NCBI GenBank assembly: GCA_944376655.1 | Contig: CALWDJ010000023.1 | Span: 1 to 34,674 of the forward strand | Origin: an uncultured Clostridia bacterium | Lineage (GTDB): Bacteria > Bacillota > Clostridia > Oscillospirales > Acutalibacteraceae | Length of the DNA stretch: 34,674 nt | Direction of reading: 5' to 3' | Shown here: one piece after another, positions 1 through 34,674 of the stretch | Layout of the letters: every line of letters starts with the position of its first letter | Numbering within the stretch: position 1 is the first letter of the stretch | Notes under the pieces: generated by a model | What the model was told of the DNA's origin: nothing | What the model saw: the letters and a program-made list of their open reading frames with translations, nothing else | The model's database searches: none | Made by a program: the position numbers and the translations under genes

Positions 1-301
1 ATGTTTGAGCATTATCATAAGTTTCTAGTATATCAGATGAAAGTTCATTTCTTATTTCTTCAACTTTAGTTCTTTCTGCTTTACCAAAAATAATCATAAA
101 GCCCAACATATTTTCTTTGAAATAAAACGCACATAAAGTTTTCCCGCTTTTTCTAAACTTATATTCATAAGTCCATTTTTTGCCACCATTATTCCAAGTT
201 TGATCCATATCATATAACAAAGTTCTCTCATCAACAATTTTATAAAAAATATTAAATAAAAAATTTCGGCGTGTATCGCTTTTAAAAACACAGAAATTCT
301 G
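1..301 (-). CDS. DUF3788-family protein, partial (probable 5'-truncated remnant)
   Basis: Reading in from the window edge on the minus strand, one frame stays open from about 301 to 1. It encodes W-T-Y-E-Y-K-F-R-K-S-G-K-T-L-C-A-F-Y-F, then G-F-M-I-I-F-G-K, the core pattern I associate with DUF3788 proteins (usually about 140 aa, function unknown). The C-terminal end lies outside the window. Upstream the frame is closed by TAA at 302-304, just past the stop of the GGDEF gene. The first ATG (206-208) lies inside the conserved part and has no convincing ribosome site. So the N-terminal 30-40 residues seem to be missing, and this is more likely a gene remnant than a working gene. Family call is from memory of the motif. 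Confidence 0.5.
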
Positions 302-307
302 TTATAT

Positions 308-1426
308 TCAGCCGCCGCCGTTCTGCCTTTTTTCTTTGTTTTTGTACATTTTATTGTCCGCGTATTTTAATATATTGTCGGGATCTTTTTCGGTATACGG
401 AGGTTCACATACAACAAAACCCGCACTTACCTGATTAAAGTCGCAAGGGGCGTCTTTATCCCAATTTTTGCACCGGGATATTAAATCGGCTGCTTCTTCG
501 GTCAGTACACCGTAATATATCGCGACAAACTCATCGCCGCCGTATCTGTAAAGCTTTCCGTTGTTTTTCAGTTCATCAGAAAAAACTTTTCCGAAATGTA
601 TCAGGTACCTGTCGCCGATGTCGTGACCGTATCGGTCATTAATAAGCTTGAATCTGTCCAGATCAAGAAAAATAACGGAAAAAACCTGATTTTCTTCTAT
701 TAAAGAACGTATATCCTTTATTGCCTGCGTCCGGTTTCCGAGACCTGTTAAGGCATCGCTTGATACTGTCTTTTTGAGTTCATGGATTTTAGCCGAGCTG
801 TTTATGACCTCATAAACAATGTAATAAAAAAGATAATTTGACGCAAGAAATATTATCAAAGCGGCAATTTGCAGCAGGTGTTCTTCACTTTTCAAAAAAA
901 TAAAATGAAGAATCATCAGCAAAAAGAAATTGCAGTAAATATTTATTTTCAGATATGTCAGCTGTGTTTTTTTAACTATATGCGTGCTTCGGAGAATATA
1001 GAAATATTGGGGAATCATATGCTTTTTAAACGGAAAAAAGGTGGCTGTAAATAATATTGTTTCGGTTATTATTAAAAATAAGTCATAATATAAAAAACCG
1101 AAAAGAGAAACTGTCTGTATAGAAACAGACATTATTCCCATAGTATATGTCCAGCTCATACACATTCCGAGAAGAAGCATTTCCGCTTTTTCGTCATATA
1201 AAAATTTTAAAGGAATTATATATATAAATCCTAAAAGTGAAAGCTCACCGTTTCCGCTGAATGTTTCTTTCGGCAACAGAAAAAGCGGCAAAAAGAATAA
1301 AGCGGTAAATCCGCAAAGCACCGTTACGGTTTTAAATATTGAATATTTCCTTTTAAAGCAAAGGTTTGCGTTAATTAAATTTAAAATCAAAACTTCAACA
1401 GAAGGTAAAATGAATCCGTATTTCAC
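308..1426 (-). CDS. Membrane-anchored diguanylate cyclase (GGDEF)
   Basis: The N-terminal 200 residues hold about six hydrophobic segments. The C-terminal domain starts at D-A-L-T-G-L-G-N-R and carries F-L-D-L-D-R-F-K and an intact G-G-D-E-F near residue 300, so it should make cyclic di-GMP from two GTP at the membrane. The allosteric I-site (RxxD, nine residues before GGDEF) is absent: the residues there read K-N-N-G, so product inhibition by that route is not expected. The longest frame begins with GTG at 1435, but AGGAG overlaps that codon; the GTG at 1424-1426, eight bases after AGGAG, is the better start (372 aa). The N-terminal membrane region resembles no sensor I can name, so the signal is unknown. 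Confidence 0.88.
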   Translation of the reverse strand: MKYGFILPSVEVLILNLINANLCFKRKYSIFKTVTVLCGFTALFFLPLFLLPKETFSGNGELSLLGFIYIIPLKFLYDEKAEMLLLGMCMSWTYTMGIMSVSIQTVSLFGFLYYDLFLIITETILFTATFFPFKKHMIPQYFYILRSTHIVKKTQLTYLKINIYCNFFLLMILHFIFLKSEEHLLQIAALIIFLASNYLFYYIVYEVINSSAKIHELKKTVSSDALTGLGNRTQAIKDIRSLIEENQVFSVIFLDLDRFKLINDRYGHDIGDRYLIHFGKVFSDELKNNGKLYRYGGDEFVAIYYGVLTEEAADLISRCKNWDKDAPCDFNQVSAGFVVCEPPYTEKDPDNILKYADNKMYKNKEKRQNGGG

Positions 1427-1548
1427 AGCTGTCACTCCTGAATATGGGGCATGGGAATGGTTTTATTGCGGTTTTTAATTTGAAAACACAAAATTCAAGC
1501 ATCGCTTATTTTAGCAAGAACGCAGAAAGAAGGGCGTTTGGCATTTGT

Positions 1549-1935
1549 TTAAAGATTCGCAAGTACACTGTCAAAAGCTATCCTGCCGTCCTTGAAATCG
1601 GCGGAAAGTGCGGTCTCGCCGCCCTGCTTTACCGATAAAGTCATGCCCTCAAGGCCGTTTTCGACCGACAAGGTGAGTTTTCCGCCGCTGTCCGTCAATG
1701 AAAAATTGCCGGCAATCCGCGAGACGCCCGAAAGATAAACGGTAAAGGCTTTGAAATTCTTTTCAAAGCACAGCTCGCCGCGGAGCGTTCCGTCTTTTAT
1801 GTAAAAACAGCTTTTCGCGCTTTTTATGTCCGCTATATCGATTCCGCCGGACGATTCGGGCACATCGGCGATTTCCGCGAAAATTTCTGTATTTTTGCTT
1901 TTTTTCCACTCGTTATATAATTTTACCGCGTCCAC
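1549..1935 (-). CDS. Hypothetical protein, 128 aa
   Basis: A soluble protein without signal peptide or membrane segment. It starts with GTG at 1935, seven bases after a GGAG ribosome site. The sequence alternates short charged and hydrophobic stretches (L-R-G-E-L-C-F-E-K, L-T-L-S-V-E-N-G-L), suggesting a mostly beta fold. I recognise no family. It follows the 242-aa gene on the same strand, about 50 bases behind its stop, so the two may be cotranscribed. Codon use is GC-richer than its neighbours. Confidence 0.6.
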   Translation of the reverse strand: MDAVKLYNEWKKSKNTEIFAEIADVPESSGGIDIADIKSAKSCFYIKDGTLRGELCFEKNFKAFTVYLSGVSRIAGNFSLTDSGGKLTLSVENGLEGMTLSVKQGGETALSADFKDGRIAFDSVLANL

Positions 1936-1987
1936 AATATCACTCCGTTAAAGCGTTTTTTCAGATGGGGGTTGTCCGGTATGGGCT

Positions 1988-2716
1988 TTACCCGAACCTT
2001 CGGTTGACTGTTTTTGACATCACCTGCTCACCGGTGAAGAAAGAAGGCGTTTCTTGTTCGGGTATCTCTGCGTCTTCGTTAGGTACGTTTATTATAAAAT
2101 CTTCTTTCAGTATTTGCAAAAAATCATCGGTAATTTCATATGAATCCATACCTGAATTAAAGGAGATATAATATGTTTCTTCAAATTTAAAAATACTGAC
2201 ATCAAGATACAGTCCGGGGCAGGTTTCCGAATACATATTAAAATCGGAAACAAGATAATCATACGATAAATCTTTTGAATCGCCATGCTTATATATTTGC
2301 GAAAGACAGATTTCAGCGCTGCTGTTTTCAATGCTGTATATACCGTTTTCCGGAACGCAGCCTTCTTTAAAATATATTTCGTAATAACCGACTATATAAT
2401 CCGGGTTTTCAGTATTGGGAGCCTTGTAAACATTAGCGGCTCTGAACGGAAAAGCATAGCTCCAGCTTATTATCTCTAACTCTTCATTCGGACTGCGAAA
2501 ACAAGAAGACATATCATTCAGATAATATTTTGAACCGTTGTAAATAAGATGATCTCCGTGTTCGGAGGAAACATATTGAACCCTGTCCTTGATTTCCGTT
2601 CCGTATTCAGCCGGCGGACCTATCATTGAAAAACAAAAGGATACCGAATACAATACTATTGCGCTCAAAACAGGAAAAGAAATGCCTATAAGTACAATAA
2701 CAAATACTTTTTTCAT
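1988..2716 (-). CDS. Hypothetical membrane-anchored protein, 242 aa
   Basis: Residues 4-32 form one strongly hydrophobic segment after M-K-K, a signal anchor or uncleaved signal sequence; the remainder is polar and aromatic-rich and should lie outside the membrane. There is no lipobox and no C-terminal wall anchor. The ATG at 2716 follows AAGGAG at a rather long distance (about 11 bases). It is transcribed away from the XRE regulator at 2966 across a 249-base shared upstream region, so that regulator could control it, which is inference from position. No family recognised. Confidence 0.65.
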   Translation of the reverse strand: MKKVFVIVLIGISFPVLSAIVLYSVSFCFSMIGPPAEYGTEIKDRVQYVSSEHGDHLIYNGSKYYLNDMSSCFRSPNEELEIISWSYAFPFRAANVYKAPNTENPDYIVGYYEIYFKEGCVPENGIYSIENSSAEICLSQIYKHGDSKDLSYDYLVSDFNMYSETCPGLYLDVSIFKFEETYYISFNSGMDSYEITDDFLQILKEDFIINVPNEDAEIPEQETPSFFTGEQVMSKTVNRRFG

Positions 2717-2907
2717 ATTACAGTCCGCTCCTTATATCTTTTCTTGACTTTTTCAGTGGGTTCGGAATGTGCCTTGTGTTCGTATATCGTTGTTGTGTTT
2801 CATCTGTGATTTAGACCTGTTACCGGTATTGTCGGTTTGCTGCAGGGACTGACAGCAAAATAAGTGTACCTGCAACTGCCGGTTGCTGAATTTCAAAGTC
2901 GTGTTGG

Positions 2908-2936
2908 TTGTAAAATATATAAATTCAAAGTATAAT
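2908..2936 (+). promoter_or_regulatory. Sigma-A promoter of the XRE regulator
   Basis: TTGTAA at 2908-2913 and TATAAT at 2931-2936 are separated by exactly 17 bases. An AGGGGG ribosome site follows at 2952-2957 and the ATG at 2966. Confidence 0.7.
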
Positions 2937-2965
2937 GAAAACGAAGATAATAGGGGGTTGTATTT

Positions 2966-3715
2966 ATGAGTATCGGCAGCAGGATTTTTGAGTTAAGAAT
3001 GTCAAAAAATCTTTCGCAAAGCGCTTTGGCTGATATGTTAGATGTGTCACGCCAGTCTGTTTCTAAATGGGAAACAGATTCGGCTGTGCCGGACTTGGAT
3101 AAGCTTATAAAATTGTGTGATGTGTTTGATGTGACATTGGACGAATTAACCGGAAGAACCGACAGCATGAACGGAGAGCCCGGCAAAACTGAAATTTGCA
3201 GTTTTCCTGCGCGTACTCAACAGGTGTTCGGGTATATCCTTTTTGTGATGTCATTTTCAGTCGCGTTGTTACTTTTGTTCAGGGGAAGAAACGAAGGCGA
3301 TTTTATTATTATGGTTCCCGTTTTGCTCGCCTTGCTTATTTGCGGTATGATTTGTATTTTCTTAAAACAGCGGGCGTTGTATTGGTGTATTTGGACGATG
3401 TTGGCTCCGATATCAATTCTGACGTGCACAGTCGACTTCAGACCTTTTTTCCTTGTGCTGATGCAATTATGCTGCATTGCAGGTATGGCTTTTGCCGCGC
3501 TGCACTTTTTCAAAGATGTTTTTGTATCTGCGAACCGAAGGAAGGGAATATTGCTCATAGCGGCTTGGCTCGCGGCAATCGCTGTGTATCTGATTAATTT
3601 AGGATTTGCGCAGATGTATTGGTTGTTGTCGTTTGTTTTTAATTTTGTGATTTTTGCTTTAATAGCAGGTTTGGAAACATATACAGTCTGCTATATACGA
3701 AGCCTCCGGCATTAA
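2966..3715 (+). CDS. XRE-family regulator with C-terminal membrane domain
   Basis: Residues 1-65 form a classic XRE/Cro helix-turn-helix (S-Q-S-A-L-A-D-M-L-D-V-S-R-Q-S-V-S-K-W-E-T), then V-T-L-D-E-L-T-G, the usual end of the domain. After a short linker, residues 85-245 contain about five to six hydrophobic segments. This HTH-plus-membrane design is common in Firmicutes for regulators that sense envelope state or control a neighbouring operon; target and signal are unknown. It has its own promoter (2908-2936) and is convergent with the DUF975-type gene, with only 59 bases between stops. Confidence 0.82.
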   Translation: MSIGSRIFELRMSKNLSQSALADMLDVSRQSVSKWETDSAVPDLDKLIKLCDVFDVTLDELTGRTDSMNGEPGKTEICSFPARTQQVFGYILFVMSFSVALLLLFRGRNEGDFIIMVPVLLALLICGMICIFLKQRALYWCIWTMLAPISILTCTVDFRPFFLVLMQLCCIAGMAFAALHFFKDVFVSANRRKGILLIAAWLAAIAVYLINLGFAQMYWLLSFVFNFVIFALIAGLETYTVCYIRSLRH

Positions 3716-3774
3716 AAGCAGGCGGCAGTAATAATAAAGTATGGCGGCTTTTGGTGTTATTGTGTTGTATTATC

Positions 3775-4623
3775 CTACTGTATTTTTTTAAAGTCTTTGA
3801 AAAGCTGCTCTAAAAACAGTGTTGAAATGACATACGCATACGGGAGAACATAAAAGCCGAGTCCGAGCCAGAAGCAGTTTAAAACGTCCAAAGGTCTCCG
3901 GAAGGACAGAACCGGCACGGTGTAGCTTCCGAAGCCTGTATAGACCGTCTCGGTCATATAACCGTCGATTACGGTACTTGCAAGAATGTTTAATGCCAGA
4001 TATATTATACCGTCCAGAATAGCCCAGGGCAGAAACACGAGCGATATGTATATCAGCCGAAATATCTTTTTCCACTTCATAACCTTAAAAGAAATTGAAA
4101 TGGTTTCTTTTACTCCTGACTGATTTAACGAAAAATAATAATTGCAGAACAGGAATTTATATTCGACAAGCAGGTAAATAAATTTGTACACCGCTGAAAA
4201 TTCAGCCGCATAAAGACGGAAACTGAACACATTCAAAAAATGTATACCGCTGCTGTATGCCAAAAGACCTGCGCACGCGGGGATAAAATTCAGCAGTAGA
4301 ATTTTTTTAATGTTTTGTGCGGTTAAAAAGCTCTTGATTTCCGCTTTTATGTTATTTTCTTTCTGCTGCTGCAAGAGAACGATTATTTTGAAAAGCACCA
4401 CTGAAATCAGCGGTACAGCCGCGAGCTTAATGACGAAGTAAACAAGCAGAAGAATACTTTTTGTTGCCGTGTTAAGCCGGCTCCATACATTCTCATACCC
4501 CGAATACTCAACTATTGCAGCCGTGAGGGCGTTCAGAGCCATCAGCAAAAATGCCGGAAGCACCAACGCTTTGTAATTCTGTTTTAAAAAGCCCCTTGCT
4601 TTTATCCGCAGTTCTTTTAACAT
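3775..4623 (-). CDS. DUF975-like integral membrane protein, 282 aa
   Basis: About six membrane segments. The basic start (K-E-L-R-I-K-A-R-G-F-L-K-Q-N) followed by a hydrophobic stretch, and the central S-F-K-V-M-K-W-K-K-I-F-R-L before a helix containing W-A-I-L, match the pattern of DUF975 membrane proteins (role unknown). ATG at 4623 is preceded by AGGAG at six bases. Single-gene transcript: it is convergent with the XRE gene and separated by about 130 AT-rich bases from the next minus-strand gene. The family call is moderate because it rests on pattern rather than alignment. Confidence 0.6.
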   Translation of the reverse strand: MLKELRIKARGFLKQNYKALVLPAFLLMALNALTAAIVEYSGYENVWSRLNTATKSILLLVYFVIKLAAVPLISVVLFKIIVLLQQQKENNIKAEIKSFLTAQNIKKILLLNFIPACAGLLAYSSGIHFLNVFSFRLYAAEFSAVYKFIYLLVEYKFLFCNYYFSLNQSGVKETISISFKVMKWKKIFRLIYISLVFLPWAILDGIIYLALNILASTVIDGYMTETVYTGFGSYTVPVLSFRRPLDVLNCFWLGLGFYVLPYAYVISTLFLEQLFKDFKKIQ

Positions 4624-4754
4624 AGTAATCTCCTATATGTTTATTCTGTTAAAAAACTTATGACATACAATTTCAAAATAAAATGACAATTCTTTTATCA
4701 TTAAATTTTATTGATGCTAAGAAATATAATAACCTCGGTCGATTTTTCTTTTCA

Positions 4755-5489
4755 TCACTCGTCCTCGGGCGGATTAAAAAAATCGTCGAAATCGTCGGGA
4801 GCGGCTTCGGGAGCTCCGTGGCGGCGCTTTACCGTCAAATCCCTTATTATAGTGTAAATTATAAAAAGCGCTCCGGCGCAAAGCAGGACAAGCGCCCCGA
4901 TTACTATATAAGAATACGGGCTTTTGTCTTTTTCGGTGTAAAAATCATCCGAGTCAAGGCTCTCGAAGACCGATTCGATATAATCCTCCGGCACGCCCTC
5001 AGACGTGTAGAACGAAAGTATATACTCGTTATTCCCCGCGACCGTGAAATAGCGCGCGAGGGTGTAGCCGCCGCCCGAATCCTCCGACGAAACTCTTGAA
5101 ACCACAAATTTCTGACTGTCGTTTTCGGTGATCTCGCCTTTTATGGCGCTGTCACCCGTGATGTCGGGGATAAGCTCCTTTATCTCACTGTCCGAAAGCA
5201 GGGAGAGATTGCCTGTGCTTTCGGAAAAGGCGGTGGCGGCAACAGTCAGCCGTATCTGCTTTGTGTTGTCTTCATTTACCGCAAGGTAAACGATATTATT
5301 CTGCCGTGTATATTCGTTAAGCTCCGCTTCGCTCATTCCGAGAATTTCCGCGACCTTTTTGCTGTCCTCTCCGTAAACAGAGAACTCATCGCCGGCTTTA
5401 AGCGAGATTCTGCCTGCCGCCGAAACCGGAATCATAAGCAAAATCAGCGCCATCGCCGCGCAGAAAATTTTTCTTAACAAAAAAATCAC
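4755..5489 (-). CDS. Secreted protein with C-terminal membrane anchor, 244 aa
   Basis: Residues 1-25 are a signal peptide ending V-S-A-A-G. An extracytoplasmic domain follows to about residue 188, then one membrane helix (I-V-I-G-A-L-V-L-L-C-A-G-A-L-F) and a short cytoplasmic tail that ends very acidic (D-D-F-D-D-F-F-N-P-P-E-D-E). The outer domain resembles stress- or surface-type hypothetical proteins of gut Clostridia but I can name no family. It lies downstream of folD on the same strand, separated by a 370-base repeat region with a terminator, so it is probably transcribed alone. Confidence 0.65.
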   Translation of the reverse strand: MIFLLRKIFCAAMALILLMIPVSAAGRISLKAGDEFSVYGEDSKKVAEILGMSEAELNEYTRQNNIVYLAVNEDNTKQIRLTVAATAFSESTGNLSLLSDSEIKELIPDITGDSAIKGEITENDSQKFVVSRVSSEDSGGGYTLARYFTVAGNNEYILSFYTSEGVPEDYIESVFESLDSDDFYTEKDKSPYSYIVIGALVLLCAGALFIIYTIIRDLTVKRRHGAPEAAPDDFDDFFNPPEDE

Positions 5490-5519
5490 CCGTTTTTTAA
5501 TGAGTTTTGAATAAAAAAT

Positions 5520-5540
5520 GCCGCGGATTTACACCGCGGC
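5520..5540. repeat. GC-rich stem-loop, inverted copy of the folD terminator
   Basis: Arms GCCGCGG and CCGCGGC with loop ATTTACA. The reverse complement of the hairpin at 5812-5838 has the same arms and loop ATTTAAA. The two bracket the hairpin-chain element at 5541-5811. Confidence 0.75.
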
Positions 5541-5811
5541 TTTCAGCGTGTAAAAAATCCGTCTGTAATTGAAAAATTGCACAAATAAAAAGTCAGTTAA
5601 AGGGAAACCCCCGACGAGGGTTTCCCCTCAAAAACAGTCCGCCGGACTGTTTTTTCACCCTTTCCTGCGTTTTATAACGCAAAAGAGTTCCGCTTTCTGC
5701 GGAAAGCGGCTAAAGGCTCTGCCTTTAGAAACCGCAAACCTTTAAAAAGGTTTGACCGAAACTTTTATATTTGTATAATTTGTTTTCCGTTTAAGGTTTA
5801 TCGACAGACAG
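5541..5811 (-). repeat. Hairpin-chain intergenic element, copy A
   Basis: About 271 nt, found again at 22170-22438 in the opposite orientation with high similarity by eye, and as a decayed partial copy at about 20875-21044. It holds a row of small stem-loops: GGGGAAACCC-type near 5600-5628, AACAGTCC/GGACTGTT near 5634-5652, GCGTT/AACGC 5667-5680, CCGCTTTC/GAAAGCGG near 5690-5709, CTAAAGGC/GCCTTTAG near 5710-5728 and CAAACCTTT/AAAGGTTTG near 5734-5753. Read on the minus strand it begins CTGTCTGTCGATAAACC. No gene is present in 5490-5859. Confidence 0.8.
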
Positions 5812-5838
5812 AAAGCCGCGGTTTAAATCCGCGGCTTT
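5812..5838 (-). terminator. Intrinsic terminator of the M16-lgt-folD operon
   Basis: Perfect stem AAAGCCGCGG / CCGCGGCTTT with a 7-base loop, 21 bases past the folD stop on the minus strand. The stem has T residues on both sides and could act in both directions. Confidence 0.8.
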
Positions 5839-5859
5839 ATATCCGGCGGAAAGGCGATG

Positions 5860-6711
5860 TCAGCCTATTCCGTTTTGTCTTTTTGCCGCTGTCAGGGTGT
5901 TCTGCATAAGCATAGCTATGGTCATCGGACCCACGCCGCCCGGCACCGGGGTAATTGCGGAAGCCTTGTCCTTTACCGCCTCAAAATCAACGTCGCCGCA
6001 GAGCCTGCCGTTCTCGCGGTTCATACCGACGTCGATCACTACGGCGCCCTCCTTTACCATATCGGCGGTGACGAATTTCGCTTTTCCGACCGCCGCCACC
6101 AAAATATCGGCGCCAAGGCAGATTTCCTTTAAATTCCTTGTTTTTGAATGGCATATAGTGACCGTGCCGTTTTTGTGCAGCAGCAGCATCGCCATAGGCT
6201 TGCCGACAATATTCGAGCGGCCTATTACAACGCATCTTTTGCCCTCGGTCTCAATATTCTCGTATGCCAGCATTTCCATTATTCCTGCCGGAGTGCAGGG
6301 AACAAAATCGTAATCCCCTATCATTATTCTGCCCACGTTTACGGGATGGAACGCGTCCACGTCTTTTTCCGGGGAAATGGCGTTTATTATGCGCTTTTCG
6401 TCAAGATGACGCGGCAGCGGAAGCTGGCAGAGTATGCCGTTTATGCTCTTTTTGGCGTTTAATGTGTCAATAAGTCCGAGCAGCTCCTTTTCGGTGGTGC
6501 TTTCGGGAAGCGCATACTCCTCTGAAATAATGCCCAGCGCCTCGCAAGCCTTTTTCTTGTTCGCCACATATATCTTGGAAGCCGGGTCCTCGCCCACTAT
6601 TATCACGGCGAGGCCTACGGTAATCCCCTTTTCATTAAGCTGTGAGACCTCGTTTTTGACCCGCTCCTTAACGGCGGCGGAAATCACCTTTCCGTCAATC
6701 AGTCTGCTCAT
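5860..6711 (-). CDS. folD: FolD: methylene-THF dehydrogenase / methenyl-THF cyclohydrolase
   Basis: Bifunctional cytosolic enzyme converting 5,10-methylene-THF to 10-formyl-THF with NADP+, feeding purine and formyl-Met-tRNA synthesis. 283 aa, normal length. Signatures seen: Y-V-A-N-K-K-K-A-C (48-56, with the catalytic Tyr/Lys pair), Q-L-P-L-P (96-100), D-V-D-A-F-H-P (117-123), the nucleotide-binding G-R-S-N-I-V-G-K-P (164-172) and P-V-P-G-G-V-G-P-M-T (265-274). DVDA instead of the commoner DVDG is the only variation noted. Its start lies inside the end of lgt (17-base overlap), so it is the last cistron of the M16-M16-lgt-folD operon and probably translationally coupled. Confidence 0.97.
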   Translation of the reverse strand: MSRLIDGKVISAAVKERVKNEVSQLNEKGITVGLAVIIVGEDPASKIYVANKKKACEALGIISEEYALPESTTEKELLGLIDTLNAKKSINGILCQLPLPRHLDEKRIINAISPEKDVDAFHPVNVGRIMIGDYDFVPCTPAGIMEMLAYENIETEGKRCVVIGRSNIVGKPMAMLLLHKNGTVTICHSKTRNLKEICLGADILVAAVGKAKFVTADMVKEGAVVIDVGMNRENGRLCGDVDFEAVKDKASAITPVPGGVGPMTIAMLMQNTLTAAKRQNGIG

Positions 6712-7711
6712 TTTTACGTTCCTCTGTTTCTGTATTTTTGATCTCGGTTTCTGAATTTTCGTCAGAAAACTCTGTGCCGGCTTCCGGCGTGTCCATCAAA
6801 AATTCTTCCGGCATTTTTGAATTTTCGTCAGAAATTTCCGTGCTGTCCTCCGGCACATCGCCGGCAAAAACAGTATGATAATCTGCCGCTCCGGCGGTTT
6901 CTTTTATTCTGCCGCGCATAAAGACAAGCGCCGCTATTCCTGCTATGCAGAGCAGGAATGAGAGCAGTGACGATACCTTAATATTGCCGAGCATAAGACT
7001 GTCGGTGCGCAGAAGCTCTATAAAGCCCCTGCCGAAGCCGTACCACACGCAGTACATAAGCGCTGTCTCGCCGCTGAAACGGCGTTTTTTACTTAAATGA
7101 TTAAGAATGAAAAATCCGGCTATGCACCAAAGGGATTCATACAAAAAACAGGGGTGGACAAGCCCCTCGCCCATTTCGGCTACCGTTTTGTCGCTCTGCA
7201 TTCCCCACCAGCTGCTGCCGGTGAAGCTGCCGTATGCCTCCTGATTGACAAAGTTGCCCCATCTGCCTATGCCCTGCCCGATTAAAAAACCGACCGAGCC
7301 TATGTCGAACATATCAAGTATGTTTACCTTGCGTATTCTGCACATTACGGCGCCCGAAACAAAGGCGCCTATCACGCCGCCGTAAATGGCGAGCCCCGAG
7401 AAGCCCGACGAATTGCCGAAGCCGAAAAAATCGCCTATTCCGGTCAGCTTTTCGCCGTCGAATATAACATAGTACGCCCTCGCGGAGAGTATCGCCACCG
7501 GAGTCGCCACCAGCACCACGTCAAGCATACGGTCGGTGTTAAGCCCGAACCGGGAAGCGTTTTTTATGCCGTAGATAAGCGCCAGAAGAAACCCTGCCGC
7601 GATTATAATGCCGTACCAGTAAATATCCCAGTGGCGGGAGCCGAGCGGAATTGTAAACGCTATCGGCGACAGGGTCAGCTTTATGCCGAATATTACTACC
7701 TCATAGCTCAT
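6695..7711 (-). CDS. lgt: Prolipoprotein diacylglyceryl transferase with acidic C-terminal tail
   Basis: Membrane enzyme that moves diacylglycerol from phosphatidylglycerol to the lipobox cysteine of prelipoproteins. The hallmark G-R-W-G-N-F-V-N-Q-E-A-Y-G lies at 149-161, followed by H-P-C-F-L-Y-E-S (186-193) and G-R-G-F-I-E (227-232); about seven membrane segments. The catalytic core ends near residue 272. A further 65 residues are hydrophilic and Glu/Asp/Ser/Thr-rich and include two copies of S-D-E-N-S, encoded by a 17-base direct repeat (6752-6768 and 6818-6834). Two bases separate it from the upstream M16 gene, and its 3' end overlaps folD. Confidence 0.95.
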   Translation of the reverse strand: MSYEVVIFGIKLTLSPIAFTIPLGSRHWDIYWYGIIIAAGFLLALIYGIKNASRFGLNTDRMLDVVLVATPVAILSARAYYVIFDGEKLTGIGDFFGFGNSSGFSGLAIYGGVIGAFVSGAVMCRIRKVNILDMFDIGSVGFLIGQGIGRWGNFVNQEAYGSFTGSSWWGMQSDKTVAEMGEGLVHPCFLYESLWCIAGFFILNHLSKKRRFSGETALMYCVWYGFGRGFIELLRTDSLMLGNIKVSSLLSFLLCIAGIAALVFMRGRIKETAGAADYHTVFAGDVPEDSTEISDENSKMPEEFLMDTPEAGTEFSDENSETEIKNTETEERKNEQTD

Positions 7712-7713
7712 TT

Positions 7714-8988
7714 TTATTCCTCCCCGTCCTGCGGATTTATGACCGAAAGCACGGTTTTTTCACTCTCAAGCAGTGAAAGCCGCCTGTAAACATCATCGGG
7801 CGTTACGGTTTTAAGATATTTAAGCTCGTCGAAAAGTCCGCTGTCCGACATGGCGCAGCTTACAAGCTGCATGGCTATACTCTCGACATTGCCCATCGCC
7901 CTTACCGCGTCGCCGTACATTCCGCACCGCACCGCCGAAAAGAGCTTTTTATCTATTCCGTCGGCTTTAAGCCGCTCAACCTCCGCCTTTATCTCGTCGG
8001 CTACACGCTTGGGGTCAGAGGATTCGCCCTCGAATATTACCGCGGCATAGCCGTTGCCGGTGAAATACTCTGAGGAAAACTCGTCGTTTATAAGTCCCTC
8101 GTTAATGAGCTTTTTATAAAGCGGGGAAGCGTCTCCCGCGATTATCTCAAGCAGCAGCGAGGTGCATATCTTTTCCTTTACGGTGCGTTCGGCGTTTTCT
8201 ACCCTTTCCTTAAAGCCTAAGCAGAAAAGCGGCTGCGCCACCGCCAGCTTCTGCTCGCAGCAGCTGTTTACGACACTGTCCGGCTCTTTCTCAAAGTTGC
8301 GTGTTATCTCAAGCGGGGCGTTTGTTTTTACCGCTCCGTTAATCTGAGAGAGTACCTTTTCGGCGTTTACGTTTCCGGCTATGCAGACAAACATATTAGA
8401 CGGGTTATAAAATGTGTTGTAGCACTTATAAAGCAGGTCGGCGTTTATTTCCGCTATCGACTCTACCGTTCCGGCAATGTCGATTCTCACCGGGTGGCGG
8501 TGGTACATATTCATAAGCATATTGAACATAACCCGCCATTCGGGGCTGTCGTCATACATTCTTATTTCCTGACCTATAATGCCCTGCTCTTTTGCCACGG
8601 TCTGCTCGGTAAAATAGGGCGACTGCACAAAGTCGAGCAGTATGCCGAGATTGTCGTAAAATCTGTCCGAGCAGGAGAAAAGATAGCAGGTGCGGTCAAA
8701 TGAGGTGTAGGCGTTGGCGTAGGCGCCGGTGGCGGCGTACTTGGTAAAAGCGTCGCCGTCCTCGCTCTCAAACAGCTTGTGCTCAAGAAAATGCGCTATT
8801 CCCTCAGGCACCCTTGTTTCCTCGCCGTTTACGGTAAAGCAGGTGTCGATTGAGCCGTATTTTGTGCCGAACACGGCGTATGCCGAGTTGTACTGCGGCT
8901 TTTCGAGTATATATATTTTAAGTCCCGACGGGTGCACCGCCTTTATATAGCTTTCGCCTATTTCGCTTTCAAAAACCTGTCTTGTCAT
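7714..8988 (-). CDS. M16-family zinc peptidase, catalytic subunit (YmfH-like)
   Basis: 424 aa. The inverted zinc motif H-F-L-E-H is at residues 66-70, with the downstream zinc-ligand region E-Q-G-I-I-G-Q-E-I-R at 134-143, so this subunit should be catalytically competent. The second half lacks the motif, as expected for M16 proteins with an active and an inactive lobe. The start codon overlaps the stop of the upstream non-catalytic paralogue (TAATG), consistent with a 1:1 heterodimer as in Bacillus YmfF/YmfH. Cytoplasmic: no signal peptide. The substrate is not known. Confidence 0.92.
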   Translation of the reverse strand: MTRQVFESEIGESYIKAVHPSGLKIYILEKPQYNSAYAVFGTKYGSIDTCFTVNGEETRVPEGIAHFLEHKLFESEDGDAFTKYAATGAYANAYTSFDRTCYLFSCSDRFYDNLGILLDFVQSPYFTEQTVAKEQGIIGQEIRMYDDSPEWRVMFNMLMNMYHRHPVRIDIAGTVESIAEINADLLYKCYNTFYNPSNMFVCIAGNVNAEKVLSQINGAVKTNAPLEITRNFEKEPDSVVNSCCEQKLAVAQPLFCLGFKERVENAERTVKEKICTSLLLEIIAGDASPLYKKLINEGLINDEFSSEYFTGNGYAAVIFEGESSDPKRVADEIKAEVERLKADGIDKKLFSAVRCGMYGDAVRAMGNVESIAMQLVSCAMSDSGLFDELKYLKTVTPDDVYRRLSLLESEKTVLSVINPQDGEE

Positions 8989-10265
8989 TATCTGTCCTCC
9001 TCAGGCAGCAGTTTGTAGACCGTGTTGAGCTTTACGCCCGCCGCGGCTTTTACAACATCATCGCGTGTTATTCCGGACAGCTTTCCGGCTATCTCGTCGG
9101 GCGAGTACACGTTTTCGTTGCAGGCTTTAAGCGCGTACCACGTGTCAAGCGCTACCTGACTGTCGTTATAAGTGCCGAGCGAGTCGCGTATGCTCTTAAG
9201 CGACGCCTCAAACTCAAAATCGGTAAATTCACCGCTTTTGACCGCGTCAAGCTGGGCGAGTATCTCTTTTTCCGCCTTTTCGGCGTTCCCGGCTTCAACG
9301 CCCGATTCTACCGTGACAAGACCCTTCTGCCTTACCGACGACGCCGAGCAGTAATAGCACAGGCTCATTTTTTCTCTTACGTTCGCGAACAGGCGCGAAT
9401 ACGGGCCGCCGCCGAATATGTCGGTCATCACCATAAGCGGCAGGGAGCGGTCGTCGTCACCCTGCATTTCGCTTGAAAAGCCCATTACGAGCTTGCCCTG
9501 CTGCACCGCCATACGCTCCTCCACCGTCCGCGGAGTTTCCACGGCGGCGGTAGGCTCGTTTATTTTGCAGTCGGTAATATCCACACGCTCAATTTGCTCA
9601 AATTTCGCCGAAATATCCTCAAAAAGCCTCGCCGGCAGGGCGGCTCCTATCACCTGAACCCTGATATACGCCTTTTTAAGCATATCCTGCCACGCCCTGT
9701 AAAGGCTTTCGCCGGTTATCGCCTCAACGCTTTCAAGCGTTCCGCACTTCTGAACGCCGTAGGCGCTGCCTTTATACATCTCCTCGATAAGGCGGTTTTT
9801 GGCGTAAATTCGCTTTTCGCTCATCTCGCCCTTTATATGCTCCGCCGCCTTGCGCTTTTCACGGCGCAGATCGGTATCCCCGAAAGCGCCGCCCGATACA
9901 GCCGGCTCGAAAACAAGGCTTGTGAGCATATCGGTCGCCTCTTTCAAGAGCGATTCGCTCTCAAAGGTGTACTTGTCGTTTATCACAGAAATACGCATGC
10001 GCAGAAGCTGGTAGTCCCCCAGTTTTTCCGCCGACGCGTCAAGCTGTGCGCCGTAGAGCTTTGCCAGCTTGTAGTTGAGCACCGAAAAATCGGGATACTT
10101 CTCGCCGCAGGTAGTCAGTATAAAGGGAAGCAGCGCATAAGCCGCCGCCGTATCGGCGGCAAGGGGCAGGTAAAAGTTGAATGAGACCGAGGTGGTGTTG
10201 AACCGTTCGTTTTTGATGAACAGCCCCTCCGCACCGTCAGCCAGTCTGTAAATTTTAGCCGACAT
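8988..10265 (-). CDS. M16-family peptidase-like protein, non-catalytic partner (YmfF-like)
   Basis: The M16 fold is visible in both halves (for example V-M-T-D-I-F-G-G-G-P-Y-S-R-L-F, then V-R-E-K-M-S-L-C-Y-Y), but the HxxEH region is replaced by L-L-P-F-I-L-T-T-C-G-E, so zinc catalysis is unlikely. It probably shapes the cleft of the adjacent active subunit. The frame extends upstream to 10313, but the ATG at 10265 has GGAGG six bases away and is the better start (425 aa). First gene of the operon, with a promoter at 10302-10330. Confidence 0.9.
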   Translation of the reverse strand: MSAKIYRLADGAEGLFIKNERFNTTSVSFNFYLPLAADTAAAYALLPFILTTCGEKYPDFSVLNYKLAKLYGAQLDASAEKLGDYQLLRMRISVINDKYTFESESLLKEATDMLTSLVFEPAVSGGAFGDTDLRREKRKAAEHIKGEMSEKRIYAKNRLIEEMYKGSAYGVQKCGTLESVEAITGESLYRAWQDMLKKAYIRVQVIGAALPARLFEDISAKFEQIERVDITDCKINEPTAAVETPRTVEERMAVQQGKLVMGFSSEMQGDDDRSLPLMVMTDIFGGGPYSRLFANVREKMSLCYYCSASSVRQKGLVTVESGVEAGNAEKAEKEILAQLDAVKSGEFTDFEFEASLKSIRDSLGTYNDSQVALDTWYALKACNENVYSPDEIAGKLSGITRDDVVKAAAGVKLNTVYKLLPEEDR

Positions 10266-10301
10266 TATATTCCTCCGAGCAAATAAAATATACTTGACAT
10301 C

Positions 10302-10330
10302 AGTATAACACAAATATTCCCGTTTTTCAA
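10302..10330 (-). promoter_or_regulatory. Sigma-A promoter of the M16-M16-lgt-folD operon
   Basis: On the minus strand TTGAAA (10325-10330) and TATACT (10302-10307) are separated by 17 bases. Transcription would begin near 10295, about 30 bases before the start codon at 10265. Confidence 0.7.
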
Positions 10331-10409
10331 TTTTTTATTGATAAATATCCGAATAGTATACAAGCCGCCCCACATATTTTTTAGTAGAAAGCAAAAAGGG
10401 GATTTTAAA

Positions 10410-11174
10410 ATGAAAAAAATGAAATTTATTATAATAACAAAGAAGCAGATAATGCTGGCGATAGCCGGACTTTTAGCGCTTACCGGAGTGATAGCCGGCT
10501 CGGTTTCGGCGTTTGCCGGCACCGACCGCAAGCTGCCGATTTACTGCGTTGAGACCGACAAAAAGCAGATTGCGATTTCTTTTGACGCGGCGTGGGGCAA
10601 CGACGATACGCAGACCCTTATAGATATTCTCGCCGAATATGATGTTCCGGCGACCTTTTTCGTGGTCGGCTCCTGGGTGGATAAGTACCCCGAGTCTGTA
10701 AAGGCGCTTTCGGACGCCGGTCACCAGATACAGAACCACTCAAATACCCACCCGCATATGCCGCAGCTTTCAAAGGAGCAGATGATGAACGAGATAGAAA
10801 GCTGCAACAGTAAAATTGAGGCGATAACCGGCGTCTGCCCGACCCTCCACCGTCCGCCATACGGTGATTATGACAATATGCTTGTAAGCACGCTTGAGGA
10901 GATGGGTATGTATACGATACAGTGGTCGGTCGATTCTCTTGACTGGAAGGACAACGCCACCGCCGACAGCATATGCGACCGAGTGCTTAAAAAGGTTTGC
11001 CCCGGCAGTATAGTGCTTTTCCACAACGACGCCGACAACACTCCTGCCGCCCTGCCGGAAATACTTGAATGTCTTAAAAACGACGGCTACGAGTTCGTGT
11101 TTATAAGCGACCTTATTTTAAAGGAGAATTATACGATCGACCATACCGGCAAGCAGTGCAAAATCAATTCGTAA
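10410..11174 (+). CDS. Polysaccharide deacetylase, PdaB-like (CE4)
   Basis: 254 aa from the ATG at 10410, which has AAAGGGG eight bases upstream; an in-frame ATG at 10338 has none. N-terminal membrane segment at residues 13-36, then a NodB domain outside the cell. CE4 motifs: S-F-D-A-A-W-G (58-64), H-S-N-T-H-P (110-115), R-P-P-Y-G (148-152), S-V-D-S-L-D-W, and V-L-F-H-N-D. In motif 1 the usual second Asp (zinc ligand of TFDDG) is Ala, as in Bacillus PdaB (FDISWG), a sporulation protein needed for spore stability. So this is PdaB-type rather than an ordinary peptidoglycan deacetylase, and it hints at a spore former. Divergent from the M16 operon. Confidence 0.87.
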   Translation: MKKMKFIIITKKQIMLAIAGLLALTGVIAGSVSAFAGTDRKLPIYCVETDKKQIAISFDAAWGNDDTQTLIDILAEYDVPATFFVVGSWVDKYPESVKALSDAGHQIQNHSNTHPHMPQLSKEQMMNEIESCNSKIEAITGVCPTLHRPPYGDYDNMLVSTLEEMGMYTIQWSVDSLDWKDNATADSICDRVLKKVCPGSIVLFHNDADNTPAALPEILECLKNDGYEFVFISDLILKENYTIDHTGKQCKINS

Positions 11175-11200
11175 TGCGTAATTGTATTTTTCGGCTGCGC

Positions 11201-11240
11201 TCAGAATGACAATGTAATTTAAAGCAATATGTCATTCTGA
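11201..11240. repeat. Palindromic intergenic sequence
   Basis: Perfect 11-base arms TCAGAATGACA and TGTCATTCTGA around an 18-base loop, just after the pdaB-like gene. The wording TGTCATTCTGA-ACGAGTGAAG resembles dispersed palindromes common in many bacterial genomes. It is not followed by a T run, so it is not an obvious terminator. Confidence 0.6.
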
Positions 11241-11275
11241 ACGAGTGAAGCAAGTCAAAAATCCAAAACAGTAAA

Positions 11276-11328
11276 AGCGAGGGTTACCCCTCGCTTCAGA
11301 CTGTCGATAAACCTCAAATTTAATTTTT
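11276..11328 (+). terminator. Terminator hairpin plus CAGACTGTCGATAAACC tail (element E)
   Basis: Stem AGCGAGGG / CCCTCGCT at 11276-11295, then CAGACTGTCGATAAACCTC and an A/T stretch ending in TTTTT at 11328. A 28-base part of this tail is identical to 32716-32743. It lies between the convergent pdaB-like and LCP genes. Confidence 0.6.
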
Positions 11329-11347
11329 CAGCGGCGTTTTTTTCTGT

Positions 11348-12388
11348 TTAATCCTCCGTTTCGGCGGACTTTGCCTCGGTGTAAAAGTTTTCAATAAGCA
11401 GCTTGTGAAGAGCGGATTCATCGGCGGTAAAGGTTTCGTAGCTGCCGTCGTTTCCGCTTTCGCCCTCTATGCCGAGCATATTAAAATCCGCGCCTATCGC
11501 TTCGGAAGCAAGAAACGCCGCGCTCGAGGCGGAAATGTCGGTCACGGTATTTGAAGCCAGCTTGTCATACATCTTGACCGGCAGACTTAAATCCTTAAGA
11601 CACGCCTTTTTCGCCTGCGCTATAAAAGAGGAAATAAACGCCTTCTGCCGTTCAAGGCGCGGAGCGTTGCTGTCGTTTCTGTGCCTTAAATAAGCCAGCG
11701 CGTCATCTCCGGTAAGGGTCAGCGATGCGCCCTTTTTGAAACGCGGGTCAGCCGCCGTCATATCCTCGGTCACGGTGACCGGAACGCCGCCCACTGAATC
11801 CACTATTTCCTCAAGCGAGTTCATAAAAATCGTGTAATATCCGCTTACGGGGATACCGTACAGGAAATCCGAAACCGCTTTTACGGTGTTTTCGGAACGC
11901 TTTTTATCGTCGCTCCCGTAGGAGTAGGCGAGACATATCTGCTGCTTTGAGGTGGCGAAAAAGTCGCCGTTTATATCGTAGGAATCCACATCGGTTACCG
12001 TATTGCGGGAGATCGCGGTAATACTTACAGTGTTGTTATCGGTATCGAGCGACACAAGGTAGAGCGCGTCGGCCTGCTGCTTTTCGTTTGCGCCGGGCGA
12101 CACCCTGTCGACCCCTATCAGCAGTATGTTTATAAGCCGGTCATTATAGTTGTACGCCTTGCCGTTATAATATGCGTCGGCGTTTTCGGGAATTTCCCCG
12201 CCGTCGGCGGGAAGTCCGGCGCTGTTGTTTTCAGCAGACTCGCGCAGCTTTGACTCGCCGGTTTTTATTATAATGAGAAACGCCGCGGTTATAAGCAGCA
12301 CAGCCGCCGCAGCAGCCGACAGAACCGTTATTATCCTTTTTTTTGCGGAGTGTTTTTGAGCTTTGTTTTCTTCCGTCGGTACGGACAT
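11348..12388 (-). CDS. LCP (LytR-CpsA-Psr) family glycopolymer transferase
   Basis: 346 aa: a short cytoplasmic basic tail, one membrane helix (18-41), then an extracellular LCP domain (about 86-290). Typical landmarks are L-L-I-G-V-D-R-V, A-D-A-L-Y-L-V-S-L-D, I-S-R-N-T, and A-Y-L-R-H-R-N-D-S-N-A-P-R-L-E-R-Q-K, which carries the Arg residues that bind the polyprenyl pyrophosphate. LCP enzymes attach teichoic acid or capsule-type polymers from undecaprenyl carriers to peptidoglycan. ATG at 12388 has AAGGAG eight bases away, with its own promoter at 12454-12481. Monocistronic. Confidence 0.93.
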   Translation of the reverse strand: MSVPTEENKAQKHSAKKRIITVLSAAAAAVLLITAAFLIIIKTGESKLRESAENNSAGLPADGGEIPENADAYYNGKAYNYNDRLINILLIGVDRVSPGANEKQQADALYLVSLDTDNNTVSITAISRNTVTDVDSYDINGDFFATSKQQICLAYSYGSDDKKRSENTVKAVSDFLYGIPVSGYYTIFMNSLEEIVDSVGGVPVTVTEDMTAADPRFKKGASLTLTGDDALAYLRHRNDSNAPRLERQKAFISSFIAQAKKACLKDLSLPVKMYDKLASNTVTDISASSAAFLASEAIGADFNMLGIEGESGNDGSYETFTADESALHKLLIENFYTEAKSAETED

Positions 12389-12453
12389 AAAATATTCTCC
12401 TTGAAAAAACGTTTGAAAGCACGGCGCTTAAAACGCGCCGCGGCTCTTTATTA

Positions 12454-12481
12454 TTATTATGTGCTCCGTCGGCTTTGTCAA
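12454..12481 (-). promoter_or_regulatory. Promoter of the LCP gene
   Basis: Minus-strand TTGACA (12476-12481), 16-base spacer, TAATAA (12454-12459). The 5' leader then carries a small CGGCGC/GCGCCG hairpin (12422-12440). Divergent from the CNNM promoter 50 bases away. Confidence 0.6.
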
Positions 12482-12530
12482 TCCCTTAAATTTTACCTTT
12501 CGGTCCGTTTTTTCACAAAGCGTTTTATGC

Positions 12531-12559
12531 TTGACTGTACGGCGGATATATTATATAAT
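12531..12559 (+). promoter_or_regulatory. Strong sigma-A promoter of the CNNM leader transcript
   Basis: TTGACT at 12531-12536, exactly 17 bases, TATAAT at 12554-12559. Transcription should start near 12566, giving an untranslated leader of about 185 nt before the transporter gene. Confidence 0.85.
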
Positions 12560-12585
12560 ATTGATTTGAGAAAGGAGATGGTTTT

Positions 12586-12702
12586 GTGGACCCGCTTCCG
12601 CGAAGTAGAAGCCTTACGGCTCTTCGCAAACCTTCGGAAACAGGTATGATTCTTCGGCGCGTCAAGTGCCGCTACCGGGTTTTTTCGGTTAACCTTAATT
12701 AG
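12586..12702 (+). CDS. Candidate 38-codon leader peptide upstream of the CNNM gene
   Basis: GTG start at 12586 with AAAGGAG (12571-12577) exactly eight bases upstream, as good a ribosome site as any gene here. The peptide begins M-D-P-L-P-R-S-R-S-L, continues T-A-L-R-K-P-S-E-T-G-M-I-L, is Arg/Lys-rich, and ends V-F-S-V-N-L-N at TAG 12700-12702, 48 bases before the transporter ATG. The acidic/proline opening followed by arginines recalls enterobacterial MgtL, where such a start destabilises ribosomes when Mg2+ is low. The frame also overlaps RNA hairpins at 12600-12627 and 12643-12676. Whether the peptide itself or only the RNA matters cannot be told here. Confidence 0.5.
   Translation: MDPLPRSRSLTALRKPSETGMILRRVKCRYRVFSVNLN
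12600..12685 (+). promoter_or_regulatory. Structured leader with attenuator-like hairpin before the CNNM gene
   Basis: First hairpin: GCGAAG and AGCC pair with GGCT and CTTCGC (12600-12627) around a TTAC loop, with a TAGA bulge. Second: GGTA (12643-12646) and CGGCGC (12655-12660) pair with GTGCCG (12666-12671) and TACC (12673-12676), followed by GGG and six T (12680-12685), like a weak intrinsic terminator. AAACC (12628-12632) could add pairs with GGTTT (12678-12682). It does not match the M-box or yybP-ykoY patterns as I know them. Folding was judged by eye only. Confidence 0.45.
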
Positions 12703-12750
12703 GACACGTAAAATCAGACAGAAACATACTTAAAAACCGGAGGAAAATAA

Positions 12751-14079
12751 ATGTCACAAATAATACAGCAGTTAATACTTCAGTTAGCGCTCATTCTGTT
12801 GAACGCCTTTTTCGCGGCGACCGAGATAGCGGTAATTTCACTTAATGAGAAAAAGGTTAAGGCGAGAGCGGAGGACGGCGACAGAAAAGCCGTCAAAATG
12901 CTCAAAATGATAGAGGAGCCGACAAGGTTTCTCTCAACCATTCAGATAGGAATAACATTGGCGGGCTTTCTCGCCTCGGCTTTCGCGGCGGATAATTTCG
13001 CGGAAAAGCTGTCCGGCTTTTTTGTAAGCACCTTTGATATTCCGGCGGGATATTCGGGCGCGGTCAACACCGTCGCGGTTATAGTTATCACGCTGATACT
13101 TTCGTTTTTTACCCTGGTGCTCGGCGAGCTGGTGCCCAAAAGAATCGCCATGAAGCACAAGGAACAGCTTGCCGAGGCGGTATGCGGAATCATAACCTTT
13201 CTGGCGGCTGCGCTCAGGCCGATTATCTGGCTTCTTACCGTTTCGACAAACGGAGTGCTGCGGCTATTCGGCATAGACCCGAACGAAAAGGAAGAGCCGG
13301 TCTCGGAAGAGGATATTGTGCTTATGCTTGACGCCGGAGCCGATGAGGGCAGTCTCAATCAGAATGACATAGAATATATAAAAAACGTTTTCAAGCTCGA
13401 CGGTATGACCGCCGAGGACGTTATGACGCCCCGCAAGTCGGTGGTGATGATACCCGAAGGCGCCGGAACCGACGAGATACTCCGTATAATAGAGGAGGAG
13501 GGCTATTCAAGGATTCCGGTTTATTCGGAATCGGCGGATAAAATCGTGGGAATACTCTACACGCGTGATTTTCTGCTCAAGCACTCACGTCCGGACTTCA
13601 CTCCGAAAGACGCGATGTTTCAGCCGACCTTTGTGCCCGAAACGGTGCATCTTGACGTGCTTTTCAAGGAGATGCAGCAGGAGCACAACCATATAGTAGT
13701 CGTGGTGGACGAATACGGCGTGACCGCCGGAATAGTCACTATGGAGGATATACTCGAGGAAATAGTGGGCGAGATATGGGACGAGCAGGACGAGGCGATA
13801 GAGGATTTCGCCGCTTTGGGCAACAGTACCTACCGTGTGCTGTGTTCGGCTTATATCGAGGACTTTTTTGAGTTCTTCTCGCTTGAGCCGGACGAGGACA
13901 CCGAGGCGACCACCGTCAACGGCTGGATAATCGAGCTTATAGGAAGCATACCCGAAAAGGGCTTCACTTTTGACTATCAGAATCTTACCATTACCGTGAC
14001 CGACGCCGACGACCTTATGGCGCACGAAATTACTGTAAAGGTGAATGACGGCGGTGCAGAGAAGGACGCCGAAGAATGA
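12751..14079 (+). CDS. CNNM/CorC-family transporter (DUF21 + CBS pair + CorC_HlyC)
   Basis: 442 aa, normal length. Residues 1-180 form the DUF21/CNNM membrane domain with A-T-E-I-A-V-I-S-L-N near the start and L-G-E-L-V-P-K-R at about 124-131. Two CBS domains follow (about 218-345; P-R-K-S-V-V-M-I and Y-S-R-I-P-V-Y, then D-E-Y-G-V-T-A-G-I-V-T-M-E-D). The last 90 residues are the CorC_HlyC domain. Older annotation calls these 'hemolysin'; bacterial members (CorC, MpfA) are linked to Mg2+ export and Mg2+ tolerance. It is read from a strong promoter through a structured leader, so expression is probably controlled after initiation. Confidence 0.93.
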   Translation: MSQIIQQLILQLALILLNAFFAATEIAVISLNEKKVKARAEDGDRKAVKMLKMIEEPTRFLSTIQIGITLAGFLASAFAADNFAEKLSGFFVSTFDIPAGYSGAVNTVAVIVITLILSFFTLVLGELVPKRIAMKHKEQLAEAVCGIITFLAAALRPIIWLLTVSTNGVLRLFGIDPNEKEEPVSEEDIVLMLDAGADEGSLNQNDIEYIKNVFKLDGMTAEDVMTPRKSVVMIPEGAGTDEILRIIEEEGYSRIPVYSESADKIVGILYTRDFLLKHSRPDFTPKDAMFQPTFVPETVHLDVLFKEMQQEHNHIVVVVDEYGVTAGIVTMEDILEEIVGEIWDEQDEAIEDFAALGNSTYRVLCSAYIEDFFEFFSLEPDEDTEATTVNGWIIELIGSIPEKGFTFDYQNLTITVTDADDLMAHEITVKVNDGGAEKDAEE

Positions 14080-14184
14080 GACGGACACTTTTTCTGAAAA
14101 ATGTAAAAAATGAGAACACTCAGAATGTTTATTTTTTAACAGCTGACTGAGATTTTGTATATATACATATATATAGTATACCTT
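14080..14184. other. AT-rich intergenic stretch after the CNNM gene
   Basis: Between the CNNM stop and the terminator at 14185 there is no gene. It holds alternating TA runs (GTATATATAC type, 14157-14180) and short T runs. Confidence 0.5.
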
Positions 14185-14219
14185 AATCCGTTCATACATA
14201 TTGTATGAACGGATTTTTA
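14185..14219 (+). terminator. Intrinsic terminator after the CNNM gene
   Basis: Perfect 14-base stem AATCCGTTCATACA / TGTATGAACGGATT with a 3-base loop and a TTT run. Confidence 0.85.
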
Positions 14220-14230
14220 TGTTTTTGCAA

Positions 14231-14268
14231 TGCTTTTTTGTCTGTTTCTACAATTATCAAAAAAAGCA
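14231..14268. repeat. Inverted repeat upstream of the fibre operon
   Basis: TGCTTTTTTG (14231-14240) and CAAAAAAAGCA (14258-14268) form an A/T-rich stem around a 17-base loop. Its role is unknown. Confidence 0.5.
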
Positions 14269-14308
14269 AGGCAAATGTTGCCAAACAAAGAAATATAATA
14301 TACATACA

Positions 14309-14339
14309 TATAATGTTACCATAGCCTAACTATGGTAAC
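14309..14339 (+). promoter_or_regulatory. Candidate -10 box and operator before the fibre operon
   Basis: TATAAT at 14309-14314 abuts a perfect 10-base inverted repeat, GTTACCATAG - CCTAA - CTATGGTAAC (14315-14339). No good -35 lies 16-18 bases upstream, so the promoter is uncertain. The repeat covers the expected start of transcription and has no T run, which suits a repressor operator better than a terminator. Confidence 0.5.
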
Positions 14340-14382
14340 AATTCAAAAACACGGCGGTATTTTACGGAAGAGGAAGGTTCAG

Positions 14383-15246
14383 ATGGACACAAAAACTCCG
14401 GAAAACAAAAAGAATTCACCGCGGCTTAAGGTATTGATAATAATACTTTCGGTTCTGCTCGTTTTAAGCGCGGGAGGACTTGCGGCAAAATATGTTTACG
14501 ATAATTTTTTCGCCTCTGACCGGGCGAGCGTCACCGTGCCCGACAATGTGATAGGCGACGACGGGGATTCCGCGCAGAGCGGCGAAAGCTCCGGGACGGA
14601 CGGCACCCAGAGCGGCGGAACCGAAGGAGAGAGCGTTCCGGCGGGCAGCGGGGACGTTTCGGGCTCCGAAAGCACCGGAACCGGTGGTTCGGAAACTGAG
14701 GACAGGCCCGCGGCGGAGCTGCTTGAGCTTTACAAGACAAAGCCGGAGGACAATGAAAAATTTGAAGTCGAAAATATGCTTCCGGGTGACACGGTCACGC
14801 GGTATTTCTGCGTGCGCGTAAATCACGGCGAGGCGCTCGACCTGTATTTTTCCGCCGACGTGACCGGACAGACAAAGCAGCTCGGCGACGTGCTTGAGAT
14901 AAAGGTCACCCGTGTGGGAGAGGATAAGGCGCTGTGCGACCTGCCTTTTTCCGAAGCGGACGGGAAAGAGTATAAAACGCGGGTAGCGGAAAACGGCAGC
15001 GGCGTAACCGATGTTTACTACCGTATAGATGTTTCGCTTGACACCTCGGTCGGCAACGAATACCAGGCGGCGGAGCTTACGGCGGATTTCAAATGGTTTG
15101 TAAAGGACGAAAGCGGGCTTGTGTCTCCGGGAACGGGTGATACAAGCATTACGGTGCTGTGGGCTTTGCTTGCGGCTTCATCGGCGGCGCTTATAATTCT
15201 GCTGCCGGTTTACCGGAAGGGGGACAAAAAACGTGAAAAAGCGTAG
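14383..15246 (+). CDS. Camelysin/TasA-like surface protein with sortase-type anchor
   Basis: 287 aa from the ATG at 14383 (AGGAAGG five bases upstream; the frame opens earlier but without a better site). A basic start and membrane segment (17-37) are followed by a low-complexity Gly/Ser/Thr/Asp linker (55-108), then a camelysin-type beta domain (125-245) with L-Y-F-S-A-D-V-T-G and Y-R-I-D-V-S-L-D-T-S-V-G-N-E-Y-Q. The end is S-P-G-T-G-D (248-253), a hydrophobic segment and a basic tail, the layout of a wall-anchor signal; Clostridia sortases are known to accept (S/P)PxTG. First gene of the fibre operon, so it may be the anchor or base of the fibre. No sortase gene is in the window. Confidence 0.75.
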   Translation: MDTKTPENKKNSPRLKVLIIILSVLLVLSAGGLAAKYVYDNFFASDRASVTVPDNVIGDDGDSAQSGESSGTDGTQSGGTEGESVPAGSGDVSGSESTGTGGSETEDRPAAELLELYKTKPEDNEKFEVENMLPGDTVTRYFCVRVNHGEALDLYFSADVTGQTKQLGDVLEIKVTRVGEDKALCDLPFSEADGKEYKTRVAENGSGVTDVYYRIDVSLDTSVGNEYQAAELTADFKWFVKDESGLVSPGTGDTSITVLWALLAASSAALIILLPVYRKGDKKREKA

Positions 15247-15781
15247 CAGTACCGAAAAAAAGGCTTACGGCAGTATCGCGGCGGTGATTATCCTTTTTAC
15301 AATGCTTGCGATAACTACATACGCGCTTATTTCAGCGATTGTCGGAGTAGACGGCAATATTTTTGAGACCGGCACGGTGGATATAGAGCTTAACGGCGGA
15401 AAGCCGGTTTTTGACGCCTCTGATATGAATATTGAGCCGGGTTATTCGGCAAAAAAGGATTTCACAGTAGAAAACAAGGGTACGGCGGATGTTTACTACC
15501 GCCTTTACCTTGAAAACGTGAGCGGCTCGCTGACAGACGCGCTTAACTTTGAAATATACGACGGCGACCGTCTCATATTCAGCGGAAGCGCCGGCGAATT
15601 CAGCCGTGAGACCCCCTGCATTAACAGCGAGGTCCTTAAGGCGGGCGGAACGGACACGCTTACGGCGGTTGTGAAAATGGAGGAATCCGCGGGAAACACA
15701 TATCAGGACGCCGGTATAACCTTTGATATAACAGCCGACGCGGTTCAGGCGAAAAACAATCAGGATATTTCATTTGAGTAG
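15233..15781 (+). CDS. TasA/camelysin-like fibre subunit, 182 aa
   Basis: GTG start at 15233 behind GGAAGGGGG, overlapping the end of the preceding gene by 14 bases. After a basic start and a membrane segment (about 13-36) the mature part reads G-N-I-F-E-T-G-T-V-D-I-E-L, the TasA/camelysin opening, followed by I-E-P-G-Y-S-A-K-K-D-F-T-V-E-N-K-G and E-E-S-A-G-N-T-Y-Q, typical of the family. It lacks the F-A-W-F signal of the next subunits. Probably a minor or initiating subunit; this is inference from order in the operon. Confidence 0.75.
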   Translation: MKKRSSTEKKAYGSIAAVIILFTMLAITTYALISAIVGVDGNIFETGTVDIELNGGKPVFDASDMNIEPGYSAKKDFTVENKGTADVYYRLYLENVSGSLTDALNFEIYDGDRLIFSGSAGEFSRETPCINSEVLKAGGTDTLTAVVKMEESAGNTYQDAGITFDITADAVQAKNNQDISFE

Positions 15782-15838
15782 CGGTACCGCCGCTTGAATG
15801 TTTATCGATACCATAAGAAATTATAGGAGGAGAAAACA

Positions 15839-17821
15839 ATGAAAAGCACAAAGAAAAGCCTTATCGCAAGCGGAATTTCGCTGGCGGTAAGCATGGCGCT
15901 GATGGCAGGCTCCACCTTCGCGTGGTTTACCGACAGCGTGACAAACAAGGGCAACAAAATTCAGGCAGGCAATCTTGCGGTTGAGCTCTGGAACGGAAAC
16001 ACGGAAATAACCGACAGCAGCGGACCGGTATTCAATTATGATGAATGGGAGCCCGGATATTCTACCGGAGCTGATTTATGGGTAAGGAACGCGGGCACGC
16101 TCGCGCTTAAATACGAGCTGGAATTTCAGAATATCCAGACCTCGGGCGGCATTGAAAACGTTATTGACGTAACGGTAAACGGCGAAGCCGTCGGCACGCT
16201 CGCCGATTACATCGGCGGAAAGAATATTGCCGCCGGCGTTCTTAAGACCGGAGAGTCTGGAAATCACAGCAATATTGTGCTTAAAATGCGCGAATCGGCA
16301 GGCAATGAATATCAGGAAGCCTACGCGACCTTCGATATACTCCTTAAAGCGACACAGTACACCTTTGAGGCGGACGGCTTCGGCGATACGCTGTACGACG
16401 GTGAGGCGGCATACGATGACGGCGGATATTCGATAGCGCCGGTCACCGTGACAGAAGAGGTTGTCAGCGGCGCCGATACGGTCTTAAAGGATCAGGGAGT
16501 TACCGTGACGGTTCCTGCCGACTCGACGGCGGAGGACACGGTCACGCTGACAATAGAGGACGGCGTCACACCCGACTCAGTTCAGGCACCGTCGGGAAGC
16601 ACGGTCGTAACGTATGAGATAAATCTTGTGAACGGCAGCGGCGAAGCCGTTTCACTCACGGAACCGGCGGTAATATCGCTTTTTGTCGGCAAAGGGCTCG
16701 CGAATGTGATTCTTTACCATAATTCACAGCCGGTAACCGGTGCTGTGTACGATATGGAAACCGGAATAATAACCTTTGAGACAGACAGCTTTTCGCCCTT
16801 CACCGTCGTGTATGACGGAAAGGCGGTGGCCTTTGTGAACGGAAACGCCTACGCGTCCTTTTCCGAGGCGCTGATCGCAGCCAACAACGGAGGAACGGTT
16901 GAGCTGCTGTCCGCTCCGGATACGGGTTATTCGTTCGGCTATACCGAAGCATGGGTCAATGAGGGCGTTTCTTCAAAAAATCCGAACAGCTACGGAAAGA
17001 ATGTTTATGCCTATACGCTCAATAATGTCACCGTGACTTCCGCGGGCGGGGAAAGAGCGGTTATTAAAGGTATTGATATGCTTCCCGCCAAGGTCACGGA
17101 AACCGACCCGCAGGACAGCTCGCTTGACAGTTATTACACAAAGCTGTCGGTGGACGGGCTTGTGTTCAGAAACATAGACTTCACGGACGCGGTGAAAATC
17201 GGTTCTACAATAACGGGGCTCTCGGTTTTGAAGAATATTTCTTTTGAAAACTGCACTTTCGATATGACCGAATCGGACGAGACTTATAAAGACGCGCTGC
17301 TTATAAAGGCTCCGTCAGGCCTTCAGGACGGCGACGTCTATGTGTCCGACGGAATAACCGTTAAAAACTGCGAATTTTTGAACTGCCGCCGCAGCATAAG
17401 TCTTGACAAGGCCAAAAACACAAATATTTCCGGAAATAATTTCTCGGAATGCACTTACGGTCTTTACGGCTTCAACATTTTAGGCAATTTCGTTTTCAAC
17501 GGAAACGTGCTTTCAAACGGAGAGGGCGCGATTCGGATAAATACCGTTTCAAACAATTACGCCGCACATGACTATTCGTCGGATATTACGGTCACCGGAA
17601 ATATTATGACCGGAATGACCCAGAGAAACGGATATTTCTGCTACACCGCCTATGATAACGGAAAGCAAAGCGGCAAAACGGAATACACCGTAAGCGACAA
17701 TTACTGGGGCGCGGCTGAAGGCGTGACAGCGGTAAAAGGCTTCAGGATTAAGACCACTTATTCCCCCAGCGTCGCGCAGACCATTGAGGATACCGCTCCG
17801 AGAACCTCTCCAGGGCAGTAA
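15839..17821 (+). CDS. TasA-like subunit with C-terminal beta-helix domain, 660 aa
   Basis: A SipW-type signal (residues 3-28, ending G-S-T-F-A-W-F-T-D) leads into a TasA/camelysin domain (29-175; E-P-G-Y-S-T-G-A-D-L-W-V-R-N-A-G and E-S-A-G-N-E-Y-Q). Residues 195-325 form a second beta-rich domain with V-T-V-P-A-D-S-T-A-E-D-T-V-T-L-T. Residues 335-645 are a right-handed parallel beta-helix, shown by short N-rich turns such as I-S-F-E-N-C-T-F and I-S-G-N-N-F-S-E-C-T-Y. TasA subunits assemble into extracellular fibres; here the fibre would display a large beta-helix, a fold often binding or processing glycans. GGAGG lies about seven bases before the ATG. Confidence 0.85.
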   Translation: MKSTKKSLIASGISLAVSMALMAGSTFAWFTDSVTNKGNKIQAGNLAVELWNGNTEITDSSGPVFNYDEWEPGYSTGADLWVRNAGTLALKYELEFQNIQTSGGIENVIDVTVNGEAVGTLADYIGGKNIAAGVLKTGESGNHSNIVLKMRESAGNEYQEAYATFDILLKATQYTFEADGFGDTLYDGEAAYDDGGYSIAPVTVTEEVVSGADTVLKDQGVTVTVPADSTAEDTVTLTIEDGVTPDSVQAPSGSTVVTYEINLVNGSGEAVSLTEPAVISLFVGKGLANVILYHNSQPVTGAVYDMETGIITFETDSFSPFTVVYDGKAVAFVNGNAYASFSEALIAANNGGTVELLSAPDTGYSFGYTEAWVNEGVSSKNPNSYGKNVYAYTLNNVTVTSAGGERAVIKGIDMLPAKVTETDPQDSSLDSYYTKLSVDGLVFRNIDFTDAVKIGSTITGLSVLKNISFENCTFDMTESDETYKDALLIKAPSGLQDGDVYVSDGITVKNCEFLNCRRSISLDKAKNTNISGNNFSECTYGLYGFNILGNFVFNGNVLSNGEGAIRINTVSNNYAAHDYSSDITVTGNIMTGMTQRNGYFCYTAYDNGKQSGKTEYTVSDNYWGAAEGVTAVKGFRIKTTYSPSVAQTIEDTAPRTSPGQ

Positions 17822-17867
17822 TTTTTAAATTGACGTCTTATAAAGTCTTAAAAAGAGGTAAAGAATT

Positions 17868-19118
17868 ATGACAAACACGAAAAAAAGCATTATAGCGAGC
17901 GGAATATCGCTCGCGGTAAGCGTGGCGCTGCTCGTAGGATCGACATTTGCGTGGTTTACGGACAGTGTGACAAACAAGGGAAACAAAATTCAGGCAGGCA
18001 ATCTTAAAATCGGCGCTTACGCCTATGACCTCGATATGAACGGCACAGGCGAGAGCTTCACGATCAAAGGCGTAAACGGCGGTGAAAAATTCACCTTTGA
18101 AGCCGACCCGCAGGACCTTAAAGAAGACGATACCCAGATAATAAGCGAGACACTGTGGGAGCCGGGCAAATCAAACGCCAAGCTTTTAAAGGTTGTGAAC
18201 GAGGGTACACTCGCTGCGGAAATAAAGCTTGATTTTGAGACTTCCGGCGAGCTGACCGGCGCGCTCTGGTTCGACTTTGTAAAGGTTGCGAACGGCGAGG
18301 TTACCGGCAAATTTGAAAAGCGTCCGATGAAAACGCTCGGCACATTCGCACAGGCGCTTGAGCTTCCGATAATAAATAAGGGCGACACGATCCAGTTCAT
18401 ACTGGTATACGGAATGGATGAGGAAGCCGGCAACGAGTATATGGGAGACAGCTTCACGGCTGATGTCACAATACTCGCCAAGCAGTATACATACGAGGAA
18501 GACGGCTTCGGCAGCAGCGATTACGACGAGAAGGCCAAATATCCGGCAGCGACAAATACAGAGTTTGTTACATCGCTTAAAAACGGCGGAACGGTTACGG
18601 CGGCCGGCGCCTTTAAGTGGAGCGATGCTGTCACAATGACAGGAGATACAAAATCTGTTCTTTCGCTGGAAAAGGATTCAGAAATAACCGTGGTGGATGA
18701 TGGCATTTTCGACCTTTACGGTTCATCTGAACTCACCATTTCGGGAGAAGGCACCCTGAATCAGACTTTTGATTCCAAGTTGGGCTATCTTTTAAGAGCC
18801 GGCGATAATTCAAAGGTCAGAATAGACGGAGGCACATTTATAGCCGGACTTACTTGTGTTCAGGCAGGCGGTAATTCGAGTGTTGAAATATACGGCGGAC
18901 ATTTTGAAGCGCTCACTGATTGGAAAGAAACCTACTGGCTTTTAAATCTGATTGATGACAGCGCGGCGACCATTACGGTTTACGGCGGAACATTTGTGAA
19001 TTTTGACCCGTCAAAGAGCAGTACCGAAAATCCTCAGGCAAAGTTTGTGGCTGACGGATATAAAGTGACATCCGAAACACACGGCGAGGATATCTGGTAT
19101 ACGGTTGTGCCTGAATAA
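17868..19118 (+). CDS. TasA-like subunit with C-terminal pectate-lyase-like beta-helix, 416 aa
   Basis: The first 46 residues are nearly identical to those of the preceding gene, including the SipW-type signal and the mature start T-D-S-V-T-N-K-G-N-K-I-Q-A-G-N-L. A TasA/camelysin domain (30-215) has L-W-E-P-G-K-S-N-A-K-L-L-K-V-V-N-E-G and E-E-A-G-N-E-Y-M. The C-terminal part (230-416) shows beta-helix rungs such as L-T-I-S-G-E-G-T-L and V-E-I-Y-G-G-H-F. It looks like a tandem duplicate whose display domain was exchanged. The ribosome site AAGAGG is weaker than that of its neighbour. Confidence 0.84.
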   Translation: MTNTKKSIIASGISLAVSVALLVGSTFAWFTDSVTNKGNKIQAGNLKIGAYAYDLDMNGTGESFTIKGVNGGEKFTFEADPQDLKEDDTQIISETLWEPGKSNAKLLKVVNEGTLAAEIKLDFETSGELTGALWFDFVKVANGEVTGKFEKRPMKTLGTFAQALELPIINKGDTIQFILVYGMDEEAGNEYMGDSFTADVTILAKQYTYEEDGFGSSDYDEKAKYPAATNTEFVTSLKNGGTVTAAGAFKWSDAVTMTGDTKSVLSLEKDSEITVVDDGIFDLYGSSELTISGEGTLNQTFDSKLGYLLRAGDNSKVRIDGGTFIAGLTCVQAGGNSSVEIYGGHFEALTDWKETYWLLNLIDDSAATITVYGGTFVNFDPSKSSTENPQAKFVADGYKVTSETHGEDIWYTVVPE

Positions 19119-19333
19119 AAACTTTATTTTGATATAAAGACAGGCAATTCCCGATTTCGCCCTGTCCTGAAACAGATATAACATTATATTTCCTGATTAC
19201 TTACCGTAATTATAATGCAGCAGGGCGTTTATCCGTTCCCTCCCCTTCTCGGGGCGGGAGCGGATATCAAAGGGCACGAGCCTATCTATCGCGTTCTTTG
19301 ATATCCGTATAAAACAAAAGGAGAGAACCCTTA
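19119..19333 (+). promoter_or_regulatory. 215-base intergenic region with two overlapping hairpins before sipW
   Basis: Hairpin I: ATCCG + TTCCCTCCCC (19231-19245) pairs with GGGGCGGGAGCGGAT (19251-19265) through two G-U pairs around loop TTCTC. Hairpin II: CGGATATCAAAG (19261-19272) pairs perfectly with CTTTGATATCCG (19296-19307). They share 19261-19265 and so exclude each other. A TATAAT at 19211-19216 might be a -10 box. Hairpin I has no T run, so it may be an RNA stabiliser or processing site between subunit and peptidase genes. Confidence 0.6.
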
Positions 19334-20044
19334 GTGAAAAAAGCGCTTGATATCGCAGTAAGAATAATAACAACCGTCATTCTGATTTTTTCGGTCTGCG
19401 TAATGATATTTACCGTTATTTCGGTCAATACTGTCGGTAAGGACGCGGATTTTCTCGGCTACAAGCCGTACATCGTTCTTTCCGACTCAATGAGGGATAC
19501 TTTTGCGGTGGGAGACCTTTCGGTAAGCGTGCAGACAGACCCCGAAACGCTTGAGCCCGGTGATATAATCACCTTTGCCTCGATAGACCCCTCAAATTAC
19601 GGTGCGGTGGTAACGCATAAGATACGCGAAATAACCGAATACGAGGGAGAACCGGCATTCGTGACCTACGGTACTACCACCGGCGTGGACGACAGCTATC
19701 CCGTACCGTTTGACAATGTTATAGGCGAGTATAAATTCAGGCTCCCTAAAATGGGATATTTCTTCGAGTTCCTTACCACTCCGGCGGGATATGTCACGGT
19801 AATACTTATTCCGTTCCTTGTGCTTATAGCGCTTCAGGGCGCCAAGTTCTTCAGGCTTGTAAGACAGTACAGGGCGGAGCAGCAGGCAGAGCTTGACACG
19901 CAGCGCGCCCGGGCGGCGGCGGAGCTTGAAGAGGCGCGCAGAATGAAGGAGGAGCTGGAGCGGCTTAAAGCACAGCTTCAGGACGCGGTGTCGGAGAATC
20001 AGTCGAAAACCGATTTTCCGGATAAATCCGGAGGTGAAATCTAA
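19334..20044 (+). CDS. sipW: SipW-type signal peptidase I
   Basis: Membrane serine peptidase of the ER/SipW class. Segments at about 8-32 and 148-172 flank the catalytic domain. I-V-L-S-D-S-M (48-53) holds the catalytic Ser52, and V-V-T-H-K-I holds His95 in place of the Lys of ordinary bacterial type I peptidases. G-D-I-I-T-F (76-81) and I-P-type box K-F-R-L-P-K-M-G-Y are also typical. GTG start with AAAGGAGAG upstream. In Bacillus, SipW processes TasA; here it sits among four substrates with F-A-W-F or related signals. Odd point: residues 175-215 form a charged Ala/Glu/Arg-rich coiled coil absent from Bacillus SipW. Confidence 0.9.
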   Translation: MKKALDIAVRIITTVILIFSVCVMIFTVISVNTVGKDADFLGYKPYIVLSDSMRDTFAVGDLSVSVQTDPETLEPGDIITFASIDPSNYGAVVTHKIREITEYEGEPAFVTYGTTTGVDDSYPVPFDNVIGEYKFRLPKMGYFFEFLTTPAGYVTVILIPFLVLIALQGAKFFRLVRQYRAEQQAELDTQRARAAAELEEARRMKEELERLKAQLQDAVSENQSKTDFPDKSGGEI

Positions 20045-20874
20045 TGCTTTTTTACAAAGCGAGGCACAGGACGGAAAAAGATTCGAATAAGCTGTTAAAG
20101 AAAATAATAATTACGGGTGTTGTATTCGGCGTCGGGATTATCTGTTATTCCGCTACCGTTTTCGCGTGGTTTCAGGCGGGGCTGTCCAATACCGGAAACA
20201 CGATTAAGGCGGCCGAGTTTTCCGTTTCGGTATCGGTAAAGGACGAGTCTGCCGATTCCGTCTGGCCTGAGGCGAACGGCAGCTATCAGCTTGAGGGAAA
20301 TACCGCTTACAGCATTACGCTTACAGGGGGCGGAAACGCCAAAAACGGTTACTGTAAAATTTCTGGCGGAAATGTGACGCTTTATACTGCGAATATACAG
20401 GAAAAAGGAAGCATAAAATTTTCGTATGTCCCCGAAAACAGCGGCTATTATACCTTTACCGCCTGCTGGGGAACAGCGCCTGAAGACGCGGGAGAGCTTA
20501 TAACAGACGGCTCCGAAATAGGAGAAAAGAGCGACGGGAATTACGCCGGCGGCATAGCGGGCAATAACGAAACCGGACTGCCCGGTTCAGGTACCGGAAC
20601 GTCAGGTACAGACGCGGAGCAGTCGGCTGACGGCACAGACGGCAATACGCTTTCACCGGCGCCCGACGCGGGACAGAGCGGTGAACAGGACGGTCAAAGC
20701 GATCAGGCCGGCGACGCCGATGAACCGGCGGACGGCGGCGATGAACCGGCGGACGGCACAAACGCCGGAAGCGATACAGCAGGTGATGATACCGCAAACG
20801 GCGGTACCGGGAACGGCAATACCACGGACGTCGGTACCGGGACCGGAGGTCAGTCAGACGGCGCAGACGCCTGA
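20044..20874 (+). CDS. SipW-substrate surface protein with acidic low-complexity tail, 276 aa
   Basis: The ATG overlaps the sipW stop by one base (TAATG). A membrane segment (20-40) ends V-F-A-W-F-Q-A-G-L-S-N-T-G-N-T-I-K, a SipW-type signal like that of the fibre subunits. Residues 50-155 are a beta-rich domain. Residues 160-276 are a Gly/Asp/Thr/Asn-rich tail containing D-E-P-A-D-G-G twice, without wall anchor. The domain has no clear family match; its signal and coupling to sipW suggest a fibre component or accessory protein. Confidence 0.75.
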   Translation: MLFYKARHRTEKDSNKLLKKIIITGVVFGVGIICYSATVFAWFQAGLSNTGNTIKAAEFSVSVSVKDESADSVWPEANGSYQLEGNTAYSITLTGGGNAKNGYCKISGGNVTLYTANIQEKGSIKFSYVPENSGYYTFTACWGTAPEDAGELITDGSEIGEKSDGNYAGGIAGNNETGLPGSGTGTSGTDAEQSADGTDGNTLSPAPDAGQSGEQDGQSDQAGDADEPADGGDEPADGTNAGSDTAGDDTANGGTGNGNTTDVGTGTGGQSDGADA

Positions 20875-21044
20875 TTTTAACCGCGGACTGCTTTTCAACC
20901 GTTTCCGCAGTTTATAAGGCGAAAAAAGGTTCCGCTTTCCGCGGGAAGCGGCAGAAGGCTCTGCCCTCAGAAACCGCAAACCTTTAAAAAGGTTTGACCG
21001 AAACTTTTATGCTTTTATATTTTTTAAATGTTTATGAATATACC
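20875..21044. repeat. Hairpin-chain element, decayed partial copy C
   Basis: Runs in the same orientation as copy A (5541-5811). Shared parts include CCGCTTTCC/GGGAAGCGG (20953-20970) and a CAAACCTTT/AAAGGTTTG hairpin near 20977-20996. The left end starts within the GGACTG hairpin and the GTCGATAAAC terminus is not recognisable. No gene is present in 20875-21115. Confidence 0.7.
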
Positions 21045-21045
21045 A

Positions 21046-21079
21046 AAGCGGCGGGGATTTTTCCCCGCCGCTTTTTCCG
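21046..21079. terminator. Bidirectional terminator between the fibre operon and the XRE gene
   Basis: Stem AAAGCGGCGGGGA / TCCCCGCCGCTTT with a short T loop, followed by TT on the plus strand. Serves the plus-strand fibre operon and probably the convergent regulator. Confidence 0.85.
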
Positions 21080-21115
21080 TGCTTTGAAACGCTTTTGAAA
21101 AAATATTTTGAGCTT

Positions 21116-21436
21116 TTATTTTGAGCTGAGACGGAATATCAGATTTTCCACCAATTTATAATCTTTTGGAGGCAGGTTTGAAAGCGTCCTGTAAATCTCG
21201 CACAGCTCCTTTTCCGGCTTTGTGCCGATAAGAATATAATCGGCGGTAGTGTCCAAAGCGGCGCACAGCTTGACAAGGTTATCGGGACGGACGGCTTTTT
21301 TCCCGAGCTCGATGCAGGAAACCGACTGGAGACTGATTCCCATTTCCTCGGCGACCTGCTCCTGCGTTTTGTGGAGCGCTTTCCTGCGCTCTGCTATGCG
21401 CTTTCCCATCTCAAATAAAAATTTGTTTTCGCTCAC
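21116..21436 (-). CDS. XRE-family regulator, 106 aa
   Basis: HTH domain at residues 8-68 (R-K-A-L-H-K-T-Q-E-Q-V-A-E-E-M-G-I-S-L-Q-S-V-S). The last 35 residues are helical with no second known domain. GTG start at 21436, with a GAGG site nine bases upstream. It is convergent with the TasA/SipW operon. Size and layout resemble SinR, the Bacillus repressor of tapA-sipW-tasA, but no SinI partner is seen, so regulation of the operon is only a suggestion from position. Confidence 0.85.
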   Translation of the reverse strand: MSENKFLFEMGKRIAERRKALHKTQEQVAEEMGISLQSVSCIELGKKAVRPDNLVKLCAALDTTADYILIGTKPEKELCEIYRTLSNLPPKDYKLVENLIFRLSSK

Positions 21437-21461
21437 CGTTGTTTACCTCGCTTTTTATACC

Positions 21462-21489
21462 ATTATATGAAAAAAAGCTGTTTTTACAA
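21462..21489 (-). promoter_or_regulatory. Promoter of the small XRE regulator
   Basis: On the minus strand TTGTAA, a 16-base spacer and TATAAT (-10 at 21462-21467). It would start transcription a few bases before the GAGG ribosome site. Confidence 0.55.
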
Positions 21490-21509
21490 TCAATCATAGT
21501 TTTAATAAC

Positions 21510-21538
21510 TTGACTAATTACAACTATAATGTTATTAT
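21510..21538 (+). promoter_or_regulatory. Promoter toward the 138-aa membrane protein
   Basis: TTGACT (21510-21515), 17 bases, TATTAT (21533-21538). The leader to the ATG at 21727 is about 180 nt and holds no convincing ORF. Confidence 0.55.
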
Positions 21539-21726
21539 AAAAGAAAACAGGAGGCAGTACGGAACCGGCGCGCCCCGACTAAAGCGGTATGCTGTGCCCC
21601 GCTTCGGGACAGGATTTATAGATTTTATAAAGTGTGTTTGTACCGTAGCAGCGGAATATATGCCGCCCGTTGAAAACGGACATTTTTATGGGCGCGGAAG
21701 TATAGCGTTGCCTGAGGAGAGCGGAA

Positions 21727-22143
21727 ATGAGAAAGAAGCGGGCAGAGAAAAGCGGCGAAACAGGCGGGCCGGTTAAAGAGAGCAAGGCGCTGACCATTTT
21801 TGAATATATTCTTGTAAGCAGATATTTTATCCCCATACTGACCACGGCAGGGTGGATTATGATATTTTCGGTTCGGGAAAGCGATTTTTTCCTGAAATCG
21901 TCGGTATTACTGATAGTGACGGGAATTATAACTGCGGTGATGGTTTCTCCATCGGAATATTTCGGATTTATTATTTCTTCCGGCGTAAAATTTTTTTCGG
22001 CGGTGCAAAGAGCAGTGTCGGTTAATATTGCCGCCGAAATCTGCGCCGGAGTTTTCGGGTTTACCTTGGGATTCGCGTTCGGACTGATTGTGACGGCGGT
22101 TTTTCCGGCGGTCTTTACGATAAATAAGTTTTTTAACCAATAA
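21727..22143 (+). CDS. Small integral membrane protein, 138 aa
   Basis: A basic, hydrophilic N-terminus (1-22) precedes four hydrophobic segments (about 25-50, 57-77, 82-97 and 103-133). A GAGGAG ribosome site lies just upstream of the ATG. No family recognised. It ends in a terminator hairpin that begins at its stop codon. Confidence 0.6.
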   Translation: MRKKRAEKSGETGGPVKESKALTIFEYILVSRYFIPILTTAGWIMIFSVRESDFFLKSSVLLIVTGIITAVMVSPSEYFGFIISSGVKFFSAVQRAVSVNIAAEICAGVFGFTLGFAFGLIVTAVFPAVFTINKFFNQ

Positions 22144-22169
22144 AACGGAGAGGAATTTTCCTCTCCGTT
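22144..22169 (+). terminator. Terminator-like hairpin after the 138-aa gene
   Basis: Stem AACGGAGAGGAA / TTCCTCTCCGTT with a TT loop, starting directly after the stop codon. Its reverse complement equals the core of the hairpin at 22439-22466. Confidence 0.75.
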
Positions 22170-22438
22170 CAGTCTGTCGATAAACCTAAAATGAAAAACA
22201 AATTATACAAACATAAAAGTTTCGGTCAAACCTTTTTGAAAGGTTTGCGGTTTCTAAAGGCAGAGCCTTTAGCCGCTTTCCGCAGAAAGCGGAACTCTTA
22301 TGCCTTATGAAACGCAGGAAAGGGTAAAAAAACAGTCCGGTGGACTGTTTTTAGGGGAAACCCTCGTCGGGGGTTTCCCCTTAACTTTCTTTTCATGTGT
22401 GCAATTTTTCAATCAGGGCTTGCTTTTTCGACACTCTC
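22170..22438 (+). repeat. Hairpin-chain intergenic element, copy B
   Basis: 269 nt, beginning CAGTCTGTCGATAAACCT and ending CTTTTTCGACACTCTC; the two ends are imperfect inverted repeats. Between them are CAAACCTTT/AAAGGTTTG (22227-22247), CTAAAGGC/GCCTTTAG (22254-22272), CCGCTTTC/GAAAGCGG (22273-22292, abutting the previous one), AACAGTCC/GGACTGTT (22331-22349) and GGGGAAACCC/GGGTTTCCCC (22354-22380). Inverse of copy A. The VTC-DUF4956 reading frame runs into its right end. Confidence 0.8.
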
Positions 22439-23428
22439 AAACGGAGAGGAAAATTCCTCTCCGTTTTTGTTTTCCGTATAGGCTGTCTGACAAAGCTGTT
22501 GTATAAAGAGCTTTCGTCCGCCTTTTCTAAAAGACGGCGGGGTAAGTGAACTCCCGCAGTATATGGGATTTTCCGCTTTTTCGGCTGCCATCGCCATAAA
22601 AATGCTCAGTATCTCTTTTGCGCTGCCCGGAACCGAGCGGAACCGCACCAGCGAAAAAGCGCCTGCCACCGCAACGCCGGTGCCGAGGTTGCCGTTTACA
22701 AGCATTATTACGGTCTGTACTATAAGCGGCAGCAGCGCCACAGTGACGGCGTAGCTTTTTGTGGAGCTGTTTTTGAACATATGACTAAATGACAGCACAA
22801 GTCCGAATATAAGTGAAGCCGCGGTCCAGATCGGCATGGCTCCGGCGGTTTTTATCTCCATAAGATATATCCCGTCCGGCAGTAGCGGCGTCCCGCGGTC
22901 GCCCTTTCTCAAATCGGTGTTATCGGCGCGGCAGACGATTTCGCTGTCAAAGGTTATCCGCACGCCGGGGTCAAGGCGGTCGTAAAACGCGTCCCTTGTA
23001 TAAAAAACAGCCGCCGCCGGCTCAAGCGGAGCGTAGCGGCTCAAAAAGAAATCGGTCTCGCTTTTTATCTGGGACGGCGGCAGGCAGCCTCTGTCCCCCG
23101 AAAGGAACCTGAGCGCCTGAGCGTAATCCGCCGTTATCCTGCGCTTGTAAACTATGCCCTTATATTTCTTTTTTATTTCGATAAAGCAGGGCGAACCGTC
23201 ACTCGGCACGCCGTAGGTCCTCAGCCGCAGCTTTTCCTTATACACCGGCTTTTCAAGCGAGGCGCGTATCAGGCGGCGGTCGGGGGTGTCGTAATATATA
23301 CTGCATATACGGCTTCTGCCGAAGCGGTCGGGCTCGGCATAACGCTCAAATGTGTGTAGCACTTCGGCGTATTGCTTACTGTTTATAAAATATTTGCTTT
23401 CGTACCTTTTGAAAACCGTCTGAAACAC
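22409..23428 (-). CDS. VTC-domain / DUF4956 chimeric protein, probably truncated
   Basis: GTG start with GAAGG eight bases upstream. Residues 1-205 form a VTC polyphosphate-polymerase-like tunnel domain (K-R-Y-E-S-K-Y-F at 7-14, S-I-Y-Y-D-T-P, E-K-L-R-L-R-T-Y, I-E-I-K-K-K-Y, then L-M-E-I-K-T-A-G-A-M-P-I-W). Right after that, a DUF4956 membrane segment begins and reaches M-L-V-N-G-N-L-G-T-G-V-A-V-A-G-A-F-S and L-V-R-F-R-S-V-P-G-S-A-K-E-I. It breaks off before the usual G-L-A-T-G-M-G-Y end. The last 50 residues look like translated intergenic DNA and include a terminator hairpin. VTC and DUF4956 are usually separate neighbouring genes, so this is likely a deletion fusion. Confidence 0.75.
   Translation of the reverse strand: MFQTVFKRYESKYFINSKQYAEVLHTFERYAEPDRFGRSRICSIYYDTPDRRLIRASLEKPVYKEKLRLRTYGVPSDGSPCFIEIKKKYKGIVYKRRITADYAQALRFLSGDRGCLPPSQIKSETDFFLSRYAPLEPAAAVFYTRDAFYDRLDPGVRITFDSEIVCRADNTDLRKGDRGTPLLPDGIYLMEIKTAGAMPIWTAASLIFGLVLSFSHMFKNSSTKSYAVTVALLPLIVQTVIMLVNGNLGTGVAVAGAFSLVRFRSVPGSAKEILSIFMAMAAEKAENPIYCGSSLTPPSFRKGGRKLFIQQLCQTAYTENKNGEEFSSPFESVEKASPD
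22439..22468. terminator. Terminator-like hairpin inside the 3' end of the VTC chimera
   Basis: Stem AAACGGAGAGGAA / TTCCTCTCCGTTT with AA loop and TTTTT on the plus-strand side. It lies within the open frame of the minus-strand chimera, which fits a gene whose original end was lost. Confidence 0.7.
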
Positions 23429-23545
23429 CTTTTTTGCCTTCTTTTAACTTAATATATCCCTTTAATTTCAAGCTTCGGTTAACGGTATGTTAACAATTAT
23501 GACGGAAAATCCGCGCCTTTTTTCGTCATAATTCGATATTTTTGG

Positions 23546-23574
23546 TTGACATAATCCAATAAAAATGATATAGT
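23546..23574 (+). promoter_or_regulatory. Sigma-A promoter of the dockerin-cohesin operon
   Basis: TTGACA (23546-23551), 17 bases, TATAGT (23569-23574); ribosome site AAAGGAG precedes the ATG at 23620. Confidence 0.85.
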
Positions 23575-23619
23575 TAATGTGTATGTTTACAGTTTATTGC
23601 GGCAAAAAGGAGAAAAACA

Positions 23620-25416
23620 ATGAACAAAGCAGCAAAACCCATATCATTGCTTTTATCGCTTGCGATACTGCTTTCAGCGGCTTATTTGAGCGCGCTGCCG
23701 CTGTCCGCCGCCGCGCAGCGGGCGTATATTGACGCTACCGACGTAAATATAAGGGCGGACGCCACTAAGAACAGTAAGTCCTACGGTAAGATTTCAAATG
23801 ATTTCGTGACGGTAAACGGTCAGAAAAAAGGGACCGACAATTATATATGGTACAATATCACCTACGGCAGCATTACCGGCTACATAAGGGGAGATTATGT
23901 AACACTGATAAACGACCAGACTGACAAAACCTTTGAGGAGCAGATAGCGGAATTTCCTGAAAGCTACCGCCCGTTTCTGCGTGAGCTGCACGCGGTGTAC
24001 CCTAACTGGAAGTTCTACGCGGACAATATCTCAATGACCCTTGACGAGGCGGTGCAGCTTGAAGTAAGTCTAAAAGTATCGGAATATGCAAGTCTCTCGT
24101 GGAGAGCTATGGACAAGGGGTGTTATGACTGGACGAGCGGGAAATGGTCATCTTTTGAGTCGGGCAGATGGAATTATGTCTCTCGGGAGGTCATAAAATA
24201 TTATATGGACCCCAGAAATTTCCTTAACGCGAGCTATATTTATTCGTTTATGCAGCAAAATTACGACCCGTCGCGTCAGAACGAGGACGGAGTCAAGAGC
24301 ATTATAAAGGGCACCTTCCTTGAAAAGGGCTATTCCGACCCGAAGGACACCGCCTACGGCGGCTCTTACTCGAAGGTTATTATGGCAGCGGCGCAGTCTT
24401 CGGGCGTTAACCCCTATGTGCTTGCCGCCACCATAATACAGGAGCAGGGTGTAAACGGCACGTCAAACCTTGTTTCGGGCAAGTATCCCGGCTATGAGGG
24501 TTATTATAATTTCTTTAATGTAAAAGCAAATGGCGAAAATCCGGTTCTTAACGGGCTTATATATGCCCAAAACAGCAATTGGAACACCCGTTCTGCCTCT
24601 ATAATTGGCGGCGCGGCTTTCTGCGGCAACAATTATATCAAAAATGGTCAAAATACGTATTTTTATATAAATTACAATATAAAGGACCCAAACAATATCA
24701 ATCACCAATACGCGCAGGCTGTGCAGAATGCGGCGTCCTCGGGCTATTTCGTCTCAAAGACCTATAAAAATTTAAAGAACGCTGAGCTTGATTTTCTTAT
24801 TCCGGTGTATGAGGATATGCCGTCAGCGCTGTCGGCGCTTCCTGCCAAAAACTCAAATCTCAACAATTATTATTTCAATTCCATATCGGTGTCGGGTCTT
24901 ACCCCGTCATTCTCAAGGTTCACATACAGCTACGATCTTAAGGTGACAGGCGATACTACCGTAAAGGTAACTATGCCTTCGGGAGCGTCCTATGTCTCTG
25001 CCAACTCATATGCGCTGGGTGCCGGAATCAATACGGTAAGGCTTAAGGTAAAATCCCAGAGCGGATATACAACCGACTACGTAATAGACGTAAACGCCTC
25101 AAAGGCCTGCACGCTTTATATCGATTCCGGAAACGGAATAGTTCCGGGAGATCCCGCGGAGCCAGACACGCCCGATCCCGTGCCTGAGCCCGAACCCGAG
25201 CCGGAAGAGCCGGTAAAGATACTTAGGGGAGATGCAAGCGGAGATGGTAAAATATCTCTTATAGATCTTGCGTTGGTGCAACGCTATTTACTCGGAATTA
25301 CAGATTTGACGGGGAACAATTATATCGGAGCAGACGCGAGCGGTGACAATAAAATATCTCTTATAGACCTTGCGTTAATACAAAGGCATTTGCTTGGGTT
25401 AATAGTACTATCCTGA
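23620..25416 (+). CDS. Secreted SH3 / glucosaminidase with C-terminal type I dockerin
   Basis: 598 aa. Signal peptide 1-31 (ends L-S-A-A-A). Bacterial SH3 domain 36-100 (D-V-N-I-R-A-D-A-T-K-N-S, then G-Y-I-R-G-D-Y-V). Glucosaminidase-type domain about 125-395 with A-A-T-I-I-Q-E-Q-G-V-N-G-T-S, where the Glu is the likely catalytic acid for cutting peptidoglycan glycan strands. A beta-sandwich of the cadherin-like type covers 410-495, then a Pro/Glu linker. Dockerin 530-598 has two Ca2+-binding repeats, G-D-A-S-G-D-G-K-I-S-L-I-D and A-D-A-S-G-D-N-K-I-S-L-I-D. The next gene, 24 bases on, encodes a cohesin, so the enzyme is probably tethered to the cell surface. Confidence 0.92.
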   Translation: MNKAAKPISLLLSLAILLSAAYLSALPLSAAAQRAYIDATDVNIRADATKNSKSYGKISNDFVTVNGQKKGTDNYIWYNITYGSITGYIRGDYVTLINDQTDKTFEEQIAEFPESYRPFLRELHAVYPNWKFYADNISMTLDEAVQLEVSLKVSEYASLSWRAMDKGCYDWTSGKWSSFESGRWNYVSREVIKYYMDPRNFLNASYIYSFMQQNYDPSRQNEDGVKSIIKGTFLEKGYSDPKDTAYGGSYSKVIMAAAQSSGVNPYVLAATIIQEQGVNGTSNLVSGKYPGYEGYYNFFNVKANGENPVLNGLIYAQNSNWNTRSASIIGGAAFCGNNYIKNGQNTYFYINYNIKDPNNINHQYAQAVQNAASSGYFVSKTYKNLKNAELDFLIPVYEDMPSALSALPAKNSNLNNYYFNSISVSGLTPSFSRFTYSYDLKVTGDTTVKVTMPSGASYVSANSYALGAGINTVRLKVKSQSGYTTDYVIDVNASKACTLYIDSGNGIVPGDPAEPDTPDPVPEPEPEPEEPVKILRGDASGDGKISLIDLALVQRYLLGITDLTGNNYIGADASGDNKISLIDLALIQRHLLGLIVLS

Positions 25417-25439
25417 ACTTTGACGAAACGGAGATAAAG

Positions 25440-26975
25440 ATGAAAAAAATTATAAGTAAAATTACGATTTTAAGTATCCTTTCGGTGCTGCTATTAAGCT
25501 GTTTTGTGTTCAAGGCTTCTGCCGCAAGAGCCAGCATAGCCTTCAATAATCCAAAGGTAGGAGACTCAGTAAGCGTAACGGTAACAATAACCGATTCTGC
25601 TGGATTAGATGCGGTAATATTTTCGCTTATTTATGATCCGGAAATACTTGAATATAAAGAAAGCGAAAACGCTTCTGGCGGTGCCGGTATGGTAACTGTT
25701 ACACAATCTTTTAGTACTGCAACCAGCAAAAGATACACCATAAATTTTAAGGCGTTAAAAGCTGGGGTCTCCGGTATAAAAGTCACAAATGGATTCTATA
25801 CGTCTTACTCTCATGGGAATGAAGAAATACCATTTGACGACGTGTCTTATAATATGAAAGTTTCCGACGCCTCAAAATCCGACAACGCGAATTTAAAATC
25901 GCTTTCTTTAAGCAACGGCAGTCTTTCGCCCGCGTTCTCGGCTTCGAGAACCAGCTACACCGCGACGGTGGCTAACTCGGTTACACAGTGCAGGGTTTAC
26001 GCCACCGCGTCGGACAGCGATGCCAAGGTCTCGGTTTCGGGCGATTCGGCGCTTAAGGTAGGCAAAAACACACGCACAGTTACGGTCACGGCGCCGTCGG
26101 GAGCGCAGAAGACCTACACGATTACAATAACAAGGTTAGCGGCGGATGAGGAGCCGACAGATTCTTCCGATACCGATACGTCGGGCACCGAAAGCACAGA
26201 GGAGCCGACGGGCAATCCGCTTGAGACCACGGTGGACGGCACGCTCTTTACCGTAGCAACCGATATTTCGGGCGTTACGCTGCCTGAGGGCTTCAAGGTT
26301 TCCTCCGCCGACTATAACGGCGAGCAGGTTGCCACAGCCGAGGACAGCGACAGAAACTTTGTGATATATTATCTTTGTCCGGCCGATTCAGACGAGCTTG
26401 TTCCTTACATTATGAACGAGAGCGGCACAGCCTTTGAGCGCCTTAAATACGCGGATTTTGCCGGAAATATATACATATTTACAGATTTTCCGGAAGATAT
26501 GTCGGCGCCTGAGGGATATTACGAGACAACAGCTCAAATAGGCGATTTTGATATGCCGGCATACGCCAGCACCGAGGACGGATATTCGGATTTCTACTAT
26601 CTGTACGGCTTCTTTGACGGCGGCTTCCGTGTATACCGTTACGACAGCGCTGAAAATATGCTTCAGAGGTATCCTGAGTTCAAGCTGACAAGCAGCGGCG
26701 CCGAAGCTGGGCTTGCGCCCGATGCCGGAATAGCCGAGCGTTTCGGCTCTCTTTCGTCAAACGCGAAGGTTATAGTTATCGGTCTGATAATCGCCGTAAT
26801 AGGCGCGGCGGCGCTCGCGGTTCTGCTTATAGTAAAGCTCGTAAGGAGCAGGAATACACTGCCGGACGATTACGAGCTTGAGGATATGTTCGCGAACAGT
26901 TCCGACGTTACCGGAACGCTTAACGGCGGAAAAAGCAGGGAGGATACAGAGGACAGCATGTATCCCAAAAAGTAA
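25440..26975 (+). CDS. Membrane-anchored cohesin-domain protein
   Basis: 511 aa. Signal peptide 1-28 (K-A-S-A-A). Cohesin-like domain 31-145 (V-G-D-S-V-S-V-T-V-T-I, I-F-S-L-I-Y-D-P-E-I-L-E-Y, Y-T-I-N-F-K-A-L-K-A-G). Cadherin-like beta sandwich 150-235 (L-S-P-A-F-S-A-S-R-T-S-Y-T-A-T-V). A Thr/Ser/Glu linker is followed by an unassigned acidic domain (260-425), one membrane helix (435-462) and a cytoplasmic tail. This is a single-cohesin surface anchor, expected to bind the dockerin enzyme encoded just upstream. Bases 25440-25870 are AT-richer than the rest of the gene. Confidence 0.87.
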   Translation: MKKIISKITILSILSVLLLSCFVFKASAARASIAFNNPKVGDSVSVTVTITDSAGLDAVIFSLIYDPEILEYKESENASGGAGMVTVTQSFSTATSKRYTINFKALKAGVSGIKVTNGFYTSYSHGNEEIPFDDVSYNMKVSDASKSDNANLKSLSLSNGSLSPAFSASRTSYTATVANSVTQCRVYATASDSDAKVSVSGDSALKVGKNTRTVTVTAPSGAQKTYTITITRLAADEEPTDSSDTDTSGTESTEEPTGNPLETTVDGTLFTVATDISGVTLPEGFKVSSADYNGEQVATAEDSDRNFVIYYLCPADSDELVPYIMNESGTAFERLKYADFAGNIYIFTDFPEDMSAPEGYYETTAQIGDFDMPAYASTEDGYSDFYYLYGFFDGGFRVYRYDSAENMLQRYPEFKLTSSGAEAGLAPDAGIAERFGSLSSNAKVIVIGLIIAVIGAAALAVLLIVKLVRSRNTLPDDYELEDMFANSSDVTGTLNGGKSREDTEDSMYPKK

Positions 26976-27030
26976 CGGCGCCGGAAACGAACGGATAAAC
27001 GATGAAAAAATAGGGCATTTGCTGTAAGAT

Positions 27031-27063
27031 AATGGCGCGGCTTTTAAAGCCGCGCCATTTTTT
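27031..27063 (+). terminator. Intrinsic terminator of the dockerin-cohesin operon
   Basis: Stem AATGGCGCGGCTT / AAGCCGCGCCATT followed by six T; 55 bases after the cohesin gene stop. Confidence 0.9.
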
Positions 27064-27107
27064 GATGCCCACGCAGAAAAATACGTTTTTTTCGTCAGTG
27101 GGCGCGA

Positions 27108-27136
27108 TTGACAAAAAAAGCGGGATATATTATAAT
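27108..27136 (+). promoter_or_regulatory. Consensus promoter of typA
   Basis: TTGACA (27108-27113), 17 bases, TATAAT (27131-27136): a perfect sigma-A promoter, which also shows that the in-frame TTG at 27108 is not the start codon. Confidence 0.9.
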
Positions 27137-27170
27137 ATATATTTTGGAAGAAGATAAAGGAAGTTGTAAT

Positions 27171-28997
27171 ATGGCTAAAATCGAAAACTTAAGAAATATC
27201 GCTATAATCGCACATGTTGACCACGGTAAAACCACCCTTGTCGATCAGCTTTTAAAGCAGAGCGGTACCTTCAGGGATAACGAGACCGTAAACGAGCGCG
27301 TTATGGACTCAAATGACCTTGAGCGCGAGCGCGGAATAACCATTCTCTCCAAAAATACCAGTGTAATGTATAACGGTGTGAGAATAAATATTGTAGACAC
27401 GCCGGGACACGCCGATTTCGGCGGCGAGGTCGAGCGCATACTTCAGATGGTGGACGGCGTTCTCCTGCTTGTTGATGCGTTCGAGGGCTGTATGCCGCAG
27501 ACCCGCTTTGTGCTTAAAAAGGCGCTGGCGCTCGGCAAAAAGGCGGTTGTTGTGGTAAACAAGATAGACCGCCCGATGGCGCGCCCGCACGAGGTGGTGG
27601 ACGAGGTTCTGGACCTCTTTATAGAGCTGGGAGCGGACGAGGAGCAGATAGAGTTCCCGGTAATTTTCGCGTCGGGACGTGACGGCTACGCCACCTATTC
27701 CCCCGATGTTCCGGGCAAGGATATGAAGCCGCTGTTCGATGAGATAATAAAGGAGATAGCTCCGCCCGAGGGCGACCCCGACGGTCCGCTTCAGATACTT
27801 TTCTCAAATATTGAGTATGATGATTATTTAGGCAGAATAGGTGTGGGCAGGGTAATACGCGGCACCGTTAAAACCGGTCAGACCGTGGCGCTCTGCCATA
27901 AGGACGGCACCTCCTCAAATGTAAAAATAGCCAAGCTGTTTATGTACAGGGGACTTAAAAGAACCGAGGAGGAAAGCGCCTCTGTCGGCGATATAATTCA
28001 GGTCGCCGGACTTGCCGACCTTGAGATAGGCGAAACCGCCTGCGCCCCCGACTGCGTTGAGCCGCTGCCCTTTGTAAAGATAGACGAGCCTACGCTTTCG
28101 ATGAACTTTATGGTAAACAATTCCCCCTTTGCCGGACAGGACGGCAAGTTTGTAACCTCACGCAACCTGCGCGACCGTCTTTTCAAGGAGGTTATGACTA
28201 ACGTCAGCCTGCGTGTTGAGGAGACCGACTCTGCGGATACCTTCAAGGTATCCGGCAGGGGCGAGCTGCACCTTTCGATACTTATTGAGACAATGCGCCG
28301 TCAGGGCTATGAGTTTCAGGTCTCGCCGCCCGAGGTTATATACAGGCAGGACGAGAACGGCGAAAAATTGGAGCCTATCGAGCTGCTTATGATAGAGGTG
28401 CCTGAGGAATATGTCGGCTCCGTAATGGAGCGGCTCGGCACGCGCAAGGCGGAGATAAAGAATATGGGCACCAGAGAGGGCGGCGTTTCGCATCTTGAGT
28501 TCCTGATCCCCGCCCGCGGTCTTCTCGGTTACCGCTCACAGTTCCTTACCGACACCAACGGAAACGGCATAATGAACCACGTGTTTGACAGCTACCAGCC
28601 CTACAAGGGCGATATCGACCAGCGCTCTACCGGCTCAATAATAGCGCACGAGGCAGGCGAAGCCACCGGCTACGGGCTTTTCAACACCCAGAGCCGCGGC
28701 AGGCTGTTTATAGGCGCCGGCACACCGGTGTATGAGGGAATGATAGTGGGCGAAAACCCGAAAAACGAGGATATAGTCTGCAACGTCTGCAAGAAAAAGC
28801 AGATGACCAACACCCGCGCCGCCGGCTCGGACGACGCGTTAAGGCTTGTGCCGCCAACAAGGCTCTCGCTTGAGCAGTCGCTTGAGTTTATCAAGCAGGA
28901 CGAGCTTGTCGAGATAACGCCTCACAATATCCGTCTTCGCAAGCGGATACTAAACAAGGAAGAAAGAATGAAAGCGGAGTCGAGACGTAAGGTATGA
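27171..28997 (+). CDS. typA: Translational GTPase TypA/BipA
   Basis: 608 aa, normal length, from ATG 27171. Ribosome-associated GTPase of the EF-G/LepA group, involved in large-subunit assembly and stress or cold adaptation. GTPase motifs: A-H-V-D-H-G-K-T-T (G1), R-G-I-T-I (G2), D-T-P-G-H-A-D-F (G3), N-K-I-D (G4). Domains II, III and V follow, and the TypA-specific C-terminus includes [14 protein letters not shown]. Promoter at 27108-27136; the exonuclease gene overlaps its stop by four bases (ATGA), so the two are cotranslated. Confidence 0.97.
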
Positions 28998-29905
28998 ATT
29001 ATATAATTCTTGACCTTGAGTGGGACAGCGCCTATTCGGCAAGGCATAAGCGCTTCATAAATCAGATACTTCAGATAGGCGCCGTCAGGCTGGACGGGAA
29101 TTTCAACATTACAGACACCTTTGAGCAGACGGTGCGTTCGTCGGTCTCCAAAAAGGTGTCCGGCAGATTCGCCGCGCTCACCGGCATTACCACCGAGAAA
29201 ATGCGGGACGGCATACCCTTTGACGAGGCGGTTGACCGCTACAACGAATGGGCGGGAAAGGATACCGTCACCATGACCTGGAGCGATTCCGACCTTTATT
29301 CCATAAAGGAAAATGAGGAATGTCTGCTTTCGGGCGGCAGAAGGTTTGCCGTGGAAAAGTATCTTGATCTTCAGAAGTTTGTGCAGGGCGAGCTGAAAAA
29401 AGCGGGGTACGAGGATAAAAACCAGATTTCCCTTGCCGCGGCGGCGGAGCTTCTTGGCGTGAACACGCAGGGACTGGAGCTGCACACCGCGAAGGACGAC
29501 AGCCTGCTTTGCGTGGCGCTGCTTAAAAAGTGCTACAACAAGGAGAGCTTCGAGCCGCTTATCAGGGACACGGGCGATCCCGAGTTTTACAGGCGGCTGC
29601 GCTTCAAGCCGTATGCCATATCGAATATAAACGACGAGCGGATAGACAAGTCGCAGCTTGTTTTTTACTGCGACAAATGCGGCGCCAGAGCGAACAGGAC
29701 TTCCGCGTGGCGCTACCGCAACCGCTGGTTCGCGGCGAAATTTACCTGCCCGAAGTGCGCCCGCCGGTTCAGCGGCAGGCTTACCTTCAAAAAAACCTAC
29801 GACGATGTTTTGGTCCGCCGCAGGATATGCGAGATAAAAACCGCTTCCGAAAAAGCGGCGGGACAAAAGCCGGCTGAAAGAAAGACGGCGGCGGGTCCGG
29901 TTTGA
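28994..29905 (+). CDS. DEDDh 3'-5' exonuclease-like protein with C-terminal zinc ribbon
   Basis: 303 aa. Exonuclease domain 1-180: D7 and E9 in I-L-D-L-E-W-D, an Asp near 98-100 (W-S-D-S-D-L), and H164 with D168/D169 (H-T-A-K-D-D), the full DEDDh set, as in KapD/ERI-like enzymes that trim RNA or DNA ends. Residues 221-262 add a four-cysteine zinc ribbon (C226-x2-C229 ... C252-x2-C255) amid Arg-rich, aromatic sequence, suggesting nucleic acid binding. A Lys/Ala-rich tail follows. Coupling to typA by ATGA overlap hints at a role in ribosome or RNA metabolism, which is inference. Confidence 0.87.
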   Translation: MNYIILDLEWDSAYSARHKRFINQILQIGAVRLDGNFNITDTFEQTVRSSVSKKVSGRFAALTGITTEKMRDGIPFDEAVDRYNEWAGKDTVTMTWSDSDLYSIKENEECLLSGGRRFAVEKYLDLQKFVQGELKKAGYEDKNQISLAAAAELLGVNTQGLELHTAKDDSLLCVALLKKCYNKESFEPLIRDTGDPEFYRRLRFKPYAISNINDERIDKSQLVFYCDKCGARANRTSAWRYRNRWFAAKFTCPKCARRFSGRLTFKKTYDDVLVRRRICEIKTASEKAAGQKPAERKTAAGPV

Positions 29906-29949
29906 TTTTTGAGTATAAAATATTAAAGCAGTCTGTCGTAAAGACCGCA

Positions 29950-30228
29950 GCCGCTTGCAGAAATGCAGGCGGCTTAATTATTTAATGCCTGCTGAACAAT
30001 TCAAAAGTACCTTAACCAAGCATGTTGGTGTAAACTTTTGAATTGTTCAGGTGCAAGGTTTTTTCGCAAAATTGCGCAAAAACCTTGCACTTTAAAAAGA
30101 ATCACATTTTGATTCTTTTTAAAATCAGGCGACAATCAATGGATACTGACGGTCAAAACAAAGGTTTTGACCCATAAAATCGAGATTTTAACTCGATTTT
30201 ATATAATTGCATTTGCTAATGCAATTAT
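29950..30228. repeat. Row of seven consecutive hairpins (intergenic)
   Basis: Arms in order: GCCGCTTGCA (29950-29973); CTGAACAATTCAAAAGT, 17 bp perfect (29992-30050); GTGCAAGGTTTTT (30051-30090); TTTAAAAAGAATCA (30091-30123); GGTCAAAAC (30151-30172); ATAAAATCGAG (30174-30202); ATAATTGCATT (30203-30228). The second to fourth abut exactly, as do the last two. The first could terminate the typA-exonuclease operon. CAGTCTGTCG precedes it at 29929-29938. No gene lies between 29906 and 30354. Confidence 0.85.
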
Positions 30229-30265
30229 TCAGTAGACATTATTTATAGGAATTTGCAGAAAGGTA

Positions 30266-30322
30266 TTGACAAATACAGCTTTTCCGGATATACTTTGTTT
30301 GTATGTTAGTTACTCAACTAAC
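30266..30322 (+). promoter_or_regulatory. Promoter and GntR operator of the ABC transporter operon
   Basis: TTGACA (30266-30271), 17 bases, TATACT (30289-30294). Directly after, GTTAGTT - ACTC - AACTAAC (30305-30322) is a perfect inverted repeat just past the start point, well placed for autorepression by the GntR protein encoded next. Confidence 0.8.
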
Positions 30323-30354
30323 TAACCGTCAAACGAGCATGGGAGGTGCTATGA

Positions 30355-30738
30355 TTGAATGTAAATCCGAACATAGATAAGCCAATCTTTATTCAGATTG
30401 CGGAGCAGCTTGAGGATTCCATATTTACCGGAGTTTTTCCGGAGGAAACACAAATCCCGTCTACAAATGAAATTTCTGCGCTGCTCAGTATCAATCCGCA
30501 TACAGTTCTAAAAGGAATGAATGTACTGGTTGATGAGGAAATTATCTATAAGAAAAGAGGTCTTGGAATGTTTGTGAAAGAGGGAGCGGTCGAAAAAATA
30601 CGGCAAAAAAGACAAAGCCAATTTTATGAGCAGTATGTTTTAGCTTTAATAAGCGAAGCGATGAAACTGCAAATGTCTAAAGAAGATATAATTTCTCTGA
30701 TAGAAAGGGGCTATAACAATGAACGCCATTCAAATTAA
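30355..30738 (+). CDS. GntR-family regulator, YtrA subfamily
   Basis: 127 aa. Winged helix at residues 8-78 (P-I-F-I-Q-I-A-E-Q-L-E-D-S-I, I-P-S-T-N-E-I-S-A-L-L, I-N-P-H-T-V-L-K-G) followed by only a short helical tail, the YtrA type that controls adjacent ABC transporters. TTG start at 30355, eight bases after GGGAGG; the ATG at 30351 is in another frame that stops after nine codons. Its end overlaps the ATPase gene by 20 bases. Probably represses the operon until an envelope or drug signal appears. Confidence 0.92.
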   Translation: MNVNPNIDKPIFIQIAEQLEDSIFTGVFPEETQIPSTNEISALLSINPHTVLKGMNVLVDEEIIYKKRGLGMFVKEGAVEKIRQKRQSQFYEQYVLALISEAMKLQMSKEDIISLIERGYNNERHSN

Positions 30739-31588
30739 AAATATAACGAAAAGATATAAAGATGTTACAGCGCTTGACGATGTTTCTTTCGCTTTTGAAT
30801 TTGGAAAAATATATGGATTTTTAGGAAGAAACGGTGCCGGCAAAACTACTCTCATCAATATTATAGCAAACCGCATTTTTGCGGATCAGGGTGAAATCTT
30901 GATCGACGGTATTCCCGCTAAAGAAAATATGGGTGTCCACGAAAAAATTTTTTGTATGAGTGAAGCGGATTTATATGATAGAGATTTGAAAGTTAAAGAT
31001 CATTTCAAGTGGACAAATCGCTTTTATACTGACTTTGATTTGAAGAAAGCCTTTGAGCTTTCCGAAAAATTCAATCTTGATACCAACAAAAGGTTTAAGG
31101 CATTATCGAAAGGGTATCAATCCATTTTCAAACTGATTATTGCATTATCGCTCAATGTCCCATATGTGATCTTTGATGAGCCGGTATTAGGGCTTGACGC
31201 AAATCATAGGGAGTTGTTTTACAGCCTGCTTCTGAAAGAGTTTGAAAATAATGAGCGGACACTTATTATTGCGACACATCTGATCGAGGAAGTTTCCAAT
31301 ATTATTGAAGAAGTCGTCTTAATTGATAAGGGGAAGATTCTTGTTCAGGAGACTGTTGAGGAACTACTGGAGAAAGGATATAGTGTTTCCGGGGCGGCTC
31401 AGGAAGTTGACCGTTATTGTGCAGGCAGAAATGTTATCGGATATGACGAGTTGGGTGGCTTAAAAGTTGCCTATGTATTGGGAGAGAGAACAGTTTTACC
31501 GCAGGAAAGTAATCTGCAAATTACTGCAATGAATTTACAAAAACTGTTTGTCAAGATGACAGAGAAAGGTGTCGGCGAAAATGACTGA
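30719..31588 (+). CDS. ABC transporter ATP-binding protein
   Basis: 289 aa. Walker A G-R-N-G-A-G-K-T-T (39-47), signature L-S-K-G-Y-Q, Walker B Y-V-I-F-D-E-P-V-L-G-L-D, and the H-loop A-T-H-L-I-E-E. Signature LSKG instead of LSGG is common in this drug/peptide-type exporter group. The last 75 residues form a variable domain. AT-rich codon use, unlike typA upstream. Couples with the permease through an eight-base overlap. Confidence 0.95.
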   Translation: MNAIQIKNITKRYKDVTALDDVSFAFEFGKIYGFLGRNGAGKTTLINIIANRIFADQGEILIDGIPAKENMGVHEKIFCMSEADLYDRDLKVKDHFKWTNRFYTDFDLKKAFELSEKFNLDTNKRFKALSKGYQSIFKLIIALSLNVPYVIFDEPVLGLDANHRELFYSLLLKEFENNERTLIIATHLIEEVSNIIEEVVLIDKGKILVQETVEELLEKGYSVSGAAQEVDRYCAGRNVIGYDELGGLKVAYVLGERTVLPQESNLQITAMNLQKLFVKMTEKGVGEND

Positions 31589-32300
31589 ATTAAAATCTGC
31601 TGTTTTATATGAATACTTAACTAAAGTAAGGGCGATAGGAATTTTCTATTTAATCCAATATTCGATTGTAGCTCTTATTTTTGCGATTGTTGCAATTTGT
31701 ACTGAAGGAAAGGAAACCGGATCAAATGCTTTAGAGTTTAGTTCCGTTGTTTTTGTCAGTGTGATAGGAGTATTAGGTTATAAGGAAGATTTCAAAGCGC
31801 TGCTCCAAAATGGATACACCCGAAAATATATCTTTGGAGCGACTGTTTGTATGTTTACATTGCTGGCGGGTACATTGGCGCTTATTGATACCATTATCGG
31901 AAACTCCCTCCATTATTTTAATGATAACTATTTTACTTTATATGGTGGTATTTACGGATACGGGAATGTTTTTGCAAACTGGTTATGGCTTACTGCTTTA
32001 TATTTGATGTTTTGCAGCCTTTTCTACCTTGCGGTTTTAGTTATCAACAGAGTTGGTAAAACAGTTTCCCTTTTAATAGGAGTTGTCGTTTGCAGTATAA
32101 TTCTTCTTGTTATTGCGCTGTTTCAGTTTGTATTTCCGGATGAGCTTGTAAGCAAGACTTGGGAGTTTATGATGAAAGCAATGGGATTTATGGGTGATGG
32201 CACAACCAATCTGTTTTTTCCTGTTCTTTCGTTTCTTGTAATAGGAGTGGTTTTTGGGATCGGCTCATATGCCGTAATCCGACGCACGGAATTAAGATAA
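31581..32300 (+). CDS. ABC transporter permease, six membrane segments
   Basis: 239 aa from the ATG at 31581, which has AAAGG about ten bases upstream; the GTG at 31569 touches the ribosome site and is less likely. Six hydrophobic segments (about 20-40, 50-70, 85-110, 130-155, 165-190 and 210-230). It is the membrane partner of the ATPase; two copies would be expected per transporter. Substrate unknown; the YtrA-type context suggests an envelope-stress or antimicrobial peptide exporter. Confidence 0.9.
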   Translation: MTELKSAVLYEYLTKVRAIGIFYLIQYSIVALIFAIVAICTEGKETGSNALEFSSVVFVSVIGVLGYKEDFKALLQNGYTRKYIFGATVCMFTLLAGTLALIDTIIGNSLHYFNDNYFTLYGGIYGYGNVFANWLWLTALYLMFCSLFYLAVLVINRVGKTVSLLIGVVVCSIILLVIALFQFVFPDELVSKTWEFMMKAMGFMGDGTTNLFFPVLSFLVIGVVFGIGSYAVIRRTELR

Positions 32301-32324
32301 AACCATATCATATACAAAAATACA

Positions 32325-32385
32325 GTGCTGCCCGCTTTGGGCAACACCGTCAGTCTGTCGAAAAGTCCGGTTTATACCGGGCTTT
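32325..32385 (+). terminator. Double terminator of the ABC operon
   Basis: A hairpin GTGCTGCCC / GGGCAACAC (32325-32347, one mismatch), then CAGTCTGTCG (32351-32360), then AAAAGTCCGG / CCGGGCTTTT with a T run (32361-32385). Confidence 0.75.
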
Positions 32386-32677
32386 TTAGCATATATAAGG
32401 TATAATAGAAGCGATGATGACAGTGATGTTAAAAGAAAGATAAAACCGCAACCGGCTCTGAATATTCAGCATAGAGGAATTTGTGACGGCAGATCATTTG
32501 AGGGGGAAAACCGGTATTACCGTACAAAGACCTATAGGAAAAAAAATTTATGCACCGTATAAGTATGCGTTTGCTGTAATGAGCCTCAAAAAATATGCAC
32601 TGCATAGGTGGATAAGTTCTCACCGATACAGTGCATCAATCGGAATATATGCATTTTTTGTCAAATTAAAACTTTTA
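32386..32677. other. Intergenic region without a recognisable gene
   Basis: A 70-codon plus-strand frame (32483-32695) lacks a ribosome site and matches nothing known. A hairpin, ATGCACTG / CAGTGCAT with inner GGTG/CACC (32595-32636), is the main structure. The region could be a gene remnant or a small RNA. Confidence 0.4.
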
Positions 32678-32950
32678 ACCCTGAATCCCACTTGAAATTC
32701 AGGGTTATTCGGCAGTCTGTCGATAAACCTCAAATTTAATTTTTTAGTGGCGGTCAGCCGAATTTTGTTTTTCCGGCGACAGGTGCGTCGGAAAAACACC
32801 TTGTAAGCTAAAACCCGCTTGTTAAGCGGGTTTTCAAGGTCACAGGGGTCGGGTACCGCAAGAGTAGGGAGTGCAGTCCGGAAATCTTTGATTTTCGAGC
32901 GAACGGCATTCCCACGGGGGAGAGTGTCGACTTTTTCGACACTCTCCGGC
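32678..32950 (+). repeat. Hairpin-chain element D with CAGTCTGTCGATAAACCT start
   Basis: Terminator-like stem AACCCTGAAT / ATTCAGGGTT (32678-32707), CAGTCTGTCGATAAACCT (32713-32730), GTTTTTCCG/CGGAAAAAC (about 32767-32797), AAAACCCGCTT/AAGCGGGTTTT (about 32810-32834), a longer imperfect stem (about 32860-32912) and GGAGAGTGTCGA/TCGACACTCTCC (32919-32947). It shares its start with copy B and its end CTTTTTCGACACTCTC (32931-32946), but the interior differs. No gene lies in 32301-33080. Confidence 0.75.
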
Positions 32951-33080
32951 GCGGTAATATACCATGCTGTTATTATTTTAGAAAATTAGTTTTATTTGCT
33001 TTCAGCGGCTTGATTGCGTCAGGCAGGTTTTCAAATTCCCGCTTTGTAAGGCTCCGCCGGCAGTTACAGTTCATGTGCCT

Positions 33081-33407
33081 CTATTTCCTGTGATACAGGT
33101 AATATACAATTATATCCATTTGGGCGTTATTTATTGAATTAACGCCGGAAACGGTTATTCCGTCTCCGCTTAAAAGCATGTAATACTGTGCGTCCTCTGT
33201 TTTACAGCGAAAAACATCGGCGGCGCCGCACATCACACGGATTTCGTCCTCAATAACTACTATTCTTCCGGTTTTGCCGAGTATAACCTCTTTAACCGTA
33301 CCGTCATCATTTCTTACACGCTTTGTAACATACTTGATTTCCCTGCCGTCCATTTGCTTTAAAACATTCGCATTGGGATTTTTATTTTTGCGTTTAAATC
33401 CGAACAT
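33081..33407 (-). CDS. Conserved-looking hypothetical protein, 108 aa
   Basis: Basic start (M-F-G-F-K-R-K-N-K-N), then a compact beta-rich soluble domain with V-I-L-G-K-T-G-R-I-V-V-I-E-D and Y-Y-M-L-L-S-G-D-G-I-T-V-S-G. No signal or membrane segment. ATG at 33407 with AAAGGAT eight bases upstream. It looks like a real gene by codon pattern, but I know no function. Stands alone between the D element and a long gene-free stretch. Confidence 0.6.
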   Translation of the reverse strand: MFGFKRKNKNPNANVLKQMDGREIKYVTKRVRNDDGTVKEVILGKTGRIVVIEDEIRVMCGAADVFRCKTEDAQYYMLLSGDGITVSGVNSINNAQMDIIVYYLYHRK

Positions 33408-33972
33408 ATTATCTATCCTTTATAAAACCGATTTTTTAAATCCAATCTCTTGAATACAAGGAGACGGCAGATAACAGAACAGATATTTTGTGTCTGTTCT
33501 TTACTTTACACAAATTCAGCCGCGAATTTATGCTTTTGAAGAAAAAAACTTTTAAACACTCCGTAAAACCGTATAATGCTTTTAAGCTATTTTAGCACAA
33601 AGAGCAGAAATTGTAAATATACCGGACGCGGCGCAAGCCGCATAAAACGGCAATTTTGCGATTGCGGATTTCACAGTATCAAAATAGGCGCTGCTGCGCT
33701 AACAGGCGCAACTATACGGAACGGTTTGTGCATATCTGCGTATTTTTTAATAAGTATTAAGTTAAGAACTTTTGGATGTCAGAAGTATGATTTTAGATAC
33801 TGCATAATAATAATTTTTTGAAGCATAACAACAATGCGCCACAAATTCGTAACGCTATTTTTGACTGAGACGATCAGTTATTATTGTCTTTACGTCTTGT
33901 CTGTTGACTTACCTCGAAAGCTTTCACAAATATAAACACGCGAATCTGAAAAGGTTGGAACTTTTTGAAAAA
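33408..33972. other. 565-base stretch without a gene
   Basis: Contains an AGAACAGA / TCTGTTCT hairpin (about 33476-33500) and a tight GCGGC-GCAA-GCCGC hairpin (33628-33641). An 81-codon frame (33576-33821) has no ribosome site and unlikely composition. Confidence 0.5.
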
Positions 33973-34674
33973 TTATTTGAAATCGAAAAGAGAGATAATC
34001 GGAAGGATATTCATATACATTCCTTCAAAGCGGAACTGTCTTTCCGGACCTTCTTTTTCGAGAATAAATTGTGACAAATCGCTCTCAAGACAATCCTGCA
34101 CTTTTTCAGGAGATACCCCAGACTTATCGCTGATCTGAGCAACGGTTGTATAGGCATCTTCGGAATGGATAGTCAACTGGTAAAGAGCTGTGGCAATCTT
34201 CAAGTTCTTTGCATCACTAAATGGCTTGATCATTGCTACGATTCGACGAACATCAGTATTCATCAGAGTTAGATTCCTGTTGTTTGAAAAGAACACAGCT
34301 CCGTGTCTCATCGTAGTTGTTATCTCCGGAATATTACAGCAAGAATAGCCCCATTCAGCATTGCCAGCATGTTCAATAGCATCTTCTGTATCCCATCCTG
34401 GATTCATATTATCTGCGGTCATTCCTTTAGACAGAATAATCGTGTGAAGAGCTGCAGCCATTCTAAAGGTAAAGTCAAAATCTTCGCCCTTAGGCAAGGA
34501 CTCTATACGTTTGCGAATAGCAAGGACAATATCTTCTGTTGTAGAAACGGGAGTATACCCCAGAAGCTCATCCACCGAAACATCAAAGAGTTTTGCAATG
34601 TCGGGAAGAAGCTGGATATCCGGGCAGCACTGTGCTGACTCCCATTTGGAGACTGCTTGATTGGTTACGCCAAG
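33973..34674 (-). CDS. XRE-family regulator with winged-helix-like C-terminus, 5' truncated by the window
   Basis: The frame is open to the window edge. The residues at the edge, [13 protein letters not shown] then [16 protein letters not shown], are the second half of an XRE helix-turn-helix, so the apparent GTG at 34575 is internal. The C-terminal 160 residues include [20 protein letters not shown] and [12 protein letters not shown], which looks like a second winged helix. Ligand and targets are unknown. Confidence 0.85.

Follow-up and report, generated by a model that had tools for sequence, protein, structure and literature searches.

The 34,674-nucleotide stretch of DNA from an uncultured Clostridia bacterium that we analyzed (hereafter, the window) carries, in front of a gene for a CNNM/CorC transporter, a short leader open reading frame (ORF) that, judging from comparison across related genomes, is almost certainly part of a real, conserved, translated-looking attenuator. 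The beginning of the encoded peptide is conserved, the arms of a helix that joins the ORF to the ribosome-site region of the transporter gene coevolve in swap tests, this helix opens in computed folds as a ribosome passes, and similar leaders are associated with other genes for Mg2+ transport. It seems likely that the leader senses Mg2+ through its peptide and, with somewhat less assurance, we favor as the full mechanism a translation-abort Mg2+ sensor akin to enterobacterial MgtL, with an inverted output.

All elements of this leader lie on the plus strand. The promoter, TTGACT-17-TATAAT (12531–12559), matches 11 of the 12 consensus bases, so the initial annotation, which had called it perfect, was right about its presence and slightly too strong in the epithet. 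The ribosome site AAGGAG (12572–12577) stands 8 nt upstream of the GTG start of an open, 38-codon ORF (12586–12702), as had been annotated, which translates to MDPLPRSRSLTALRKPSETGMILRRVKCRYRVFSVNLN followed by a stop codon; the opening MDPLPRSR motif (12586–12609) is the presumed ribosome-destabilizing segment. The transporter gene (12751–14079) begins after a gap of 48 nt, and its 442-aa product combines CNNM, CBS and CorC_HlyC domains (Pfam PF01595, E 5.7e-50; PF00571; PF03471), which bears out the earlier assignment. Of 200 dinucleotide shuffles, 199 fold less stably than the leader itself (z = -2.8). A cmscan search of the window leader against Rfam gave no family at the gathering threshold and, at E values up to 10, a sole match to a human lncRNA model, far below the cut-off; the M-box (RF00380), already doubted in the initial annotation, was rejected for lack of a covariance-model match at both gathering and relaxed thresholds. 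Among the neighbors of this locus are a divergent LytR-CpsA-Psr gene (11348–12388, minus strand) with a good promoter of its own, TTGACA-17-AATAAT at 12481–12453, and two genes (15233–15781 and 15839–17821) for proteins with camelysin-like N-terminal parts (Peptidase_M73), the second of which also has weak matches to beta-helix families.

When the DNA of 60 genomes, including that of the window, was searched, the most conserved block consisted of the ribosome site, the start codon and the first codons of the leader. Within the genus, 61 genomes were searched at the protein level and 30 CNNM loci were taken; a Shine-Dalgarno (SD) sequence followed by GTG and an MDPL[PG]R[SC] ORF of 35–38 codons is present in the window and in all 10 close orthologues found (CNNM proteins 66–96% identical), and the retention of the reading frame in all of them shows that the ORF is there beyond chance; at the more distant CNNM genes of this sample (L026 and L035–L044), no such separate leader was seen. 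With three further leaders added (L053, L165 and L166; L054 was excluded as a duplicate of the L017 leader), the set comprises 14 sequences, all of which share residues 2, 3, 4 and 6, residue 5 being Pro in 12 and Gly in two (L018 and L019). Codon 2 alternates between GAC and GAT, codon 4 between CTT, CTA and CTG, and codon 5 between CCG, CCT and CCC, with GGG in two; the variation is thus confined to the wobble base at codons 2 and 4 and mostly so at codon 5, the pattern of an acidic/proline N-terminus under selection at the peptide level. Because these residues are fixed despite the wobble changes, and the peptide diverges from codon 9 onward, it is the start of the leader peptide that is selected. 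Codon 3 is CCG and codon 6 is CGA in all 14 leaders, wobble base included, and the fixed wobble of CGA is more than a pure peptide sensor needs. This conservation beyond the peptide (12601–12608 and the family) perhaps reflects slow decoding or RNA pairing; a CGA-TGT pair also recurs in the leaders L081, L089 and L108. MDPLPRSR holds a single acidic residue (Asp2), fewer than the two or more of the MgtL type (EPDP), and its longer form MDPLPRSRSLT falls below the threshold of four Asp/Glu/Pro residues that we used in the survey described below.

The leader ORF is predicted to pair with the start region of the gene that it precedes. In all 12 MDPL leaders that were folded, the SD region of the CNNM gene pairs with nucleotides 45–53 of the ORF, the pairing being partial in L022 and L023, with two to three SD bases paired. 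In the window, an anti-SD segment CCTTCGG (12631–12637) pairs with CCGGAGG (12737–12743) with a probability of about 1, and the helix is extended by AGGTATG (12642–12648) with CATACTT (12725–12731); upstream of it, the minimum-energy fold has a hairpin, P1, inside the ORF (12600–12605 with 12622–12627; overall 12600–12627). The arms of the helix coevolve: across the 12 leaders, cognate arms reach a mean of -23.4 kcal/mol versus -13.9 kcal/mol for non-cognate ones; for nine representatives, the true assignment of arms outranks every alternative among the 362,880 permutations; and shuffled arms paired as well in 0 of 300 trials for 11 of the 12 leaders, L023 being matched by 11 of 300. The claim of covariation rests on this swap test, a per-position pair table drawn from individual minimum-energy folds being circular. 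In L165, where the ORF runs into the CNNM start, the peptide is kept and the helix is reduced to four pairs.

Such a strong coevolving structure would also be expected if the helix were a riboswitch or a thermosensor and the ORF incidental, but we regard regulation by RNA alone as extremely improbable: otherwise diverging sequences retain the frame, size and start codon of the ORF together with residues 2, 3, 4 and 6, a related N-terminus (MDDFPRCS, L089) sits on a different device, namely, a strong hairpin over the stop codon, leader ORFs of CNNM genes are enriched in Asp, Glu and Pro, and Rfam has no match. The initial annotation had asked whether the peptide or only the RNA would prove conserved upstream of other CNNM genes; in the MDPL family both are, the frame and residues being kept along with the coevolving arms.

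Moving a ribosome-sized block along the ORF in constrained folding gives the computed accessibility of the SD at each position of the ribosome, evaluated for 10 of 13 leaders (in L020, L021 and L025, the script recognized no SD). With the ribosome at codons 2–7, SD access did not rise above the ribosome-free level in any of the 10; with the ribosome at codons 12–18, it reached at least 0.73 in eight, the exceptions being L023, which did not respond, and L024, which reached just 0.40. Ribosome-free access is already 0.40–0.58 in L022, L023 and L166. An anti-SD in the leader ORF that covaries with its target, and a ribosome that alters SD access, are the marks of a translational attenuator, and both are found here as far as the computed folds go. 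The sign that had been proposed earlier, namely, that the gene is on when the ribosome passes, agrees with this RNA anatomy, in which passage of the ribosome opens the SD region.

The initial annotation placed the switch elsewhere, in a hairpin within the ORF (GGTA...TACC, 12643–12676) followed by six T (12680–12685) that would end transcription unless a ribosome ran over it. The hairpin and the T-run are present in the sequence (12643–12685), at most as a possible weak terminator that is inconsistently conserved in the family; a related terminator was called in the sister leader L016 (-12.4 kcal/mol), L021 has a less stable one (-6.7), and T-runs occur at the same part of the ORF in several leaders. 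Terminator scans, however, did not call the hairpin in the window, in 5 of the 12 MDPL leaders no terminator-like hairpin is as stable as -6 kcal/mol, and just two leaders have one that reaches -10, as against SD pairing in 12 of 12. We therefore rejected an intrinsic terminator as the main device of the MDPL leaders, where a conserved hairpin with a U-tract is not found, and consider transcription attenuation a distinctly improbable account of the window leader; the conserved switch is, on the folding evidence, probably the pairing of the ORF with the CNNM ribosome-site region, to which the hairpin could add a second layer of control.

We propose translational attenuation in which the ribosome reads the leader. 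When the ORF is empty, or its ribosome is lost within the first few codons, codons 16–21 would pair with the CNNM ribosome-site region, and little transporter would be translated; a ribosome that proceeds beyond MDPLPRSR to about codons 12–18 would pull the helix apart, free the site and allow CNNM to be made. The sensor would be the Asp/Pro start of the peptide, on which the ribosome falls off at low Mg2+ by intrinsic destabilization, as on MgtL, so that the presumed Mg2+ exporter would be made only when Mg2+ suffices, with the sign inverted relative to MgtL. That the signal is Mg2+, that the ribosome aborts and does not stall, the sign of the response and export by this CNNM are our inference. 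Whether CNNM proteins themselves export Mg2+ is left open in the available part of PMC8242095 and, in that of PMC8726484, which concerns animal cells, cation entry is stimulated.

Leaders of related character precede many other CNNM genes. The second CNNM group of the genus has MDSSDSSDDNGDTNN leaders at seven of seven loci (L028–L034), L028 with a relative of MDSSDSSDDNGDTNN, and these leaders have a 36-nt hairpin and five T inside the ORF, the hairpin spanning the ORF stop in L028. A first survey of CNNM genes in named genomes began with 80 loci, of which four without a start were dropped; in 66 of the remaining 76, free DNA extends for 100 nt or more upstream. Under a rule that calls for an SD-preceded short ORF with at least four Asp, Glu or Pro in residues 2–12, leaders were found at 26 of these 66 CNNM genes compared with 2 of 166 other genes at the same loci (p 2e-14), with thresholds set after the first leaders had been seen, related sequences, start sites chosen by script and at least four of the 26 leaders doubtful (L056, L067, L073 and L105, the last an in-frame extension of its CNNM). 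Such a leader is combined with a terminator at 15 of the 66 CNNM genes and at none of the 166 others. Examples are MDADDSDPSE (uncultured Oscillibacter, L099), MDDADPDGETN (Eisenbergiella porci, L080) and MDDGPGS (uncultured spirochaetes, L077 and L088); unlike MDPLPRSR, many other CNNM leaders have at least two acidic residues near the start. The SD rule misses some leaders: MDDFPRCS of L089 was noticed by eye alone, as were MDDGGPSPRF (L168) and MTDSDLPRST (L170), both CNNM leaders with terminator-like hairpins.

The outputs associated with these leaders seem to differ. Across three samples, all 27 strong terminators (dG <= -14) that accompany Asp/Glu/Pro-rich leaders start within the ORF or at most 15 nt from its stop, although one of them (L067) looks like chance, and the end of the ORF is where a finishing ribosome would sit. 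The ORF-located terminator envisaged in the initial annotation thus does occur in other CNNM leader families, even though it is not the main device of the MDPL leaders. In the spirochaete leaders L077, L088, L064 and L085, the SD pairs with the last codons of the ORF (..KLLL before the stop in three), and the site opens in computed folds as the ribosome nears the ORF end. At L181, L192 and L211, MDDPYPA leader ORFs overlap the CNNM start out of frame, which suggests translational coupling as another output. Rfam searches over 20 other CNNM loci returned only malK-I, T-box and tRNA matches, none of them over a leader, and the pattern GGAGGN{5,13}ATGGAYNNNGVYGAYWSY matched twice in 293 genomes versus four times in the reversed control.

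The same motif occurs in CNNM proteins themselves, with own N-termini such as MDDPGP, MDPDP and MQPDPDPDP and also MDPLWGQ. In a second CNNM sample (69 of 112 further matches from the same bacterial family, as 29 + 40 loci), 41 proteins have an Asp/Glu/Pro cluster at their own N-terminus, eight have a leader, none has both and 20 have neither; the enrichment of leaders is weaker here (8 of 69 versus 2 of 166, p 0.001), with upstream DNA untrimmed in this sample and trimmed to free DNA for the 166 neighbors. In both samples combined (n = 145), both features occur at three loci, the protein's own motif only at 56, a leader only at 35 and neither at 51 (Fisher p 4e-7, a value that ignores relatedness), by a loose measure of the own N-terminus, which lets through 22 of 251 controls as well as 15 of 30 mgtE genes. 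It looks, from these counts, as if the Asp/Pro motif were meant to appear once, in the protein or in the leader. A second, tandem pair of CNNM genes lies in the window genome (G000:C11:3780-6006) and in relatives (L008, L010 and L013); in the relatives that were read, the first gene of the pair starts with GTG and MDDSPAGS, in nearly the AGGAGATGGTTTTGTGGAC context of the window leader.

The protein version of the motif could also be explained by membrane topology, and the many CNNM proteins that start with MDDPGP, MDPDP or MDPLWGQ, together with the 56 of 145 loci with an own motif only, are what would be expected if the leader were a relic of a CNNM N-terminus devoid of a regulatory role. 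Such an origin is very improbable given that the same motif is present in leaders of mgtE and corA, that leader and own motif exclude one another and that the leader ORFs go together with SD pairing or a terminator.

The link to Mg2+ transport genes, which was part of the initial annotation, extends beyond CNNM. We sampled 50 of the 53 mgtE matches listed in the same class and, for corA and trkH, took 30 loci each and examined 28 of each. Leaders with D..PLP (MDSDPLP, MDSGPLP, MVDPGPLP and others), which resemble E. coli MgtL, precede 8 of the 50 mgtE genes, all among the first 30; the broader D..P[LYGFI]P form is found at 11 of 145 CNNM genes (6/76 + 5/69) and 2 of 28 corA genes (MDTDPYP and MSADPYP), compared with 0 of 28 trkH and 0 of 166 neighboring genes, the upstream DNA again being untrimmed for the transporters and trimmed for the neighbors. 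The looser Asp/Glu/Pro rule gives 10 of 30 for mgtE, 2 of 28 for corA and 2 of 28 for trkH, and both trkH hits resemble the tail of a coding gene that lies upstream. When 293 genomes were searched openly for an SD followed by MDxxPLP, 15 matches appeared, versus three in the reversed control; nine of the 15 are short ORFs 106–125 nt upstream of Pfam-confirmed mgtE genes (four of these nine loci had already been counted), four are at the start of a long gene or within one, and the remaining two are other ORFs. In the window genome, this pattern has no match; its own mgtE (L161, G000:C1) has neither a D/P leader nor an M-box, and a possible long hairpin, ACCCGTC...GGCGGG with seven T, at the end of its leader may represent another regulatory RNA.

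M-boxes are present at 8 of the 50 mgtE loci. We had supposed that an M-box and a D..PLP leader stand in for each other, but this was wrong: at four loci (L145, L146, L147 and L155), a D..PLP ORF follows an M-box by 64–98 nt, ahead of mgtE, so that two Mg2+ devices stand in tandem. Two of the other M-box loci have ..DIKPPNLC ORFs (L157 and L241), and two (L240 and L243) have no such ORF. In L157 and L241, the codons for KPPN (AAACCTCCTAAT) resemble an anti-SD directed at mgtE; in a fold test of L157, the mgtE site did not respond to the ribosome.

These associations bear on another alternative, in which the switch is the same and the signal is different: the ribosome would pause at the Pro or Arg (CGA) codons when Pro/Arg charging, EF-P or an ABC-F factor falls short, and what the leader would report is translation capacity rather than Mg2+. 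The invariance of CCG at codon 3 and CGA at codon 6 in all 14 leaders speaks for this possibility, as does the relief by EttA of pausing at acidic N-termini, that of MgtL included, according to the available part of PMC11282234. We nonetheless find it unlikely because D..PxP leaders stand before three unrelated families of Mg2+ transporters and not before trkH or neighboring genes, because D..PLP leaders stand after M-boxes and because Pro-Leu-Pro is absent from many of the Asp-rich leaders at other CNNM genes. A peptide that senses Mg2+ fits this distribution of D..P leaders before CNNM, mgtE and corA.

The folds of the mgtE leaders are partly those of an importer under the opposite control. 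By eye, the leader start region pairs with a far part of the ORF in 11 of 12, and a ribosome at codons 2–7 raises access to the mgtE site by at least 0.07 in 10 of 12 mgtE leaders but in none of 10 CNNM leaders, which fits a scheme in which importers are turned on by early abortion and exporters by passage. Against such opposite logic, a ribosome near the ORF end opens the site in most mgtE leaders, too, the L152 leader behaves the opposite way and L157 is unresponsive; the swap test on the leader-start helix of eight mgtE leaders is weak, with 408 of 40,320 permutations as good.

A broader reading, in which Clostridia and spirochaetes share a general Asp/Pro nascent-peptide sensor of Mg2+ that is portable between genes, is lowered by these mgtE results to a tentative one, which falls somewhat short of probable. 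The motif would reside in a leader ORF or in the transporter's own N-terminus; the outputs would be interchangeable, namely, a terminator in the ORF, SD pairing in the middle or at the end of the ORF, or an overlapping ORF; and the logic would be opposite for exporters, on by ribosome passage, and for importers such as MgtE, on by early abortion. If CNNM and MgtE/CorA genes throughout Clostridia obey this principle, sensing of Mg2+ by the ribosome would be widespread, its sign would depend solely on the RNA around the peptide, and replacing Asp2 or Pro would be expected to lock exporters on but importers off. The principle would help to explain, in addition, the high-Mg2+ response of CorC-type genes, which is unclear according to the available part of a 2025 Salmonella paper (PMC12421838).

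Among the matches listed in literature searches, covering titles and abstract openings with few subscription papers, no such CNNM or mgtE leaders in Clostridia came up, and comparison is best made with the known systems. In translational attenuators of the erm type, translation of a leader ORF frees a buried ribosome site, and it is drug-induced stalling near the start of the ORF that does so; in the window leader, by contrast, a ribosome at the start leaves the site unopened in the computed folds. The M-box is likewise a Mg2+-responsive leader of Mg2+ transport genes but is an RNA aptamer, with no match in the window; in Mycobacterium tuberculosis, an M-box controls a small ORF, as stated in the available part of PMC12810186.

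Sensing of Mg2+ by a destabilizing nascent peptide is known, from what is available of the respective papers, in enterobacteria, for importers or in the N-terminus of CorC (PMC11282234, PMC8092293, PMC12421838), and the precedents for our reading are MgtL (PMC11282234), MgtQ (PMC8092293) and the induction of corC by high Mg2+ (PMC12421838). The resemblance to MgtL of E. coli and Salmonella mgtA, on which the initial annotation had drawn, holds: both are short ORFs with an acidic/proline start that precede a Mg2+ transporter gene within its leader, PLPR is common to MgtL (read from NC_000913.3) and MDPLPR, the Asp/Pro start is conserved and, by analogy, the ribosome is the proposed sensor in the window leader as well. 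In the available part of PMC11282234, MgtL has the destabilizing motif EPDP and controls an importer via a Rho-dependent terminator, such that early abortion switches the gene on. The window gene, in contrast, presumably encodes an exporter, its output device is a ribosome site sequestered by pairing, and abortion would be expected to leave the gene off; in place of abortion turning the gene on via Rho, the anatomy found in the window is that of an SD region opened by passage.

CorC (YbeX) is similar in that a destabilizing sequence, presumed for the window leader, is tied to a protein of the CorC family. The available part of PMC12421838 has corC and mgpA of Salmonella induced by high Mg2+ and the N-terminus of E. 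coli CorC destabilizing ribosomes. E. coli YoaL, a possible regulator according to the same text, starts with MDRHRRHFSI, which is not Asp/Pro-rich, and was set aside. In CorC, the motif is in the protein itself, the layout of many surveyed CNNM proteins, whereas at the window gene it lies in a leader ORF of its own. MgtQ, between mgtC and mgtB of Salmonella, regulates a Mg2+ transporter gene by the accessibility of its ribosome site, through Asp2 and Glu5, which destabilize the ribosome (PMC8092293, available part); according to that source, it has only eight codons, lies between two genes, serves an importer and releases the site by abortion, whereas in the window leader passage would release it. 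It is the clostridial mgtE leaders that look closer to MgtQ in their logic.
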